Positions 1-64,000 of a stretch of 64,000 nt of DNA are shown one piece after another. The notes under the pieces were generated by a model. It saw only the letters and a program-made list of their open reading frames with translations, searched no databases and was not told where the DNA came from. Within the stretch, counting starts at the first letter, position 1. The number at the start of each line of letters is the position of its first letter. A program made the position numbers and the translations under genes. The stretch spans positions 1-64,000 of the forward strand of contig PHAA01000019.1 of the NCBI GenBank assembly GCA_002840245.1, read 5' to 3'. This stretch comes from Firmicutes bacterium HGW-Firmicutes-15. GTDB lineage: Bacteria > Bacillota > Syntrophomonadia > Syntrophomonadales > Syntrophomonadaceae.

Positions 1-99
1 CTGATAACTCCGATAGCGATAGAAGAGGGCCTAAGATTTGCTATCCGCGAAGGCGGAAGAACTGTAGGTTCCGGTGTAGTTACCAGTATTGATGGCTAA
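1..99 (+). CDS. tuf: Elongation factor Tu, C-terminal end (partial)
   Basis: The window opens in frame inside a gene whose last 32 residues are the conserved end of EF-Tu domain 3 ([16 protein letters not shown], then a TAA stop). EF-Tu is the cytoplasmic GTPase that delivers aminoacyl-tRNA to the ribosome. The rest of the gene lies upstream of the window. tuf directly before rpsJ is the standard Firmicute arrangement at the junction of the str and S10 operons, which supports the call. Confidence 0.95.
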
Positions 100-207
100 G
101 TCAGCCCGGTTAGCCTAACGCGAGGGGATAGGATGGGAACATCCTTTGTAACCAAACGCCAGGGCGCGTGTATTAAAATAACCCCAGTCTAAGGAGGTTT
201 AATAAGA

Positions 208-519
208 GTGAATGGCCAACAGAAAGTAAGAATCAGATTGAAGGCATTCGACCATAAGCTCCTGGATCAATCATCACAGAAGATTGTTGATACTGCGAGA
301 AAAAATGGGGCTAGCGTCTCAGGGCCGATACCTTTGCCGACTGAGAAAAAGATTTATACCATTTTGCGTTCGCCGCATGTGAACAAGGATTCTCGCGAAC
401 AGTTTGAAATGAGAACCCACAAGCGTTTAATAGACATACTCGATCCTAATCCTCGGGCTATAGATGCCCTGATGCACTTGGATCTGCCTTCAGGAGTAGA
501 CATAGAGATCAAGTTATAG
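208..519 (+). CDS. rpsJ: 30S ribosomal protein S10
   Basis: First gene of the S10 cluster, 103 residues, the usual length. The start is a GTG preceded by AAGGAGG about 10 bases upstream. The family signature is visible: [15 protein letters not shown] near the N-terminus and the GPIPLPT loop near residue 40. S10 sits in the 30S head and in many bacteria also binds NusB in antitermination complexes. The 108 bases after tuf include a small hairpin (GGATG-ggaa-CATCC) but no convincing promoter, so read-through from tuf is possible. Confidence 0.97.
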
Positions 520-654
520 CTGAGGACCGGTGCTGAGAGGTCAGTGGGGAAAAGGATCTCAAGGTAGCAAATCCGGGTATTTGAAGTAAAGGTGAAGTTG
601 GATGTCCCACTTCCAACCGCTCTCCCTAGAATTCTCAACTAGGAGGTACTTAAG

Positions 655-1293
655 GTGGCTGACAAGAATCAGAAGACAATTATGGGCATCAAAATAGGCA
701 TGACACAGGTATTTGATGAGAACGGCAAAGCGATTCCTGTTACTATTGTAGAAGCAGAGCCAAATGTCGTTTTACAGAAGAAGCAAGTAGAAACCGATGG
801 ATATGATGCTATCCAGGTTGGTTTCAAGAGCATTAGGGAAAAATTGGTCAATAAACCGAAAATGGGGATCTTTCGCAAGGCTAAATTAAAGCCTTTACGG
901 CATATCAAAGAATTTAGCGTCAACAATGTGAACGATTATGAAATCGGTTCCGAGATTAAAGCGGATATATTTGCCGCAGGCGAGGTAATCGATGTAGTAG
1001 GCACTTCCAAAGGCAAAGGTTTTGCGGGCGCGGTTAAAAGACATAATATGGCTCGGGGTTCTATGGGTCATGGTTCTAAATATCATCGGCGTCCAGGTTC
1101 GCTGGGAGCAATGGGACCGGCTCGCGTATTCCCAGGTCGCAAGATGCCGGGTCACATGGGCTGTGAACGAGTTACCGTTCAGTGCTTGAAGATAGTAAAA
1201 GTCTATCCCGAAAAGAACCTCATCCTTATCAAGGGTGCAATACCAGGGCCAAGGAAAGGCCTAGTAATTATTAAGAGTTCAATCAAAGCGTAG
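655..1293 (+). CDS. rplC: 50S ribosomal protein L3
   Basis: L3, 212 residues, a primary 23S rRNA binder near the peptidyl-transferase centre. The start is GTG after AGGAGG. Typical segments are [15 protein letters not shown] at the N-terminus and [17 protein letters not shown] in the long central loop that reaches the catalytic centre. The 135-base gap after rpsJ is long for this operon and holds a short hairpin (GTTGGA/TCCAAC at about 598-618), which could be a leader structure, although autoregulation cannot be shown from sequence. Confidence 0.97.
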
Positions 1294-1321
1294 TTAGTTC
1301 GACGCGAAGGAGGTAAAGAAG

Positions 1322-1945
1322 ATGCCTAAAGTTGCAATGTATGATATGCAGGGCGCCCAGGTTGGTGAGATAGACTTAAGTGATAATGTTTTTGGCATAC
1401 AGCCTAATGTGGCAGTTATGCACCAATTTGTAAAAATGCAGCTCGCGAACAAGCGGGTAGGAAATGCCTCAACCAAGACCAGAGCAGAAGTCAGGGGCGG
1501 GGGCAAGAAACCTTGGAAGCAAAAGGGAACTGGTCGTGCTCGAGTGGGAAGTTCGCGTAATCCTGTATGGAGGGGTGGAGGAATTGCTTTTGGTCCTAAG
1601 CCCAGAGACTATTCCTACAAACTTCCACGTAAGGTGAGGCGCTTAGCCTTAAAATCAGCCCTATCCAGCAAGGCGCTGGATAGCAATATAATTGTGGTTG
1701 ATTTCCTAACTTTTGATCAACCTAAAACCAAGCTGATGGTAGCAACCCTTGGCTTGTTGAATGTGGGTAAAAAGACTCTGCTTGTAACTGCTGACGGCGA
1801 TGTCAATGTGTACAAGTCAGCCCGTAATATCCCAGGGGTTAAACCTCTTAAAGCCGATTATATAAATGTATTTGATATTCTTAAATATGAGACACTGCTT
1901 ATGACCAAGGATGCAGTTGCCAGGCTAGAGGAGGTATTTGCTTAA
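1322..1945 (+). CDS. rplD: 50S ribosomal protein L4
   Basis: L4, 207 residues, binds 23S rRNA domain I and lines the exit tunnel. The basic loop around residues 45-90 ([20 protein letters not shown]) is the classic L4 extended-loop motif. The ATG start follows GAAGGAGG. The stop codon abuts the rplW start with no gap, so the two are probably translationally coupled. In gamma-proteobacteria L4 represses its own operon; no matching leader was recognised here. Confidence 0.97.
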
Positions 1946-2233
1946 ATGAGGGATTATAGGGACATTATTATCAAACCGGTAGTTACTGAAAAATCAATGA
2001 ATCTGCTGGCTGATAACAAATACACTTTTATTGTAGACAAGAGATCCAATAAGACTGAAATAAAGAATGCTATTGAAGATATATTCAAAGTACGGGTTGA
2101 AAAAGTCTACACTATAAATGTCAAAGGTAAGCCCAAAAGGATGGGAAAATTTGTAGGTAGAACATCCGACCGCAAAAAAGCTATTGTCAGTCTTAAGTCA
2201 GGCCAGAAGATTAAATTATTTGAAGGCATGTAA
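1946..2233 (+). CDS. rplW: 50S ribosomal protein L23
   Basis: L23, 95 residues, located at the tunnel exit, where it docks trigger factor and the signal recognition particle. Recognised by the N-terminal [14 protein letters not shown] motif and the [16 protein letters not shown] segment. The ATG directly follows the rplD stop; the Shine-Dalgarno (GAGGAGG) lies inside the end of rplD. Length and order are normal. Confidence 0.97.
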
Positions 2234-2271
2234 TCCTATTATTTGGCGTGCTGTAAGGAGTGAGGAAGGAA

Positions 2272-3102
2272 ATGGCCATAAAGAAATTCAGGCCTACAAC
2301 ACCTAGTAGAAGACACATGACCATATTGAGTTTTGACGAGATTACCAAAACCGAGCCCGAAAAGAGCCTAACTGTATCCCTGAAAAGTAGCGGAGGCAGA
2401 AATGCCAAGGGTCGGCTTACGGTAAGACATAAAGGCGGAGGACATAAGCGCCTGTACCGGGTAATTGACTTCAAACGTATAAAAGATGATATCCCAGCTA
2501 CAGTTGCTGCTATAGAGTATGACCCCAACCGTTCCGCTAACATTGCGTTGTTGTTTTATGCGGATGGTGCCAAGGCATATATTCTTGCGCCAAACCATTT
2601 GAAGGTTGGCGACAAAGTTATATCTGGTTCCAAAGCCGATATTAAGACCGGGAATACTTTGGCGTTAAAGGATATACCGGTGGGATCATTAATTCACAAC
2701 ATTGAACTTCGCCCCGGCAAAGGTGGACAAATGGTCCGTTCAGCCGGAACAGTGGCGCAGTTAATGGCTAAAGAGGGTGCTTACGCTCATGTTAGATTAC
2801 CCTCTGGCGAGGTAAGACTAGTGCATATAAACTGCCGGGCTACCCTAGGCCAAATAGGGAATCTGGATTTTGCCAAACAGAAAATAGGCAAGGCTGGCAG
2901 ATCCCGCTGGATGGGAATTAGACCAACAGTTAGAGGTTCAGTCATGAATCCTGTAGATCATCCTCATGGCGGCGGCGAAGGCCGGGCACCTATTGGAAGG
3001 AAATATCCAGTTTCTCCTTGGGGCAAGATAGCCATTGGTGGTAAGACTCGCAAGAAAAAGCCATCCGATAAGATGATAGTAAGAAAACGGAATAAGAAGT
3101 AA
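2272..3102 (+). CDS. rplB: 50S ribosomal protein L2
   Basis: L2, 276 residues, needed for subunit association and peptidyl-transferase function. I chose the ATG at 2272 ([14 protein letters not shown], the canonical N-terminus) over an in-frame GTG 12 bases upstream because GAGGAAGG is well placed for it. The universally conserved [17 protein letters not shown] segment, which contains the functionally important histidine, is at about residues 222-238. Confidence 0.97.
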
Positions 3103-3139
3103 AATCTAAAATTACGCGTAGCGCTAAGGAGGTCTTTCA

Positions 3140-3424
3140 ATGGGCAGGTCGTTAAAAAAAGGACCTTATTGTGAAGAGAAGCTTATGAAAAAGGTTGAAG
3201 ATATAAACGAAACCGGCCAGAAGAAGGTAATAAAAACCTGGTCCAGACGCTCCACTATAATGCCCCAGATGTTAGGGCATACGTTAGCTGTTCACGATGG
3301 GCGCAGGCATATTCCGGTATATGTTACCGAGGATATGGTAGGTTTAAAATTAGGAGAATTTGCTCCTACCCGGACCTTCAGAAGTCATGCTGGTAAATCC
3401 GAGAAGACAAGTAGAGCCAAGTAG
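3140..3424 (+). CDS. rpsS: 30S ribosomal protein S19
   Basis: S19, 94 residues, in the 30S head, where it pairs with S13. Typical motifs are [10 protein letters not shown] at the start, [16 protein letters not shown] in the middle and [12 protein letters not shown] near the end. ATG start after AAGGAGG. Standard position between rplB and rplV. Confidence 0.97.
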
Positions 3425-3441
3425 AAAGGAGGAGAGATATT

Positions 3442-3783
3442 ATGGAAGCCAAAGCTTCAGCTCACTATATACGTGTATCTCCTTTAAAAGCTCGCCAGGT
3501 AGCTGATTTAGTTAGAGGTAAAGCAATCAAAGAGGCCATAGGGATATTAAAATACACTAACAAAAAATCGGCGCCCCTGATAAATAAAGTATTGAAATCT
3601 GCCGTAGCCAATGCCGAACACAATTTTGATATGAATTCCGATGCACTATATATCTCGCAGATTATGATTGACGTAGGCCCGACGCTTAAGAGAATGCAAC
3701 CCCGGGCATATGGCAGAGCAGATGTAAGGCGGCATAGGACTAGCCATATTACGGTGGTGCTCATGGAAAGGGAGGTTAAATAG
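3442..3783 (+). CDS. rplV: 50S ribosomal protein L22
   Basis: L22, 113 residues, contributes the hairpin that narrows the exit tunnel and is a known site of macrolide resistance changes. Recognised by [20 protein letters not shown] at the start and the tunnel-loop region [18 protein letters not shown]. The final base of its TAG stop is the first base of the rpsC GTG start, a one-base overlap suggesting coupling. Confidence 0.96.
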
Positions 3784-4457
3784 TGGGTCAAAAGGTTCAT
3801 CCGAAAGGATTTAGAATCGGCATTATTAGAGGTTGGGATTCCAACTGGTATGCCGATAGAGATTATACAGAACTTCTGCATGAAGATTACCGGGTAAGAA
3901 AGCTGGTCAAAGAACGCTTTTATACCGCCGGGATTTCCAAGGTGGAAATACAAAGAACCGGGAACCGGGTACGGGTAACCATTCACACTGCCAAGCCTGG
4001 AATAGTAATTGGTCGTGGCGGAAGTGAAGTGGAAAAACTCAAAGTTGAGTTGAGCACTATGACCGGTAAGAATATCAATATAAACATTCAGGAGATCAAG
4101 AAGCCCGAACTGGATGCCCAAATCGTAGCTGAAAATGTGGCACAGCAGCTGGAAAAGCGTATATCATTTCGCCGGGCCATGAAACAGACAGTACAGAGAA
4201 CCATGCGGGTTGGTGGCATAGGAATGAAGATAGCCATTTCAGGACGTTTGGGTGGGGCTGAAATAGCCAGAACCGAGTGGTATTCAGAGGGTAAAGTGCC
4301 TCTTCATACCCTTAGAGCGGATATTGATTATGGCTTTGCAGAAGCCAATACTACCTACGGTAAGATTGGCATTAAAGTATGGATCAATAGGGGAGAAATA
4401 GCACCAGAAGCTAGGCAGAGGCCTAAACAGAAAGCAGTGGAGGAGGCAGAAAAATAA
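3783..4457 (+). CDS. rpsC: 30S ribosomal protein S3
   Basis: S3, 224 residues, forms part of the mRNA entry channel. It begins [20 protein letters not shown], has the KH-domain [14 protein letters not shown] loop near residue 70, and the C-terminal domain [20 protein letters not shown]. Starts with GTG overlapping the rplV stop and ends one base into rplP. Confidence 0.97.
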
Positions 4458-4891
4458 TGCTTACCCCAAAAAGAACCAAATACAGGAAACAGCACCGCCC
4501 GAGCTTAAAAGGCAATGCTCATAAGGGCAATACCGTGACCTATGGGGAATTTGGATTGCAAGCCTTGGAACCGGCCTGGGTTACTAACCGGCAGATCGAG
4601 GCAGCTCGTATCGCTATCAACCGTCATGTTAAAAGAGGCGGACAATTATGGATTAAGATATTTCCGGACCGCCCGATAACTGCCAAGCCAGCTGAAACTC
4701 GTATGGGTAAGGGAAAAGGTTCCCCAGAGTCGTGGATCGCAGTAGTTAAGCCAGGTAGGGTCATGTTTGAACTCTCTGGAGTCAGCGAAGAAGTTGCACG
4801 GGAAGCCATGAGACTGGCTGCGCACAAGCTCCCTATTAAGTGCACCTTTGTAAAAAGAGAAGAAATGGGTGGTGAGGTTAGTGAAAGCTGA
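4457..4891 (+). CDS. rplP: 50S ribosomal protein L16
   Basis: L16, 144 residues, organises the tRNA A-site region of the 50S subunit. The start [14 protein letters not shown] and the internal [17 protein letters not shown] are family hallmarks. ATG start overlaps the rpsC stop by one base. The 3' end overlaps the next gene (rpmC) by 11 bases. Confidence 0.97.
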
Positions 4892-5087
4892 TAAAATAAA
4901 GGAACTAACCGACGAGGAATTAATTAGAAAAGTTTCTAATTATAAAGAAGAATTATTTAACCTCAGGTTCCAAATTGCTACCGGTCAATTGGATAATCCC
5001 ATGAGAATCCGGGATGTCCGTAAGAATATAGCCCGGTGTAAGACTATATTAAGGCAGCGTGAAATCTCCCGGGAAAGTAACGGATAA
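4881..5087 (+). CDS. rpmC: 50S ribosomal protein L29
   Basis: L29, 68 residues, near the tunnel exit beside L23. Two GTG codons are possible; I favour 4881, which gives (M)[13 protein letters not shown], the normal N-terminus, with GGTGAGG just upstream, over 4869, which would add four residues. The signature [16 protein letters not shown] is intact. The start lies inside the end of rplP. Confidence 0.94.
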
Positions 5088-5097
5088 AGGAGGTCTA

Positions 5098-5370
5098 ATG
5101 GTGACTGAGAATCAAGTCAACCGTAAGAATATGATAGGCAAGGTTACAAGTGACAAAATGGATAAAACCATTGCAATTAGGGTGGAAACTGTGAAACAGC
5201 ATCCTCTATACAAAAAGACCATTAAGACCAGCAAGAAATATAAGGCACATGATGAAAACAACGAGGCGAAAACCGGTGATATTGTAAAAATCATGGAAAC
5301 CCGCCCCTTAAGCAAAGAGAAGAGATGGACCCTCATTGAAATTGTGCAGAAAGCCAAGACTTTGCAATAG
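5098..5370 (+). CDS. rpsQ: 30S ribosomal protein S17
   Basis: S17, 90 residues, binds 16S rRNA early in 30S assembly. Signature: [17 protein letters not shown] and [19 protein letters not shown]. The ATG at 5098 is only about 4 bases from AAAGGAGG, so the adjacent GTG at 5101 may be the true start; the two differ by one residue. A longer reading frame opens upstream but would overlap rpmC without need. Confidence 0.95.
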
Positions 5371-5399
5371 TCGGGGTATTTTGAAGGGAGGTTTATACC

Positions 5400-5768
5400 G
5401 TGATTCAGCAGGAAACTGTTTTACAAGTAGGTGATAACACCGGGGCCAAAAAGGTTTTATGTATTAAGGTCCTAGGTGGTTCGACCAGAAGATATGCTAC
5501 GGTCGGAGATGTAATTGTTGCTGCAGTAAAAGAAGCTTCTCCAGGCGGAGTAGTAAAAAAGGGCGACGTGGTGAAGGCAGTTGTAGTTCGGACTAAAAAG
5601 GAGATACGTAGGCCGGACGGTTCTCATATCGCTTTTTCGGAAAACGCAGCAGTAATAATAGATGACAATAATAATCCCAAGGGAACTCGTATATTTGGCC
5701 CTGTGGCAAGAGAACTGAGGGATAAGAACTTCATGAAAATCGTATCTCTGGCCCCCGAAGTTCTTTAG
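5400..5768 (+). CDS. rplN: 50S ribosomal protein L14
   Basis: L14, 122 residues, at the subunit interface; RsfS binds it to silence ribosomes. GTG start after GGGAGG. Recognised by [20 protein letters not shown], the [20 protein letters not shown] segment and the [19 protein letters not shown] end. First gene of what is the spc operon in E. coli; here it simply continues the cluster. Confidence 0.97.
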
Positions 5769-5786
5769 TCGGTGGAGGTGTGAAAG

Positions 5787-6098
5787 ATGGATATTAAAAA
5801 AGGTGATACCGTTACAGTGATTACTGGCAAAGATTCGGGCAAAAAGGGTAAGGTATTAAAGGTAATACCCGACAACAATCGCATAGTGGTTGAAGGGATA
5901 AACAAGGCCAAGAAGCATCAGAAGCCTAGCAGGAGCCTTCCCCAGGGAGGGATACTTCAGATAGAATGTCCCCTTAATGTGTCCAATGTGATGCTGCTGT
6001 GCAATAAATGCAACAAGCCCACCCGAGGAGCGAAAAAGGTTCTGGATAATGACCAGAAGGTACGAGTATGCAAGCATTGTGGAGAGGTATTAGACTAA
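5787..6098 (+). CDS. rplX: 50S ribosomal protein L24
   Basis: L24, 103 residues, an assembly initiator of the 50S subunit with an N-terminal KOW motif (KKGDTVTVITGKDSGKKGKV). It carries four cysteines in two CxxC-like pairs near the end (CNKC at about 71-74 and CKHC at about 97-100), suggesting a zinc-binding form, as seen in some Firmicutes. Zinc binding is inferred from spacing only. Confidence 0.96.
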   Translation: MDIKKGDTVTVITGKDSGKKGKVLKVIPDNNRIVVEGINKAKKHQKPSRSLPQGGILQIECPLNVSNVMLLCNKCNKPTRGAKKVLDNDQKVRVCKHCGEVLD

Positions 6099-6126
6099 AA
6101 CTCCGAGAAGGGAGGCCAACTGTTGA

Positions 6127-6663
6127 ATGGCCAGGTTATTTGAACAATATAAACAAGATATAACTCCCAAGATGATGGATAAATTCTCCTATAAAAACGT
6201 AATGCAGGTTCCCAAACTGGAGAAGGTTATTATCAATGTAGGTGTGGGCGAAGCTATACAGAATCCGAAAGCTCTGGATGGAGCGGTTAATGATTTAACA
6301 ATAATTGCCGGACAGAAACCGGTAATTACTAAAGCTAAGAAGTCTATTGCCGGGTTCAAATTAAGAGAAGGAATGCCAATTGGTTGTAAGGTGACTCTCC
6401 GCGGCGAGAGAATGTACGATTTTTTGAGTCGCCTAATTAATATCGTTCTGCCTCGAGTACGTGATTTCAGAGGTGTATCACCTCAAGCCTTTGATGGAAG
6501 GGGCAATTATTCCCTAGGAATCAAAGAGCAGACCATATTTCCGGAAATTGACTATGATAAAATAGACAAGATTAGAGGTCTGGAAGTAATCATCGTAACA
6601 AGTGCCAAGACTGATGAGGAAGCCAGAGAATTACTAAAGAGCATGGGAATGCCATTCAGATAG
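6127..6663 (+). CDS. rplE: 50S ribosomal protein L5
   Basis: L5, 178 residues, binds 5S rRNA in the central protuberance and contacts P-site tRNA. Motifs include [39 protein letters not shown] and [22 protein letters not shown] start after GAAGGGAGG; the nearby upstream TTG is out of frame. Confidence 0.97.
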
Positions 6664-6677
6664 GAGGGGTGTTTAAG

Positions 6678-6863
6678 GTGGCCAAGAAATCTTTGATAGC
6701 AAAGCAAAAGCGCCCACAGAAGTTTGCGGTTCAGGAATATAATCGCTGTAAGATATGCGGTAGACCGAGAGCTTATATGCGTAAATTCGGGATGTGCAGA
6801 GTTTGTTTCAGGGAGATGGCTCACAAGGGAGAAATACCAGGGGTTACAAAATCGAGCTGGTAG
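6678..6863 (+). CDS. rpsN: 30S ribosomal protein S14, zinc-binding (type Z)
   Basis: The short S14 form, 61 residues, with two CxxC pairs (CKIC at about 24-27 and CRVC at about 40-43) that bind one zinc ion; the long zinc-free form lacks them. I chose the GTG at 6678 ((M)[11 protein letters not shown]) because AGGAGGGG is about 8 bases upstream; the earlier GTG at 6669 touches that site. Clostridia typically have only this zinc form. Confidence 0.96.
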
Positions 6864-6887
6864 GTTAGATAAAGGAGGTAAATAGAC

Positions 6888-7286
6888 ATGGTCGTTACTG
6901 ATCCCGTAGCCGATTTCTTGACTAGGATTCGAAACGGTAATATGGTGATGCATAAAACCGTAGAAATACCCAGTTCTAAAATGAAGATATCATTGGCTGA
7001 AATCATGAAAGATGAGGGGTACATCAAGGACTTCGAGTATATAGCTGATGGCAAGCAGGGGATTATCAGGATATACCTAAAATATGGCCCGAATAAAGAA
7101 AAGGTCATTACTGGAATAAAAAGAATTAGCAAACCGGGACTCAAGGTATATGCCAAAAAAGAAGAAGTACCCAAGGTATTAGCTGGGCTGGGTACAGCAG
7201 TTGTTTCTACCTCAAAAGGGATAATGACTGACAAAAAAGCCCGCCAGCAAGGCTTGGGCGGGGAAGTAATATGTTATATATGGTAG
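6888..7286 (+). CDS. rpsH: 30S ribosomal protein S8
   Basis: S8, 132 residues, a central organiser of the 16S platform. Family motifs are [14 protein letters not shown] at the start and the C-terminal [23 protein letters not shown] start after AAAGGAGG. It is followed by the longest interruption inside the cluster, a tandem repeat described separately. Confidence 0.97.
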
Positions 7287-7287
7287 C

Positions 7288-7383
7288 TGCAACATTAGTG
7301 GCGACCGTTAGGGAGCATCAGAAGTGCCCAGAGGGTGCAACATTAGTCGCGACCGTTAGGGAGCACCAGAAGTGCCCGGAGGG
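7288..7383 (+). repeat. Two tandem 48-bp copies between rpsH and rplF
   Basis: Copy 1 is 7288-7335 and copy 2 is 7336-7383. They match at 45 of 48 positions by eye, differing at one base each in the GTSGCGACC, GAGCAYCAG and GCCCRGAGG parts. The second copy is flanked by GGTGC (7334-7338) and GCACC, which could pair as a stem. The repeat lies between the rpsH stop and the rplF ribosome binding site, so it is transcribed. No function is known to me. Confidence 0.9.
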
Positions 7384-7400
7384 TGAAGGAGGAGTTAACA

Positions 7401-7943
7401 GTGTCCAGAATAGGTAGAAAACCTATCAGCCTACCCACAGGCGTAGAAATAAACATTGAAAACAACATTATTACGGTCAAAGGCCCTAAAGGAACTCTGT
7501 CCCAGTCAATACCGGAGGATATTGCCATAGACCAGGAGGAAAACGAACTACTGGTAAAGAGACCTAGTGACGCTAAGAGACACCGTGCTATGCACGGACT
7601 TACCCGCGCACTGGTTGCCAACATGGTCACCGGGGTGACCAGCGGCTTTGAAAAGAAGTTGGAAATGGTTGGAGTAGGCTACCGGGCTCAGATGCAGGGT
7701 AGCAAACTGGTTATTAGTATTGGATTTTCTCATCCGGTAGAGGTAGAAGCCCCAGAAGGGATTGAGTTTGAGGTTCCTGCCGTTACTAAAATCACGGTCA
7801 AAGGTATAGATAAGCAATTAGTAGGAAATACAGCTGCTCATATTCGTGCAATTCGCAAGCCCGAGCCCTACAAAGGCAAGGGACTCAGGTATGAGAATGA
7901 GGTAGTAAGGCGCAAAGCTGGTAAGACTGGCGCTAAAAAATAG
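7401..7943 (+). CDS. rplF: 50S ribosomal protein L6
   Basis: L6, 180 residues, near the GTPase-associated region. Start chosen at GTG 7401, giving (M)[13 protein letters not shown], with GAAGGAGG about 9 bases upstream; a frame extension to 7383 would overlap the repeat and the ribosome binding site. The C-terminal [20 protein letters not shown] is diagnostic. Confidence 0.96.
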
Positions 7944-7959
7944 GAAGGGAGTGACGACG

Positions 7960-8325
7960 TTGCTCAAAAAGACCAGCAAGAAAGAACTCAGGCAGGGTCG
8001 GCATCAAAGAATCCGGCGTAAAATGTCTGGTACGGCTGAGATACCCAGGCTTTGCATATATCGAAGCTTGAATCATGTATATGCCCAGCTTATTGATGAC
8101 GAAAAAGGAGTCACCCTGGTAGCCGCATCTACCCTGGATAAGGATATGGCGGATTTAGGCAGTTCCAGCAATGTGGAGGCAGCTAAAAGGGTTGGCGGGA
8201 GTATTGCCCGGAAGGCTCAGGAAAGCGGCATAACCACGGTTGTATTTGATAGAAACGGACGTAGATATCATGGGTGCGTAGCTGCTCTGGCAGATGCAGC
8301 ACGTGAAAATGGACTTGTTTTTTAA
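7960..8325 (+). CDS. rplR: 50S ribosomal protein L18
   Basis: L18, 121 residues, binds 5S rRNA together with L5. The GTG at 7951 touches the AAGGGA ribosome binding site, so the TTG at 7960 (LLKKTSKKELRQGRHQRIRRK), about 9 bases away, is the more likely start. Recognised by RLCIYRSLNHVYAQLIDD and the FDRNGRRYHGCVAALADAAR ending. Confidence 0.94.
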   Translation: MLKKTSKKELRQGRHQRIRRKMSGTAEIPRLCIYRSLNHVYAQLIDDEKGVTLVAASTLDKDMADLGSSSNVEAAKRVGGSIARKAQESGITTVVFDRNGRRYHGCVAALADAARENGLVF

Positions 8326-8355
8326 TGCTAATTTCTGAAGGTTAGGAGGGAAAAG

Positions 8356-8859
8356 ATGATAGAAAGGGAACAGGCGTCCCCGGAATTTATCGAAAAGGTA
8401 GTAAATATTAACCGGGTTGCCAAGGTTGTAAAAGGTGGACGAAGGTTCAGTTTCAGCGCACTGGTCGTTGTAGGTGATGGTGCAGGGCGGGTAGGCTCAG
8501 GTAAAGGCAAGGCCACCGAGGTCCCGGAAGCTATTCGTAAAGCTATGGAAAGTGCTAAGAAAAACATGATAGAGATTCCTTTAATTGATGGTAGGACTAT
8601 ACCCCATCTAATTATTGGTAGGTTTGGTGCAGGTCACGTATTGTTGAAGCCTGCCTCTGCAGGTACTGGCGTTATAGCTGGTGGACCAGTTCGTGCGGTA
8701 TTGGAAGCTGCCGGACTTAAAGATATTCTCACGAAGTGTATCGGTTCCTCCAATGCCAACAACGTGGTACGTGCTACAATGGAGGGCTTAAAGGGTCTGA
8801 AGAGAGCTGACCAGGTTGCTAGGCAGAGGGGCAAAACTATAGACGAGATATTGAACTAG
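8356..8859 (+). CDS. rpsE: 30S ribosomal protein S5
   Basis: S5, 167 residues, lines the mRNA entry tunnel and affects decoding accuracy. The double-stranded RNA-binding fold is recognisable from [20 protein letters not shown] and [20 protein letters not shown], and the C-terminal region from [22 protein letters not shown] start after GGAGGG. Confidence 0.97.
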
Positions 8860-8872
8860 GGAGGGAGACCAC

Positions 8873-9064
8873 TTGGCGAAACAGTTAAAGATTACCTGGA
8901 TGAAAAGCTTTATTGGTTACCCCCAGACCCAGAGATTGACCATTAAGAGCCTGGGATTCAAGAAGCTTAATCAGTCAGTTATAAAAGAAGACTGTGACCA
9001 GATACGCGGACAGATTAATAAGGTAAAACATATGGTTAGTGTTCAAGAGTTAGATGAAGCATAG
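8873..9064 (+). CDS. rpmD: 50S ribosomal protein L30
   Basis: L30, 63 residues, the bacterial short form. Starts with TTG after GGGAGGG. The core KITWMKSFIGYPQTQRLTIK and SLGFKKLNQSV match the family. Small peripheral 50S protein contacting 23S rRNA near 5S rRNA. Normal position between rpsE and rplO. Confidence 0.95.
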   Translation: MAKQLKITWMKSFIGYPQTQRLTIKSLGFKKLNQSVIKEDCDQIRGQINKVKHMVSVQELDEA

Positions 9065-9076
9065 GGAGGTTTTACA

Positions 9077-9517
9077 GTGAGGTTAGATGAACTGAAATCT
9101 CCACCCGGGGCGAATAAACGTACCAAAAGGGTGGGCCGAGGCATTGGTTCTGGTCATGGTAAGACTTCTTGCCGCGGGCACAAAGGACAGAAGGCCCGCT
9201 CCGGCGGAGGTGTTAGACTAGGATTTGAAGGTGGACAAATGCCGTTGCAACGGCGTATACCCAAAAGAGGTTTCACCAATATATTTAGAAAAGAATATGC
9301 CATCGTAAATATTGGGGATCTGAACTGCTTTGAAGATGGTACTATAGTAACAATTGAACTTCTAAAAGCAGCAGGACTGGTTAAAAAAATTACTGCCGGT
9401 GTCAAAATACTTGGAGACGGGGAACTGGAAAAGAAACTAACGATTCAAGTTCACAAATGCAGCCAGCAGGCCGAAGAAAAAATCATAGCCAGGGGCGGCA
9501 AATTTGAGGTGATTTAA
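9077..9517 (+). CDS. rplO: 50S ribosomal protein L15
   Basis: L15, 146 residues, a late 50S assembly protein. The glycine- and arginine-rich N-terminal arm ([20 protein letters not shown]) penetrates 23S rRNA. GTG start after GGGAGG. The TAA stop overlaps the secY ATG by one base, the usual coupling of rplO and secY. Confidence 0.97.
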
Positions 9518-10782
9518 TGCTTAATTCCATGCAGAAGGCCTTTAAAATAGGAGATTTGAGAAGCAAACTGCTTTTTACTCTTTTTATGCTATTGGTGTTC
9601 CGGCTGGGAGCGCATATCCCGGTGCCGGGTATAAATGCTGAAGCCCTGCAGGAATTATTGAAGGGCCAACTATTTGGATTCTTTGATATAATATCCGGGG
9701 GAGCATTTAAAAGGTTTAGCGTTTTTGCCATGAGTATAACCCCTTATATCAATGCCTCGATTATAATGCAGCTGCTTACCGTGGTTGTGCCTAAATTGGA
9801 GGAATTGAACAAGGAAGGGGAAGAAGGCAAAAAGAAGATTGCTCAGTATACCAGATATGGAACAGTTGTATTGGCCTTTGTTCAAGCAATTGGTATGGCC
9901 ATTGCGCTCAGAAAATCAGGAGCCATATTAGATCCGGGCATAGTTTCCTATATGATTATAGCTATATCCTTGACTGCGGGAACCGCTATGCTAATGTGGA
10001 TAGGGGAAATGATTACCGAGAAGGGCATTGGCAATGGAATATCTCTGATCATCTTCTGTGGGATCGCAGCTCGGATTCCCTCTCAGATAGTAGGTGTAGG
10101 TCAGGAAGTTGCCAGCGGTATGGCTGGATATTTCAGCGTATTGTTATTGATAGTTGTGATTCTGGTAGTTATAGCTTCGGTTGTAGCAATGAACGAAGGC
10201 CAGAGAAGATTGCCCATTCAGTATGCCAAACGGGTGGTAGGGCGTAGGATGTATGGTGGACAGAGTACATTTCTGCCGCTGAAGGTAAATGCTGCCGGGG
10301 TTATCCCGATAATATTCGCGATGTCCTTAGGTATGTTTCCCGCTACTATTGGTTCGTGGATGAGTCCGACATCGGGATTCAACCAGTTTGTAAACACTTA
10401 TTTTAACTTTGGTAGCGTTCTTTACAACATTTTCTATGCTGCTTTGATTATATTTTTCACCTATTTCTATGTGGCGATTATTTTTAATCCCCTGGATGTA
10501 GCTGATAATATAAAGAAAAATGGCGGCTTTGTTCCTGGGATTAGACCAGGTCGTCCTACAGCCGAGTATATTGATAGGGTTTTATCCCGCTTGACTACTG
10601 TAGGGGGAGTATTTTTGGCATTGATTGCGGTACTGCCCAATATTGTTATAGCTCTGACCGGGGTACAAAGTCTTTGGTTTGGAGGAACAGCCCTTTTGAT
10701 ACTAGTCGGTGTTGCCTTGGATACAATGAAGCAGATTGAATCACATTTACTTTTAAGAAGCTATGAAGGCTTTGTTAAATAG
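9517..10782 (+). CDS. secY: Protein translocase subunit SecY
   Basis: Central channel of the Sec translocon in the cytoplasmic membrane, 421 residues with ten hydrophobic segments. Diagnostic parts are FRLGAHIPVPGIN after the first helix, FDIISGGAFKRFSVFAMSIT in the plug and TM2 region, and the conserved cytoplasmic loop GGFVPGIRPGRPTAEYIDRV before TM9. Works with SecE and SecG and the SecA motor, which are not in this window. Translationally coupled to rplO. Confidence 0.97.
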   Translation: MLNSMQKAFKIGDLRSKLLFTLFMLLVFRLGAHIPVPGINAEALQELLKGQLFGFFDIISGGAFKRFSVFAMSITPYINASIIMQLLTVVVPKLEELNKEGEEGKKKIAQYTRYGTVVLAFVQAIGMAIALRKSGAILDPGIVSYMIIAISLTAGTAMLMWIGEMITEKGIGNGISLIIFCGIAARIPSQIVGVGQEVASGMAGYFSVLLLIVVILVVIASVVAMNEGQRRLPIQYAKRVVGRRMYGGQSTFLPLKVNAAGVIPIIFAMSLGMFPATIGSWMSPTSGFNQFVNTYFNFGSVLYNIFYAALIIFFTYFYVAIIFNPLDVADNIKKNGGFVPGIRPGRPTAEYIDRVLSRLTTVGGVFLALIAVLPNIVIALTGVQSLWFGGTALLILVGVALDTMKQIESHLLLRSYEGFVK

Positions 10783-10794
10783 GAGATGATTACC

Positions 10795-11445
10795 GTGAAC
10801 ATTATTCTTATGGGACCCCCGGGCGCAGGGAAAGGAACCCAAGCTGAGTTGATTAAAGTGGCCTATCCCATTCCCCATATTTCTACTGGAGATATGTTTC
10901 GGGAAGCGGTTCTTAATGGCACGGCGATGGGTAAGGAAGCAAAAAAGTATATGGATGCCGGTCAACTGGTTCCCGATGAAGTTACTATTGGAATTGTGGA
11001 AGACAGGTTGGCTCAAGGTGATTGTGAAAAGGGATTTCTGCTGGATGGATTTCCCCGCACCACCTTACAGGCACAAGCACTTGATCAGGTCGTAGCCAAA
11101 CGCGGAAAAAATGTAGAAGTAGCTCTGAATATCTCTGTCCCTGAAGAAATATTGCTACTCAGAATGTCGGGCAGAGTCAGCTGTACTACCTGCAAAGCCG
11201 TCTATAATACCAAATTTAGCCCACCTGCCTCAACCGGGGTATGCGACAAATGTGGGGGGGAGTTGGTTCAACGCAGTGATGATAAAGAAGAAACAGTGAA
11301 GAACCGCTTAAAGGTTTACCAGGATCAGACCCAACCGCTTTTAAATTATTATGAGCAACAGGGTAACCTGACCACCCTAGATGGTAATCGCGATTCGGTA
11401 GAGGTATTCAAAGACGTAAAAGCGATACTGGAGAATCTTAGATGA
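10795..11445 (+). CDS. adk: Adenylate kinase
   Basis: Converts ATP and AMP to two ADP in the cytoplasm; 216 residues, the long form. The P-loop GPPGAGKGTQ is at residues 7-16, the AMP-binding STGDMFR near 30, and the LID carries a four-cysteine zinc site (CTTC near 130-133 and CDKC near 150-153), typical of Gram-positive enzymes. I chose GTG 10795 over ATG 10786 because the latter touches the AGGAG site. Ends overlapping map by 4 bases. Confidence 0.96.
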   Translation: MNIILMGPPGAGKGTQAELIKVAYPIPHISTGDMFREAVLNGTAMGKEAKKYMDAGQLVPDEVTIGIVEDRLAQGDCEKGFLLDGFPRTTLQAQALDQVVAKRGKNVEVALNISVPEEILLLRMSGRVSCTTCKAVYNTKFSPPASTGVCDKCGGELVQRSDDKEETVKNRLKVYQDQTQPLLNYYEQQGNLTTLDGNRDSVEVFKDVKAILENLR

Positions 11446-12206
11446 TAAACCTAAAAAGCCCTGGTGAAATCGATAAAATGAGAGTTGCCGGGCGGGTAGT
11501 TGCTGAGGTGCTTAATATTTTGCAGGATCAAATCCGGCCGGGTATAAGCACTGGTAAACTAAATGCGATTGCCGAAGAAGAAGCCAATAAAAGGAATGCC
11601 TTGGCGGTTTTTAAAAATTATCCCAATCCCCGTGGAAGCAGACCTTTTCCCGGTGCTATTTGCGCCTCAGTAAATGAAGAGGTGGTGCACGGCATACCGG
11701 GCATAAGACTACTCCAGGAAGGGGACATAATTAGTATCGATTTTGGGGTCATCGTCGATGGTTTTGCAGGTGATGCAGCGATAACTGTAGCCGTGGGAGA
11801 AGTAGAGCCCCAGATTAAGAAATTGATTAGAGTTACTGAAGAGGCCCTGATGAAAGGGATAGAGCAAGCTCGGGTAGGCAATCGACTAGGGAATATATCT
11901 CATACCATTCAGACCTATGCTGAGAGTGCAGGATTTTCAATAGTGAGAGACTTTGTAGGGCACGGAATCGGTCGTAAAATGCATGAAGATCCTCCAGTGC
12001 CTAACTATGGAAAGCCTGATCGTGGGCCTACTTTACAAGCAGGAATGGCTCTGGCTATAGAGCCCATGGTGAACCTAGGGGCTTATGGTGTATACACCAA
12101 AGGAGATGAATGGACCGTGGTTACTAAGGACGGCAAGCATTCAGCCCATTTTGAGCATAGCATAGTCATTGGGGAGCAGGGTCCAGAGATCCTCACCTTG
12201 CTATAA
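11442..12206 (+). CDS. map: Methionine aminopeptidase, type I
   Basis: Removes the initiator methionine from new proteins; 254 residues. The pita-bread metal ligands are visible as ISIDFGVIVDGFAGDAA (two Asp), VGHGIGRKMHEDP (His), AIEPMV (Glu) and the C-terminal FEHSIVIG (Glu). The ATGA overlap with adk indicates coupling. An N-terminal zinc-finger extension, seen in eukaryotic MetAP1, is absent. Confidence 0.96.
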   Translation: MINLKSPGEIDKMRVAGRVVAEVLNILQDQIRPGISTGKLNAIAEEEANKRNALAVFKNYPNPRGSRPFPGAICASVNEEVVHGIPGIRLLQEGDIISIDFGVIVDGFAGDAAITVAVGEVEPQIKKLIRVTEEALMKGIEQARVGNRLGNISHTIQTYAESAGFSIVRDFVGHGIGRKMHEDPPVPNYGKPDRGPTLQAGMALAIEPMVNLGAYGVYTKGDEWTVVTKDGKHSAHFEHSIVIGEQGPEILTLL

Positions 12207-12221
12207 TGGGGGTGACGTAAG

Positions 12222-12527
12222 ATTTCCGATGATATAATAGGCAGAGTGGTCATATCCAAATCTGGTCGGGATCGAGGCAAGGCTTTCGTAGTAGTAAAGG
12301 TAATTAACGACCGATATCTTAGCATTAGCGACGGAGATTTACGGAAGATAGAAAATCCTAAGAAGAAAAATGTTTGCCATTTACATTTTACTCATCTTCG
12401 GGCTGATGATGTTCTGGATTGTTTGCATAAGGGAGAGATACCAGCGAACCACATTATTAAAAAGAATATCAAGCGGATACTGGATAAAGGCATAATCAGC
12501 GGGGAAGGAGGTCTGGTAAGTGGCTAA
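12222..12527 (+). CDS. KOW-domain RNA-binding protein (ribosomal protein L14e-like), apparent ATT start
   Basis: A small protein, 101 residues, with a KOW-type N-terminus ([19 protein letters not shown]), of the kind found in Clostridia between map and infA. The first ATG-class codon in frame, GTG 12246, has no ribosome binding site and would delete conserved N-terminal residues. An ATT at 12222 sits 6 bases after GGGGTGA and gives [10 protein letters not shown], the expected N-terminus, so I propose ATT initiation. The role is probably in translation, but this is inference. The stop overlaps infA by 8 bases. Confidence 0.8.
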
Positions 12528-12738
12528 AGATGACGTTATTGAGGTAGAGGGGAAAGTTCTTGAACCATTGCCTAACGCCATGTTCACAGTGGAAATGGAA
12601 AATGGCCATAAGGTCCTTGCCCATATTTCAGGGAAAATGAGAATGAACTTTATCAGAATATTGCCTGGTGATCGAGTAATGGTGGAACTATCGCCCTATG
12701 ACTTGAATCGGGGCAGAATAACCTATCGTTTTAAGTAG
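12520..12738 (+). CDS. infA: Translation initiation factor IF-1
   Basis: IF-1, 72 residues, an OB-fold protein that occupies the 30S A site during initiation. GTG start after GGAAGGAGG. The sequence is close to the family consensus ([47 protein letters not shown]). Start overlaps the KOW-domain gene. Confidence 0.97.
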
Positions 12739-12774
12739 AATTATTTATCACCGCTAATGAAGGAGGTATATAAA

Positions 12775-12888
12775 ATGAAGGTTAGACCATCGGTAAAGAC
12801 CATGTGCGAAAAATGCAAAGTTATTAAGCGCAAGGGTAGGGTAATGATTATATGTGAAAACCCTAAGCACAAACAGGTGCAGGGATAA
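12775..12888 (+). CDS. rpmJ: 50S ribosomal protein L36
   Basis: Very short gene, 37 residues, reading [20 protein letters not shown] at the start. The zinc ligands are C11, C14, C27 and H32 (MCEKC, ICENPKH), making this the zinc-binding form. ATG start after AAGGAGG. Normal position between infA and rpsM. Confidence 0.97.
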
Positions 12889-12933
12889 GTTATTAGTACA
12901 GACCAAAAATTAATTCCGAAGGAAGTGAAAAGC

Positions 12934-13302
12934 TTGGCAAGAATAGCAGGTGTTGATTTACCCCGCGATAAGAGAGTAGAAATATCCCTTACCTATATTT
13001 TAGGGATAGGGAGATCATCGTCTCAGAAGATTTTGGCAGCGGCAGGTATAAATGTCGATACAAGGGTGAAAGATCTAACCGAGGAAGAAGTTGCCAAACT
13101 CAGAGCAATTATCGACAAGAACTATATGGTTGAAGGTGACCTGCGTAGAGATGTTAGTATGAACATCAAGAGACTGATGGATTTGGGCTGCTATAGAGGA
13201 ATCCGTCATCGTCGTGGTTTGCCGGTCAGAGGCCAGAAGACTAAAACCAATGCCCGCACACGCAAGGGACCGAAGCGTACAGCCGGCGGCAAAAAGAAAT
13301 AA
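12934..13302 (+). CDS. rpsM: 30S ribosomal protein S13
   Basis: S13, 122 residues, in the 30S head, forming inter-subunit bridges and touching P-site tRNA. I chose the TTG at 12934 ((M)[16 protein letters not shown]) with AAGGAAG upstream; a GTG three codons earlier falls inside that site. The basic C-terminal tail [20 protein letters not shown] is typical. Confidence 0.95.
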
Positions 13303-13323
13303 CCGGAAAGGGAGGTTAATTGA

Positions 13324-13719
13324 GTGGCACGAAAGACTGCAAACGTCAGGGTTAAACGACGTGAGAAAAAGAATATTGCCGAGGGGATTGCTCACATCAA
13401 ATCAACCTTTAATAATACGATAATATCGATCACAGATAAACATGGAAATGCCATATCATGGGCTAGCGCGGGAACAGCTGGCTTTAAGGGTTCCCGGAAG
13501 AGTACGCCCTTTGCCGCCCAACAAGCGGCTGATAATGCGGCTCGAGCTGCTATGGAACACGGTTTACGGGAAGTGGAATGCTTTGTAAAGGGACCGGGAG
13601 CTGGGCGTGAAGCCGCAATAAGGTCTTTACAGGCAGCGGGGCTGGAAGTAAGCGTTATTAAGGACGTTACCCCTATTCCGCATAATGGATGTAGGCCACC
13701 TAAAAGAAGAAGAGTTTAA
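13324..13719 (+). CDS. rpsK: 30S ribosomal protein S11
   Basis: S11, 131 residues, on the 30S platform close to the mRNA exit. Motifs: [29 protein letters not shown] and the C-terminal [23 protein letters not shown] start after GGGAGG. The conserved Asn-Gly in the last motif, a known isoaspartate site in E. coli S11, is present. Confidence 0.97.
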
Positions 13720-13735
13720 GGAGGTAGTGGTTTAA

Positions 13736-14365
13736 GTGGGAAGATATACAGCATCAGTCTGTCGCCAGTGCCGCCGCGAAGGAGAGAAGTTGTTCCTTAA
13801 AGGGGATAGGTGCTATTCCGAAAAATGTGCGGTGCAGAAGAGAGCCTTTATACCCGGACAGCACGGTCAAAAGCGCCGGCAAAAAACCAGTGAATATGGG
13901 CTTCAGCTCAGGGAAAAACAGAAAACCAAAAGAATTTATGGAGTTCTGGAAAAGCAGTTCCGAAACTATTTTAAGAAAGCGGATCGTCAAAAAGGGATTA
14001 CCGGCGAGAACCTGTTGATTCTATTGGAAAGACGCTTGGATAATGTGGTTTTCAGGTTGGGCATGGGCTCCTCACGTAAGGAAGCGCGTCAGCTAGTGAA
14101 CCATGATCATTTTACTATCAATGGCAGGAAAGCCAATATTGCTTCGATGCTGGTAGGATTGGGCGATACCATTCAGGTTAAGCCCGGCAGTGTAGAGTCA
14201 CCTAAATTCCAAGAGATAAAAGCCAATGGTGCCTACAAAACGCCTCCTGAGTGGTTGGAAGTAGATATTGACAATCTAACCGGCAGGGTACTGGCATTAC
14301 CGACCAGAGAGAATGTAGATTTGACGGTTAATGAACAACTGATCGTTGAACTATACTCTAGATAA
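13736..14365 (+). CDS. rpsD: 30S ribosomal protein S4
   Basis: S4, 209 residues, a primary 16S rRNA binder. The N-terminal cysteines (CRQCRREG, then C near residues 26 and 31) indicate the zinc-containing form. The S4 RNA-binding domain ([33 protein letters not shown]) is intact. GTG start after AAGGAGG. S4 often represses its own operon; no such leader was recognised. Confidence 0.97.
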
Positions 14366-14412
14366 TATATCTATCGAGATAAACCTCTATTAGAGAAGGA
14401 GGGGATAAATTA

Positions 14413-15363
14413 GTGCTAGAGATGGAAAAGCCGCGGATCGAATGTCTTGAGAAGGATGCGGAAACCAACTACGGTAAATTTGTGATTGAACCACTGGAAA
14501 GAGGCTATGGAACTACCTTGGGAAATTCACTGCGCCGGGTTCTGTTATCATCTTTACCTGGAGCTGCCATTACCTCCATTAAGATCGATGGGGTTTTACA
14601 TGAGTTTTCAACCATTCCTGGTGTGCTCGAAGATACCACGGAAATGATATTGAATATCAAGCAGATGGTATTACGCTATGATGGAAACGAACGCAAATTG
14701 ATCCGATTAGAACACAAAGGCAAGAAAAATGTATGTGCTGGAGACATTGAGCAGGATTCCGAGATAGAAATATTGAATCCGGATCTACATATAGCCAGCC
14801 TGGATGAAGACGGTAAATTAGAGATGGAAATGACCGTTGAAAGAGGACGTGGATATGTAAGTGCAGACCAGCAACCCCAGAAAAATACCGATATTGTAGG
14901 GCTGATACCAATTGATTCTATTTTCACTCCGGTTACCAAGGTTAATTATACGGTCGAAAATACCCGGGTTGGAAAAAGAACCGATTATGACAAGCTTATT
15001 CTGGAGATATGGACCAATGGCAGCATTCGACCAGAAGAAGGTATTAGTCTTTCTTCGCAAATCCTGATTGAGTACCTAAAGCTCTTTACAGAGATTGATG
15101 ATACTTACTCGGAGGTAGAGATACTGGTTGAAAAGGAAGAAGAGAAGAAAGATAAAGTTCTGGAGATGTCTATTGAAGAACTGGAACTTTCAGTGCGGGC
15201 TTCCAATGGTCTAAAACGAGCCAGCATCAATACCGTGGGAGACCTCATTGAAAAGACCCGGGAGGAAATGAGCAAGATTAGAAATCTGGGCCAGAAGTCA
15301 TTGGAAGAAATAGAGAAAAAACTAAAAGAGTTAGATTTGAATTTTAAAAAATCAGACGAGTAG
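14413..15363 (+). CDS. rpoA: RNA polymerase alpha subunit
   Basis: Alpha subunit, 316 residues. The N-terminal domain (about 1-230) has the dimerisation motif [20 protein letters not shown]; a charged linker (EKEEEKKDK) leads to the C-terminal domain (about 250-310) with [22 protein letters not shown], which binds UP elements and activators. GTG start 8 bases after GAAGGAGGGG. Lies between rpsD and rplQ as usual. Confidence 0.97.
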
Positions 15364-15378
15364 AAAGGAGGGTTTGCA

Positions 15379-15720
15379 TTGAGTTATCGTAGACTAGGGT
15401 TTAGAGCCGATCATCGTAGAGCATTGCTGAGAAACTCAGTCACCTCTTTATTAGAACATGAAAAAATAACTACCACGGAAACCAGAGCCAAAGAGATCAG
15501 TAGTATTGCTGAAAAAATGATCACCCTTGGCAAGAGGGGTGATTTACATGCCCGCAGATTAGCAGGTTCCTATCTAATGAGCGAGGCAGTTTTAGCAAAA
15601 TTATTCTCAGGTATATCGGAGCGCTTTAAGGAACGCCAGGGTGGTTATACCAGAATAATAAAAACCGGTGTCCGCAAGGGCGATGGAGTGCCCATGGCTA
15701 TTATCGAGCTCGTAGATTAG
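15379..15720 (+). CDS. rplQ: 50S ribosomal protein L17
   Basis: L17, 113 residues, last gene of the cluster. Begins (M)[18 protein letters not shown] with a TTG start after GGAGGG; ends [20 protein letters not shown]. In many Firmicutes ecfA/ecfT cobalt-type transporter genes follow; here truA follows directly after a 241-base gap. Confidence 0.96.
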
Positions 15721-15761
15721 AGATTGGGCTTAATCCAGGCATTAAATACTGTGTAGCTTTT

Positions 15762-15779
15762 GGCCCCGAAATCGGGGCC
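15762..15779 (+). terminator. GC-rich hairpin after rplQ, weak terminator
   Basis: GGCCCC-gaaatc-GGGGCC forms a perfect 6-bp stem 42 bases after the rplQ stop. It is not followed by a run of T (next bases TGATATC), so intrinsic termination is uncertain; it may act as a 3' stabilising stem. Confidence 0.45.
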
Positions 15780-15830
15780 TGATATCTTAAGGAAAAGCAG
15801 AGTTGATACCGCTCTTAAAATGGCATCTAT

Positions 15831-15852
15831 GGAGGATTATAATATATCCTCC
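15831..15852 (+). promoter_or_regulatory. Palindrome enclosing a TATAAT box upstream of truA
   Basis: Inverted repeat GGAGGAT-tataatat-ATCCTCC with 7-bp perfect arms; the spacer contains TATAAT (15838-15843), and a weak CTTAAA lies 18 bases upstream. It could be an operator over a -10 box or an RNA hairpin 110 bases before truA. Only the inverted repeat is certain. Confidence 0.4.
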
Positions 15853-15961
15853 TAATCTTTTGTCTGGGTATTTGCTTTGTGACGCTGATCAGGGCGCTAT
15901 TGAAATTATCAAGGTTGCCGCGAAGTCCGCGTTCAAGTATTTCCCACTAGGTGGTGAGAAA

Positions 15962-16717
15962 ATGGCCAGAATTAAATTGGTAATTGAGTACGATGGCAGT
16001 AATTATCATGGCTTTCAAAGACAAGATAATGCTCATACCATACAAGCTGAAATAGAAAAGCAGCTTTACAATCTATGCCGCGAGGAAATAAGCATTAGCG
16101 CTGCAGGAAGAACTGATGCCGGGGTACACGCCCGTGGACAGGTTATAGCATTTAATACCGTTTCCAGCATACCTCCAGCTCAGTGGACATTAGCCCTGAA
16201 TAGCTTTTTGCCGGATGATATTCGGGTATTGAGTAGCAGCGAGGCAAACCCGGATTTCCAACCACAATTTCATTCTATTAGCAAACGTTATGCTTATTTT
16301 CTTTATCGACAAAAGCCTGCTGCTACTTTTTACCGTAAATACGCACTGTGCAACGCTGATCCTTTGGATACCACTGCCATGAGTCAGGCTTGTCAATTTA
16401 TAGAAGGACGACACGATTTTAGGGCCTTCTGTGCCAGTGGCTCAAGTGCTAAAACCTTTGAGCGGACGGTTTTACATTGCTCTATTAAAGAGGAAGGAGC
16501 CCTATTACGATTAGATATAGAAGCTAACGGATTCCTCTATAATATGGTGCGGATAATAATGGGAACCCTTCTACAGGTGGGCAGAAAACGTCTAGATGCT
16601 GAGGGGATAGTGGATATTATTAAGTCCAAAGACCGTAATAAATCCGGACCCACGGTACCTCCGCAAGGATTGTATCTGCTCTCAGTAACTTATCCACCAG
16701 AGAGTAACACGGGATAG
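15962..16717 (+). CDS. truA: tRNA pseudouridine(38-40) synthase TruA
   Basis: Isomerises uridines 38-40 in the anticodon arm of tRNAs; 251 residues. The catalytic aspartate is in the AAGRTDAGVHARGQ motif near residue 50. The reading frame stays open 53 codons upstream, but ATG 15962 follows GGTGGTGAGA and gives (M)ARIKLVIEYDGSNYHGFQRQ, the family start. Lies between the ribosomal cluster and rplM-rpsI, a common Firmicute order. Confidence 0.96.
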   Translation: MARIKLVIEYDGSNYHGFQRQDNAHTIQAEIEKQLYNLCREEISISAAGRTDAGVHARGQVIAFNTVSSIPPAQWTLALNSFLPDDIRVLSSSEANPDFQPQFHSISKRYAYFLYRQKPAATFYRKYALCNADPLDTTAMSQACQFIEGRHDFRAFCASGSSAKTFERTVLHCSIKEEGALLRLDIEANGFLYNMVRIIMGTLLQVGRKRLDAEGIVDIIKSKDRNKSGPTVPPQGLYLLSVTYPPESNTG

Positions 16718-16795
16718 TGGGCGGGACAGTCGATCAAGGGACGATCCCGTTGTCCAGTGAAAATAATTATTTTTAGCGAAAATACGCCAGCTTTC

Positions 16796-16825
16796 TTGAC
16801 AAAAGCTGATAAACATAGCTAAAAT
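16796..16825 (+). promoter_or_regulatory. Sigma-A-type promoter for rplM-rpsI
   Basis: TTGACA (16796-16801), an 18-base spacer and TAAAAT (16820-16825) make a near-consensus housekeeping promoter. It lies about 110 bases before rplM and just before the L13-type leader, so rplM-rpsI can be transcribed separately from truA. Confidence 0.75.
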
Positions 16826-16831
16826 AGATAG

Positions 16832-16920
16832 GTAGTCTCTAAACTGCTGTTTGGCTCCAGCCCCGTTGACAAACAGTGAGAATGGAGGCAGTGAATGTAT
16901 ACACATGGGAATGACATACA
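16832..16920 (+). ncRNA. Probable L13 ribosomal-protein leader RNA
   Basis: The untranslated region between the promoter and rplM contains a clear stem (CTGTTTG at about 16845 pairing with CAAACAG at about 16870) and flanking segments that could fold further. A structured L13 leader (Rfam family L13_leader) is known upstream of rplM in Firmicutes; position and size fit. The match is by position and one stem, not by a covariance search. Confidence 0.55.
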
Positions 16921-16932
16921 GGAGGGAAAATC

Positions 16933-17367
16933 GTGAAATCATATATGGCGAAGCCAGCAGAAATTGACCGCAAATGGTACGTTATAGATGCAACTGACCA
17001 GGTTCTGGGTAGGTTGTCTTCAGAAGTAGCCTCGATACTTAGAGGAAAACATAAAGCTATTTATACTCCTCATGTAGACACCGGGGACTATGTTATTATT
17101 ATCAACGCTTCTAAAATTAAGCTTACCGGAAACAAGCTCAACCAGAAAATGCTCCGGTGGTACTCCGGGTATCAGGGCGGCCTAAAGGAAATGAGTTACG
17201 GCAACGTTTTGCAGAAGAAACCAGAAAGAGCGATAGAAGTTGCGGTGAAAGGAATGCTTCCCCACAACCGTTTGGGTGCTGTCATGTTCAAGAAGCTTAA
17301 GGTGTACAGGGGTAGCGAACACCCGCATCAAGCCCAAATCCCTGAAGTTCGTGAATTGAGAGGTTAA
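16933..17367 (+). CDS. rplM: 50S ribosomal protein L13
   Basis: L13, 144 residues, an early 50S assembly protein. Motifs: [40 protein letters not shown] and [22 protein letters not shown] start after AGGAGGG. Paired with rpsI as in nearly all bacteria, with its own promoter and probable autoregulatory leader. Confidence 0.97.
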
Positions 17368-17378
17368 GGAGGAGCGAT

Positions 17379-17771
17379 ATGTCTAAGCCACAATACTGGG
17401 GAACCGGAAGAAGGAAAAAGGCAATTGCCAGGGTAAGGTTAGTGCCTGGTGATGGTAACATTACGATAAACGAAAGAAATTTCGAAAATTTTTTTCCTAA
17501 CAAAACTAGCCGTCTCATCGTTTTACAACCGATGGAGTTGACTGAAATGAGCGGAAGATTCGACATCATATGTCGGGTAAACGGCGGTGGAGTTACAGGT
17601 CAGGCAGGAGCTGTAAGATTAGGAATTGCCCGGGCCTTAATAAAAGCGGATGCAGAGTTGCGTCCCGCGCTTAAAAAGGCTGGCTTCCTTACCCGCGATC
17701 CCCGCATGGTCGAGAGAAAAAAATATGGATTGCACAAAGCGCGCAAAGCCCCTCAATATTCAAAACGCTAA
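17379..17771 (+). CDS. rpsI: 30S ribosomal protein S9
   Basis: S9, 130 residues, whose C-terminal tail reaches the P-site tRNA anticodon. Recognised by [19 protein letters not shown], the [18 protein letters not shown] core and the [16 protein letters not shown] end. ATG after AAGGAGG, 11 bases behind rplM, and followed by a strong terminator. Confidence 0.97.
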
Positions 17772-17780
17772 AATATCAAA

Positions 17781-17804
17781 CCTCTCCGTTCGGAGGGGTT
17801 TTTT
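17781..17804 (+). terminator. Intrinsic terminator after rpsI
   Basis: CCTCTCC-gttc-GGAGGGG stem (one G-T pair) followed directly by TTTTTT; it ends the rplM-rpsI transcript. Confidence 0.9.
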
Positions 17805-17906
17805 ATTATCCAGATCTTGTGGAAAGAAAATATTGGAAATATACTATTCATATATTATTTACCTCCCTGGCATATATAAGAAATATCAGTAGTAGGGAGG
17901 TATTGC

Positions 17907-18650
17907 ATGTTGTTTAGGCGGGTGCTAATTCTGAAAAGGAAGCCGGGTAGCATAATCCTGGCGATCCTGCTGCTACCAGCTTTGTGTATATGGGGTACAA
18001 ATATTAGTAAGGAGCATAAGCTTCCGGTAATGTCTTATGCATTAGCTAATCAAATAATTGTGGTAGATGCAGGCCACGGGGGATTTGACCCAGGAGCCAT
18101 AGGCCCGGCTAAGAATCTGGAAAAAGATATTACTCTGGCAATCAGCCGTAAACTTTGTAGCAGCCTGAGTCAGGCCGGGGCTTTAGTAATTGCCCTGCGC
18201 GAGAACGATGAAGATCTGGCCGGGGATGATTTTTCCGGCAGTATAAGAGAAAGAAAGCGGAAGGATTTAGCTATCCGAGTAGCTAAGGCCCAAGCCAATA
18301 ATGCGGATATTTTCATTAGTATTCATGCTAATGCGGATGTAAGCCCCAGATGGTCTGGAGCCCAAACTTTCTATAGCGGTAATAGCGAAAAGGCTAAAAA
18401 AATAGCTATTGCAATTCAGGATGAATTTACTAGAGTACTGGGGAATACTACTCGCAAAGCCAAAACTGGCAACTATTATATTACCGACAATACGGATATG
18501 GCAGCAGTGATTGTGGAGGTCGGGTTTTTATCCAATGCTAATGAGGAAAAACTCCTTATCTCAGACGAGTACCAAAACAAACTGGTTTTTGCCATATTTT
18601 CAGGCATAGCCAATTCGCAGTTGGAAGCTGATGTAGATACAAAGAAGTGA
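17907..18650 (+). CDS. cwlD: N-acetylmuramoyl-L-alanine amidase, CwlD type
   Basis: A cell-wall amidase, 247 residues. After an N-terminal membrane anchor or signal (about residues 13-33) comes an Amidase_3 domain with zinc ligands in VVDAGHGGFDPGA (His), LEKDI (Glu) and FISIHANAD (His), and the catalytic Glu in VEVGFLSN. CwlD cleaves the stem peptide from muramic acid so that muramic-delta-lactam can form in spore cortex; size and location after rpsI match Bacillus and Clostridium cwlD. This implies a sporulation lineage. ATG after GGGAGG. Confidence 0.88.
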   Translation: MLFRRVLILKRKPGSIILAILLLPALCIWGTNISKEHKLPVMSYALANQIIVVDAGHGGFDPGAIGPAKNLEKDITLAISRKLCSSLSQAGALVIALRENDEDLAGDDFSGSIRERKRKDLAIRVAKAQANNADIFISIHANADVSPRWSGAQTFYSGNSEKAKKIAIAIQDEFTRVLGNTTRKAKTGNYYITDNTDMAAVIVEVGFLSNANEEKLLISDEYQNKLVFAIFSGIANSQLEADVDTKK

Positions 18651-18666
18651 ACAAGGGGGATTGCGA

Positions 18667-20061
18667 ATGATTACTTATGCGGCTTTGTCACCTCACCCGC
18701 CCATAATCATACCTGAGGTGGGAGGAGATAGGGCGAAGGAGGCTATTTCTACGATCCAAGCCATGCAGGCTATGGCAGTGGAACTACTCGCATCTTCACC
18801 AGATACAGTGGTATTTCTAACCCCACATGGAAACGTATTTTCTGATTGTATTACTTGCCTGATCGAACCACAGCTATCCGGGGATTTGAGTAGTTTTGGC
18901 AGGCCCGATGTGCGGACGAGCCACCCCAATGACCTGGCCTTGGTGCAGGAATTGATGATGAGGGCGGAAGATCGAAGCATTAATATGATTGGAATTAACC
19001 AGGATATGGCCGAGCGCCATAAATTAAATGCGCAAATCGATCATGGGATACTGGTTCCGCTCTACTACCTAGAAAAGGCTGGTATGGGGGACAAGCCAGT
19101 GGTAGCAATAAGTGTGGGCTATCTGGATAATATAGAGCTATACGCTCTGGGTAGAATGATACACGAGGTTGCAGATAGTTTGAATAAAAGAGTCGCTGTT
19201 GTCGCTTCGGGCGACATGTCCCATCGACTAAAGAATGAGGGACCCTATGATTTTCATCCGGATGGCAGCACATTCGATCTGACCGTAAAAGAACTGTTCA
19301 CCCAGAACGATGTAGAGGGTTTATTGGATATACCCGAAAAGTTGCGTAAAAATGCCGGGGAATGTGGTTATTGCTCGATTGTTATTATGCTGGGAACCAT
19401 GGACGGCTATGATTTCCAGACCAAGATTTTAAGTTATGAGGGGCCGTTCGGTGTCGGGTATCTAACTGCTGGTTTCCATCCCGGGAAACAGAGCCCGAGC
19501 ATATTGGAAAAACTTGAAGCCAGGCAGGCTGGCCTAGTTGAAGCCAGACGCGCAGATGAATCCCCGCAAGTAAGATGGGCCAGGATGACACTGGAAAACT
19601 ATATAAAAAGCGGAAAAAACCCGGATCTACCTAGGGAGATGGAGTCCTTACTACAAGATCGGGCTGGAGCATTTGTTTCTATAAAAAAACATGGCCAACT
19701 GAGAGGGTGTATCGGAACCTTCCTACCGGTATACAAGAACCTGGCTGAAGAAATTAAAAACAATGCGCTAGCCGCAGGACTAGAAGACCCACGTTTTCCC
19801 CCTGTAAAAGCAGAGGAGCTTTCGACACTGGTTTATTCGGTAGACATATTGGCTGAACCCGAACCATGCAAGCGGGAAGAACTTGATCCCAAACGCTATG
19901 GAGTGATTGTGAGCAACTCAGGTAAAAGAGGGCTGCTTCTTCCTGATCTGGAAGGGGTGGACACGGTGGAGCAACAGTTGCAGATAGCACTGCAAAAGGG
20001 GGGGATTTTACCCCGAGAACAATATTCCATCCAGCGCTTTGAGGTGAAAAGGTATAGCTAA
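18667..20061 (+). CDS. MEMO-AMMECR1 fusion (AmmeMemoRadiSam system proteins B and A)
   Basis: One 464-residue protein with two domains. The first (about 1-270) is MEMO-like, related to class III extradiol dioxygenases: SPHPPIIIPEVGG at the start, IDHGILVPLYYL and ASGDMSHRLK supply candidate metal-binding histidines. The second (about 290-464) is AMMECR1, with the diagnostic RGCIGTF near residue 345. With the adjacent radical SAM gene it forms the AmmeMemoRadiSam trio, widespread in anaerobes and archaea, with biochemical role not settled to my knowledge. ATG 18667 is better placed behind AGGGGGAT than TTG 18661. Confidence 0.93.
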   Translation: MITYAALSPHPPIIIPEVGGDRAKEAISTIQAMQAMAVELLASSPDTVVFLTPHGNVFSDCITCLIEPQLSGDLSSFGRPDVRTSHPNDLALVQELMMRAEDRSINMIGINQDMAERHKLNAQIDHGILVPLYYLEKAGMGDKPVVAISVGYLDNIELYALGRMIHEVADSLNKRVAVVASGDMSHRLKNEGPYDFHPDGSTFDLTVKELFTQNDVEGLLDIPEKLRKNAGECGYCSIVIMLGTMDGYDFQTKILSYEGPFGVGYLTAGFHPGKQSPSILEKLEARQAGLVEARRADESPQVRWARMTLENYIKSGKNPDLPREMESLLQDRAGAFVSIKKHGQLRGCIGTFLPVYKNLAEEIKNNALAAGLEDPRFPPVKAEELSTLVYSVDILAEPEPCKREELDPKRYGVIVSNSGKRGLLLPDLEGVDTVEQQLQIALQKGGILPREQYSIQRFEVKRYS

Positions 20062-20066
20062 GGAAG

Positions 20067-20150
20067 GGGGACACACCGGTTGCACAGCAACCTTAATGGT
20101 GGAACCTGCAGGGTGAAACATCAGGCGTCCCCGAAGGGGAGAATGTCCCC
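20067..20150 (+). ncRNA. Possible structured RNA leader before the radical SAM gene
   Basis: Four nested helices can be drawn by eye: P1 GGGGACA (20067-20073) with TGTCCCC (20144-20150); P2 GGTTG/CAACC (20078-20092); P3 CCTG/CAGG (20105-20125); P4 TCCCC-gaa-GGGGA (20128-20140). Together they form a closed four-way junction ending 43 bases before the gene. It matches no riboswitch I recognise. The same stretch is open in the downstream gene's frame, and a TTG at 20080 has its own AAGGAAGG site, so it could instead be coding. Confidence 0.4.
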
Positions 20151-20193
20151 GAGTATAGTTGCGAAATATGCATCTATTAATAGGAGGTTGGTG

Positions 20194-21195
20194 ATGGCAG
20201 AGGTTGAGGCCATGTATTATGAAAAACTGGATAAAGGAGTAGTGCGTTGTGTACTTTGTCCCCAGCACTGCAGGTTAAAAGATAGGCAGGTGGGGTTATG
20301 CCGGGTGAGAAGCAACCACTCTGGAGTGCTGTTTACTTCTAATTATGGTGAAATCTCGTCACTGGCCTTAGATCCCATAGAAAAGAAGCCTCTGTTTCAT
20401 TTCTATCCGGGTTCCTACATCCTATCGGCAGGCAGTTTTGGTTGCAACCTGGCCTGTTCTTTTTGTCAGAATTATGGTATTGCCCATGGTAATCCCCCCA
20501 CCCATTACCTGGAACCGGAAAGTATGGCAGAATTGACCTGCAATAGCTGTGATGATGGTTCTATCGGTCTAGCTTTCACCTATAACGAACCATCCATTTG
20601 GTATGAATATATATTGGCTGTCGCCCCCCGGCTTAAGGAGCGGGGTCTGAAAACCGTACTGGTGACCAACGGCTATGTGGCAAAAGAGCCCCTGCAAAGA
20701 CTCTTGCCCTATATAGACGCTTGCAACATAGATGTGAAGGCATTTAATGAGCAATTCTATCCCGAACTTTGCCATGGCAGGCTACAAGCTGTCAAAGAAA
20801 CGGTAGAAAACGTGATAGGCAAAATCCACGTAGAAATTACGACTTTGCTAATCCCCGGCAAAAACGATGGAGAACCGGAAATAAGGGAATTGTCGCGCTG
20901 GCTGGCTTCCCTGGACCCAAATATCGTTCTACACTTATCCAGATATCATCCGGCCTATAAGTTAGACCTGCCGCCGACTCCGGCGGCAACCATGCTACGA
21001 GCCCAGGAGATTGCCAGAGAGTACCTGAATTTTGTCTACACGGGTAATCTGCCGGGGGAGGAGAACAATACTTACTGTCGTCATTGTGGGCACCTGCTAA
21101 TTCAGAGAAATGCCTATAATGTTCTGAACAGAGGCATAGAGGATGGAGTGTGCAGCTTCTGCCATGTTAAGCCGACATACATCAAAGGTATTTAG
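20194..21195 (+). CDS. AmmeMemoRadiSam system radical SAM enzyme
   Basis: Cytoplasmic radical SAM protein, 333 residues, related to pyruvate formate-lyase activating enzymes. The iron-sulfur motif is CNLACSFC near residue 88; an N-terminal CVLCPQHC and a C-terminal pair of CxxC-like motifs (CRHC, CSFC) suggest further metal sites. It follows the MEMO-AMMECR1 fusion, its usual partner. I chose ATG 20194, 6 bases after TAGGAGG, on family length; a TTG start at 20080 would add 38 residues and cannot be excluded. Confidence 0.92.
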   Translation: MAEVEAMYYEKLDKGVVRCVLCPQHCRLKDRQVGLCRVRSNHSGVLFTSNYGEISSLALDPIEKKPLFHFYPGSYILSAGSFGCNLACSFCQNYGIAHGNPPTHYLEPESMAELTCNSCDDGSIGLAFTYNEPSIWYEYILAVAPRLKERGLKTVLVTNGYVAKEPLQRLLPYIDACNIDVKAFNEQFYPELCHGRLQAVKETVENVIGKIHVEITTLLIPGKNDGEPEIRELSRWLASLDPNIVLHLSRYHPAYKLDLPPTPAATMLRAQEIAREYLNFVYTGNLPGEENNTYCRHCGHLLIQRNAYNVLNRGIEDGVCSFCHVKPTYIKGI

Positions 21196-21277
21196 GCGAG
21201 CTATAAAGCGGTAGTACAATTATCAACATAGGGTTTTTAATATAGAATTATATGGAATAATCAACTCATTTTAGTAT

Positions 21278-21318
21278 ATTATTAGGCTGTTGACTAATAT
21301 GTTCATCAGCCTAATAAT
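21278..21318 (+). terminator. Hairpin between the radical SAM gene and the next gene
   Basis: ATTATTAGGCTG (21278-21289) pairs perfectly with CAGCCTAATAAT (21307-21318), a 12-bp stem with a 17-base loop. No long T run follows. It probably ends the AmmeMemoRadiSam transcript, or is an attenuator for the gene 42 bases downstream. Confidence 0.55.
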
Positions 21319-21359
21319 AATGCTTTATTAAATTGCAAAATGAATTGAGAGGGTCTTTT

Positions 21360-22325
21360 ATGCAAAAGTTTATATACGTTATTCTTCTGATAGGCTTGTT
21401 TTCCCTTGCAGTATGCCAGGCAGGCACATCAAGAAGCAATATGATTAAGGACATTAACGGAGTCTCAATGGTGTCGGCAAAGGATGCAAGCAGATTGCTG
21501 GGACTGATATATTCAGTTGAAGACGGCTGTATTGTTTTAAGGCAAGACAGGATAATTTTGAGGTTCGACCTTACCACACCCTATGTATATAAAGACGGAT
21601 ATATAATGTGCATAATGGAAAAACCGGCTGTCGATGAAGAGGGCATAGTCTATCTGCCCTTGAGCTTTTTTTCAGACTATTTTAAAGTTGAAATAAAATC
21701 AGATGAGAAGAATCAGTTGTCCAAAGCGAATAGTGACGTTTTTTCATTATATGAAATCGTAAAATTCTTGCCTGAGGATGTCCTAGAGGCAATTAACAAT
21801 AATAAATACCCGAACAGGGATAAAATACTTAAAGCAATTGAACTGCCCAGGTCCATGGACATCCGAATTCCAAAAATAAATAATATGGATAAAGTTATTC
21901 AAACAAAACCTTTGGATGCATTTACTTATGATTTCAAAGGAGATTTAAGACAGCATGGATATTCAGAAAAAGAGCTAGCCATGTTTTCATATAATGATTA
22001 CACAGTTATAGAAAGTACCTGGAAACTACCTGAAGAAATGATAAAGTCAGTAAAACGCAGGTATAAAGAATTGGAGAATCGGGATCTAAGCGATTGGACT
22101 TATGGCGACTACCAGAAATACTATACTGTACAGGATGAAGCAAATTTTGAGAGCAGTTTTACGGAGGAGCAGAAAACACAGTTGAAGCAGAGAGGAATAT
22201 TATTGGAAGATTTACACTACTTGTTTAAGGAATTCTATAATATTGACACTATTTTAGCTAAACCAGATGAGGTTCTGAAAAAGACTATTGAAGGGTATTA
22301 CCAATTTTCAATTGATATGTTATGA
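21360..22325 (+). CDS. Secreted protein with copper-amine-oxidase-N-like domain, function unknown
   Basis: 321 residues. A signal peptide (MQKFIYVILLIGLFSLAV) ends near CQA, so the protein is exported; a cysteine at position 19 is not in a good lipobox. Residues about 27-105 look like the copper amine oxidase N-terminal (stalk-type) domain common in Clostridia surface proteins (VSAKDASRLLGL, IVYLPLSFFSDYF). The remainder is charged and not recognised. ATG 21360 lies after GAGAGGG; it stands alone between two hairpins. Confidence 0.7.
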   Translation: MQKFIYVILLIGLFSLAVCQAGTSRSNMIKDINGVSMVSAKDASRLLGLIYSVEDGCIVLRQDRIILRFDLTTPYVYKDGYIMCIMEKPAVDEEGIVYLPLSFFSDYFKVEIKSDEKNQLSKANSDVFSLYEIVKFLPEDVLEAINNNKYPNRDKILKAIELPRSMDIRIPKINNMDKVIQTKPLDAFTYDFKGDLRQHGYSEKELAMFSYNDYTVIESTWKLPEEMIKSVKRRYKELENRDLSDWTYGDYQKYYTVQDEANFESSFTEEQKTQLKQRGILLEDLHYLFKEFYNIDTILAKPDEVLKKTIEGYYQFSIDML

Positions 22326-22355
22326 AAACAAAGAGCTTGTAGTGACTGAATTAAT

Positions 22356-22387
22356 CCGTGCATTGCCGTTATATAGGCAATATACGG
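22356..22387 (+). repeat. Hairpin downstream of the secreted hypothetical
   Basis: CCGT-gc-ATTGCC (22356-22367) pairs with GGCAAT-at-ACGG (22376-22387): ten base pairs with one 2x2 internal loop and an 8-base loop. No T run follows, so it is not a standard terminator. Confidence 0.4.
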
Positions 22388-22446
22388 GATTGTGAGAGGA
22401 GATTTGGGTTAGCCATACAAAGCCTCGTTTGAAAAATGAACGATAC

Positions 22447-22487
22447 ATAATAAGCCGGGAAGGGCTATGCCACTCCCGGCTTATTAT
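22447..22487 (+). terminator. Bidirectional terminator
   Basis: ATAATAAGCCGGGA (22447-22460) and TCCCGGCTTATTAT (22474-22487) form a perfect 14-bp stem, AT-rich at the base on both sides. It separates the plus-strand hypothetical from the convergent emrB. A second stem, GCAGGCA/TGCCTGC (22528-22546), lies closer to emrB. Confidence 0.75.
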
Positions 22488-22611
22488 ATGAAAGCCTCGG
22501 GATTATTAACCCCAGCAGGCTGTTCACGCAGGCAGCTTGTGCCTGCAATTTATGATATGAGTAGAAACCAAAAAGGGTTACTAAAATTTGGGGATGCTTA
22601 TCCTATTGGCT

Positions 22612-24168
22612 CTATTTGAGCTGAAGGTTGGGTTCGGTCGGGATCGCTTTCTTTTTGCCTTCTTTGAGGAAAAGCGACATTACTAGAGCAACCAAGCATA
22701 AAGCCGCAGCCACTATAAAACAGTCACCAATGGCCTGAATCATGGATAGTTTGCCAATCTCCTTGGCAATAATGCTAATTCCCAGGCCCTGGGTGGTTCC
22801 ATATCCTAACCCCAGAGAAGTGGAGATGTCGTTCAAGGTAGCTTGCAGGTGGATGTATTCGTTGCTGCTTATATTAACCGATTGAGCCATATTGGAGAAA
22901 TGGAAAACCTGCCGGTGTTGCATAATAGTAGTGAACATAGCTATTCCAAATGAGGACGCTACCTGGCGGATAACATTACTTAGTGCGGATGCCCTGCCAA
23001 TGAGGTGAGGGGGAACTGTATTCATGCCTACTGTTGTCACTGGCATCATAGACAAGCCCATCCCTGCACCCCGTATGGTCAGCCATACGGTCATAACTGC
23101 ATAGGGGGTAAGATCATTGAATCCATTCATAGCGTAGGTTGTCCAGGTGACTAAGACCAGACCGCCTATAACGATTCCCCGGGCACCATATTTATCAAAG
23201 AGTTTGCCACTAAGGGGCATCATTACTCCTGAGGCTATAGCCGCCGGAAACATGATCAGTCCTGTTTTCATAGCGGTTTGTCCCAGAACGTTTTGCAGCA
23301 GCATAGGAATCAGAAAAATCGCTCCGAACATTCCCATCGCCAGTAAAGAACCTATTATGACTGACATTGTAAACAAAAAGTTCTTAAACATCCTCAAATC
23401 AAGAATAGGTTCAGGATGTTGCAGTTCATTAAACACGAAGATGATCAGAGTAATAAAGGCAGTACTCAATAATCCTACGATAAAAGGCGAACTCCAACCA
23501 TATTTAGTTCCATCGCTTAAAGCTAGGAGTATACAAAACAGCCCAATAATTGAAGTGGCAATGCCAACGAAATCAAAATGTTTGCCCTTTATCAGCGGGG
23601 TTTCCTTCAAAATCATGCCTGCCAGGAAAAGGTTGAGCAAGCCAATGGGCAGGTTGATGTAAAATATCAAGCGCCAATTTGCGTATTCTACCAGATAACC
23701 ACCCAGGGTAGGCCCAATAGCGGGAGCTGCCATAGCGGCAATACCCCAAAATCCTAGAACCATTCCTATCTTCGAGCGGGGGAATGACTGATAGAGTAAG
23801 GCCATACCCAGAGGCTGCATAATACCGCCTCCAAGAGCTTGTATTATACGGGCAGCAATCATGGTGTTGACACCCAAGGACATCCCACAGAAGACAGAAC
23901 CGACAATGAATAGAGACAGGGCTACAATATACGTCCTTTTATACCCGAAGGTGTCTCCCAGGAAGCCTGATATTGGCATTATGACCCCAAGAGTTAACAT
24001 ATACGCGGTCAGTATCCACTGAATTTGGTCCGCAGATGCGTTGAATATGGTCATCATTTTAGGTAGGGCTACATTGACTATGCTGCTATCTAAGATGGCC
24101 ATAAAAGTGCCAATTACTATAACAACCAGAATGGACCAATTTAGTTTCTCTGTATCTGGTTTATTCAT
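22612..24168 (-). CDS. emrB: DHA2-family MFS multidrug efflux transporter (EmrB-like)
   Basis: 518 residues with about 14 membrane helices, the DHA2 drug:proton antiporter layout. Early motifs VIGTFMAILDSSIVNVALP and the GWRW-like YANWRLIFYINLPIGL (between TM4 and TM6) are diagnostic of EmrB/QacA. It should export hydrophobic compounds with the EmrA-type adaptor encoded directly upstream. Last gene of a three-gene minus-strand operon. Substrate cannot be told from sequence. Confidence 0.9.
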   Translation of the reverse strand: MNKPDTEKLNWSILVVIVIGTFMAILDSSIVNVALPKMMTIFNASADQIQWILTAYMLTLGVIMPISGFLGDTFGYKRTYIVALSLFIVGSVFCGMSLGVNTMIAARIIQALGGGIMQPLGMALLYQSFPRSKIGMVLGFWGIAAMAAPAIGPTLGGYLVEYANWRLIFYINLPIGLLNLFLAGMILKETPLIKGKHFDFVGIATSIIGLFCILLALSDGTKYGWSSPFIVGLLSTAFITLIIFVFNELQHPEPILDLRMFKNFLFTMSVIIGSLLAMGMFGAIFLIPMLLQNVLGQTAMKTGLIMFPAAIASGVMMPLSGKLFDKYGARGIVIGGLVLVTWTTYAMNGFNDLTPYAVMTVWLTIRGAGMGLSMMPVTTVGMNTVPPHLIGRASALSNVIRQVASSFGIAMFTTIMQHRQVFHFSNMAQSVNISSNEYIHLQATLNDISTSLGLGYGTTQGLGISIIAKEIGKLSMIQAIGDCFIVAAALCLVALVMSLFLKEGKKKAIPTEPNLQLK

Positions 24169-24197
24169 TTACTTTATCGCTGCCTCTCACCATCTGC

Positions 24198-25307
24198 TTA
24201 GCTTCCCGTGTGTATCTTGATAACTGCCGACATTCCTGGTTTTAAAACCATACCCTTTTTGTCTACAGTGATCTTGAATGAAAATCTTTGGGTAACCTTA
24301 GTATAATTACCCGAAGAATTCTCTGAGGGGATTAAAGCAAAGGTGGATTGAGTTGCTCCCCCTAGCTCACTTACCTTACCGGCAAAAGTAATACCTGGGA
24401 AAGAGTCAATCTTTACATCAACATCCTGGTCAACTTTTATCCGGCTGCTTTTATCTTCCTCGATGTTAGCGCTTACCCAGGTATTATCCAGATTGCTAAT
24501 TGTAATAATAGTCTGACCAGGTGATACGTTTTCTCCCACCTGTAAAGCAAGCCGTACTACGGTACCACTAATCGGTGCTTTAATTATCGAATTAGTTAGA
24601 GCTAGTTGGGCAGTATCGTAGGCAGCCTGAGCTTGTTGCAGCTGTGCCAGGTAAATAGCTGCGCCAGTTTTATCCAAGGAATCCATTTTAGCCTGTGATT
24701 CCTGTAAGGCTGCCTGATTAGCCATAACAGTAGCCTGCATAGCCTCTAGTGCGGCTTGAGCCTTGGCATAGCTGGACCGAGAAGCTTCCAGAGATTCCTT
24801 CGAAATACTACCATTCTGGGAAAGCGATTCATTCTGAGCCAGGTTTCTTTTGGCATCGGCTACAGCTACTGCGGCTGATTTAACCTGGGCCTGGGAAGTA
24901 AGGATATTATTCCGGGATTTCTCGACTGTTGCTTGGCTAGATTTAAGGTCATCAGGTAATTTGTCATAATTGGCTTTGCTTATATCTAATACGGCTTTAG
25001 CCTGATTGAGATTAATTTGATATTGGGCATTATCCAATACGGCAACAATCTGCCCGGCCTGAACATAGGTTCCCTCCTGAACAGATACCTCTTCGAGGCG
25101 ACCAGCTACTTTAGGGCTTATGTCAACAATATCACCGACTACTTTGGCATTATCAGTACTAATTGAGGTGCGGAGGTTATTCCACCAAATATATCCCCCA
25201 ATAATGCCCCCGACTAACACCACCAAGAGGACTACTATCTTAATTATCTTACCATTACCCTGTGCAGGCATATCTTTTTTAGTTATTATTGCTTCAGTCT
25301 GATCCAT
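24198..25307 (-). CDS. emrA: HlyD-family efflux adaptor (EmrA-like)
   Basis: 369 residues: one N-terminal membrane helix (about 22-45), a biotinyl-lipoyl-like half (VSISPKVAGRLEEVSVQEG, around 60-90), a long alanine- and glutamine-rich coiled coil (about 95-220), then the second lipoyl half (IIKAPISGTVVRL) and beta-barrel. EmrA proteins link an MFS pump to outer layers; in a Gram-positive cell the partner beyond the membrane is unclear. Sits 29 bases upstream of emrB in the operon. Confidence 0.9.
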   Translation of the reverse strand: MDQTEAIITKKDMPAQGNGKIIKIVVLLVVLVGGIIGGYIWWNNLRTSISTDNAKVVGDIVDISPKVAGRLEEVSVQEGTYVQAGQIVAVLDNAQYQINLNQAKAVLDISKANYDKLPDDLKSSQATVEKSRNNILTSQAQVKSAAVAVADAKRNLAQNESLSQNGSISKESLEASRSSYAKAQAALEAMQATVMANQAALQESQAKMDSLDKTGAAIYLAQLQQAQAAYDTAQLALTNSIIKAPISGTVVRLALQVGENVSPGQTIITISNLDNTWVSANIEEDKSSRIKVDQDVDVKIDSFPGITFAGKVSELGGATQSTFALIPSENSSGNYTKVTQRFSFKITVDKKGMVLKPGMSAVIKIHTGS

Positions 25308-25309
25308 TG

Positions 25310-25921
25310 CTATTGTCTTCCTCCTCCAACTATAATTCCATTAGATAGAACCATCTTTATCAATTCGAGATCTTTTTCTGTATCGATGCTTTTTCGATCC
25401 AAGGCTTCGAAACTAAAACCTTTCAAAACGTTTCTGATAACGCGAGCCAGTTTGCGACTGTCAACCGCTACAATATATCCTTCGCGGGTCCCTCGCTCCA
25501 GTATGCCGGCTACCAGATCCGTTATCACATCCTGTTTGCGCACAGTGTCCAAAAATTGATCGGGATTAAGCGTTCCCTCAATTTTTCTGCGGAGTAAGGA
25601 AAGAAACATAGAATGATATTTCTGATAGAAAGAGTACTGCAAGTTCATGTAGCGATTTAGGGCTTCTCCGACATCAGGCTCCTCAGAACATTGGGCTATA
25701 ATATCCTTGCAGAGTTCTTCTACACCATGACAAAATATGTAGATTAGGATATCTACCTTGTTCTCAAAATAGAGGTACAGAGTACCCTTGCCAAATTCAG
25801 CTTGGCGAGCAATATCTTCCACGGTTACAGCTTCAAATGAACTGCTGGAAAATAGTGTGTAGGCAGCTTCAGCTATTAATTGCTTTTTAAATTCCTTTTC
25901 TCGGTCCCGACGAGACGTCAA
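25310..25921 (-). CDS. TetR-family transcriptional regulator
   Basis: 203 residues. The N-terminal helix-turn-helix is typical of TetR (LIAEAAYTLFSSSSFEAVTV, then GKGTLYLYFENKVDIL near 45-60); the C-terminal ligand-binding part is variable. TTG start 6 bases after AGGAGGGG. As first gene of the operon with emrA and emrB it is probably the local repressor, released by a pump substrate; this is inference from context. Confidence 0.88.
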   Translation of the reverse strand: MTSRRDREKEFKKQLIAEAAYTLFSSSSFEAVTVEDIARQAEFGKGTLYLYFENKVDILIYIFCHGVEELCKDIIAQCSEEPDVGEALNRYMNLQYSFYQKYHSMFLSLLRRKIEGTLNPDQFLDTVRKQDVITDLVAGILERGTREGYIVAVDSRKLARVIRNVLKGFSFEALDRKSIDTEKDLELIKMVLSNGIIVGGGRQ

Positions 25922-25951
25922 GATATCCCCTCCTTTTTACGACCGAATAGT

Positions 25952-25981
25952 ATTATATATGGACGTGTGGTCAATTATCAA
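25952..25981 (-). promoter_or_regulatory. Promoter of the tetR-emrAB operon
   Basis: On the minus strand TTGATA (25976-25981), an 18-base spacer and TATAAT (25952-25957) form a good sigma-A promoter about 30 bases before tetR. GACC/GGTC half-sites at 25941 and 25969 flank the -10 region and could be part of an operator, but the arms are only four bases. Confidence 0.65.
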
Positions 25982-26151
25982 TACATTTTTCCATGCTTTC
26001 AATAGTTTGTCAATGAGTTTTGTAACGTCATTAAGGCAATAACACTAACCGTTAGCAACCGAGCCTGCAGCAAAACAGGATTAGGTCCCATTGGGGGAGA
26101 ATATTAGCTACTAATAAAGTTGCTTTCATCAAAAAACAGGTGGTGATAAGA

Positions 26152-27093
26152 GTGAAGATCGATAGATTGATTTCGATTCTGGTAGTTTTGCTTAGAAGAG
26201 AACGGGTTCAGGCCAAAGAACTAGCCGAAATGTTTGAAGTTTCGGTTCGGACTATATTACGGGATGTGGATACCATCAACCTGGCCGGAATTCCTATAGT
26301 AACCTATCAGGGTGTCAACGGTGGTATAGGCATTGCAGAAGGCTATCGTCTGGACAAAAGTGTTCTTAGTGCTTATGATATGGCTGCTATTATTACTACC
26401 TTAAAAGGAGTTTCCGGTATGATGCCGGATAGCCGCTATGATGTATTAATGGAGAAACTGAAAAACCCTCTATCCTCAGCCCAGCTTGATATGATTGACC
26501 TGAAGACCAGGCAAATGATAATCGACATGTCACCCTGGGGAGGAAATGAGCCACATAAAGAAAAAATAATTCTTCTGCGCCAGGCGATCGAGAATCGCAA
26601 TGAAATTGAATTTGTTTATGTGGACGCAGAAGGCACAAGAACTAGGCGCAGGGTGGAACCTTATTCCCTGATCCTGAAGGGTAAAAACTGGTATCTGTAT
26701 GCTTGGTGCATCTTACGGCAAGATTTTCGTCTCTTCAAACTTAGCAGGATAAAGGAATTATTGATTACGGACAAATCCTATCAGGCCAGAGAATTACCGA
26801 ACGAACAGTTTCCATGGGAAGGTGAATGGAAAAACAATGCCAGGATGCTTGAACTGGACCTGCTTTTTGAGCAGGAGATGGAGAGCATTGTAGAGGAATA
26901 CTTTGATTCAGATATGATCAGGCAAGATAATGGGAAGATAATGATTAAAATCCATCTGCCAGAAAATAATTGGTTATATGCTTGGCTGTTAAGCTTTGGA
27001 AACGCTGTGGAGGTGATAAATCCTCCGCATATTCGTGAAATTATGGCCAGAACCGCCGAAGAAATATTCAAGAAATATACATCCCAAACATGA
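26152..27093 (+). CDS. WYL-domain transcriptional regulator (YafY-like)
   Basis: 313 residues: N-terminal DeoR/HTH_11-type helix-turn-helix (KELAEMFEVSVRTILRDVD, about 22-40) and a WYL domain (about 135-215; RRVEPYSLILKGKNWYLYAW) that may sense nucleic acids or small ligands. Start taken as GTG 26152, with AGGTGGTGA upstream serving as ribosome binding site. Its stop codon lies inside a large palindrome in front of the next gene, suggesting it controls that gene. Confidence 0.88.
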   Translation: MKIDRLISILVVLLRRERVQAKELAEMFEVSVRTILRDVDTINLAGIPIVTYQGVNGGIGIAEGYRLDKSVLSAYDMAAIITTLKGVSGMMPDSRYDVLMEKLKNPLSSAQLDMIDLKTRQMIIDMSPWGGNEPHKEKIILLRQAIENRNEIEFVYVDAEGTRTRRRVEPYSLILKGKNWYLYAWCILRQDFRLFKLSRIKELLITDKSYQARELPNEQFPWEGEWKNNARMLELDLLFEQEMESIVEEYFDSDMIRQDNGKIMIKIHLPENNWLYAWLLSFGNAVEVINPPHIREIMARTAEEIFKKYTSQT

Positions 27094-27124
27094 CACATAG
27101 TTGTCGTGTTTGGGATGCTATAAT
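27080..27124 (+). promoter_or_regulatory. Large palindrome joined to an extended -10 promoter
   Basis: CATCCCAAACA (27080-27090) plus GACA (27092-27095) pairs with TGTC (27102-27105) plus TGTTTGGGATG (27107-27117), a near-perfect 16-bp inverted repeat overlapping the end of the WYL gene. TGCTATAAT, an extended -10 box, follows at once (TATAAT 27119-27124), 30 bases before the GyrI-like gene. It may be an operator for the WYL protein, a terminator, or both. Confidence 0.6.
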
Positions 27125-27153
27125 TTAGGAAAAAGAATTGAGGAGGTCAATAC

Positions 27154-27612
27154 ATGAATTATCAATTTGAATTTCTAGAAAAGGCAGCTCAGCTGGTAAT
27201 TTCAGTTCGTACCCGGAGCTCAGTCGAAAATTTACCGCAGGTATTAGGAGGAACTTATGGTTTAATAATGAATTATCTGAATGAAATTGGTGCAGAACCA
27301 GCAGGTGCACCTTTTGTGGGCTATTTTAATATGGATATGCAAGACCTGGATATAGAGGTGGGCTTTCCGGTAGCTAAACCTCTAGCCGACAAGGGTGAGC
27401 TTAAGTCCAGCGAAATTCCAGCTGGACCACAGGTATCCTGCATGCATATCGGACCATATAATCAAGTCGAGTCTGCCTATAATGCAATTATGGAGTGGAT
27501 TGCTGCCAACGGCCATACCTCAACCGGGGTATGTTATGAATTCTATTTAAATGACCCGGCCAATACGCCTGAAAGTGAATTGCTGACCAAAATAGTCTTT
27601 ATGCTCAAGTAA
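27154..27612 (+). CDS. GyrI-like small-molecule-binding domain protein
   Basis: 152 residues matching the stand-alone GyrI-like/AraC effector-binding domain (SHS2 fold): LVISVRTRSSVENLPQVLG, GYFNMDMQDLDIEVGFPVA and VSCMHIGPYNQVESAYNAI are typical. Such proteins bind drug-like ligands, often beside regulators. No DNA-binding domain is fused. ATG start after GAGGAGG. Probably cotranscribed with the DUF3788 gene 20 bases on. Confidence 0.82.
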   Translation: MNYQFEFLEKAAQLVISVRTRSSVENLPQVLGGTYGLIMNYLNEIGAEPAGAPFVGYFNMDMQDLDIEVGFPVAKPLADKGELKSSEIPAGPQVSCMHIGPYNQVESAYNAIMEWIAANGHTSTGVCYEFYLNDPANTPESELLTKIVFMLK

Positions 27613-27632
27613 TTTGAAAGGAGCTTGGATTA

Positions 27633-28100
27633 ATGAACAAGGACTTGATTCTGGATGCGAGCCATGCACTGGCATATGAAGAAATCTTTAGCTACATCAA
27701 TGAACCGGCTCTGACCTGGTGGAAGGCGATAAATACTTTTATCCAGCAGAAATATCAGGTGTCCCCTAAGATTAGCTATAGTAAATGCGCTGCCCAAAAG
27801 GGTTGGAATGTAAAATACCAGAAATCAGGCAAGTCCTTGTGCACGCTCTATCCAGAAAAAGAGTCCTTCATAATCCTCATTGTAATTAAGTTGGAGCTGG
27901 TGGACTATATAGAAAGTATGGCCAGCACCTATGATCCAGCAGTAATGGAGATTGCAAGGAACGCCCGACCCTTTAACGGCACCAAATGGCTGATGATTCC
28001 TGTAGAAAGTAAGGCCATCCTGAAAAATGTGCAAGATCTTTTAGTATTCAAACATGAGATGAGTACAAGCAAAAAAACAGCCAAGCATAAAGAACAATAG
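27633..28100 (+). CDS. DUF3788 family protein
   Basis: 155 residues resembling DUF3788: an N-terminal WWKAINTFIQQKYQ, then a YSKCAAQKGWNVKYQKSGKS strand pair and a C-terminal FNGTKWLMIPVES. Function unknown; such genes are often near AraC/GyrI-type ligand-binding proteins, as here. No signal or membrane segment. ATG after GAAAGGAG. Confidence 0.72.
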   Translation: MNKDLILDASHALAYEEIFSYINEPALTWWKAINTFIQQKYQVSPKISYSKCAAQKGWNVKYQKSGKSLCTLYPEKESFIILIVIKLELVDYIESMASTYDPAVMEIARNARPFNGTKWLMIPVESKAILKNVQDLLVFKHEMSTSKKTAKHKEQ

Positions 28101-28149
28101 ATTGAATCAAAATACGTCAGGTTGCCTTACTTAAAGGAGGTTATCGTTA

Positions 28150-28545
28150 ATGCTGCATAAACTTACAATACAGACCGAGCAACATACGCAAATGATTGAT
28201 ATTACTGCGCATGTTCAGGATATAATCAGGCAGGATAAAATTGAGGAAGGTATGGTATTGGTTTATTGCCCACATACTACGGCTGCTATTACTATTAATG
28301 AAAATGCTGATCCTGATGTTGTTCACGACATTTTGTTGAGACTGGATGAGCTATATCCGTGGACTCACCCCGGCGATAGGCATGGAGAAGGCAATTCAGC
28401 TGCCCATCTAAAAGCCAGCACAATAGGCGCATCGGAGCTTATTCCCGTAAGTACTGGCCGCCTATTACTGGGGACATGGCAGGGAATCTATTTCTGTGAA
28501 TTTGATGGACCACGTCCAAGATCATTTTATGTAAAAGTAGTGTAA
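28150..28545 (+). CDS. YjbQ-family protein (UPF0047, secondary thiamine-phosphate synthase)
   Basis: 131 residues, the family's normal size. Conserved residues are visible in YCPHTTAAITINENADPDV, HPGDRHGEGNSAAHLKAS and LGTWQGIYFCEFDGPR. The family can complement thiamine-phosphate synthase mutants weakly; its true role is unclear. ATG after AAAGGAGG; a hairpin after the stop separates it from the convergent rsgA. Confidence 0.9.
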   Translation: MLHKLTIQTEQHTQMIDITAHVQDIIRQDKIEEGMVLVYCPHTTAAITINENADPDVVHDILLRLDELYPWTHPGDRHGEGNSAAHLKASTIGASELIPVSTGRLLLGTWQGIYFCEFDGPRPRSFYVKVV

Positions 28546-28547
28546 GA

Positions 28548-28592
28548 AGGCTACCCAGAAAATCCAAAATGGATATCGGGATAGCCTCCTTT
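28548..28592 (+). terminator. Hairpin between yjbQ and rsgA
   Basis: AGGCTACCC (28548-28556) pairs with GGGATAGCCT (28578-28587) with one bulge, and an inner ATCC-aaaat-GGAT extends it; CCTTT follows. Likely a shared terminator for the converging genes. Confidence 0.65.
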
Positions 28593-28596
28593 CGAG

Positions 28597-29691
28597 TTAT
28601 CTTCGTCCCTGATTTTTTCGATTATTTTTTTTGACTTCTTTGCAAGCTCCAAGTGATCCCATCATATCAATAAATTTAAGCTTTTGGGCTTGGTCTGCAG
28701 TCATCGTATTTTTACGATCTTCAAAGACCATTTCCCGAAGCAGCTTTTTATAGTTTCCCAATCGCCCGACAGATAATTCTCCGTCCTCGATGGCTTTTCT
28801 TACAGCGCACTTTGGCTCAGACTCATGCTTGCAATCCCTGAAATAACATTTTTCGGCTAGCTCCTCAATATCAGCAAAAGACTTCGATAAATCAGCACTG
28901 GCAATCTGAAGCTCTCTCATTCCGGGTGTATCGATGATTACTCCGCCACTAGGTATCACTAACAGTTGCCGGTAAGTGGTAGTGTGCCGCCCCCGATCGT
29001 CATCTCTGATATTATTTGTGGCTAGCACTTCCTCGCCCATAAGCTTATTGATGAGAGTTGACTTACCCACGCCGGACGAGCCAACCAAGGCGATGGTTTT
29101 TCCGTTGTTTAAATACTTGAGTATGTCAGTATAACCGTCACGATTCAGGCTTGAAGTAACAAGCACATCCGCGCCTGCAGCAACTGATTCTATATCCATG
29201 AGCTTTAAGCTAATGTCAGCACACAAATCAGACTTGGTAAGCACAATAACCGGCGTTGCCATACTGTCCCAGACGATGGTTAGATAGCGCTCCATACGAC
29301 GCAGGTTGTAGTCGTTATTAAGTGACATACAGATAAATACCGTATCGATATTGGCGGCAATTATCTGACGTTCATAAGTGGTCCCTGCTGCCTTGCGTTC
29401 AAAACAGCTTTTTCGGCTAAGAATGTGATGAATTATTGCATTTCCGCTTTCCTCATCAGTTCGGTCCAGCAATACCCAGTCGCCTACAGCGGGATATTCT
29501 GCAGAGGAAGATGCCAAATAGCTAAGTTTTCCCGCAACTTCAGCCTGAATATCTCCATTTTCAGTTATGACTTTATACATATCCTTATGCTGTACTGAAA
29601 CTCTCGCCAGATGAAAATTGTCGCCGTATATCGTGGCTTCCTGAATATATTGCTCTGAAAGCCCTATATCATATAAATTTATTTTACTCAT
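28597..29691 (-). CDS. rsgA: Ribosome small-subunit-dependent GTPase A
   Basis: 364 residues, a circularly permuted GTPase that helps mature the 30S subunit. Order: N-terminal OB fold, then G4 (VLTKSDLC), G1 (ALVGSSGVGKSTLINKL near residue 200), G3 (IDTPGM), then the zinc domain (CYFRDCKHESEPKC near 282-295) and a basic tail. Longer than the roughly 300-residue B. subtilis form but like a second class in Clostridia. A tiny ORF and hairpin lie upstream. Confidence 0.93.
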   Translation of the reverse strand: MSKINLYDIGLSEQYIQEATIYGDNFHLARVSVQHKDMYKVITENGDIQAEVAGKLSYLASSSAEYPAVGDWVLLDRTDEESGNAIIHHILSRKSCFERKAAGTTYERQIIAANIDTVFICMSLNNDYNLRRMERYLTIVWDSMATPVIVLTKSDLCADISLKLMDIESVAAGADVLVTSSLNRDGYTDILKYLNNGKTIALVGSSGVGKSTLINKLMGEEVLATNNIRDDDRGRHTTTYRQLLVIPSGGVIIDTPGMRELQIASADLSKSFADIEELAEKCYFRDCKHESEPKCAVRKAIEDGELSVGRLGNYKKLLREMVFEDRKNTMTADQAQKLKFIDMMGSLGACKEVKKNNRKNQGRR

Positions 29692-29729
29692 TGCTATTTT
29701 TGTCCTCCCATATTTTAATAGCCTGATTA

Positions 29730-29775
29730 GGGGAGGGCAGATTTAATTTAGTCTGCGCGCACCTCCCCTTTTTTT
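29730..29775 (+). terminator. Plus-strand intrinsic terminator within the rsgA leader
   Basis: On the plus strand GGGGAGG-GCAGA (29730-29741) pairs with TCTGC (29752-29756) and CCTCCCC (29762-29768), with a 5-base bulge, then TTTTTTT. It would stop transcription coming antisense out of rsgA. Read on the minus strand, the same hairpin lies in the rsgA leader without a T run. Confidence 0.65.
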
Positions 29776-29804
29776 ACAATCTCCGCAATATATGTCTTAA
29801 ACAT
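29748..29804 (-). CDS. Possible 18-residue leader peptide upstream of rsgA
   Basis: A tiny frame, MFKTYIAEIVKKGEVRAD, with an AAAGGGAG ribosome binding site about 8 bases before its ATG. Its end overlaps one arm of the hairpin in front of rsgA. A TATAAT box (minus strand, near 29837) precedes it. It could be a leader peptide controlling rsgA, or a chance frame; comparative data would be needed to decide. Confidence 0.35.
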   Translation of the reverse strand: MFKTYIAEIVKKGEVRAD

Positions 29805-30014
29805 GAATTTCAGCTCCCTTTCAATATTTGCTTTAATTATAGCACTTCAGCTTTTAACCGTCGAAAGTCAATTAGCTTAATTATGTTGATATGCACTGCT
29901 AAATTTAAACTGGTATAATATAGGAATAATGGGCATAAAATGTGGATTGTAAATTCGAATTAGTAAGTAGCTAGCTCAAGTGGTGTCAAGCTATTAGAGT
30001 ATGGAGGATAATTA

Positions 30015-30461
30015 ATGTCTGGCATTGTAAGGCAAATAGCCCTAAGCGAATTAAGTAAGCTGCTGGATTTATACCAGCATCTACACCCGGACGACCCGGA
30101 TGTTTCCCAAAAGGAAGGATTAAACAAGCTTTGGAATGAAATACATAACGAGCCAAATTTGTATTTCCTGGTTATAGAGGAAAATGGAATAGTAGTAGCT
30201 TCGTGTACGCTGGTAATTATAAAAAATCTTACCCGCAACTTACGTCCTTATGGATTAATTGAAAATGTGGTGACCCATTCTGACTTTAGAAAAAGAGGAC
30301 TAGGAACTAAGGTGTTACACGAAGCAATTAAAATCGCCCAAGAAAATAATTGCTACAAAGTAATGCTGTTAACTGGTTCGAAAAAGGAAGAAACCCTTCG
30401 CTATTACGAAAAAGCCGGCTTTCAGAGGGGTATTAAAAATGGGTTTATCGTGAACCTTTAA
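30015..30461 (+). CDS. GNAT-family N-acetyltransferase
   Basis: 148 residues with the GNAT fold: acetyl-CoA loop RKRGLGTKVLHEAIK near residue 96 and the C-terminal LRYYEKAGFQRG. Substrate unknown. ATG 30015 has GGAGG about 8 bases upstream. It follows the 139-base region behind the divergent rsgA leader and is followed at 52 bases by a zinc-ribbon membrane protein. Confidence 0.87.
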   Translation: MSGIVRQIALSELSKLLDLYQHLHPDDPDVSQKEGLNKLWNEIHNEPNLYFLVIEENGIVVASCTLVIIKNLTRNLRPYGLIENVVTHSDFRKRGLGTKVLHEAIKIAQENNCYKVMLLTGSKKEETLRYYEKAGFQRGIKNGFIVNL

Positions 30462-30513
30462 TTTACAATACTTGTCAATGAGGGTGGTAAACAATAAAGG
30501 AGGAGGGAGAGCT

Positions 30514-30924
30514 ATGACCAAATGTGCCTATTGCAATAAGTCGGATGTAGAAAGCCGGGTAAGTATAAATACTTGGGATGGGTTGGGGAGAAGAGATCAG
30601 GATTTTTATTATTGTTCTGATGTCTGTCTCCGAGAAATAGAAGATTTCTCTGAATACGTCAACCAGAATGCTAAGCGCTTTTTGGTTTTTGTCGGAGTAA
30701 TCGTCTTAAGCATGGTGTTTTCTAATGGCCTGCCTGGAAATGCATCATTGATTGTAAGTATTGCGGGCTTAATTTTGGGGATTCTATTAATCAAGTATCC
30801 CTTTGCCACTCCCTTGACCAACCAATGGCTGGGTATAAAAAAAGCGGTTCTGATTGTCAGGGGTTTGGGCTTTGGTATAGCATTATCCGAAGTTGCATAC
30901 ATCAGCTACCAATTTATTCTGTAA
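30514..30924 (+). CDS. Zinc-ribbon membrane protein, function unknown
   Basis: 136 residues. The first 45 carry CAYC and CSDVC, a probable zinc ribbon; the rest has about three hydrophobic segments (FLVFVGVIVLSMVF, SLIVSIAGLILGILLI, and a C-terminal one). ATG 30514 follows GGAGGAGGGAGAG. No enzyme motif seen. Possibly cotranscribed with the acetyltransferase before it. Confidence 0.6.
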   Translation: MTKCAYCNKSDVESRVSINTWDGLGRRDQDFYYCSDVCLREIEDFSEYVNQNAKRFLVFVGVIVLSMVFSNGLPGNASLIVSIAGLILGILLIKYPFATPLTNQWLGIKKAVLIVRGLGFGIALSEVAYISYQFIL

Positions 30925-31011
30925 ACCGAGTAGCGAAAGGTACTGCCAAAGCGATCAAGGAATAATAAAACAATCCTCCGCCAATACATCCCTGTATAAA
31001 ATTATGATTTT

Positions 31012-31043
31012 TAGGATTGACAATTATTGCTTAATCCTATACT
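31012..31043 (+). promoter_or_regulatory. Promoter and palindromic operator of the Rrf2 gene
   Basis: TTGACA (31017-31022) and TATACT (31038-31043), 15 bases apart, form a short-spaced promoter. TAGGATT (31012-31018) and AATCCTA (31033-31039) are exact inverted repeats that straddle it with a 14-base spacer, as expected for an Rrf2-type autoregulatory operator. Confidence 0.6.
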
Positions 31044-31085
31044 CTTAAACTATACCAAATGGGTAAACAATTATAGGGGTGTGTT

Positions 31086-31487
31086 ATGAATATAAATCAG
31101 GCTAGCGATTATGGATTCAGGGCGGTGCTTTATCTTGCCCAGGCTGGGACAAAGGTGGTTGAAGCCCAGACCATTGCGCAGAATGAAGTAGTACCGATGC
31201 GCTATTTACTGAAAATTATGCCTTCATTAATCAAGGCCGGTATTGTCAGGTCACAACGGGGTGTAGGTGGTGGCTATGCGTTAGCCCGAGATCCCAGGGA
31301 TATTACTCTGCTGGATGTCATTGAAGCCATTGAAGGCCCCATCCGGCTCAACCGCTGTCTGCTTGACGAGGGCTATTGCAGTAAGCAAGGCCCTCCGGAT
31401 TGCAAAATACATCAAGCACTGGCTGATATTCAGCAAAAGCTGGATAGTGACCTTAGCAGTTACAATTTTGCGGATTTTTTAGAATAA
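31086..31487 (+). CDS. Rrf2-family iron-sulfur transcriptional regulator
   Basis: 133 residues. The N-terminal winged helix (MRYLLKIMPSLIKAGIVRSQ, wing RGVGGGYALAR) matches Rrf2/IscR. Three cysteines at 91, 98 and 106 are placed where IscR, NsrR and relatives bind an iron-sulfur cluster, so it probably senses redox, NO or cluster status. A palindrome overlaps its own promoter, and rubrerythrin follows, a plausible target. Confidence 0.9.
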   Translation: MNINQASDYGFRAVLYLAQAGTKVVEAQTIAQNEVVPMRYLLKIMPSLIKAGIVRSQRGVGGGYALARDPRDITLLDVIEAIEGPIRLNRCLLDEGYCSKQGPPDCKIHQALADIQQKLDSDLSSYNFADFLE

Positions 31488-31548
31488 TTTTTATCCCTGT
31501 TGCTTTCGAATTTATCCAGGGTTTATGCTATAGATCAACTTGAAAACA

Positions 31549-31562
31549 TGTTGGTTCCAACA
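31549..31562 (+). promoter_or_regulatory. Short palindrome between the Rrf2 gene and rubrerythrin
   Basis: TGTTGG-tt-CCAACA, perfect 6-bp arms, lies 81 bases before the rubrerythrin ATG. It differs from the TAGGATT operator, so a different regulator or a small RNA stem is possible. Confidence 0.4.
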
Positions 31563-31642
31563 CTGGAGGGGGTGGGTATTAGATAAATTGGGAACATCAT
31601 AAAATGTATTTATTCCAAAATAATATAAGGGAGGTTTTATAT

Positions 31643-32140
31643 ATGTCAACACAGGATAATTTAAAAGAGGCGTTTGCCGGGGAATCTCAGGCCAACCGGA
31701 AATATTTAGCTTTCTCTCAGAAAGCTCAGGGCGAAGGGTTTGAAAAAGTAGGTCGTTTGTTTCAGGTAGTTGCTGAAGCCGAAACCATCCATGCTTTAAA
31801 GCACCTGGGGGTTATGAAAGGGGTCAGCAGCACTCTGGATAATTTAAAAGAAGCGGTTGCGGGCGAGCACCACGAGTTTACCGAGATGTACCCTGGTTTT
31901 ATTGCTGAAGCGGAAAAAGAAGGCAATCAGCAGGCCAAAACCTCTTTTCATTTAGCCAACGAAGTGGAGAAAGTCCATCACAAGTTGTATGAAAAAGCTT
32001 TACAGGCTGTTGAGCAGCAGCAGGATATTCAGACCGAAGCATTTTACCTTTGTCCGGTTTGCGGTCACGTAGAGGAAAACGAAGCCCCAGGCCGTTGTCC
32101 TGTCTGCGGAGCCCCCGGCGCTGTTTTCAAGAAATACTAA
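31643..32140 (+). CDS. rbr: Rubrerythrin
   Basis: 165 residues: an N-terminal diiron four-helix bundle (about 1-130; FAGESQANRKYLAFSQKA, EAETIHALKHLG, AGEHHEF, HLANEVEKVHH supply Glu/His ligands) and a C-terminal rubredoxin-like domain (CPVCGHVE, CPVCGAPG). Reduces hydrogen peroxide in anaerobes. ATG 31643 follows AAGGGAGG; a frame extension to 31604 lacks a ribosome binding site. A strong terminator follows. Confidence 0.95.
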   Translation: MSTQDNLKEAFAGESQANRKYLAFSQKAQGEGFEKVGRLFQVVAEAETIHALKHLGVMKGVSSTLDNLKEAVAGEHHEFTEMYPGFIAEAEKEGNQQAKTSFHLANEVEKVHHKLYEKALQAVEQQQDIQTEAFYLCPVCGHVEENEAPGRCPVCGAPGAVFKKY

Positions 32141-32160
32141 TCTGTTAGGTTAAACCATTA

Positions 32161-32199
32161 AGAGCACCGTCTTTTTTAAAAAGGCAGGTGCTCTGTTTT
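32161..32199 (+). terminator. Terminator after rubrerythrin
   Basis: AGAGCACC (32161-32168) pairs exactly with GGTGCTCT (32187-32194), with an inner CTTTTTT/AAAAAGG stem, followed by GTTTTG. Confidence 0.8.
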
Positions 32200-32242
32200 G
32201 TCATACATTTATATTGACGATGGGCCGGGTCTTGGTACTATT

Positions 32243-33676
32243 CTAAAAATCTAAAAAATCCGAGGAATCCATCGTTTGAAACGATGAATGGATATAATTA
32301 TCGATTGATTTTAGCCGATCTGGGCTTATGTTCTGCAAAAACTGTATATATTCACGCTGCCACTGCATTTCCATCATCTCTTCACCAACGCTTTGCAATG
32401 AAAAAGCAGAATCGATTCTTAGTTCCTCGATAAATACGATTCTAGCTAGTATAGATAATTCCATATCTCCTAAAGAATCAAATAAATATTGAAACTCGTC
32501 TCCAAATAAGCAGTCAGCTTCCAAAATATCAATAAAATCCCCTAAGGAATGAATTGTTGAGTTTATTATTGCGGTTTTGTCAGCAGCTTTAGCACAATCT
32601 ATTATTTGATCAACCACCGCGCGGAAACTTTCATCATCCATGGTGTTTCCCTCATCAAACATTACATCCAATGGGGAGTGTTCATTACTATCAAGAATAA
32701 TAACATTCTCCAGGCAGTCATGCTTGAGTGCATTTATGAACCTGGGCATCAATACGTTTTTAAAATTTCTAATGTAATCCCTTAGCTCGGCCTGATCTAC
32801 ACCTAGGTCCCTGAGCAATGCTTCAGTTGCTTCGCGTATAAGAGAGGAGCAAAGGCCCGGATCTAAGTCTTTAAATTTATCCCGCAGCAGTTCATATTGA
32901 AGTTTGGATATATCCAATTCGATGGCTTTATTGCTGGCTAATATGGAAAAAAGGGAATTGGTGAGCAAGACTTCAAATACATTTATTAAGGCTTCTCTGG
33001 TATCGATACGATATACATGGCCATAGTTAGCTAAGAGCTTGGCAACATCCTCCTTGGGGAACAGACTGCAAAACTGAGTCTCTATTGCTAAGCTTTCCAG
33101 GTATTGTTTGATATAGAAAATCCCTTGAACATGCATATCGTCAAAAAGCAGAGGATAGTCCATGCTGGCCATGGTATCCTGAGCGTGAAATACTTCATCA
33201 TAGTTATTAAAAAAGTCAGGCAGCGCTTCATCCAGGGTTGAATGGTAGGCTTGGATGGGAATATCCAGTTTTTTATCCATTATGTCTTGGTATAGGTTTC
33301 GGGTATAAGCCACACATGAAGTAACCAAGGCCAGGCCTTTTTTATATATTTCCTTTAGGTTTTCTGCTTTTAATAAGGCTATGGCATCCTCCGGATTGGG
33401 AAAACTGCTAATACAGACATCAATAGAATAAAGGATCGACAATAAAAGACTCTGCGCAGTCTCAACCTTTACCGAAGTGCTTTCGCCTTTGGTGTACCTT
33501 ATTATTAGGTCGGCTAATAAAGACATAAGCTGGGTTTGAATACAATCCATGGCCGTTTGATTAATAAGCCCTAACCGGTGTCCCTCTTCAATGAGCGCCA
33601 GAGTATAGTGATTAGGATCTAGACGTTCCTTTCCAAGGGCGGACTGTTTCTCAATAGCCGTATTTTTCATTATCAT
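32243..33676 (-). CDS. DUF6179-type protein, function unknown
   Basis: 477 residues, largely helical and acidic, with no signal peptide or membrane segment. I associate it with DUF6179 because that family lies next to DUF6323 in Clostridia; this is from memory, not a search. Two ATG codons two residues apart (33676 and 33670) are both possible behind GAAAGGA. Its start overlaps the end of the DUF6323 gene by 26 bases, so the pair is translationally coupled and probably works together. Confidence 0.6.
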   Translation of the reverse strand: MIMKNTAIEKQSALGKERLDPNHYTLALIEEGHRLGLINQTAMDCIQTQLMSLLADLIIRYTKGESTSVKVETAQSLLLSILYSIDVCISSFPNPEDAIALLKAENLKEIYKKGLALVTSCVAYTRNLYQDIMDKKLDIPIQAYHSTLDEALPDFFNNYDEVFHAQDTMASMDYPLLFDDMHVQGIFYIKQYLESLAIETQFCSLFPKEDVAKLLANYGHVYRIDTREALINVFEVLLTNSLFSILASNKAIELDISKLQYELLRDKFKDLDPGLCSSLIREATEALLRDLGVDQAELRDYIRNFKNVLMPRFINALKHDCLENVIILDSNEHSPLDVMFDEGNTMDDESFRAVVDQIIDCAKAADKTAIINSTIHSLGDFIDILEADCLFGDEFQYLFDSLGDMELSILARIVFIEELRIDSAFSLQSVGEEMMEMQWQREYIQFLQNISPDRLKSIDNYIHSSFQTMDSSDFLDF

Positions 33677-34142
33677 GTTTCCTTTCCAGAGAATAATCTG
33701 CTTCCTGCCTGGCGCGCCTGATACTATCGGCCAATATTGCCAGTTCCCTGTCCCTTAGAAGCTCTAGCGATCCCCGGCAGGAAGTGTTATAGAATTCCTG
33801 CATTATGGAAATTAATTCATCATCGCCTATGCTTTCTTCTGTTTCGTTTTTCATATAATAAAATATTTCTACCAGCTCATTAATTGTTAATGCATAGTCT
33901 TCTCGGTTAATATAGGATGAGCTGTAAAAAGCCGAAATAATTTGTTTTACCACTTCTATCCCTAGTTCAACTCGGCCATGGTTTCGAACAGCCTGGTTTC
34001 TTGATTCGATAAGCTCATGTGCTTCTGCGGCGGTTAATGCCAATCCATATTTTTGGGACTCCTTATTGGTACTGAGTACCTCAACGATGGTAAGCGGTTT
34101 AATCAATACCCCGGTTGAATGATAAATATCGATTAGATTCAT
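33651..34142 (-). CDS. DUF6323-type protein, function unknown
   Basis: 163 residues, predicted soluble and helical (SRNQAVRNHGRVELGIEVVK, then EYALTINELVEIFYYMKNE-like segment, then LRDRELAILADSIRRARQE). ATG 34142 is about 9 bases after AAAGGAGGG; the open frame extends 14 codons further without a ribosome binding site. Upstream DNA (34185-34260) is very AT-rich and may hold the promoter. First gene of a two-gene operon with the DUF6179 gene. Confidence 0.6.
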   Translation of the reverse strand: MNLIDIYHSTGVLIKPLTIVEVLSTNKESQKYGLALTAAEAHELIESRNQAVRNHGRVELGIEVVKQIISAFYSSSYINREDYALTINELVEIFYYMKNETEESIGDDELISIMQEFYNTSCRGSLELLRDRELAILADSIRRARQEADYSLERKHDNEKYGY

Positions 34143-34325
34143 CGCATTAGCCCTCCTTTTGTAGTCAAGCTTTTTTAAAAACAAAAAATGAAATTAGATA
34201 TTGACAAAATAATAAATTTATGATATATTAATAAATTACACAACTAGTCCATGTATTATATATTGATAATGTATAGTTGTCAACGTGCTTTTTGCTGGGC
34301 ATTTTAAATTCTTATATAGAGCATG

Positions 34326-34366
34326 AAAAAACGCCACTAATGATTCCTATCTTTAGTGGCGTTTTT
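34326..34366 (-). terminator. Strong terminator of the ATP-grasp/DUF350 operon
   Basis: AAAAACGCCACTAA (34327-34340) pairs perfectly with TTAGTGGCGTTTTT (34353-34366), a 14-bp stem with A/T tracts on both flanks, so it works in either direction. It closes the seven-gene minus-strand operon that ends at 34414. Confidence 0.85.
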
Positions 34367-34413
34367 AATATCATAATATCCTGTGAAAGCTAATCTCTCA
34401 TGTATATCATTTT

Positions 34414-35046
34414 TTAGGGTTTAACAATTCGCACCAGGTGGTTAAAATCGCCGATACCTGCAAACTCCAATTCGAATGAATCGATGGGAGCGGTTTTCGG
34501 AGTGTAGAGTTGATAGTACTCACTGCTTACTTCCGCCATGACTTTTTTTCCTCCGGCATCGAACAAGAAAAAGTATCGGCCATCAAGGGATTTAACCCGC
34601 TGTTTTAAGCTAGCGGTAGTAGTGAAGGTCTTAGGTGGGTTTTCTTTTTGGGCATCAGCCAGGCTGGGATAAAGGGATAAAACTTCCCAGTTTGCAGCAC
34701 CATATTTAAGACTTAGTTGACGTTTATCCAGGCTCTTCTTTACGTTATATGTATCCACTGCTCCAAGTAGGACGCCTACTGTTTGACCGGGGCTGGCTTG
34801 CTGATAAAATTCCTGGGTGGTGTCCACCCACAGTGGTAAAATTGCTATACCCAGTACGTTTACCTGTAAATAATAAATGTTGTTAGAAAGCTCCTTGGTT
34901 ACGATTGTGGCTTCCATAATTTTTACCTCTGTGGTGCTGTAAACGTCTTTTGCAGATGGAAAGATCACTATGGTACTTATCAAAATAACTGCTAGTACAA
35001 TAAGAACTCCAATTAGCATTTTCTTTTTCCCAGGCTGTAAACTCAT
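34414..35046 (-). CDS. Membrane-anchored protein of the ATP-grasp operon, function unknown
   Basis: 210 residues: a short basic N-terminus, one membrane helix (about 10-31; MLIGVLIVLAVILISTIVIF), then an extracellular domain rich in beta-type sequence. I see no catalytic motif. The ATG lies two bases beyond the ATP-grasp stop codon, so it is coupled to that gene. As last gene of the operon it may hold the product at the surface or act as a partner of DUF350; that is speculation. Confidence 0.6.
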   Translation of the reverse strand: MSLQPGKKKMLIGVLIVLAVILISTIVIFPSAKDVYSTTEVKIMEATIVTKELSNNIYYLQVNVLGIAILPLWVDTTQEFYQQASPGQTVGVLLGAVDTYNVKKSLDKRQLSLKYGAANWEVLSLYPSLADAQKENPPKTFTTTASLKQRVKSLDGRYFFLFDAGGKKVMAEVSSEYYQLYTPKTAPIDSFELEFAGIGDFNHLVRIVKP

Positions 35047-35048
35047 TA

Positions 35049-37517
35049 CTATGACACCTCCACAAAAGTAGGCGCAACAACCGCGTAACGGTCAGTTATC
35101 CGCGCCCCAAGTCTAGTATATAAACCTCCAAACTGATCTCCTGCGAGGAAGGCTCCCAGAATCGGGTAAGCTACCTGAAATTGACTTGAGTAGGTATTGC
35201 GAATAGTAATATCCACCGGGCCAATATCAACCAGTTCCTGATAGACCAAATCCTGCTCAGCTAAACCGGAAATCTGATCAGATGTAATTTGATTGGAAAA
35301 AACCACTCCCTGCCCCTCTCTTTCCCAATAGGGCTTTATGACGCAAGGTTTCTCAGGCCAATTTAAATAAGTGGGAACCACGTAACGTTGGAGCAAATCA
35401 GCCTCTTCGGGAAGATAGAAACCCTCCTGCAAAAGCTGCCAGACAATGGCTAAAAAGGCTTTGCTCTGCGGAATCAATGCCGAGGACGGGTTTATCATAT
35501 AAAGTTCCTTCAGGCCTGGAATCAAACGCTGGTGTTGCCGGTTCTCGGCCATCCAGTCCAGCGGGTAATGGCGGTATAGTGCATCCAAATGCTGTCCGTA
35601 GAGATTTATATGCCCATCCTTTAGCGACAGTCCAGAAATATCCCCCAGAATCAATTCATCAACCTGTGAACGAAGGATTTCTCCGAATAACATAAGCTGA
35701 AACCAGTCTTCTTCGGCCGAAGGGCATCCCACCAAGCCAAGGGTTTTTACTGATTTTCGGGGAGACCTGCTGAGCAGGTGTCTATATTGATTAGCCAAAA
35801 GATCAAGAAGCCCCCGGTTGGGGTCTTCGGAATTCGGACATAAGGGATGAATCAAGCTATTAAGGGCAACGGATTCTAGTCCTGCAGGGGTATCAGTATT
35901 CAATTCCAATAAACGTAGGCTTCCATGACGGTCGATGGCCCAATCAAAACGTCCCAGCAGGCTTAGCCACTCTCCTTCATCCTGCGCCACTAAGGATTGT
36001 AAACACTCTGGAATACCCAGCAGGGGAGTAAATAGAACCAGGTTGTTCTGCAAAAAAATTCGCGTCTTTACAAATACCCGTCCTAGTCCTTCGGTAGCGG
36101 CTATCACTTCATGGTATAGGGTACGCGAAATTCGGACCGGTTCCAGGATAAATGATTCCCAGTCCCCGGTGTAACTAGCCGTATAGTTGAACTGGAAAGC
36201 TGCTTGTTCGCTTATTTTATTCCATAGGCAGTGGTGTTCCGCCTCGCTTCGGGATGATATTTGCACATTTAAGGAAGGAATGGCTGTATGCCGTACCCCC
36301 ACGGGACTGAACCAGGCCATGTCATCCTGACTGAGGTAATCGGAGGACCAACGGGCACAGATCCCGGTAAACTCGCCCAGGGTAAAATATATTCCAAAAT
36401 TTCCGAACCCAATCGTATCTTCATATCGATGACCATTAAAGCTCTTTACCACTCTCCGTCTTATGGGAATGAACTCCTGCATTACGTGAGGAACGCCGCC
36501 TTGGCAGACCTCTTTCAGAGCAATTTGCCATTCATCCTTATTCATCATAGCCCCAATATGGACCCCTTCACTATAGCGGCCGAAAACGGGCTTCACTACC
36601 CAGCGTTCCTTTTTCGATTCAAGTTCTGCCATATCAACGGGGGTAAACATCCGCGTATACGGAATGGTTTCCCGTATCGATGTGCGTTCGGCATCAGTGA
36701 GAAGAGAAGATTTGTTATCGTATAAGTGCCACAGGTAAGCAAACAGGCTCTTGGCCTGAGGGACGATGGCCCTGGGGTCATTTACCATTAAGACCTTACG
36801 GCGAGCTATAAGCTCCAACAACTTGGGATAGTCATGCACTTCATTGCTGAATTCGGTTGGATATTGGCGAAGAATGATGTCCAGGGCTTGCCCGAAGGCA
36901 GTCACCCCATCGTTGGTAACGTTAAGGTTTTGGCCCCCCAGCAGCAGGGTGGAATAGCCCAGCGGCTTAATCAGGTCAAGATACAAAAAAGCCAGATGCG
37001 TTTCTTCGTAATGGTTAGGATCAACCAATATACCTACCGTTGGCAGGTGGTTTCCAGCTCCATATTCTGCCCATAGCCGGGCTAATCCCTCTCTAAACTT
37101 CTGCGCAAAGTGCTGGTTTGGATTTCCCTGTGGATTAATAAAATTAGAAACCATTATTTCCCTCTGGGCGCAGGGTTTGTCGTAATTAAACTCGGAGAAG
37201 AATATACCGCCTTCTGCTCGTTCAAAAGCATCATAACGGGCCCAGAAAAAGGGGGCCAAGTCTATCGGTAAGTGAAGAATTTGTTCGCGGAAAGGAAAAT
37301 CAGGCAATAAGAACGAAGAGTGGTCCAGAGGCTGGTGTAATATTTCCGGTACTAAACGATCTACCAGTCCAAATAGAACTCTGGACGCAGCGATCATTTT
37401 CTGAAAGACATCGGGTTCCAAGTATACCGGATGCTTAGAAAAGGCCTCCAGTTCCCGAGGGGAGCTGATCATGTAGTATTCGAAGTTCAGGTGCCGGGTT
37501 AATTCCTCTGGATTCAT
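35049..37517 (-). CDS. Tandem double glutathionylspermidine-synthase-like ATP-grasp ligase
   Basis: 822 residues made of two homologous modules. In module 1 (about 15-425) the metal motif is EFNYDKP (109-115), the ATP lysine K309 in VVKPVFGRYSEG; in module 2 (about 440-822) ELNTDTP (538-544) and K728 in VIKPYWEREGQG. Pre-ATP-grasp parts also align (YLEPDVFQKMIAASR with ILEPVRISRTLYHEVIAAT). Such enzymes form amide bonds between a carboxylate and an amine; E. coli YgiC and YjfC are single-module relatives of unresolved substrate. No CHAP amidase domain is present. Follows the secreted protein gene by two bases. Confidence 0.85.
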   Translation of the reverse strand: MNPEELTRHLNFEYYMISSPRELEAFSKHPVYLEPDVFQKMIAASRVLFGLVDRLVPEILHQPLDHSSFLLPDFPFREQILHLPIDLAPFFWARYDAFERAEGGIFFSEFNYDKPCAQREIMVSNFINPQGNPNQHFAQKFREGLARLWAEYGAGNHLPTVGILVDPNHYEETHLAFLYLDLIKPLGYSTLLLGGQNLNVTNDGVTAFGQALDIILRQYPTEFSNEVHDYPKLLELIARRKVLMVNDPRAIVPQAKSLFAYLWHLYDNKSSLLTDAERTSIRETIPYTRMFTPVDMAELESKKERWVVKPVFGRYSEGVHIGAMMNKDEWQIALKEVCQGGVPHVMQEFIPIRRRVVKSFNGHRYEDTIGFGNFGIYFTLGEFTGICARWSSDYLSQDDMAWFSPVGVRHTAIPSLNVQISSRSEAEHHCLWNKISEQAAFQFNYTASYTGDWESFILEPVRISRTLYHEVIAATEGLGRVFVKTRIFLQNNLVLFTPLLGIPECLQSLVAQDEGEWLSLLGRFDWAIDRHGSLRLLELNTDTPAGLESVALNSLIHPLCPNSEDPNRGLLDLLANQYRHLLSRSPRKSVKTLGLVGCPSAEEDWFQLMLFGEILRSQVDELILGDISGLSLKDGHINLYGQHLDALYRHYPLDWMAENRQHQRLIPGLKELYMINPSSALIPQSKAFLAIVWQLLQEGFYLPEEADLLQRYVVPTYLNWPEKPCVIKPYWEREGQGVVFSNQITSDQISGLAEQDLVYQELVDIGPVDITIRNTYSSQFQVAYPILGAFLAGDQFGGLYTRLGARITDRYAVVAPTFVEVS

Positions 37518-37519
37518 AT

Positions 37520-37906
37520 CTAACTCCCAACATGTCCTCGTGAAATATTATAGCCTCCCACGCGTTTAACACTGGTCGGGGTCGACCAGGTAGCGCGCCC
37601 AAAGGAGTTGCCAATATAACTGAAGGGCCGGTAATAATAACCGTAACCGGGGCCATAAGAGCTATAGCTCTGTTCTGCATCAGTTTCCCATTCGCCCTCA
37701 TCCTGTCCCGCTTCTTTTTCTTGTACCAGTACCATGTCCTTTTTAGTATTCTGGGAGTCTGCAGCTGCAGTAGTTGCACACAATCCAAAGCCAGAAAAGG
37801 CCAGGCTAATGGCTAAGCTGATGGCCAGGGCTTTATTTTCGGGCAGTAGTTTTTTAATTAGAGTGGTTGATTTCTTTTGGCTGGTCGTATTTGTATTTTT
37901 AGCCAT
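37520..37906 (-). CDS. Small secreted Gly/Tyr-rich protein, candidate substrate
   Basis: 128 residues. A basic N-terminus and hydrophobic stretch (ALAISLAISLAFSGFGL) ending ATTAAA-D make a Sec signal peptide. The mature part is acidic first (QEKEAGQDEGEWETDAEQ) then Tyr/Gly-rich (SSYGPGYGYYYRPFSYIG) and ends VKRVGGYNISRGHVGS. ATG 37906 is 7 bases after AAGGGG. The ATP-grasp gene starts two bases after its stop. The E. coli YgiB/YjfM (DUF1190) proteins hold the same position next to YgiC/YjfC, so this may be the modified target; no direct evidence. Confidence 0.65.
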   Translation of the reverse strand: MAKNTNTTSQKKSTTLIKKLLPENKALAISLAISLAFSGFGLCATTAAADSQNTKKDMVLVQEKEAGQDEGEWETDAEQSYSSYGPGYGYYYRPFSYIGNSFGRATWSTPTSVKRVGGYNISRGHVGS

Positions 37907-37960
37907 ATTCATTCCCCTTGTTATTAAGTATATAGATAACAGCGCTCAAGCTAAATGGGC

Positions 37961-38602
37961 TTAAAGTAGTTCGGATTCTTCCACCTGGATCATGTTTTCT
38001 CGTAAAAATTGCAGGTAGGCCGCAACATCCTCCTTGGCTTCACCTTTACGATACAGCGTTACCCGGGCATATCCCAAAGCCTTTAACATATCCAGGCTGG
38101 GCAGGTCATCCGCGGTTAACTCATACTGGTTGTTGAACCTGCGCCGTAATAAGCGCGGGCTGACCTTAGCTAAATAACGTTGATTATCCATAATAAGCAC
38201 ATAACCCTGCGGTTCCACCGGGTTTAACAGAAGGCCGTAAGCTATTAGGGCGTTGACATAACGGTCTCCTCCCACTAATCCGTGGGTATGCAAAGGACTC
38301 ACGTAGGTCAGAATCGGTTTTAGCCGTAAACGGTTCTGTAATAAAAAACCTAGACGCATTCCCTCAACAGCAGGGATATCAAATAGAACTAGATGATCCC
38401 GCTCAAGCTGTTCCAATTGAGGCAGGAGATACTTATATAAGGTGCTGGCATTGACTGACACTCGTCGCAGAGCAAAATCGCGATAGTGCTTTAAGGAAAC
38501 AAAATTGGTTTTGCGAACAAAACAGGCAAAGGGACCGGCTCCCTGCATCCAACGTGAATAAACATCAGACAGATCAATCTGCAACAAACTAGTTGCTGTC
38601 AT
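37961..38602 (-). CDS. Unknown 213-residue protein of the ATP-grasp operon
   Basis: 213 residues, soluble, no signal peptide. The centre reads like alternating strands and helices (HLVLFDIPAVEGMRLGFLLQ, LKPILTYVSPLHTHGLVGG, GYVLIMDNQRYLAKVS), possibly a Rossmann-like fold, with a basic patch PRLLRRRFNNQY. I do not recognise the family. The ATG lies 4 bases after the stop of the 58-residue gene with only a weak ribosome binding site, so it likely depends on coupling. Confidence 0.6.
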   Translation of the reverse strand: MTATSLLQIDLSDVYSRWMQGAGPFACFVRKTNFVSLKHYRDFALRRVSVNASTLYKYLLPQLEQLERDHLVLFDIPAVEGMRLGFLLQNRLRLKPILTYVSPLHTHGLVGGDRYVNALIAYGLLLNPVEPQGYVLIMDNQRYLAKVSPRLLRRRFNNQYELTADDLPSLDMLKALGYARVTLYRKGEAKEDVAAYLQFLRENMIQVEESELL

Positions 38603-38606
38603 GCAG

Positions 38607-38783
38607 TTAGCTACTGCTTTCCACCAGGCAGAATACCTGATTTATATTCATAAACTGTCGGTTTCCATTTTGATCCTGTATGGTGGCGATCCCGCTTTCT
38701 ACTTTCAACAGACTTCCATCCAAAACGTAGTCTGTTGACTGTTCGTTCCAGTCATCAATGGTTCTATATATATAGATCTTCAT
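38607..38783 (-). CDS. 58-residue protein of the ATP-grasp operon
   Basis: A short gene, easily missed: begins MKIYIYRTIDDWNEQSTDYV and ends FMNINQVFCLVESSS. The ribosome binding site is excellent (TAAGGAGGT, 9 bases upstream) and it fits exactly between the DUF350 gene and the 213-residue gene with 15- and 4-base gaps, so I regard it as real. It has one cysteine and no membrane segment; possibly a small beta-sheet protein. Function unknown. Confidence 0.7.
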   Translation of the reverse strand: MKIYIYRTIDDWNEQSTDYVLDGSLLKVESGIATIQDQNGNRQFMNINQVFCLVESSS

Positions 38784-38798
38784 GTTGTTGTTACCTCC

Positions 38799-39227
38799 TT
38801 AGCTGATGCTGGCTCCGACGATGTAGGAAATGGCCATGAAAACGGAAAAGACCATAATCCCTACGGAACGATTGTCTTTGCTAAGCTCTTCATCTACCCT
38901 AAACTGCGGGGTGAGCTTATCAAATAGCCACCAGCCCACAATCATGCCGAGAATGCCAAGTCCGCCCCAGGTCAGTACACCAATGGTGGTGTTATTGGAT
39001 AGAATGGCAAAACGCATGACGTTAGATAAACTTAGAATCAGGCCACCCGTGGCTAATCCCACTGCTACATTACCCCGCTTGATTTCATCCAAGTCGTTGT
39101 ATTGGGTAAGAATAGAAAAAATTAAAAGTCCTGCTCCCACTACGAGAATGCCGATTAGATAGCTTATACCAGTGGCTAAATAGGCATTCATTCCTGAAAA
39201 GTTGGTTAACATACCGAAGGTGCTCAT
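38799..39227 (-). CDS. DUF350 membrane protein
   Basis: 142 residues, four membrane helices (AYLATGISYLIGILVVGAG; GNVAVGLATGGLILSLSN; IGVLTWGGLGILGMIVGWW; VGIMVFSVFMAISYIVGA). The conserved GNVAVGLATGG segment marks DUF350, the family of E. coli YjfL, repeatedly found beside glutathionylspermidine-synthase-like ATP-grasp genes. ATG 39227 follows GGGAG; the open frame runs 43 codons further and would add another hydrophobic stretch, but no ribosome binding site precedes its TTG. Confidence 0.82.
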   Translation of the reverse strand: MSTFGMLTNFSGMNAYLATGISYLIGILVVGAGLLIFSILTQYNDLDEIKRGNVAVGLATGGLILSLSNVMRFAILSNNTTIGVLTWGGLGILGMIVGWWLFDKLTPQFRVDEELSKDNRSVGIMVFSVFMAISYIVGASIS

Positions 39228-39374
39228 CTCAACAACTCCCGTTAGCAAAATTACTATGAATATTATAACTCTTTGGGCGTTAACTAAAAAGTGCTTATAT
39301 TTGGAGGCAATAGTCTGTAGGTCCTTGCCTGCTGTTAACTGCCCAGCAGGGTACAAGCGGATACGTTTTTAGAA

Positions 39375-39596
39375 CTATTCGTTGCCATCTTTCCTATGCT
39401 GAAGTAATGATATTAAGCTATCCAGCCTATTCAGTACTTGCTTCCGAAAGTCGTTTTTTTGCTTAAGGTACCGAAATATAAGCACCACAATAACAATGAT
39501 TATTGCTAGATTTACCAACGACCAAGATAAAACATAGAAATTCCCAAACACAGGGGGATTCCCCATAGGAGCTTGGATAGGGATAGAAGTATTCAT
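39375..39596 (-). CDS. 73-residue single-helix membrane peptide, first gene of the operon
   Basis: A short proline-containing N-terminus (IPIQAPMGNPPVFGNFYVLS), one strong membrane helix (LVNLAIIIVIVVLIFRYL) and a charged, leucine-spaced tail (VLNRLDSLISLLQHRKDGNE) that could form a coiled coil in the cytoplasm. ATG 39596 is 8 bases after AGGAGG; a GTG three codons earlier lies inside that site. A TATAAT on the minus strand (39646-39651) could be the operon's -10 box, but no clear -35 is seen. Confidence 0.65.
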   Translation of the reverse strand: MNTSIPIQAPMGNPPVFGNFYVLSWSLVNLAIIIVIVVLIFRYLKQKNDFRKQVLNRLDSLISLLQHRKDGNE

Positions 39597-39793
39597 ATTA
39601 GTCACCTCCTAATACTTTGCGACAATTAAACGTCCCATATACCATATTATACCTAAAAAGTATATTAAGGGCTTACTATTAAGCGTTATAATAAGAAATA
39701 TGTAATTATCGCTGTGGTAATGCAAGATACATACTACAGGCCAAGTGTCTAAATTTGATGAAATAAGAGTGAATAAATATTTGAGGAGGATGG

Positions 39794-39826
39794 ATAGTGC
39801 AATGTATTGAAAGTGTATTGCACTAT
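39794..39826 (-). terminator. Hairpin just after the serpin stop codon
   Basis: ATAGTGCAAT (39794-39803) and ATTGCACTAT (39817-39826) form a perfect 10-bp stem, 6 bases past the serpin stop on the minus strand. No T run, so termination is uncertain; it may protect the 3' end. Confidence 0.5.
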
Positions 39827-39832
39827 TATGCT

Positions 39833-41116
39833 CTAACTTTGAGGATTTTCCATCGTGCCTAAGAATAAAGGTAGATTTGTATTGGTATCAACAATTGCAT
39901 ATACAAATGGTCGATTGAAAACAATATTTTGAATTGTCCCGTATATACCTGTCGCTTTCACAACAACATCTGTTACCGCGCTTGCTTCGGTTCCTAACTC
40001 ATCAAATTGCAAAAAGGTTTTGTGCTTAACGGATGAGATTATTAATTTTTCGTCGGAGTTCCCCATTTTTGAGAAATCCGCTCTAATTTCATCAAAAGCA
40101 ATCCCCAAACCCATGTTTTTAAGGGTATCCTTTAATTCAAAATTACCGGAAGTTTTGAATTTGGGAATTGTAACCGCAATATGAGTATTTCTTTTTTGGC
40201 TGATCAATTCCGGAATTGTTCTTTCATCTAATATTTTTATATATTCATCCAACTTAATTCCTTCGTTAGGTAATATAGCAAGAAATGCAAAACGTCCATC
40301 ATCATATGGAAGCAGAACAGCAGATGCGCTTGGGCCGCTTATATAATCTAATTGGTCAGTAAGATGCATAAACATGGTGGTTTGAGTCTTGCTGTTGCTA
40401 AGATAAAAGTTTCCTTGGCTGGCCTTCTGCTCCATGTCAAACGGCGTTTTCCATTTGGCGTTGAAGTAAATGGTGTTAATAAGGTGCATCACCTCATCCG
40501 GATTTATTTCATCAATAATTTTATCAATTTTACCATTTGTGTTATTCCTTACCCAATCGTTGATTACATCCGCAGAAGCTTTATCGTTAAAATTTAAATT
40601 CCTGGCTCCGGCGCCAAAGTAATCAGCGTTGTTTTGTAGAAATTCGGCTTTAGGGGTAAAATCATTACGGAACCATATGGAGTTGGTAATATTTAGGGCA
40701 GTTCTTCCCCTCTCTTCAGTAAGCTCATCAGAATAACCTTTATACGCTTTATTAAGTTCGTCCAGGGTCAGGCCGTATTTTCCCAGACATGTTATAAAAG
40801 AATTTAGGGTTTCACCGCTGGTCCCATTGGCGGTCATTCCTAAGGCCAGAAATACCGATGCAGGCGATATAAGCGAATTTTCATCCTTTTTAATTGAATT
40901 CTTAAATAATTCAATTGAGAAATGTTGCGTGGAACTAATAAATCTATCTGTTATAGCATTGGAAACATTAACGATATTGGGCTTGATTCCTGCCATTAAA
41001 TCCTGCGCTATGGCTGTTTCATTTTTATTAAATGACAGAGAGGAATAAAACAGGGTTAAGGCCAATATAACCACGATTGCAGTTGTTATAGTTAAATATT
41101 TTCTCTTGTTTCCCAC
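39833..41116 (-). CDS. Serpin-family protease inhibitor, secreted or membrane-anchored
   Basis: 427 residues: one N-terminal hydrophobic segment (LTITTAIVVILALTLFYSSL), then a full serpin fold (about 65-427): SLISPASVFLALGMTANGTSG, LINTIYFNAKWKTPF, the hinge ELGTEASAVTD (373-383) and the C-terminal FNRPFVYAIVD, FLGTMENP. A small-residue hinge means it is probably inhibitory; counting from the hinge puts the bait residue near T389, but loop length is uncertain. Serpins trap serine or cysteine proteases; the target is unknown. Rare but known in anaerobic bacteria. GTG start. Confidence 0.92.
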   Translation of the reverse strand: MGNKRKYLTITTAIVVILALTLFYSSLSFNKNETAIAQDLMAGIKPNIVNVSNAITDRFISSTQHFSIELFKNSIKKDENSLISPASVFLALGMTANGTSGETLNSFITCLGKYGLTLDELNKAYKGYSDELTEERGRTALNITNSIWFRNDFTPKAEFLQNNADYFGAGARNLNFNDKASADVINDWVRNNTNGKIDKIIDEINPDEVMHLINTIYFNAKWKTPFDMEQKASQGNFYLSNSKTQTTMFMHLTDQLDYISGPSASAVLLPYDDGRFAFLAILPNEGIKLDEYIKILDERTIPELISQKRNTHIAVTIPKFKTSGNFELKDTLKNMGLGIAFDEIRADFSKMGNSDEKLIISSVKHKTFLQFDELGTEASAVTDVVVKATGIYGTIQNIVFNRPFVYAIVDTNTNLPLFLGTMENPQS

Positions 41117-41499
41117 ATCATCACATCCTTTGCCAATAATACGGTAGAAATCTTAGAAGATTTCATTTTCATTAAAATACCCGAAATTTATTTTTAGATT
41201 TAAGGAACTGACCAAGTCGTCTTTAAAAATGGGAAAAGGTGATACCGCATATCTTCTCCTAAAAAAGCAAGTGGGGGATTCTAATGATTGGCCCCTTGTT
41301 TAGTAATGCTGTTAAAGAAAGTTCTGTATATGGAATATAATACCTTTAACACGAACTGCATTTCAAGAATTAATTACTGCACAGATTGTAAAACTTCGCA
41401 GCAAGCAAGAGATAATTTCTTGAAAGACCTATCGTGTCATGATATTATAATTATACATATTAATGCATATTAATGCATTGGCAGATTGGGGGGAAGGAC
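41117..41499. other. Intergenic region before the transglutaminase-like gene, no gene seen
   Basis: This 383-base stretch separates the divergent serpin and transglutaminase-like genes. It is AT-rich and contains only short frames without ribosome binding sites. It should hold promoters for both directions; a TATAAT-like box is near 41337 on the plus strand, but no paired -35 is convincing. Confidence 0.4.
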
Positions 41500-42108
41500 A
41501 TGAGATTGGTTTGTGAATCTAATGATCTTGAGGATTATTTACTTGAGTTGGATGTGGTTGATTACAGCCACCCGTTAATTATTAAAAAGGTAAATGAACT
41601 ATTCGCTTGTTCATTTGATGAAATAGAAACAGCAAAAATTGCGTTTGAATTTGTACGGGATAGTATTTCCCATTCATGCGATATACAAAGCTCTCGGGTT
41701 ACATGCAAAGCATCAGAAGTGCTTTATTTTAAAGAAGGTATCTGCTATGCAAAGTCGAACTTGCTGGCTGCTATTTTGAGAAGCAAGTGTATCCCTACAG
41801 GTTTTTGTTATCAACTGCTTACCAAGGGTGATACACCTGATTCAGGTTATTGCATACATGCGTTAAATGCTGTCTATCTTAAGTCGCTAGAACGTTGGAT
41901 AAGATTGGATTGCCGTGGAAATAAAACTGGCGTCGATGCTCAGTTTTCTATTTATGAAGAGAAATTAGCCTTTCCTATAAGAAAGCATTATGATGAAAAA
42001 GATTACCCAATTATTTATAAGAATCCAAACCCTATAACAATATCTACATTAACGCAGAATTATGATTGTATTAAGATGTGCGAGAATTGTTTGCCTACGC
42101 AATTGTGA
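41500..42108 (+). CDS. Transglutaminase-like protein
   Basis: 202 residues with a papain-like transglutaminase core: catalytic Cys in KEGICYAKSNLLAAILR (near 86), His in YCIHALNAVYL (near 126) and Asp in WIRLDCRGN (near 140). In bacteria such domains act as proteases or peptide-modifying enzymes more often than cross-linkers. No signal peptide, so cytoplasmic. ATG 41500 follows GGGGGAAGG. Stands alone; substrate unknown. Confidence 0.85.
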   Translation: MRLVCESNDLEDYLLELDVVDYSHPLIIKKVNELFACSFDEIETAKIAFEFVRDSISHSCDIQSSRVTCKASEVLYFKEGICYAKSNLLAAILRSKCIPTGFCYQLLTKGDTPDSGYCIHALNAVYLKSLERWIRLDCRGNKTGVDAQFSIYEEKLAFPIRKHYDEKDYPIIYKNPNPITISTLTQNYDCIKMCENCLPTQL

Positions 42109-42202
42109 TATTTTAGGCCGCACTTCTATTTCAAAGACTGATACCAAATCAAAAGGTTAGGCAGATAAAATATTTATAACATTATCTGAGAGGTGAATTA
42201 CT

Positions 42203-43495
42203 GTGGAAAAGTTACTAATCAAGAATGGGTCAATTCTTACCATGTCTACTCAGGAGCCTAGTATCTTTAAGGGCGATATTTTAGTCGAAGATAACAGGAT
42301 AGCTCAAATTGGCAGGGATTTCTCCACAGATGAGATTGACACAGTTATAAACGCTGAGGGTAAAGTGGTTATGCCGGGTCTGATAAACTGTCATAATCAT
42401 GCAGCGATGGTTTTGTTAAGAGGATATTGCGACGACTTGAGACTAATGGAGTGGTTAAAAGAAAAAATATGGCCAGCGGAAGACCGCTTAAATGGTGATG
42501 ATATATATTGGGGTACAATGTTGGCTTCAGCAGAAATGATAAAATCAGGTACAACAACATTTGCTGATATGTATTTTTTTATGGATGAGGTGGCAATGGC
42601 TGTTCAGGATTCGGGAATCAGAGCTGCTTTATGCCAAGGATTGCTGTTTAACGATGATAATGGGGATAAACGGATAAAGGCCACCCAAAGACTGTTTGAT
42701 AATTGGAGAGGTAAAGCTGCAGGTCGAATTACAACTATGGTTGGGCCCCATGCTCCATATACCTGTCCCCCAGATAAATTTAAACTTGTAATGGAATTGG
42801 CTAAGGATTTAGATAGTGGTATTCATATTCATTTGGCTGAAACAACTGAAGAAGTGAATCAAATGTTTAGTGAATATGGAAAATCGCCAACAAAATATTT
42901 GGCTGATTTAGGCCTATTTGAGTCACATCATGTTCTAATTGCTCATGCAGTTAACCTTTCCCGAAATGATATTAATATTTTACGAGATTTAAAAGGAGGC
43001 ATTTCTCATAATCCAGTTAGTAATCTGAAGTTAGGGTGTGGAATCGCACCTGTTAAAGAATTGCGTGATTTGGGAATTGCAGTAGGGCTAGGAACAGACG
43101 GTGCCGGCAGTGCTTCAACACTTGACATGTTTGAAGAAATTAAAGCTGCAGCTTGGCTGCAAAAAAACAGATTCTTTGATCCTACCGTAATTACTGCGTA
43201 TGACGTGCTGCAAATGGCAACAATTGAAGGGGCTAAAGCATTAGGATTGGACAAGGAAATTGGTACACTTGAGCAGGGCAAGAGGGCAGATATCATCATA
43301 ATGGATATCCAGAAGCCCCACCTTTATCCCCAGAATGATATTTGTGCTTTATTAGCTTATTCAGCCAACGGATCAGATGTGGATACAACAATCATAAACG
43401 GAAAAGTATTAATGCAAAATAGAGTATTACTATCTATTACAGAAGAGGAAGTGTTGCACAAAGCGCAGCAGATTGCAATGAAAATCCTAAGGTAA
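42203..43495 (+). CDS. mtaD: Amidohydrolase: 5-methylthioadenosine/S-adenosylhomocysteine deaminase-like
   Basis: 430 residues, cytosolic metal hydrolase of the TrzA/AtzA group. Metal ligands: HNH in GLINCHNHAAMVLLRG (near 63-65), His in GIHIHLAETTEE, His in ISHNPVSNLKLG and Asp in GLGTDGAGSAS. Residues in VGPHAPYTCPPD are typical of MtaD, which deaminates methylthioadenosine or S-adenosylhomocysteine to inosine forms. GTG start after GAGAGG. Guanine deaminase or other cyclic-amidine substrates remain possible. Confidence 0.85.
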   Translation: MEKLLIKNGSILTMSTQEPSIFKGDILVEDNRIAQIGRDFSTDEIDTVINAEGKVVMPGLINCHNHAAMVLLRGYCDDLRLMEWLKEKIWPAEDRLNGDDIYWGTMLASAEMIKSGTTTFADMYFFMDEVAMAVQDSGIRAALCQGLLFNDDNGDKRIKATQRLFDNWRGKAAGRITTMVGPHAPYTCPPDKFKLVMELAKDLDSGIHIHLAETTEEVNQMFSEYGKSPTKYLADLGLFESHHVLIAHAVNLSRNDINILRDLKGGISHNPVSNLKLGCGIAPVKELRDLGIAVGLGTDGAGSASTLDMFEEIKAAAWLQKNRFFDPTVITAYDVLQMATIEGAKALGLDKEIGTLEQGKRADIIIMDIQKPHLYPQNDICALLAYSANGSDVDTTIINGKVLMQNRVLLSITEEEVLHKAQQIAMKILR

Positions 43496-43575
43496 CATAT
43501 TTTTGGCAGATATAATTAATGCGCCATAATATAGTTCATCATCTTTATGGCAGCCAAAGACCCAAAAAACATAAA

Positions 43576-43752
43576 TTACCTTCTAACATAAGCTTTATAT
43601 GCATTAATGGCAGCCAGGATGCTAAATAAATAGCCGGTAAAGAATGAAATTAATGGCGCATAGGTAAAAGATGTTTTTGTTACTTGGCCAAACATAAGGG
43701 ATAAAGCACATAAAAATGAAAAGGTAGCGGCTCGTTTTTGGTATTTGCTCAA
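43576..43752 (-). CDS. 58-residue small membrane protein
   Basis: A short minus-strand gene starting with TTG 8 bases after GGAGG. The product (LSKYQKRAATFSFLCALSLM at the start, YAPLISFFTGYLFSILAAIN later) has two probable membrane helices and a basic end (YVRR). It lies in a 452-base stretch otherwise without genes. Function unknown; the good ribosome binding site and hydrophobic pattern support it. Confidence 0.5.
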   Translation of the reverse strand: MSKYQKRAATFSFLCALSLMFGQVTKTSFTYAPLISFFTGYLFSILAAINAYKAYVRR

Positions 43753-43833
43753 AGTGAAGTCCTCCGATGATTGTAATTAATGATTTATTTAACACCGTTT
43801 AACCAAGTAAATATGCTTTTTATTAGCTTCTGG

Positions 43834-44639
43834 ACCGATACTCATAAAGAACTACCGGATTTCAATGTGATTGTAGGTGTTTTGAACTCTTCTGAGATTT
43901 CCAAAAGGCATAAATACTGGGAAAATTGCTGGGATAATGAAGTCTTCTTACTTTAACTCTGTACCTCCCCATTCCACAACAGAAAAGCCTTTTCGTTCAA
44001 ATGATTTCAGCTCCTGGGGTTGTACCTCCATAAAGCTATCCAGAGATTTAAACACCATAAAGACTCTAAGTACCGAATCTGGGTTAGGGGTTATCTGCAT
44101 TGGAGCTATCTCCTCATACTCTCTGCCTGCAAATGTGACTAGGTTGAATTTGTTGTTTTGCATCACTGGGAGCCAGTAAACAATGAATTCGTTATACTCT
44201 TTTGGAGTTAATCCCAGGAAAGCTAACTTTTCCTGAAGAAAATCCTTGGTATCCTTTCCTGCTACTACAAATCCTTGTGATAAATCCCATTTAGCTTCGT
44301 TCGATACCCCTTCCCAGAAAAGATAAGGATACTGTTTATTATCATCCAGATTAGTCAGAGTTCCATCAGGGGCAGCAATTACATTCCATCCGTTTTTGTA
44401 GTCTGGATATGTACAAGTTAATTGACCGCTGAAGTTCAATTTAATAGAAACCACTTCTTGCATCATTGGATACAAATAAATAACGGGCTTTCCTACCAGT
44501 GTTAGCTCTGGCGCTATAGGCTCATGTTGCCTATAGAATAATGCCCAAGTAACACTGCCCACAATTAGCATTAATATAAACACCCCAATGATAATAAGAC
44601 CTTTTGATAGTTTCATTCAAATCCCCCAATTCCACTTGA
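43834..44639. repeat. Long direct repeat, copy A
   Basis: About 800 bases closely matching 46060-46855, covering the 222-residue gene, about 115 bases behind it and about 20 bases in front. The copies differ by scattered substitutions and a few small indels (one indel near 43920 behind the gene). They mark a recent local duplication. Confidence 0.9.
43948..44616 (-). CDS. Single-helix membrane-anchored protein, duplicated family, copy A
   Basis: 222 residues: one N-terminal membrane helix (LIIIGVFILMLIVGSVTWAL), then an extracellular domain starting KPVIYLYPMMQEVVSIKLNF and containing DYKNGWNVIAAPDGTL and FNLVTFAGREYEEIAPMQI. I recognise the KPVIYLYP opening from many bacterial proteins of unknown function. 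A closely similar copy lies at 46186-46833 and a broken one at 45416-45568. ATG after GGGGGA. Confidence 0.65.
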   Translation of the reverse strand: MKLSKGLIIIGVFILMLIVGSVTWALFYRQHEPIAPELTLVGKPVIYLYPMMQEVVSIKLNFSGQLTCTYPDYKNGWNVIAAPDGTLTNLDDNKQYPYLFWEGVSNEAKWDLSQGFVVAGKDTKDFLQEKLAFLGLTPKEYNEFIVYWLPVMQNNKFNLVTFAGREYEEIAPMQITPNPDSVLRVFMVFKSLDSFMEVQPQELKSFERKGFSVVEWGGTELK

Positions 44640-44680
44640 GATACCTCCCTCAAGAAACCTACCAAGCATACAGGTAAAAG

Positions 44681-45397
44681 TCAGTAAATATATAAAGGAC
44701 TGTTAAAGTCTTTACGACTCTCTTTATTGAAGATAGTAATGTTGGGCCTGGTTATACTACCAGCAGTATACGGGTTAGAATCGTCTTCAATTGAAAATGT
44801 TACGATTTTTTCCTCTTTAGGTAGTAAAGTAAATTCCTTAAGAGTCGGGTTGTCTTGGGAATCTTGGTCTGGAAGACTTACCATAATAAAATCAAAATAT
44901 GGATTCTGAATTCGAAGGTTGAATTTAACTTCATCATAAGAGTAATTCTTAAGCATAATATTGCAGGAAAATGAAGTTAGCTTGCTTTCTGGATTTAGTT
45001 TAAAGGTGCAATTGCTCTGCGCAGGAAAATAATCAACTGCATTAACGCCCGTTGAAAAAGATAAGACCAGGCCATATCCCCATGAGAATAGTAGATTAGA
45101 GGTAAAAAATAACATTAAAGTGAACGTAGGCAGGAGCTCAATTATTTTAGGATATACCTCTTTCAGGAAATGTTTGGCACCCACGTATCCCAAAATTACA
45201 AATCCAATGGCGTATAAGACAGTATAATGGTATCCTTGTCTACTAAGACCAACAGATTCCAAAGACCATGCCTTAAGGCCCAAAAATCTCAAAATAATAT
45301 CACCTAAAGAATACTCGCTTTGTGTTGTTGAGCCGAACATAAAGGCGAATAATAACAATGCGATTGAAAGAACACCCAAAATCTTTTTTCTAGTCAC
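44681..45397 (-). CDS. Membrane protein with extracellular domain, function unknown
   Basis: 238 residues: an N-terminal hydrophobic segment (ILGVLSIALLLFAFMFGS), two more helices (YTVLYAIGFVILGYVGA, LPTFTLMLFFTSNLLFSW), then an outside domain of about 120 residues with beta-like sequence and two cysteines. GTG start behind GGGGGG. It starts 19 bases after the broken third copy of the neighbouring family. No known motif. Confidence 0.5.
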   Translation of the reverse strand: MTRKKILGVLSIALLLFAFMFGSTTQSEYSLGDIILRFLGLKAWSLESVGLSRQGYHYTVLYAIGFVILGYVGAKHFLKEVYPKIIELLPTFTLMLFFTSNLLFSWGYGLVLSFSTGVNAVDYFPAQSNCTFKLNPESKLTSFSCNIMLKNYSYDEVKFNLRIQNPYFDFIMVSLPDQDSQDNPTLKEFTLLPKEEKIVTFSIEDDSNPYTAGSITRPNITIFNKESRKDFNSPLYIY

Positions 45398-45415
45398 AAT
45401 TTAACCCCCCAAAAG

Positions 45416-45568
45416 CTACCCGGCCATCTCTTGCTTGGCTGGATATAAATGAATGACTGGCTTTCTTAATGGGGCTGTTTGCTCTATTTGCCTCAACATC
45501 TAAGTAACAGAGCAAACAATTAGAATTATGAACACCCCAATGATACTGGGACCTTTTGATAGCTTCAT
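45416..45568 (-). pseudogene. Truncated remnant of the KPVIYLYP family, third copy
   Basis: The frame opens MKLSKGPSIIGVFIILIVCS, runs to an in-frame TAG where copy B has Trp (VTW), then continues MLRQIEQTAPLRKPVIHLYP and stops after MAG. It matches the first 50 residues of the 46186-46833 protein almost exactly, then ends where the 238-residue gene begins. So it has a nonsense change and has lost about three quarters of its length. Confidence 0.8.
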
Positions 45569-45647
45569 TCCTATCTCCCTTTGTTGAAACATCACAAAGA
45601 CACTGCGCTATCTTCTTTAAAATTGCCATTGCACAACTACATAAAAC

Positions 45648-45974
45648 TTACTGCTCAAAGAGATCAACAGGAAATGCTTCTGATTCCTGGATGAAATCAA
45701 ACAAAAGCCTGTATTGTCCTAACACACCATTATAAGTGCAGTTATTGGGTTCGGGTTCACAACCGTGTTTGCCGTAATAGTGAGCCCATCTATTTAACTT
45801 TTCATATGAAGCAATACTTGAAGATTCGACATGGTTAAACCATTCTCCATTGAAATATTTGGAGTTAAATTGGTATTGACCTGGTAAAATCAATGAATTT
45901 AATGCGTATGGGGATATTAAAAAAATACACATTAAAATCATTATAACCAAAAGTATCTTTCCATCGGTTTTCAT
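45648..45974 (-). CDS. Small membrane-anchored or secreted protein, function unknown
   Basis: 108 residues: one N-terminal hydrophobic helix (ILLVIMILMCIFLISPYAL), then a short outside domain rich in aromatic residues with two cysteines (CEPEPNNC). The ATG lies behind GAGGTGCT. It sits between the copies of the duplicated family and may belong to the same mobile or fast-evolving patch. Confidence 0.45.
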   Translation of the reverse strand: MKTDGKILLVIMILMCIFLISPYALNSLILPGQYQFNSKYFNGEWFNHVESSSIASYEKLNRWAHYYGKHGCEPEPNNCTYNGVLGQYRLLFDFIQESEAFPVDLFEQ

Positions 45975-46059
45975 ATAGCACCTCAGGTTATTTTTGTATA
46001 AATTATCTACTTCTGGGAGTATAGCAATATATCCTTCTTTGCAAAAAGAGCTACTTTGT

Positions 46060-46855
46060 ACCGATACTCATAAAGAACCACCGGATTTCAATGTGATGGT
46101 AGGTGTTTTGAACTCTTCTGAGATTTCCAAAAAGGCATAAATACCCTGATTTAAGTGGGAAACTTGCTGGGATAATGAAGTGTTCTTACTTTAACTCTGT
46201 ACCTCCCCATTCCACAACAGAAAAGCCTTTTCGCTCAAATGATTTCAGCTTTTGGGGTTGTACTTCCGTAAAGCTATCCAGAGATTTAAACACCATAAAG
46301 ACTCTAAGTACCGAATCTGGGTTAGGAGTTATCTGCATTGGCGCTATATCCTCATACTCTCTGCCGGCAAATGTGACCAGGTTGAATTTGTTGTTTTGCA
46401 TCACTGGGAGCCAGTAAACAATGAATTCGTTATACTCTTTTGGCGTTAATCCTAGGAAAGCCAACTTCTCCTGAAGAAAATCCTTGGTATCCTCTCCTGC
46501 TACTACAAATCCTTGTGATAAATCCCATTTAGCTTCGTTCGATACCCCTTCCCAGAAAAGGCAAGAATATTGTTTATTGTCATCCAGATTAGTCAGGGTC
46601 CCATCAGGGGCAGCAATGACATTCCATCCGTTTTTGTAGTCTGGATATGTACAAGTTAATTGACCGCTGAAGTCTAATTTAACTGAAACCGTCTCTTGCT
46701 TGGTCGGATACAAATAAATAACTGGCTTTCTTAAGGGGAATATTTGCTCTGTTTGTCTTAACATCCAAGTAACAGCGCCCACAATTAGAATTATAAACAC
46801 CCCAATTATAATAGGACCTTTTGATAGCTTCACTAAAATCCCCCAATTCCACTTG
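46060..46855. repeat. Long direct repeat, copy B
   Basis: Counterpart of 43834-44639. It includes the 215-residue gene and its flanks; near 46143 it has about 12 extra bases relative to copy A. The two copies are 2.2 kb apart in the same orientation and could recombine. Confidence 0.9.
46186..46833 (-). CDS. Single-helix membrane-anchored protein, duplicated family, copy B
   Basis: 215 residues, near-identical to copy A from KPVIYLYP onward but with a different, shorter linker after the helix (WMLRQTEQIFPLR). GTG start behind GGGGGA. The central part (ELKWDLSQGFVVAG-like) and the end (FERKGFSVVEWGGTELK) match copy A, so the divergence is concentrated in the stalk. Function unknown, probably displayed outside the membrane. 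Confidence 0.65.
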   Translation of the reverse strand: MKLSKGPIIIGVFIILIVGAVTWMLRQTEQIFPLRKPVIYLYPTKQETVSVKLDFSGQLTCTYPDYKNGWNVIAAPDGTLTNLDDNKQYSCLFWEGVSNEAKWDLSQGFVVAGEDTKDFLQEKLAFLGLTPKEYNEFIVYWLPVMQNNKFNLVTFAGREYEDIAPMQITPNPDSVLRVFMVFKSLDSFTEVQPQKLKSFERKGFSVVEWGGTELK

Positions 46856-46885
46856 CTTCTTCACCGAAAAAATACTTTATAGATT

Positions 46886-47941
46886 CTAGTATGGGTGTAA
46901 CCCATATCTAGTCAAGCCGGTCGTTTCATCAAGGCCAAACAACAGATTCAGATTTTGCACCCCTGCGTGAGCTCCACCCTTCCCAAGACTATCTAATACG
47001 CTGAATACAACAATGCGGTTTCTTGTTTCATCAACATCGAGACCTATGTGACAAAAGTTGGTTCCTGCTACTGCTGCTACCCAGGGATATGGTTGGTATT
47101 GCCATGAAGCTTGTGGCTCTTTAGGCATATCGAAGACCTTGATGAAGAATTCTTTTCCATACATTTCCTGGTAGAGCTCTAATAAATCCGCTCTCTTTAC
47201 CTTATGTCTAGGAAAGCAATGGCAAATAGCCAGTATTCCTCTCGTAATTGGAACATAGGTCGAGGTAAAGTGGACAGTAACCTTTGAAGGGGTCAGAAAA
47301 CCAAGTTCTTGTTCGACTTCAAAACTATGGCGGTGGTTTACTACGTTGTAAGGCAACAAGTTGTTATTAATTTCGGGATGATGCATAGTAATATCTAAGT
47401 CTGCTCCAGCCCCAGCGGTACCCGAGAGGCCATCAACGACTATTCTGTCTGTTTCAATGATATTTGCCTTAACCAATGGGGCTAAGCCCAAAATCATTGC
47501 TGATGAATAGCATCCAGGGTTAGCAATAATATTGGCTTTCATTATATCTTCTCGGTGTAGTTCCGGAATTCCATATATAGCTTCACTAACAAGCTCAGGA
47601 GCCAAGTGGGTTTTATTATATACGTTCTCCCATTCCCCAACATTTTTGAGCCGGAAATCAGCACCCAAATCAATAATTTTGGTGTCTGTCCCTAACATCT
47701 TCAGAGCTATGTCCATTGCATGCCCAGTAGGCAGTGCAACAAAAATGGCATCGCAGGGAGTTATATCATCCGGGTTAATCAGTTTAATATTTGAATCATA
47801 AAAGTTGCGATGAAAATGCTCGGCGGATTTTTGACTACGGCTAGTGGCCCATACTACATCAACGTAAGGATGTTCTAGTAATATTCGCAGCGCTTCACCA
47901 CCCATATAGCCTGATCCACCTAATATACCTACTTTAATCAA
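46886..47941 (-). CDS. argC: N-acetyl-gamma-glutamyl-phosphate reductase, second copy
   Basis: 351 residues. NADP-binding GILGGSGYMGGEALRIL at the start, catalytic Cys in ANPGCYSSAMI near residue 143, and HHPEINNN, STYVPITRGIL. Reduces N-acetylglutamyl phosphate to the semialdehyde. It is not in the arg operon 1.7 kb away, runs the other way and differs clearly from that ArgC, so it may serve a parallel pathway (for example a LysY-like reaction) or be a spare. TTG start behind GGGAGATGAG. Confidence 0.85.
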   Translation of the reverse strand: MIKVGILGGSGYMGGEALRILLEHPYVDVVWATSRSQKSAEHFHRNFYDSNIKLINPDDITPCDAIFVALPTGHAMDIALKMLGTDTKIIDLGADFRLKNVGEWENVYNKTHLAPELVSEAIYGIPELHREDIMKANIIANPGCYSSAMILGLAPLVKANIIETDRIVVDGLSGTAGAGADLDITMHHPEINNNLLPYNVVNHRHSFEVEQELGFLTPSKVTVHFTSTYVPITRGILAICHCFPRHKVKRADLLELYQEMYGKEFFIKVFDMPKEPQASWQYQPYPWVAAVAGTNFCHIGLDVDETRNRIVVFSVLDSLGKGGAHAGVQNLNLLFGLDETTGLTRYGLHPY

Positions 47942-47977
47942 AATCTCATCTCCCGTTCGTTGCTAAACAAGTACTGT

Positions 47978-48484
47978 TTATAACGCACCTCTAATGTCTA
48001 ACCATCCATAGGAGGTTATTTCACTCTTGAAGCCATCCATTTCCAGCATTGTTGAGTCTACTGTTTGACCGCGATGGAGTTCATAAAACCTTCGATAGGG
48101 GCTGTCAGACAGGACCCAAAGCATAATTGAATAAACACCGGATTCCTCAAATTTTTTCATTACTGAACGAAAAAGGGCACTGCCAATACCTTTGTTTTGG
48201 TGACTTGAGTAGACATAAATGGCATATAATTCACCTTGATATACAGGGTTTGAAGTTCTTTCTGGACCGGCCGCAGCAAAACCAACTATCTGGGATTCCT
48301 CTTCAAAGACGTAAACAAACGAATTATGAAATGGGAACAGCCGCCAGCCTTTCTCACGTTCTTCATAGCATAGGTTGTCCAGATAGGTATCATCGATAAT
48401 TCCACGATAAGCAGTTTTCCAAGTATCAACAGTTACTTTTGCAATTGATGATATATCATTTAGGTTGGCTTCTCTAATATTCAA
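47978..48484 (-). CDS. GNAT-family N-acetyltransferase
   Basis: 168 residues with an N-terminal IREANLNDISSIAKVTVDTW, GNAT loop YSSHQNKGIGSALFRSVMKKF near residue 100 and a C-terminal STMLEMDGFKSEI. Resembles the group that includes phosphinothricin-type and ribosomal-protein-like acetyltransferases; substrate unknown. It is 36 bases upstream of argC copy 2 in the same direction, so possibly one transcript. Confidence 0.85.
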   Translation of the reverse strand: MNIREANLNDISSIAKVTVDTWKTAYRGIIDDTYLDNLCYEEREKGWRLFPFHNSFVYVFEEESQIVGFAAAGPERTSNPVYQGELYAIYVYSSHQNKGIGSALFRSVMKKFEESGVYSIMLWVLSDSPYRRFYELHRGQTVDSTMLEMDGFKSEITSYGWLDIRGAL

Positions 48485-48535
48485 AAGGGATACAACCTTT
48501 CTGCATTATTAGTCGAATGACACTTAGGGTCGCGT

Positions 48536-48735
48536 TTAGTTTTCTTTATTACCCATTAACTCAGATACCAACATTCCTCCACTTCCAATGTTATCCCCAT
48601 CGTGTTCCTTAATAACAACGATAAAGCCTGGTTCAGGAATATTTAGGGCTGAGCTGGCTGTTTAGTAAGTTCTTTTACTAAACAAGCCTTTTTATCCCTA
48701 TCCAATTTAACACCTTCAAATGTGATAATCGGCAC
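48536..48735 (-). pseudogene. 4-oxalocrotonate tautomerase-like gene, frameshifted
   Basis: From GTG 48735 the frame reads (M)PIITFEGVKLDRDKKACLVK through LTKQPAQP, then hits TAA. Shifting frame at that point continues LNIPEPGFIVVIKE, then IGSGGMLVSELM to a TAA at 48536. Joined, the roughly 65 residues look like a small tautomerase with the catalytic N-terminal proline. The frameshift lies near 48647-48650. AGAGGA precedes the GTG. A sequencing error would also explain it. Confidence 0.7.
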
Positions 48736-48957
48736 ATATCTTCCTCTTTCACATCCCCATACGGAAAGTATAAACCTTTCTTTCCCATTATCAACCATTA
48801 TTTACAGGCAAAGGGGCATAATCCTCATGCTTAAATAAACCGGTCAGTATCTGAAATTTGAATGGGGAGTTTTATGGATGATTGAGATGGTGAAATAGAA
48901 TTGCAGGGGCAAGGGGCTTTAATGAAGATAATATTTAGGGAGATTAGCAAGAGCTGG

Positions 48958-49425
48958 CTACAAATATAAACCCTTAACCATCGGGATAAATAAAAGCCCA
49001 TCTTGCTGTTGTAATTCACTTGTCGCTAAGAATCCCATTCTTTCATAAATAACCATGGCATAAGGCGATGAATTAACGGTAATTTTACTTATGGTTTTAT
49101 CTGATGACATTAATTCATCCAAAGCATTACTAAGGAGCTTTTTAGCAATACCTTTTCTGTGATATTCCTCATGGACAAACAGAAGAGAAATATGTGCTTT
49201 ACCTCTAAAAGCCAATACTCCCACAAGTTTGTCATTTTCAAAGCAACAATATATAGGGGAACCATTGTTACATACCATGTCTTTTATATTATCAGGCGCA
49301 ATAAATGTTTTAAATGTCTTAATGCCTTCCTCTGGATAGACGGGTGCTTCGTATTTTTTGAATACAGTCCAAACAAGTTCGGAAACAATTTTTTCTTGCC
49401 CTATTTTAAATTTGGAATAGTTCAT
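48958..49425 (-). CDS. GNAT-family N-acetyltransferase
   Basis: 155 residues; core FVHEEYHRKGIAKKLLSNAL near 88-107 and C-terminal YAMVIYERMGFLATSE. I chose ATG 49425, behind GGTGGTGA, over an earlier ATG at 49440 that lacks a site. Substrate unknown. The 220 bases between it and the tautomerase remnant hold nothing recognisable. It diverges from the arg operon. Confidence 0.85.
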   Translation of the reverse strand: MNYSKFKIGQEKIVSELVWTVFKKYEAPVYPEEGIKTFKTFIAPDNIKDMVCNNGSPIYCCFENDKLVGVLAFRGKAHISLLFVHEEYHRKGIAKKLLSNALDELMSSDKTISKITVNSSPYAMVIYERMGFLATSELQQQDGLLFIPMVKGLYL

Positions 49426-49597
49426 TGCATTCACCACCATTGTTTTATTTAATTATGATGCAGTTTATCCTTTCAATTTTATTATTCTCTAAAAACCATG
49501 TAATACCTCCTAAATCCAAATTAACATCGCCGGCCTATCAGACGGCCCTTGGTCCAGCTAATAAGCTTGCTATTTAACAACAATTCAATAAAACCAT

Positions 49598-49631
49598 TGC
49601 ATTTTTATACATGGAAATGTATAATTATAAA
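49598..49631 (+). promoter_or_regulatory. arg operon promoter with two ARG-box-like operators
   Basis: TTGCAT (49597-49602), 17 bases, TATAAT (49620-49625) form the promoter. Overlapping it are TGCATTTTTATACA (49598-49611), which fits the TGnATnnnnATnCA ArgR pattern at every fixed position, and TGTATAATTATAAA (49618-49631), which misses one. Starts are 20 bases apart, about two helical turns, as in known tandem ARG boxes. Expected effect: repression by ArgR with arginine. Confidence 0.75.
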
Positions 49632-49656
49632 CGTGTTATTCAAAGGAGGGTTAATA

Positions 49657-50694
49657 ATGTACAAAGTGGGTATTATAGGCGACGGGTATACAGCCGCCGA
49701 ATTGTTGAGGCTCATCGCCGGTCATGATGAATTAGAGGCAGTGGCAGTTTCTTCCACTGAAAATATAGGTAGGAGCATGGCGGAGATTTATCCTCATCTG
49801 CGTGCTATTACGAAACTGAGATGCGAAGCCACCAATTTGCAGTCCATGCAGGAAAAGTGTGATGCAGTATTCTTAGCCCTGCCTCATGGACTATCGGTTC
49901 CCATGGTTAAGGAACTCAGCGGGGCAGGTATTAAATGTGTGGACTTAGGAGCTGATTTTCGTCTCAAAGATGTTAAGGTTTACGAGAAATATTATGAAAT
50001 GGTCCATGAGGCTCCGGAAATGCTGACCGATGCTGTTTATGGTTTGCCGGAACTCTATCGGGACAAAATAAAAAAAACAGAAATAGTTGCTAATCCTGGC
50101 TGTTTTCCCACCTCGGCCATTCTGCCATTAGCTCCACTTCTGGAAGCCAGGGTGGTGGAGAACCGGGGGATTATAGTCGATTCCAAGAGTGGTGTAACTG
50201 GAGCCGGTAAGGCTCTGAAGGCCAGCAGTCACTTCTGCGAGGTAAATGAGGGTATAAAAGCTTATGGAGTGGGAGGTCACCGGCACGGTCCGGAAATCGC
50301 CCAGGAACTAAGTCTGGCGGCAGGGGAAACCGTAGGGATGATATTTACGCCGCATCTTGTACCGATGAACCGGGGCATACTGAGTACCTGCTATTGCCGT
50401 TTGAAACCTGGGGCTAAGGCGGAGCAGGTTAGAGAGGTATTAGAGGACAATTACAGTAATGAGTACTTTGTAGATATTTTGCCGGAGGGGGTTATGCCAC
50501 ACACCAAATGGGTTTATGGTAGTAACTTTGTGCAAATAGGTGTTTATGCCGATGATGAAAGTGGCAATGTGATTTTGGTGTCTGCGCTGGATAATATATG
50601 TAAGGGTGCTTCTGGTCAAGCCATCCAAAATCTGAATTTGATGTTAGGTATAGAAGAAAGCAAAGGCCTGCTCGGCGTGGGCGTACACCCATAG
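49657..50694 (+). CDS. argC: N-acetyl-gamma-glutamyl-phosphate reductase
   Basis: 345 residues, first gene of the arginine operon. NADP-binding VGIIGDGYTAAELLRLI at the start, catalytic Cys in ANPGCFPTSAILPLAPLL (near 148), then GVGGHRHGPEIAQEL and VPMNRGIL. ATG 49657 is 8 bases after AAAGGAGGG; the frame is open further upstream into the operator, which cannot be coding. Catalyses the third step to ornithine. Confidence 0.95.
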   Translation: MYKVGIIGDGYTAAELLRLIAGHDELEAVAVSSTENIGRSMAEIYPHLRAITKLRCEATNLQSMQEKCDAVFLALPHGLSVPMVKELSGAGIKCVDLGADFRLKDVKVYEKYYEMVHEAPEMLTDAVYGLPELYRDKIKKTEIVANPGCFPTSAILPLAPLLEARVVENRGIIVDSKSGVTGAGKALKASSHFCEVNEGIKAYGVGGHRHGPEIAQELSLAAGETVGMIFTPHLVPMNRGILSTCYCRLKPGAKAEQVREVLEDNYSNEYFVDILPEGVMPHTKWVYGSNFVQIGVYADDESGNVILVSALDNICKGASGQAIQNLNLMLGIEESKGLLGVGVHP

Positions 50695-50769
50695 AGGAAA
50701 ATTGGAAAATAATTATGAAATAAGAAATGCTTAGAACATAATTTAGAACACAATATGGAGGAAAATAGG

Positions 50770-51975
50770 ATGAAAATTATTGAAGGATCGATTGCTGCTC
50801 CCCAGGGTTTTTTAGCCCAAGGGATTGAAGCGGCGATTAAGAAAGAAGACAAAAAAGATGTGGCAATTATCTATTCAACCCATAAATGTACTGCAGCCGG
50901 AGTTTTTACTACCAATAAGGTACGGGCAGCATGTGTAGATATAAACCGTTCCCACTTAGAGGACGGTCAGGCCCAGGCGATAGTGGTCAACAGTGGTAAT
51001 GCTAATGCTTGTACGGGTAAACAGGGATGGGAAGATACCTTATCCATGGCACGGATTACTGCCGATTTATTACACATTAGCTCACGGGATACACTGGTTG
51101 CATCGACTGGGGTAATCGGGGTAGCCATGCCCATGGATCGTATAGCCAAGGGAATTCAGGCGGCGGCAGCATCACTGTCTGAAACAGGTGGCCCCAATGC
51201 ATCACAAGCAATCATGACCACCGATCTGACCAACAAGGAAATAGCGGTAGAGCTTAACATAGGCGGAAAAGTGGTTCGAATAGGTGCTATTGCTAAGGGT
51301 TCGGGAATGATTCACCCCAATATGGCTACCATGTTGGGTTTCGTTACTACTGATGCAGTGATTAGCAGCGAATGTTTAGGAAAAATGCTGCGCGATTCCT
51401 GTGATCGGTCTTTTAACATGATAAGCGTGGACCGGGACACCTCTACCAATGATATGCTGCTGATCATGGCTAATGGGCTGGCGGGCAACCCTATAATAGA
51501 CGATGCCCAAAGTGAGGATTACCAGATTTTTAAAGATGCGCTGGATTTTGTGAATGTGAGCCTGGCGAAGATGATTGCACGAGATGGAGAAGGAGCTACC
51601 CGGCTTATTGAAGTCGAGGTACTTAATGCTGATAGTTATGATACGGCACGGGTTATCGCTCGCTCGATTACCTCTTCCAATCTAACTAAGGCTGCGGTTT
51701 TTGGTGAAGATGCCAACTGGGGCCGCATTCTGGCCGCAGCAGGCTATTCCGGGGCTGAATTTGATCCGGAACGGGTGGACATATACTTGGGAGCTGAGAA
51801 AATGGCTGAAAACGGAATGGGTTTAGTATTCGATGAAGACCGGGCTCGCCAGGAGCTGAAAAAAGATCCTGTATTGATAAAGGTTGACCTGAAGTCTGGA
51901 AACCACCAGGCCACTGCTTGGGGCTGTGATCTAACTTACGATTATGTCAAAATCAATGCCTCTTACCGGACATAA
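50770..51975 (+). CDS. argJ: Bifunctional ornithine acetyltransferase / N-acetylglutamate synthase
   Basis: 401 residues. Recycles the acetyl group from acetylornithine to glutamate and can also acetylate glutamate with acetyl-CoA. The self-cleavage Ala-Thr bond lies in HPNMATMLGFVTTDA (near residue 187). C-terminal AVFGEDANWGRILAAAGYSG and CDLTYDYVKINASYRT are typical. With ArgJ no separate argA or argE is required. ATG 50770 chosen behind GGAGG over ATG 50755. Confidence 0.95.
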   Translation: MKIIEGSIAAPQGFLAQGIEAAIKKEDKKDVAIIYSTHKCTAAGVFTTNKVRAACVDINRSHLEDGQAQAIVVNSGNANACTGKQGWEDTLSMARITADLLHISSRDTLVASTGVIGVAMPMDRIAKGIQAAAASLSETGGPNASQAIMTTDLTNKEIAVELNIGGKVVRIGAIAKGSGMIHPNMATMLGFVTTDAVISSECLGKMLRDSCDRSFNMISVDRDTSTNDMLLIMANGLAGNPIIDDAQSEDYQIFKDALDFVNVSLAKMIARDGEGATRLIEVEVLNADSYDTARVIARSITSSNLTKAAVFGEDANWGRILAAAGYSGAEFDPERVDIYLGAEKMAENGMGLVFDEDRARQELKKDPVLIKVDLKSGNHQATAWGCDLTYDYVKINASYRT

Positions 51976-52022
51976 GGTAGAGACATTGGGGTTGAAGGGT
52001 GAATTTATTGGAGGGAATAGAA

Positions 52023-52886
52023 GTGATTAAATCAGCATTAGAAAAGGCAGAGATACTGGTTGAGGCTTTGCCCTATATTAAGGAATTTTCCGGAAAACGC
52101 GTGGTTATTAAATATGGCGGAGCTGCCATGCAGGATTGCGGCTTGAAACAGAAGGTAATGCAGGATATTGTACTGATGAAGTATGTGGGTATGCACCCCA
52201 TTGTAGTTCATGGTGGTGGTCCGGACATTAATGACATGCTGAAGAGGCTGGATATTAAGAGCAGTTTTATTGATGGCTTGCGAGTAACTGACCAGGAGAC
52301 TATGGAAATCGTGGAAATGGTTCTGGGTGGTAAAGTGAATAAAGAAATAGTAACCGGGCTTAACGCTAGTGGCGGCAAAGCCATCGGTATTTCTGGCAAA
52401 GACGGCGGATTGTTGGAAGCTCAGGCCATAGATGATACTGGCAAAATGGGCTTTGTAGGTGAAGTCTGCCATGTAAACCCTCAGATAATTGAGACTTTGA
52501 TTGATAATGGCTATATACCGGTGATTGCTCCGATTGGAATAGATAACGAGCAGCAAAGCTATAATATTAACGCAGATTTGGTAGCCGCAGCTCTTGCAGT
52601 AGCCCTTAAAGCCGATAAACTAGTTCTTCTCACTGATGTGCCCGGCCTTTTGCAGGATCCGAAGGACCTTGAAAGTCTGATATCGATACTCAAAGTAAGT
52701 CAGGTTTCTGACTATGTAGCCAATGGGACCATATCTGGGGGTATGATACCCAAGGTCAAATGTTGCGTGGAGGCGGTTACTGGGGGGGTTGGCAGAACCC
52801 ATATCATTGATGGCAGAGTGCCTCACTCCATACTTCTGGAAATATTCACCGACGAAGGAGTAGGAACCATGGTAATCAACGAATAA
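52023..52886 (+). CDS. argB: Acetylglutamate kinase
   Basis: 287 residues; phosphorylates N-acetylglutamate. Amino acid kinase motifs: VVIKYGGAAMQD (near 23), VVHGGGPDINDML, and NINADLVAAALAVALKADKL. The C-terminal GGMIPKVKCCVEAV is conserved. GTG 52023 sits 6 bases after GGAGGG; an upstream GTG at 51999 touches its site. An N-terminal helix before VVIKYGG suggests the arginine-feedback-inhibited class, which is inference. Confidence 0.94.
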   Translation: MIKSALEKAEILVEALPYIKEFSGKRVVIKYGGAAMQDCGLKQKVMQDIVLMKYVGMHPIVVHGGGPDINDMLKRLDIKSSFIDGLRVTDQETMEIVEMVLGGKVNKEIVTGLNASGGKAIGISGKDGGLLEAQAIDDTGKMGFVGEVCHVNPQIIETLIDNGYIPVIAPIGIDNEQQSYNINADLVAAALAVALKADKLVLLTDVPGLLQDPKDLESLISILKVSQVSDYVANGTISGGMIPKVKCCVEAVTGGVGRTHIIDGRVPHSILLEIFTDEGVGTMVINE

Positions 52887-52912
52887 AATTAGATTAAATA
52901 GGCGGATAAATG

Positions 52913-52925
52913 GGTGCCTGGCACC
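52913..52925. repeat. Small palindrome before argD
   Basis: GGTGCC-t-GGCACC, perfect 6-bp arms with a one-base centre, 20 bases before the argD start. As RNA the loop is too tight for the full stem; as DNA it resembles short palindromic motifs scattered in many genomes. Confidence 0.5.
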
Positions 52926-52945
52926 TTTCGAAGGGAGATTGAGTT

Positions 52946-54133
52946 ATGACTAATAAAGAAATCATAAATAAAGGACAAGAATACGTTATGAATACCTATG
53001 GCCGCTTTCCCATAGCCTTGGTTAAGGGGAAGGGTTCTTATGTGTGGGATGCCGATGGCAAGGAGTACCTGGATTTTCTAGGGGGAATTGCAGTATGTGT
53101 CCTAGGGCATAGTGATGAAGGTTTACAAGCTGTGTTACGGGAACAAGCCGCGGATTTGTGGCATGTTTCCAATCTCTACTGGATAAAACCACAGGTGGAA
53201 GTGGCTGAGAAACTAGTGAAAATATCAGGGTTGGGTAAGGCCTTCTTCTGCAACAGTGGGGCTGAAGCCAACGAGGCGGCTATAAAGTTGACTCGCAAAT
53301 ATTTTTATCGGAAGCATGAAGCTAATAAGAACGAGATTATAGTTTTTAAGGAATCCTTTCACGGGCGAACCCTGGCTACTGTAACCGCGACTGGCCAGCG
53401 CAAATACCAGGAAGGCTTTGCGCCGCTGCCAGAGGGTTTTGTTTATGCTGATTATAATGACATTGGTTCTGTAGAGAAGCTAATTACCGAAAATACTGCC
53501 GCCATAATGTTGGAAGCAGTGCAGGGTGAAGGCGGTGTCCATCCGGCCCACCGAGACTTCCTGCTGGAATTACGACGCATCTGCAACCGCGAAGGCATAT
53601 TGTTGATATTTGATGAGGTGCAGTGTGGAATTGGCCGAACCGGGACTTTCTTTGCCTACCAGTCCTACGGAGTGAATCCGGACATAGTCACCTTGGCCAA
53701 GGGTTTGGGGGGAGGCTTTCCGATAGGGGCCATGCTGGCAACTGATGAGGCAGCAACTGGTTTTGCACCTGGTGATCATGCATCCACTTTTGGCGGAAAT
53801 CCCTTGGGTACAGCAGTGGCTAACATCTTGGTGGAAACTGTGTCAGATCCGCAATTTATGGAAAATACGAAAAAACTGGGAGAATATTTACAGGAGAGTC
53901 TTAACAAAATAGTTGATAACCGTATAATAGAGGTTAGAGGTTTGGGCCTGATGCTGGGTGTAGAATTTAATGCGGATATAAAGGAACTGGTACAGATTTG
54001 CATGCAAAAGGGTTTGCTCCTCATCGGAGCAGGTCCACGGGTCATGCGATTCGTACCCCCCTTAAACATAAACCAGAAGGAAATTAACCAAGCGGTGGCC
54101 ATATTTAAAGAAGCTCTGCAGGAATGGGAATAA
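52946..54133 (+). CDS. argD: Acetylornithine aminotransferase
   Basis: 395 residues, PLP-dependent class III aminotransferase. FFCNSGAEANEAAIKLTRKY near 96-115, FDEVQCGIGRTGTFFA near 220, PLP lysine in VTLAKGLGGGFPIGA near 250, and HASTFGGNPLGTAVA. Converts N-acetylglutamate semialdehyde to acetylornithine with glutamate. ATG after GAAGGGAG. Confidence 0.95.
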   Translation: MTNKEIINKGQEYVMNTYGRFPIALVKGKGSYVWDADGKEYLDFLGGIAVCVLGHSDEGLQAVLREQAADLWHVSNLYWIKPQVEVAEKLVKISGLGKAFFCNSGAEANEAAIKLTRKYFYRKHEANKNEIIVFKESFHGRTLATVTATGQRKYQEGFAPLPEGFVYADYNDIGSVEKLITENTAAIMLEAVQGEGGVHPAHRDFLLELRRICNREGILLIFDEVQCGIGRTGTFFAYQSYGVNPDIVTLAKGLGGGFPIGAMLATDEAATGFAPGDHASTFGGNPLGTAVANILVETVSDPQFMENTKKLGEYLQESLNKIVDNRIIEVRGLGLMLGVEFNADIKELVQICMQKGLLLIGAGPRVMRFVPPLNINQKEINQAVAIFKEALQEWE

Positions 54134-54163
54134 ATAAAATTGTTTGAGGAGGATTGGTGAAGC

Positions 54164-55102
54164 GTGGATATCAGTGATAAACTTAAAGGCCGGGATTTTA
54201 TAAGCATTCACGATTTTAGCGAGGCAGAAGTAGCCTATATCCTTGAAGTAGGATTGGAACTGAAGAAGGAACAGAAAAAAGGTATAGCTCACCCAATCCT
54301 AGCTGGGAAAACTCTGGGCATGATTTTCCAGAAGGCTTCCACTCGTACCAGGGTAGCCTTTGAGGTTGGTATGTACCAACTGGGAGGGCATGCTCTGTTC
54401 CTAAGCCCAAGAGATATTCAAATTGGGCGGGGAGAGACCATAAAAGATACGTCCTTAGTACTGTCCCGGATGGTAGACGGAATTATGATTCGTACCTTTG
54501 ATCATGAAGAGGTTTTGGAAATGGCACGCTGGTCTTCCGTACCGGTTATAAACGGCTTGACCGACCTGTTGCATCCTACTCAGGTAATCGGGGATATGAT
54601 GACGATTCACGAACACAAAGGCGGGTTGCGGGGTTTAAAGCTGGCCTTTATAGGCGATGGTAACAATGTGGCTCACGAACTGCTTTTTGGCGGAGCCAAG
54701 GTAGGGATGGATGTGACGATTGCTTGCCCAGAGGGATTTGAACCAGACAAAGAAGTATTGAAGTTGGCGGAGAAGGATGCACTGGAAACCGGAGCTAAAT
54801 TGCAGGTGATTGATGATCCATGGAAAGCGGTAAAAGGTGCTGATGTAATCTATACCGATGTATGGGCCAGCATGGGGCAGGAAGGGGAAGCGGATGAAAA
54901 GGAGAAAAAATTCCTGCAGTTCCAGGTAAATAAGGCATTATTAATGGCAGCCAACCCAGGCGCCATCGTTATGCATTGTCTGCCAGCCAAGCGGGGTAAG
55001 GAAATTACTGACGAGGTCATGGACGGGCCGCAGTCAGTAGTATTCGATGAATCAGAAAACCGCTTGCATGCCCATAAAGCTATTATGGCCCTGACCATGT
55101 AG
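54164..55102 (+). CDS. argF: Ornithine carbamoyltransferase
   Basis: 312 residues; makes citrulline from ornithine and carbamoyl phosphate. Carbamoyl-phosphate motif STRTRVAFEVGMYQLGG near 53-69, LTDLLHPTQVIGDMMT near 128, ornithine loop DVWASMGQEGE near 227 and catalytic MHCLPAKRGKEIT near 267. GTG start after GAGGAGG. Anabolic role follows from its place in the operon. Confidence 0.95.
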   Translation: MDISDKLKGRDFISIHDFSEAEVAYILEVGLELKKEQKKGIAHPILAGKTLGMIFQKASTRTRVAFEVGMYQLGGHALFLSPRDIQIGRGETIKDTSLVLSRMVDGIMIRTFDHEEVLEMARWSSVPVINGLTDLLHPTQVIGDMMTIHEHKGGLRGLKLAFIGDGNNVAHELLFGGAKVGMDVTIACPEGFEPDKEVLKLAEKDALETGAKLQVIDDPWKAVKGADVIYTDVWASMGQEGEADEKEKKFLQFQVNKALLMAANPGAIVMHCLPAKRGKEITDEVMDGPQSVVFDESENRLHAHKAIMALTM

Positions 55103-55114
55103 GCGATAGATCGC

Positions 55115-55591
55115 ATGGAAGGGGAGAATTTAAACCACCCAACATGGAGGATTTGTAGGGCGGAGACAAGCAACATTGATGCTATGCTTAATCTGTGGAG
55201 CTATATTCCGGAAATACAATCTTCTATTGCAGATTCTTTCGAATCTGTCCAAGGATTTATGGAGTTAAACCAGGCTAGCTTTCTGGTGGCCCTTTTAGAT
55301 GTGAAATTGATTGGTACCGTGATGGGGGGCTATAACGGCTGGCGCGGCACTATCTATCACTTGGCTGTTCATCCCGATTATCGGGGTCAGGGTATTGGAA
55401 GGGCCTTGCTGGAACAATGCATAGCGGTATTACACCAGCGGGGCGCGCCGCGAGTCGACCTGTATACCTATGCCAGCAATGAAACTGCCCAGGCTTTTTA
55501 CAGAAAATTGGGATGGAGAGAAAGAAAGGAAGTAAAAAACTTCTCTTGGGAATACTCCCAGAATCTGAAACTGCCTGGGGACAAAGGATGA
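55115..55591 (+). CDS. GNAT-family N-acetyltransferase inside the arg operon
   Basis: 158 residues with the GNAT core HLAVHPDYRGQGIGRALLEQ near 88-107 and AQAFYRKLGWRER near the end. It lies between argF and argG in the same direction, with 12 and 29 base gaps, so it is cotranscribed with arginine genes. It is not of the amino-acid-kinase type of ArgA; it resembles YpeA-like proteins. Role in glutamate acetylation is possible but unproven. Its start (ATG 55115) has only a weak site. Confidence 0.82.
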   Translation: MEGENLNHPTWRICRAETSNIDAMLNLWSYIPEIQSSIADSFESVQGFMELNQASFLVALLDVKLIGTVMGGYNGWRGTIYHLAVHPDYRGQGIGRALLEQCIAVLHQRGAPRVDLYTYASNETAQAFYRKLGWRERKEVKNFSWEYSQNLKLPGDKG

Positions 55592-55620
55592 ATATACATT
55601 ATGATGTAGGAGGATAAAGC

Positions 55621-56829
55621 ATGGAAAAAGTAGTCTTAGCCTATTCGGGAGGGCTGGATACATCGATAATCATACCCTGGTTGAAAGAGAATTATGGGTA
55701 TGAAGTTATAGCTTTTTGCGCCAATGTTGGGCAGGGGGAAGAGTTGGAGCCAGTCAGGGAAAAGGCTTTGAAGTCAGGAGCATCGAAGGTCTATATTGAG
55801 GATCTGGTGGAGGAATTTGTTACTGATTATGTTTTCCCGGTACTTAAAGCTGGTGCAATATATGAGAAGAAATACCTTCTGGGAACCTCCTTTGCCAGAC
55901 CCCTCATGGCGAAAAAGATGGTCGAGATCGCGGAGAAAGAAGGCGCAGTAGCCATCTGCCACGGAGCTACCGGCAAAGGTAATGACCAGGTGCGTTTTGA
56001 ATTAGGGGTTAAGGCATTTAATCCCGACCTTAAGGTTATAGCCCCCTGGAGGGAATGGACGATCAGATCTCGCGAAGAAGCCATAGACTATGCGAATAGC
56101 CATGGCATAGACATACCGGTGAGCAAAGAGAAAATATACAGCAGTGACCGCAATATCTGGCATATTTCGCACGAAGGCGGAGATCTGGAAGACCCGGCCA
56201 ACGAGCCTCAGAATCATCTGTACATGCTGACCGTTCCCCCGGAGGAAGCCCCAGACAAGCCTGCTTATGTAGAAGTTGGCTTCCAAGCAGGTATTCCGGT
56301 GTCCATTGACGGGCAGATCTACCCTCCTGTGGAACTGCTTACGGAACTGAACCGCATTGGAGGAGAAAATGGCGTAGGGATTGTTACTATGGTAGAAAAC
56401 CGTCTGGTTGGCATGAAATCCAGGGGTGTTTATGAGACTCCAGGAGGAACCATACTCTACACCGCTCATGAGGAACTGGAAAGGCTGACCCTGGATCGGC
56501 GCACCCTTCAGTTTAAGGAGCAGGTAGCTGTTAAATACGCGGAACTGGTCTATGATGGCAATTGGTTCTCCAAACTGAAAACTGCCCTGGATGCTTTTGT
56601 AGACGTAACCCAGGAGACGGTTACTGGCAGTGTAAGGGTAAAGCTCTACAAAGGCAGTTGTACAGCAGTTGCTTCTCGTTCACCTTATTCGCTCTACAGT
56701 GAGGAGTTAGCTACCTTTGGTGCGGACGAAATATACAGCCAGAAAGATGCCGAAGGATTTATTAATCTTTTCGGACTGCCCCTGAAGGTGCAAGCCCTGC
56801 TGGATAGAAAAATAAAGAGTGAAAAATAG
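55621..56829 (+). CDS. argG: Argininosuccinate synthase
   Basis: 402 residues; condenses citrulline and aspartate with ATP. The PP-loop is [14 protein letters not shown] at 5-18; [17 protein letters not shown] near 115-131 and [19 protein letters not shown] near 173-191 are characteristic. ATG after GTAGGAGG. The expected next gene, argH, is absent; a strong terminator follows instead. Confidence 0.95.
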
Positions 56830-56879
56830 AAATTTTAATAGTTTCAAACTGAAATTTATAGTAATATAGGCGTGCGCAA

Positions 56880-56914
56880 AATAAAAGAGCAGGAGAAAAT
56901 CCTGCTCTTTTATT
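56880..56914 (+). terminator. Terminator of the arg operon
   Basis: AATAAAAGAGCAGGA (56880-56894) pairs perfectly with TCCTGCTCTTTTATT (56900-56914), a 15-bp stem with a 5-base loop, followed by TTTTCT. Confidence 0.92.
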
Positions 56915-56981
56915 TTTTCTCAAAATATTAAATTTCCGGATGACATAAAAAATTAAAAATCAAGTCTACCAATCAATAAAA

Positions 56982-57037
56982 AAACAATATATACTACATG
57001 TAGTGTTCGTAAATAAAACGGACCATATATATAGTGC
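56982..57037 (+). promoter_or_regulatory. Possible NrdR-box pair before nrdD
   Basis: ACCATATATATAGTGC (57022-57037) agrees with the NrdR box pattern ACACWATATATWGTGT at 13 of 16 positions. A weaker box (12 of 16) is at 56982-56997, 40 bases earlier, near four helical turns. NrdR represses ribonucleotide reductase genes when dATP is high. Known pairs are usually about 31 bases apart, so confidence is moderate. Confidence 0.5.
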
Positions 57038-57076
57038 TAAGGTGCTATAGTCTATAGGACGTAGGGAGGATTTATT

Positions 57077-59194
57077 TTGGATATTAGCAAGATTAAAAAA
57101 AGAGATGGCCGCTTAGAACCCTTTGAAAAAGAGAAGTTGGTGGATGCCATATTTAAGGCCGCTCGTGCGGTAGGCGGCAAGGACCATCAGATTGCTCAGG
57201 AACTTGCCGATAAGGTTATAGAAATTGCCCAATATGTGGACGATGATGAAGTGGCCACCGTTGAAGGCATACAGGACTTAGTGGAAAAAGTCCTGGTTAA
57301 AAACGGGCATTATAAAACTGCCAAAGCCTATATTCTCTATCGGAAACAGCATGAAACCATCCGTAATGCTGATCAACTATTGCAGAACAATCAGATTATC
57401 GCTAACTACCTGGGCCGAAACGATTGGCGAGTAAAGGAAAATTCCAATATGACTTATTCGCTGCAGGGGATGAATTTCCACCTTTCGTCGGTTATTGTCT
57501 CCCAGTACTGGTTGGATCAGATTTATAGTCCCCAGATGAAGGAAGCCCAAAACAGCGGGGATTTACATATTCATGACCTGGGCATCCTGGGTGTGTACTG
57601 CGTGGGTTGGGATATCCGAGATTTACTGATGGAAGGCTTCAAAGGGGTTCGAGGCAAGGTTGCCAGCGGCCCAGCCAAGCATTTCCGTTCTATACTGGGT
57701 CAGATAGTCAATTTCTTTTTCACCCTGCAGGGCGAGGCGGCAGGAGCACAGGCCTTTTCTAACTTTGATACCCTGTTGGCTCCCTTCATCCGCTATGACG
57801 AACTAGACTATAAACAGGTTAAACAGGGGCTGCAGGAATTTGTCTTTAATATGAATGTTCCTACCCGTGTAGGCTTCCAAACGCCATTTACCAATGTTAC
57901 CATGGACCTCAAGGTGCCGGAATTCATGAAAAATGAACCGGTTATCATCGGCGGCAAATATATGGATGAGACCTATGGCGAGTTTCAGGCGGAAATGGAT
58001 GTATTCAACCAGGCCTTTGCCGAGGTAATGATGCAAGGGGATGTTGAGGAACGGGTTTTTACCTTCCCCATTCCTACCTATAACATAACGGAAGATTTTG
58101 ACTGGGATAATCCCAGCTACAATAAAATGTGGGAGATGACTGCCAAATATGGCATACCCTCCTTTTCAAATTTCATCGGTTCAGACATGAGTCCCGAGGA
58201 TGCCCGAAGCATGTGCTGTCGTCTGCGGCTCGATAATCGTGAACTTAAGAAACGAGGGGGCGGACTTTTTGGTGCCAATCCCTTAACCGGTTCTATTGGA
58301 GTAGTCACTATAAACATGAGTCGTTTAGGTTATCTTTCCAAGAGTAAGGAAGACTATTTTAACCGCCTGGGAGAAATTATGGACATGGCCAGGGATAGCC
58401 TGGAAATTAAGCGTAAAATGCTGGAGAGCCTTACCGAATATGGACTTTATCCCTATTCCCAATTCTACCTGCGTGGGGTCAAGGAGGGCTTCGGCCAATA
58501 TTGGAAGAACCATTTTTCCACCATCGGTCTAGTAGGCATGAACGAATCTTGCCTTAACTTCCTAGGTCACGATATAGGCAGTGAGGCCGGTCTTGAATTT
58601 ACCCGTGAGGTTATGAACTTCATGCGCGAAAGACTGATCGCCTACCAGGAAGAAACGGGCAACATATTTAACTTGGAAGCAACGCCGGCTGAAGGGGTTT
58701 CCTACGGTATTGCTCGCAAGGATAAAGAACTCTATCCGAAAATCATCGTAGCTAATGAGGCAGAAGTGAAAGAGGGCGCTGAACCCTACTATACCAACTC
58801 AACTCAATTACCTGTAAACTATACCGATGATCTATTTACCGCCCTAAAGATACAGGATGATCTGCAGGTTCTATATACGGGCGGAACTACCTTCCATATA
58901 TTCTTAGGTGAAGCGGTTTCCTCGATTAATGGGGTTAAGAAACTGGTGAAAAAAGTTTGTGACCAGTTCAGTCTGCCTTATTTCACTATTACACCTACTT
59001 TCAGTATTTGCCCCAAACATGGTTATATAAAAGGGGAGAACTTTGAATGTCCGGTGTGCGAAGCAAAAGGCGTAAAAACATCATGTGAAGTGTACTCACG
59101 GGTGGTTGGCTACCTTCGACCGGTAGATCAGTGGAACGCTGGCAAGCAGGAAGAATATCGGGAGAGAAGCACCTTCGACAAGGCGATAGGTTAA
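57077..59194 (+). CDS. nrdD: Anaerobic ribonucleoside-triphosphate reductase (class III)
   Basis: 705 residues. An ATP-cone allosteric domain (about 1-95; IKKRDGRLEPFEKEKLVDAI) precedes the glycyl radical reductase. A CPKH/CPVC zinc site lies near 655-675, and the radical glycine is in RVVGYLRP near 684. Makes deoxynucleotides without oxygen, activated by NrdG. TTG start after TAGGGAGG. The two bases to nrdG indicate an operon. Confidence 0.95.
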   Translation: MDISKIKKRDGRLEPFEKEKLVDAIFKAARAVGGKDHQIAQELADKVIEIAQYVDDDEVATVEGIQDLVEKVLVKNGHYKTAKAYILYRKQHETIRNADQLLQNNQIIANYLGRNDWRVKENSNMTYSLQGMNFHLSSVIVSQYWLDQIYSPQMKEAQNSGDLHIHDLGILGVYCVGWDIRDLLMEGFKGVRGKVASGPAKHFRSILGQIVNFFFTLQGEAAGAQAFSNFDTLLAPFIRYDELDYKQVKQGLQEFVFNMNVPTRVGFQTPFTNVTMDLKVPEFMKNEPVIIGGKYMDETYGEFQAEMDVFNQAFAEVMMQGDVEERVFTFPIPTYNITEDFDWDNPSYNKMWEMTAKYGIPSFSNFIGSDMSPEDARSMCCRLRLDNRELKKRGGGLFGANPLTGSIGVVTINMSRLGYLSKSKEDYFNRLGEIMDMARDSLEIKRKMLESLTEYGLYPYSQFYLRGVKEGFGQYWKNHFSTIGLVGMNESCLNFLGHDIGSEAGLEFTREVMNFMRERLIAYQEETGNIFNLEATPAEGVSYGIARKDKELYPKIIVANEAEVKEGAEPYYTNSTQLPVNYTDDLFTALKIQDDLQVLYTGGTTFHIFLGEAVSSINGVKKLVKKVCDQFSLPYFTITPTFSICPKHGYIKGENFECPVCEAKGVKTSCEVYSRVVGYLRPVDQWNAGKQEEYRERSTFDKAIG

Positions 59195-59195
59195 T

Positions 59196-59906
59196 ATGAA
59201 ATATGCAGGAATGATCAAGCAGAGTCTAGTGGATTACCCCGGGGAAATAGCCGCCGTGCTTTTTACCCGGGGGTGCAACCTGCGTTGTCCGTTTTGCCAT
59301 AATCCAGACCTGCTGGTGAAACCGAAGATACTGGTGAAACCGATAGATATAGAAGAAGTGGTGGAATTTTTACTTGCCAGACGGAGCTTCCTGGATGGTG
59401 TGGTCATCAGTGGGGGAGAGCCGACCCTGAACGAGGACCTTCCTGTCGATATAGCCCGTATGAAATCTCTGGGATGTTTAATTAAACTAGATACCAACGG
59501 TACCAACACGACTATGTTGGAAAAATTGCTTCGTAATAATATGTTGGACTATGTAGCCATGGACATAAAAGCACCACTAGAATACAAGAAATATCTGCAG
59601 GCCTGTGGCAAATTAAGTTCGGAAGACTTTTTTAATATACGTAGTTCCGTTCATCTCTTAATGAGCACACCGGTGAACCTGGAATTCAGAACCACTGTCG
59701 TGCCCGCCTTGCATACAGCCGAAGATATCGTAGCGATTGCCAGGCATGTAGAGGGATGCGATATATACACACTGCAGCAGTTCAACCCGCGTGTTACCCT
59801 GGAACCCGGCTATGCCAGGGTGGTTCCCTATAGCAAGGAAGAAATGCAGGATATAGCGGATAAGTGTGCTGTTTATGTAAAAGAAGTACGAGTAGTTAAC
59901 ATATAA
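59196..59906 (+). CDS. nrdG: Anaerobic ribonucleotide reductase activating protein
   Basis: 236 residues, radical SAM activase. The cluster motif CNLRCPFCHNP is at residues 27-37; DGVVISGGEPTLNEDLP near 67 and DYVAMDIKAPL near 120 match NrdG and its close relatives. It generates the glycyl radical on NrdD. ATG two bases behind the nrdD stop. Confidence 0.94.
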   Translation: MKYAGMIKQSLVDYPGEIAAVLFTRGCNLRCPFCHNPDLLVKPKILVKPIDIEEVVEFLLARRSFLDGVVISGGEPTLNEDLPVDIARMKSLGCLIKLDTNGTNTTMLEKLLRNNMLDYVAMDIKAPLEYKKYLQACGKLSSEDFFNIRSSVHLLMSTPVNLEFRTTVVPALHTAEDIVAIARHVEGCDIYTLQQFNPRVTLEPGYARVVPYSKEEMQDIADKCAVYVKEVRVVNI

Positions 59907-59914
59907 GGAGTATT

Positions 59915-61687
59915 ATGGCCAATAATATACAGACAGCTCTAAAAAAATATTTTGGTTACGAGACCTTTAAACCTGGACAAGAGGCTATTATTGACAGCAT
60001 CTTAGATGGTCGTGATATTCTAGGAATCATGCCCACCGGTGGAGGCAAGTCAGTTTGCTATCAGATTCCGGCCCTCCTCTTACCTGGAATGAGCCTGGTT
60101 ATTTCGCCGCTTATAGCCCTGATGAAAGATCAAGTCGATGCCTTAAACGACCTGGGGATTCCTGCCGCCTTTATTAACAGCGGAATGGGTGCAGGGGAGA
60201 TCCGTGCCTGCTTATCAGAGGCTCGGCAGGGAAGGTATAAGCTTCTCTATGTAGCTCCGGAACGGCTGGGATCGGAGAACTTTACCAATCTCCTCAGGAA
60301 CCTGCCGGTTGCTTTGATTGCCATTGACGAGGCCCATTGTGTTTCCCAATGGGGACACGATTTTAGACCTTCTTATGTGGACATTGCCCCATGGATAGCT
60401 GAATTGCCCGAACGTCCGGTTGTAGCTGCATTTACTGCTACGGCTACTCTGCGCGTACGGGACGATATAGCCAAGATGTTGGAATTATCCGCCCCGGATA
60501 TTTATGTGACGGGTTTTAAACGTGAAAACCTGCATTTATCGGCTGCCAAAGGGGTAGACAAGACAAATTTTATAAGCAGCTATGTCAAGAGCCACCCCGA
60601 ACAGGCAGGTATCATCTATGCAGCTACCCGCAAAGAGGTAGATGCTCTGTATGAACACCTGCAGTCTCGGGGATATTCGGTGGGACGCTATCATGCCGGG
60701 CTCGATAAGGAGGAAAGAAATCAAAACCAGGAAGACTTCCTGTATGATGAAATCCGCGTAATAGTAGCCACCAATGCTTTTGGACTGGGTATAGATAAAT
60801 CCAATGTACGATATGTAATTCATCACAATATGCCTCGCCACCTGGAGGCCTATTATCAGGAGGCAGGACGAGCCGGCCGTGATGACGAACATGCAGATTG
60901 TATTCTCCTGTATGCCCCAGGGGATGTTCAAACCCAAAAATATTTTATTGAGAATAGTGAATTAAGCGAAGAGAGAAAGAATGGTGAGTATAATAAACTG
61001 CAGAGTATGATCGATTATTGTCATACCACCCACTGCCTGCAGCAGTATATATTAAATTACTTTGGTGAAGAGGATGCCTCAGATAACTGTGGCAATTGTG
61101 CCAACTGCAGCCAGGAATTTGATGTTAAAGATGTAACTATTGAAGCCCAGAAGATATTTTCCTGTATGAAGAGAATGAATGAGCAGTATGGGATGACGTT
61201 AGTAGCCTCTGTGCTCAAGGGTTCAAAAGGCAAAAGAATACAGGAACTGCGCTTCAATGAGCTGTCTACATTTGGAATTATGAAGGAAATGACTATTCCT
61301 GCTATTGTAGAGCTCATGCATATGTTAGAAGCAGATGATTATATCTACAACACTGGAGGTCAATATCCGGTGGTACGCCTTAGCCCGAAGGCGGGTCCTG
61401 TGCTCAGAAGCCAGGCCCGGGTTCTGGTCAGGATGCCTCATGTTCCTGAGCCTGTGGCTGCTGAGAGCGGCATTTTCGAGTTGCTGCGCTCCCTACGCAA
61501 AGAAATTGCCCAGAGAGAAGGAATGCCTCCCTATGTAATATTCCACGACAGTACCTTAAAGGAAATGAGCAGCCGTTTACCCAGGGACGAATATGAAATG
61601 CTGACTATTACCGGGGTAGGTGAAAACAAATTGAAGAAGTACGGCAAACAATTTCTGGAGGTAATCAGGGATTATCTTAGGAAGTAA
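59915..61687 (+). CDS. recQ: ATP-dependent DNA helicase RecQ
   Basis: 590 residues: superfamily 2 helicase with Walker A MPTGGGKSVCYQ near 40, DEAHCVSQWGHDF near 140, motif VI YYQEAGRAGRDDE near 315; then the zinc-binding RQC part (CHTTHCLQQYIL, CGNCANC) and a C-terminal HRDC domain (about 515-590). Unwinds DNA 3' to 5' in recombination and fork repair. ATG after AAGGAG, 8 bases behind nrdG, so probably in that operon. Confidence 0.95.
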   Translation: MANNIQTALKKYFGYETFKPGQEAIIDSILDGRDILGIMPTGGGKSVCYQIPALLLPGMSLVISPLIALMKDQVDALNDLGIPAAFINSGMGAGEIRACLSEARQGRYKLLYVAPERLGSENFTNLLRNLPVALIAIDEAHCVSQWGHDFRPSYVDIAPWIAELPERPVVAAFTATATLRVRDDIAKMLELSAPDIYVTGFKRENLHLSAAKGVDKTNFISSYVKSHPEQAGIIYAATRKEVDALYEHLQSRGYSVGRYHAGLDKEERNQNQEDFLYDEIRVIVATNAFGLGIDKSNVRYVIHHNMPRHLEAYYQEAGRAGRDDEHADCILLYAPGDVQTQKYFIENSELSEERKNGEYNKLQSMIDYCHTTHCLQQYILNYFGEEDASDNCGNCANCSQEFDVKDVTIEAQKIFSCMKRMNEQYGMTLVASVLKGSKGKRIQELRFNELSTFGIMKEMTIPAIVELMHMLEADDYIYNTGGQYPVVRLSPKAGPVLRSQARVLVRMPHVPEPVAAESGIFELLRSLRKEIAQREGMPPYVIFHDSTLKEMSSRLPRDEYEMLTITGVGENKLKKYGKQFLEVIRDYLRK

Positions 61688-61710
61688 GGGACCGAGTAAC
61701 ATTGAGGAGT

Positions 61711-61754
61711 AAGGGGAAGGCTCTGCTGTAAAATAACAGCAGAGCCTTCCCCTT
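61711..61754 (+). terminator. Large perfect hairpin after recQ
   Basis: A 19-bp perfect stem (61711-61729 with 61736-61754) with a 6-base loop, 23 bases after the recQ stop. It is followed by GTTACTTC, not a T run, so classical termination is not assured, although a stem this stable may still end or protect the message. Confidence 0.6.
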
Positions 61755-61898
61755 GTTACTTCTGCCGCATTCCGCTTCCCCATTATCATCACCGTCTTAG
61801 TATAAATATACCCACTACATGCATATTATGTTATATAATGGAATTGTCGTTATATAGAATTTATTATATTTTATTCAATTATTTGTGAGGATATTATT

Positions 61899-62411
61899 AT
61901 GGAAATGATGCCAACATACCTTGTATTTTTACATTCAATGCCCGAAACCGCGATTCTAGTCTCTTTAGGTCTAGTCTTAATCGGAATAAAGCCAGCCCTG
62001 ACCCGAATACTCCTGGTGGCATTTTTTACATCCTTAGCTAGCTATTTTATTCGGACTCTGCCCTTGTCTCCGGGAATTAATGTCTTTCTTCAGCTCCCCA
62101 TATTGATAATATTGCTTGCCTATATATGTAGACTTCCGGTTACATATGCGGTAATCACTTCGTTTGTGGGCCTCATTTCTCTTGGCATCACAGAAACCAT
62201 GTTGAATTTCATAATATATGCCTTAACGGGAATATCAATTCAGCAGGCCCTTAGCAACGACTTATGGAGAATTTTATTCCCCCTGCCTGAGTTTTTGATT
62301 TTAGTCGCGATAATACTTGTTTTGATTCGATACGATATTACCATTTTTGATATTTACGGTGTTCTGGAGACTGAGAGGACCATTGGCAATGAAGATAAGC
62401 AATATAAATAA
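61899..62411 (+). CDS. Polytopic membrane protein of the agr-like cluster
   Basis: 170 residues, about five membrane helices (AILVSLGLVLIGIKPAL, ILLVAFFTSLASYFI, FLQLPILIILLAYIC, YAVITSFVGLISLGI, LPEFLILVAIILVLI). It resembles the free-standing N-terminal sensor half seen beside GHKL kinases in Firmicutes. The kinase gene starts 23 bases before its stop, so the two are coupled and may form one receptor. ATG start after GAGGA. Confidence 0.6.
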   Translation: MEMMPTYLVFLHSMPETAILVSLGLVLIGIKPALTRILLVAFFTSLASYFIRTLPLSPGINVFLQLPILIILLAYICRLPVTYAVITSFVGLISLGITETMLNFIIYALTGISIQQALSNDLWRILFPLPEFLILVAIILVLIRYDITIFDIYGVLETERTIGNEDKQYK

Positions 62412-63237
62412 AATCGTCGTAATACTTGGTCTGGCGGTAATACTTATTGTATTAGGATTCTACTATCAGTTTTATCTAGAAGGGGAAATCCCAAACCTTG
62501 GTCAAAATTTTATTGTATATTCCATTTTACTGGTAATAATGGCTGCAGTATTATTGTCGCTAACATTAACCCAAAAGCTTTTATTCATAGCTAAACAGGA
62601 AAGAACTTTCGAATTGCAGCAGTATCATATCGAACAGTTGCAGGAAATGAATAAGATTATCAAGACTCAACGGCATGATTTCGTTAACCACCTGCAAACA
62701 GTATATGGTCTTATGCAATTAGGTGAAGTTGAGGAGGCTCAATCTTTCATCAGCGAGCTTTATACCGAAGTGCAGATAAGTGGAGAAATATTAAGATTGG
62801 CCATACCAGAATTAAGCGCCCTCCTGCTGGTGAAAACGGGAGTGGCTACCAGTCGCAATATATCTTTTAAGATAGAAGTGTCATCTGACTTATCTCAAAT
62901 AGATGTAAGACCTTTCGATCTGGTTGCCATAATGGGCAACCTTATTAACAATGCTTTAGAAGCGGTGGAGAATATACCGGTAGCGGACAGAAAGGTTCAA
63001 TTCCAGGTATTCGAGAATTCTGGTTACTTCATCATGCAAACCCGTAACCCAAGCTTTATTCCCAAGGAGCTGCGGACCATGATTTTCACCCCCGGATTTT
63101 CCACTAAAAGCGATAGTACAGATCGTGGACTAGGACTAGCTTCCATAAAACACCTGGCGGAAACCTATAATGGATTTGTGGTGGTCAGTAGTCATTTGGA
63201 TAAAGGAAGCTGTTTCACGGTAGGTTTCCCTAAATAA
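62389..63237 (+). CDS. GHKL-type sensor histidine kinase (AgrC-like)
   Basis: 282 residues: two membrane helices (about 8-26 and 40-60), a coiled segment, then the phospho-acceptor box IIKTQRHDFVNHLQTVYGLM (H near 100) and GHKL ATPase with NLINNALEAVE (N box), FSTKSDSTDRGLGLASIKHL (G box). Kinases of this group pair with LytTR or other response regulators, as here. ATG 62389 chosen over an upstream start. Confidence 0.87.
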   Translation: MKISNINKIVVILGLAVILIVLGFYYQFYLEGEIPNLGQNFIVYSILLVIMAAVLLSLTLTQKLLFIAKQERTFELQQYHIEQLQEMNKIIKTQRHDFVNHLQTVYGLMQLGEVEEAQSFISELYTEVQISGEILRLAIPELSALLLVKTGVATSRNISFKIEVSSDLSQIDVRPFDLVAIMGNLINNALEAVENIPVADRKVQFQVFENSGYFIMQTRNPSFIPKELRTMIFTPGFSTKSDSTDRGLGLASIKHLAETYNGFVVVSSHLDKGSCFTVGFPK

Positions 63238-63258
63238 ATATTGAAAGGAGATTATGGT

Positions 63259-63915
63259 ATGAGTATTCATGAATTAGCCGGTAGATACGCTGCTTATCTG
63301 GCACGTCAGCTAGAAGCTGACCGAATTAAGGAAAATCGAATGGCATTTGGTCTGGAATTATTGCTGGGGGAAATAGTCAAGCTGTTATGTGTTATAACCC
63401 TATCTTATGCATTAGGAATATTACCTGAAGTCTTTACCATTACGGTTACTGCGGGTGTGCTTAGACTGGCTTCGGGAGGCGAGCATTGCAGCGCCTATTA
63501 CCGATGTCTCATCGCAGTAATACTTTGCTTTACATTACTCGGTTGGGCTGCCCATAGTCTTAATCCAATAATAAGCAGAGCAGATTTGCTGCTGATACTG
63601 GTTATTTGCTCCTTTATAGTTGGTGGTATACTCTGGCGATATGCTCCTGGCGATACGGAAAATAAGCCCATAAATAATGAAGAAGAGCGTAGAAAATTTA
63701 AAAAGTGGTCACTGATAATAGCATCTTTATATTGTGTGGTTATGATAATTATGATGCAGCTTGAGCCTTTAACTATATTAGTATTGCCTATAATAATAGG
63801 TATGATGGAGCAGGCCTTTACCGTTACCCCGTGGGGATACCGCTTTCTTCAGTGGGTTGATAACGTGTTAGGTGCCAAGAAAGAGGATTTAGAAAATGGA
63901 TATTCTAATCGTTGA
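63259..63915 (+). CDS. agrB: AgrB-family peptide-processing membrane protease
   Basis: 218 residues with about five membrane helices. The catalytic pair of AgrB, His and Cys seven residues apart, is present in SGGEHCSAYYRC (H76, C83). AgrB cleaves a small AgrD precursor and cyclises it to an autoinducing peptide. ATG 63259 follows AAGGAG. No AgrD gene is seen before or between these genes; it may lie beyond the window. Overlaps the response regulator by 20 bases. Confidence 0.9.
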   Translation: MSIHELAGRYAAYLARQLEADRIKENRMAFGLELLLGEIVKLLCVITLSYALGILPEVFTITVTAGVLRLASGGEHCSAYYRCLIAVILCFTLLGWAAHSLNPIISRADLLLILVICSFIVGGILWRYAPGDTENKPINNEEERRKFKKWSLIIASLYCVVMIIMMQLEPLTILVLPIIIGMMEQAFTVTPWGYRFLQWVDNVLGAKKEDLENGYSNR

Positions 63916-64000
63916 TGATGATATACCCACGGGCCTCTATCTAAAACACATTGTCTCACAGGTACAGGGAGTTACCGTTGTTGGTGTAGCTAGCAGTGGT
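63896..64000 (+). CDS. Response regulator, N-terminal part (partial)
   Basis: 35 residues are in the window: MDILIVDDDIPTGLYLKHIV, then VTVVGVASSG. The acidic triplet DDD at 8-10 marks a receiver domain. The start overlaps agrB. By analogy with agr systems the output domain might be LytTR, but that part is outside the window. Confidence 0.85.
   Translation, partial: MDILIVDDDIPTGLYLKHIVSQVQGVTVVGVASSG

Follow-up and report, generated by a model that had tools for sequence, protein, structure and literature searches.

YgiC and YjfC of E. coli, which RefSeq names peptide--spermidine ligases, are ATP-grasp enzymes associated with the DUF1190 proteins YgiB and YjfM; an exported protein or lipoprotein with a Gly/Ser-rich end is encoded next to the ligase, and the YjfC operon also includes the DUF350 protein YjfL. 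In the literature that we found, the natural protein substrates of ligases of this type are not settled. The ligase family is also represented in PSP-linked polyamine operons, which contain an ATP-grasp, a DUF350 and a DUF1190 protein (PMC11237479), and in single-module ATP-grasp/DUF350 clusters of other Bacillota (L063-L075). Two further relatives are E. coli glutathionylspermidine synthetase/amidase (GspS) and trypanothione synthetase; in GspS, Glu391 is the key residue for binding spermidine, whose other end is recognised by Asp610 (PMC2702004).

Here we describe a minus-strand gene cassette within a 64,000-nucleotide stretch of DNA (the window) that is best read as a variant of the YgiC/YjfC-type systems. 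With the E. coli systems it shares the family and fold of the ligase (in its C-terminal half), a neighbouring gene for an exported protein or lipoprotein ending in Gly and Ser, and a DUF350 partner. Unlike them, it has two modules in its ligase, an exported protein that is not recognised as DUF1190, and two further proteins, D213 and C58, without counterpart in E. coli; DUF350 is optional, and PspA, DUF2170 and DUF2491 are lacking, with no Pfam match to them in the window genes that were tested. The PSP-linked operons have in common with it a GspS-related ATP-grasp, DUF350 and a lipoprotein, but the cassette is clostridial, has no PspA/CesT pair, and contains a four-gene core not described in that work (PMC11237479). 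The catalytic residues, an acidic pair in the amine site and the fold are shared with GspS and trypanothione synthetase, whereas the cassette's ligase has tandem synthetase modules, no amidase domain, and a predicted protein substrate in place of glutathione. In the single-module clusters of other Bacillota the ligase is related to the C-terminal half, DUF350 is usually present, and many members encode an exported protein nearby whose C-terminus is rich in Gly and Ser; they differ in having one module, no D213 or C58, and other small accessory proteins instead.

A compact operon with a conserved four-gene core

All seven minus-strand open reading frames that the initial annotation had placed in this operon were found, and six of them, from DUF350 to the membrane-anchored 210-aa protein G210 (34414-39227), are indeed tightly packed: the gaps are 15 nt (DUF350-C58), 4 nt (C58-D213), 48 nt (D213-E), 2 nt (E-ligase) and 2 nt (ligase-G210). 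The seventh, the 73-aa single-transmembrane peptide A73 (39375-39596), is separated from the DUF350 start by 147 nt and so is not part of this packing. The strong terminator said to close the operon is a hairpin with a T-run at 34318-34375 on the same strand, to which none of 200 shuffled sequences was equal in stability (-22.7 kcal/mol, z -7.0). The hairpin is followed, at 34283-34255, by a perfect TTGACA-17-TATAAT match placed for the next operon.

Comparison with 32 homologous clostridial loci revealed that the order C58-D213-E-double ATP-grasp is kept in essentially all of them while the neighbours vary. D213 (37961-38602, minus strand) is encoded in 32/32 loci, C58 (38607-38783, minus) directly 5' of it in 31/32, and the exported protein E in the same place in 32/32; of 399 sampled Bacillota genomes, the three that have D213 are exactly those that have the full-length double ligase. 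These four genes are a real, conserved core, beyond chance, in a gene set that is rare and conserved in Clostridia. The possibility named at the outset as refuting the first reading, a lack of conservation of the small and unrecognised genes beside the ATP-grasp gene, thus did not hold for C58, D213 and E: D213 and C58 recur beside it, D213 only with it. A73 is in none of the other loci and family searches gave sub-threshold matches only, which speaks against its proposed membership; we rejected it as a component, and it probably lies outside the system. No further gene recurs in the conserved cassette across the 32 loci, and the core encodes no protease or transporter; a band-7 gene lies upstream in one locus (L060). 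PADLOC returned no meaningful match, and an anti-phage defence system was rejected on that ground.

Two accessory genes flank the core. The protein encoded at 38799-39227 (minus; coordinates from its ATG, with the open frame running on further upstream) matches PF03994 at 97 bits against a cut-off of 26 (E 1.2e-27), which confirms the proposed DUF350 family and kinship to YjfL. The pairing itself proved dispensable: 21/32 loci encode DUF350, often in a version of half length (69 aa), about one third of the cassettes lack it, and 5/19 genomes have none anywhere at the cut-off applied. We therefore rejected it as a core part and regard it as an optional partner. G210 (34414-35046, minus) is found only in cassettes of the window type, with homologs 3' of the ligase in 6/32 loci; it matched no Pfam family, and it gave no meaningful profile match to the alternative anchored protein c7, so that the two were not taken as homologs.

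None of the three other core proteins, D213, C58 and E, matched a Pfam family. Within the D213 family no Pfam entry reached more than 3/32 members, all weakly, and profile comparison gave D213 no kinship to C58, G210 or either ATP-grasp half. Its AlphaFold2 model is confident (pLDDT 95.9, pTM 0.91) and matched no PDB fold at E <= 0.001. C58 is 58 aa long in the window, but in many Clostridium loci it contains two repeats and reaches ~127 aa; its match to NF041655 is sub-threshold.

The ligase has two complete ATP-grasp modules

The 822-aa ligase (35049-37517, minus) consists of an N-half (residues ~1-428) and a C-half (~429-822) that are homologous to each other (hhalign probability 99.8%, E 2.6e-30). 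PF03738 matches residues 432-818 with a score of 154 bits, above its cut-off of 29.3 (E 8.2e-45), a best stretch that excludes the N-half, to which Pfam ATP-grasp matches are weak. A fold search returned the YjfC structure 7uk6 (E 1.7e-19) as well as eukaryotic glutathione synthetases, and in both sequence and fold the C-half is closest to YgiC/YjfC, which bears out the kinship first proposed. A graspetide-type family was not returned for the ligase; the match was to GSP_synth.

Both halves appear equipped for catalysis. The residues corresponding to GspS R316, D318, E330, N332, K498, K533 and R598, which comprise the metal-phosphate Arg/Asp/Glu/Asn set and the ATP lysines, are kept in 20/20 N-halves and 20/20 C-halves; their loss from the modules would have spoken against the first interpretation. 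The acidic amine-site pair (GspS E391/E392) is also present twice, as E171-E172 in the N-half and E603-D604 in the C-half. An equivalent of GspS Asp610 is not conserved in the ligase.

The original description of a doubled ATP-grasp is right in that there are two homologous modules, but they are probably two different ATP-grasp lineages that were fused rather than one module doubled. In trees, the N-halves group with ATP-grasps linked to glutamate-cysteine ligase (GCS2; SH-aLRT 99 and 98.9), a placement made uncertain by long branches, and GCS2 neighbour genes were confirmed for the nearest single-module relatives of the N-half. Because the trees place the N-half away from the YgiC/YjfC-like C-half, fusion is suggested over duplication, and a simple internal duplication is disfavoured (AU p 0.011, with the same long-branch caveat).

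The exported protein E is conserved at its C-terminal tail

E (37520-37912, minus) is a Gly/Ser/Tyr-rich protein of 130 aa from its first ATG or 128 aa from the second (37906), the latter being better spaced from an AGGGG sequence resembling a ribosome-binding site. That it is secreted, as annotated, fits the window protein and its nearest relative, which look like ordinary secreted proteins; most homologs have a lipobox and are thus lipoproteins. Conservation is concentrated at the C-terminus: the last 13 residues are conserved above shuffles and the preceding stretches are not. This tail (VGGYNISRGHVGS plus the stop codon, 37520-37561, minus) is the predicted modification site. Nearly all tails are free of Asp and Glu in their last 20 residues, which leaves the C-terminal carboxylate.

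Five open reading frames other than E fit the tail pattern, and all five adjoin single-module ligases of the same family, such that every tail-type frame lies beside a GSP-type ATP-grasp gene. E matched no Pfam family, DUF1190 (YgiB/YjfM) included, even at E <= 10. We claim no tail homology to YjfM/YgiB, since shuffled tails score as well against the tail HMM (245 and 294 of 500) and the likeness is no better than composition allows.

A proposed C-terminal amidation of E

Two complete sites, both with acidic amine-site residues, paired with a tailed exported protein suggest that the end of E probably receives polyamine-like molecules from the ligase. On balance we favour an operon for protein modification of the YgiC/YjfC kind, in which the ligase amidates the C-terminus of E with a polyamine-like amine, perhaps twice. 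The double ATP-grasp would spend ATP to convert the C-terminal carboxylate of E, its predicted substrate, to an acyl phosphate and couple it with an amine, for which a polyamine such as spermidine is the likeliest candidate; with both halves active, two couplings would result. D213 and C58 may recruit or escort E, which would then be exported to sit on or outside the membrane, and DUF350, G210 or the alternative anchored protein may tie the product to the membrane. Counting against this proposal, the ligase is cytoplasmic whereas E is exported, and Asp610 of GspS is not conserved.

The spermidine genes of the hosts are uninformative here, because they are common in the background. Of 19 cassette genomes, 16 encode either a spermidine synthase with a strong match (E < 1e-50) or a carboxy(nor)spermidine decarboxylase that scores above its cut-off, and three have no strong form of either; PF01564 occurs in 172/200 background Bacillota, and enrichment was thus rejected. 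Above-cut-off nspC is found in 8/19 cassette genomes against 20/200, a difference confounded by kinship.

The two halves might instead make different additions in sequence: the N-half would extend the terminus of E by an amino acid or another amine with a carboxyl group, and the C-half would cap this with a polyamine. This is possible, if somewhat unlikely: it draws on the grouping of the N-halves with GCS2-linked enzymes, their confirmed GCS2 neighbours, and the glutathione synthetases among the fold matches, but the grouping is weakened by long branches, and the N-half keeps the acidic pair that 5 or 6 of 6 GCS2-linked relatives lack, which points to a cationic amine there too. Pseudo-modules are common in fused enzymes, and the weak Pfam matches of the N-half would suit a structural or regulatory one beside a C-half that alone is catalytic. 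We find this quite improbable, as all seven catalytic residues tested are invariant in the N-half, where invariant positions even outnumber those of the C-half (43 versus 27 at the 97% level).

Two other readings take the modification away from the C-terminus of E. GspS and glutathione synthetases, which belong to the same fold family, make small molecules, so the ligase might produce a glutathionylspermidine-like metabolite, to be sensed, carried or exported by E, D213 and the membrane proteins. This seems unlikely to us, given that all loci, and unrelated single-module clusters too, strictly pair the ligase with a tailed exported protein, that conservation restricted to the last residues of E fits a substrate better than a receptor, and that the activity reported for YgiC/YjfC is that of peptide ligases, not of Gsp synthetases. 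A graspetide-like pathway, with side-chain lactams or lactones formed in E and a processed peptide released, is brought to mind by an ATP-grasp adjoining a small Ser/Gly-rich exported protein. It is very improbable for a ligase of GSP_synth type acting on tails nearly all without acidic side chains, in a conserved core that has neither protease nor transporter.

Returning to C-terminal amidation, a more speculative extension, about which we are doubtful, is that two polyamine-ligating sites on one polypeptide yield a doubly amidated exported protein, in which a single tail bears two amines or a polyamine bridges the C-termini of two E chains, and that D213 is a new family dedicated to presenting the tail. 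The bridged form would be a protein counterpart of trypanothione, which is bis-glutathionylspermidine.

The cassette thus supplies a specific candidate substrate for ligases of the YgiC/YjfC type, the co-encoded exported protein E with its conserved C-terminal tail, and similar tailed proteins adjoin single-module ligases in other Bacillota. Its four-gene core includes three protein families unrecognised by Pfam, among them D213, whose confident model has no match among known folds. If C-terminal polyamines are indeed placed on envelope proteins, this would be a modification common to Gram-negative and Gram-positive bacteria.

A four-gene core around a rare double ligase

The double ATP-grasp ligase (822 aa; 35049-37517, minus strand) is rare: it occurred in one of 54 host-family genomes, the host itself, and full-length matches were found in 3 of 399 Bacillota genomes, the host among them. 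A scan of an 84,980-species collection yielded 32 double-ligase loci, a lower bound because the scan requires exact peptide patterns; all are from Bacillota and, where named, mostly from Clostridia. All 32 carry D213 (213 aa; 37961-38602, minus strand) and, between it and the ligase, a small exported protein (E; 37520-37912, minus strand), and 31 carry C58 (58 aa; 38607-38783, minus strand), the exception being a short contig. Among those 399 genomes, the D213 profile picks out exactly the three that carry the double ligase. Flanking genes vary, other gene clusters each recurring in at most 8 of the 32 loci. This recurrence, the varied neighbours and the co-occurrence of D213 with the ligase define a conserved core of C58, D213, E and double ligase. 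Neither D213 nor C58 was found close to single-module relatives of the ligase. In Clostridium magnum, the E gene (L057:6597-6992, plus strand) runs out of frame past the lipobox region and appears to be frameshifted, wrongly sequenced or a pseudogene.

The initial annotation had placed seven tightly packed minus-strand ORFs here, and their positions were borne out. Tight packing holds for the six from DUF350 (38799-39227) to the 210-aa anchored protein (34414-35046). The 73-aa ORF (39375-39596) is set apart from the DUF350 start by 147 nt, and no other locus has a homolog of it; it probably does not belong to the system, and of the 213-, 58- and 73-aa proteins singled out for a neighbourhood search the first two recur. 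The strong terminator said to close the array is indeed present (hairpin 34318-34375, z -7.0), and past it sits the promoter of the next operon, a perfect sigma-70-type consensus (34283-34255) preceding DUF6323 and DUF6179 genes of unknown function (32243-34184, minus strand). The operon's immediate upstream neighbour, also on the minus strand, encodes a serine protease inhibitor of the serpin type (PF00079, E 1.2e-95; 39833-41116) and does not recur at related loci; past it, a transglutaminase-core protein (PF01841, E 3.1e-09; 41473-42108, plus strand) is divergently encoded.

DUF350 accompanies the core in 21 of the 32 loci, either as a ~130-aa form upstream or, mostly, as a 69-aa half-length gene downstream, and five of 19 genomes lacked it at the cut-off used. 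In seven Clostridium loci that lack DUF350, the ligase is followed by a different anchored protein, c7. In Clostridium rhizosphaerae, a flotillin-like band-7 gene (PF01145, E 1.9e-25; L060:4071-5543, plus strand) precedes the cassette by 19 nt, recalling the band-7 variants in PMC11237479.

Both ligase halves retain their active sites

The N-half (~1-428) and C-half (~429-822) are homologous. The C-half belongs to the GSP_synth ligases (E 8.2e-45), with YgiC and YjfC its nearest solved structures, and the N-half gave weak Pfam hits only. RefSeq names YgiC/YjfC peptide--spermidine ligases, in agreement with Pederick et al. 2023 as cited in PMC10948618 and PMC12568646. Joint alignment of 20 N-halves and 20 C-halves with E. 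coli glutathionylspermidine synthetase (GspS) revealed conservation of R316, D318, E330, N332, K498, K533 and R598 in all 40; nucleotide-binding residues, whose absence would have counted against the initial reading of the operon, are in place in both modules. Both halves also retain the acidic pair around GspS Glu391, the residue most important for spermidine binding in that enzyme, and the position adjoining Glu391 is acidic in every half examined; this amine-site pair also occurs in YgiC, YjfC and 13/13 single enzymes of the YgiC-like group, and is essentially missing from six relatives with a glutamate-cysteine ligase gene nearby. Asp610, which in GspS recognises the other end of spermidine (PMC2702004), is kept in none of the groups compared (N-halves, C-halves, YgiC-like and glutamate-cysteine-ligase-linked enzymes).

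In maximum-likelihood trees, N-halves cluster with glutamate-cysteine-ligase-linked enzymes (SH-aLRT 99) and C-halves with YgiC-like enzymes; a single clade of both halves was rejected (AU p 0.011). Fusion of two lineages is therefore likely, though not proven, because long branches meet in this grouping. In several Bacillota (L076-L081), genes for single ATP-grasp proteins of ~440 aa lie next to one for glutamate-cysteine ligase (GCS2); together the two enzymes may form a route, so far unrecognised, to a thiol resembling glutathione.

The exported protein and its partners

E begins with a basic N-terminus followed by a hydrophobic segment, usually with a lipobox cysteine (absent from the window E and its closest relative), and it often carries an acidic run and has a Gly/Ser/Tyr-rich low-complexity stretch. 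Most members end in GYSGxKGGSSSS-COOH; the window tail is VGGYNISRGHVGS. Over their 13 C-terminal residues, 12 divergent members share a mean identity of 36% against 23% in shuffles (maximum 26.5%), an excess that kinship alone can produce, yet kinship leaves unexplained the contrast with the three preceding 13-residue windows, each inside the shuffled range. A tail-derived pattern matched 34 of 1,706 ORFs of the examined loci: 29 of these are E proteins, as follows from how the pattern was built, and the remaining five all neighbour ATP-grasp genes of this kind with a single module. Nearly all tails lack acidic side chains in the last 20 residues, leaving the C-terminal carboxylate as the only one there, which points to C-terminal ligation. 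The E. coli YjfM tail looks similar (RGHVGS vs RGHWGG), a likeness no better than composition allows, so homology of the tails is not claimed.

D213 is predicted with high confidence to be an alpha/beta protein (pLDDT 95.9), and its model had no PDB match at E <= 0.001. Its invariant residues (Y15, W18, G108, L119, R142, N157-Y160, P168, K190, D192 and Y196) suggest a candidate binding or active site. Other small proteins hold a comparable place in single-module clusters; in five ATP-grasp/DUF350 examples (L066, L067, L068, L069 and L075) these are unnamed ~150-160-aa proteins of two sequence types, and those tested match no Pfam family. E. coli YjfI is a CesT-like protein (PMC10948618), and by analogy alone D213 might act as an escort for E or its tail. 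The small protein C58 is duplicated in many Clostridium loci and has sub-threshold similarity to NF041655.

A proposed model for tail amidation

ATP-grasp/DUF350/lipoprotein operons with kinship to glutathionylspermidine synthetase have already been described (PMC11237479), so the suggestion that the whole system is undescribed narrows to the double-module form, C58, D213 and the tail rule, for which no description was found in the literature covered, the most relevant specialist papers lying outside it. Host spermidine genes do not discriminate, being common in Bacillota. Conservation and active-site integrity are shown by the analysis; that E is the substrate, where it is modified, with which amine and how many times are inferred. 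The account with the best support is that E is amidated at its C-terminus at the expense of ATP, presumably before export: one or both ligase halves would couple a polyamine-like amine to E.
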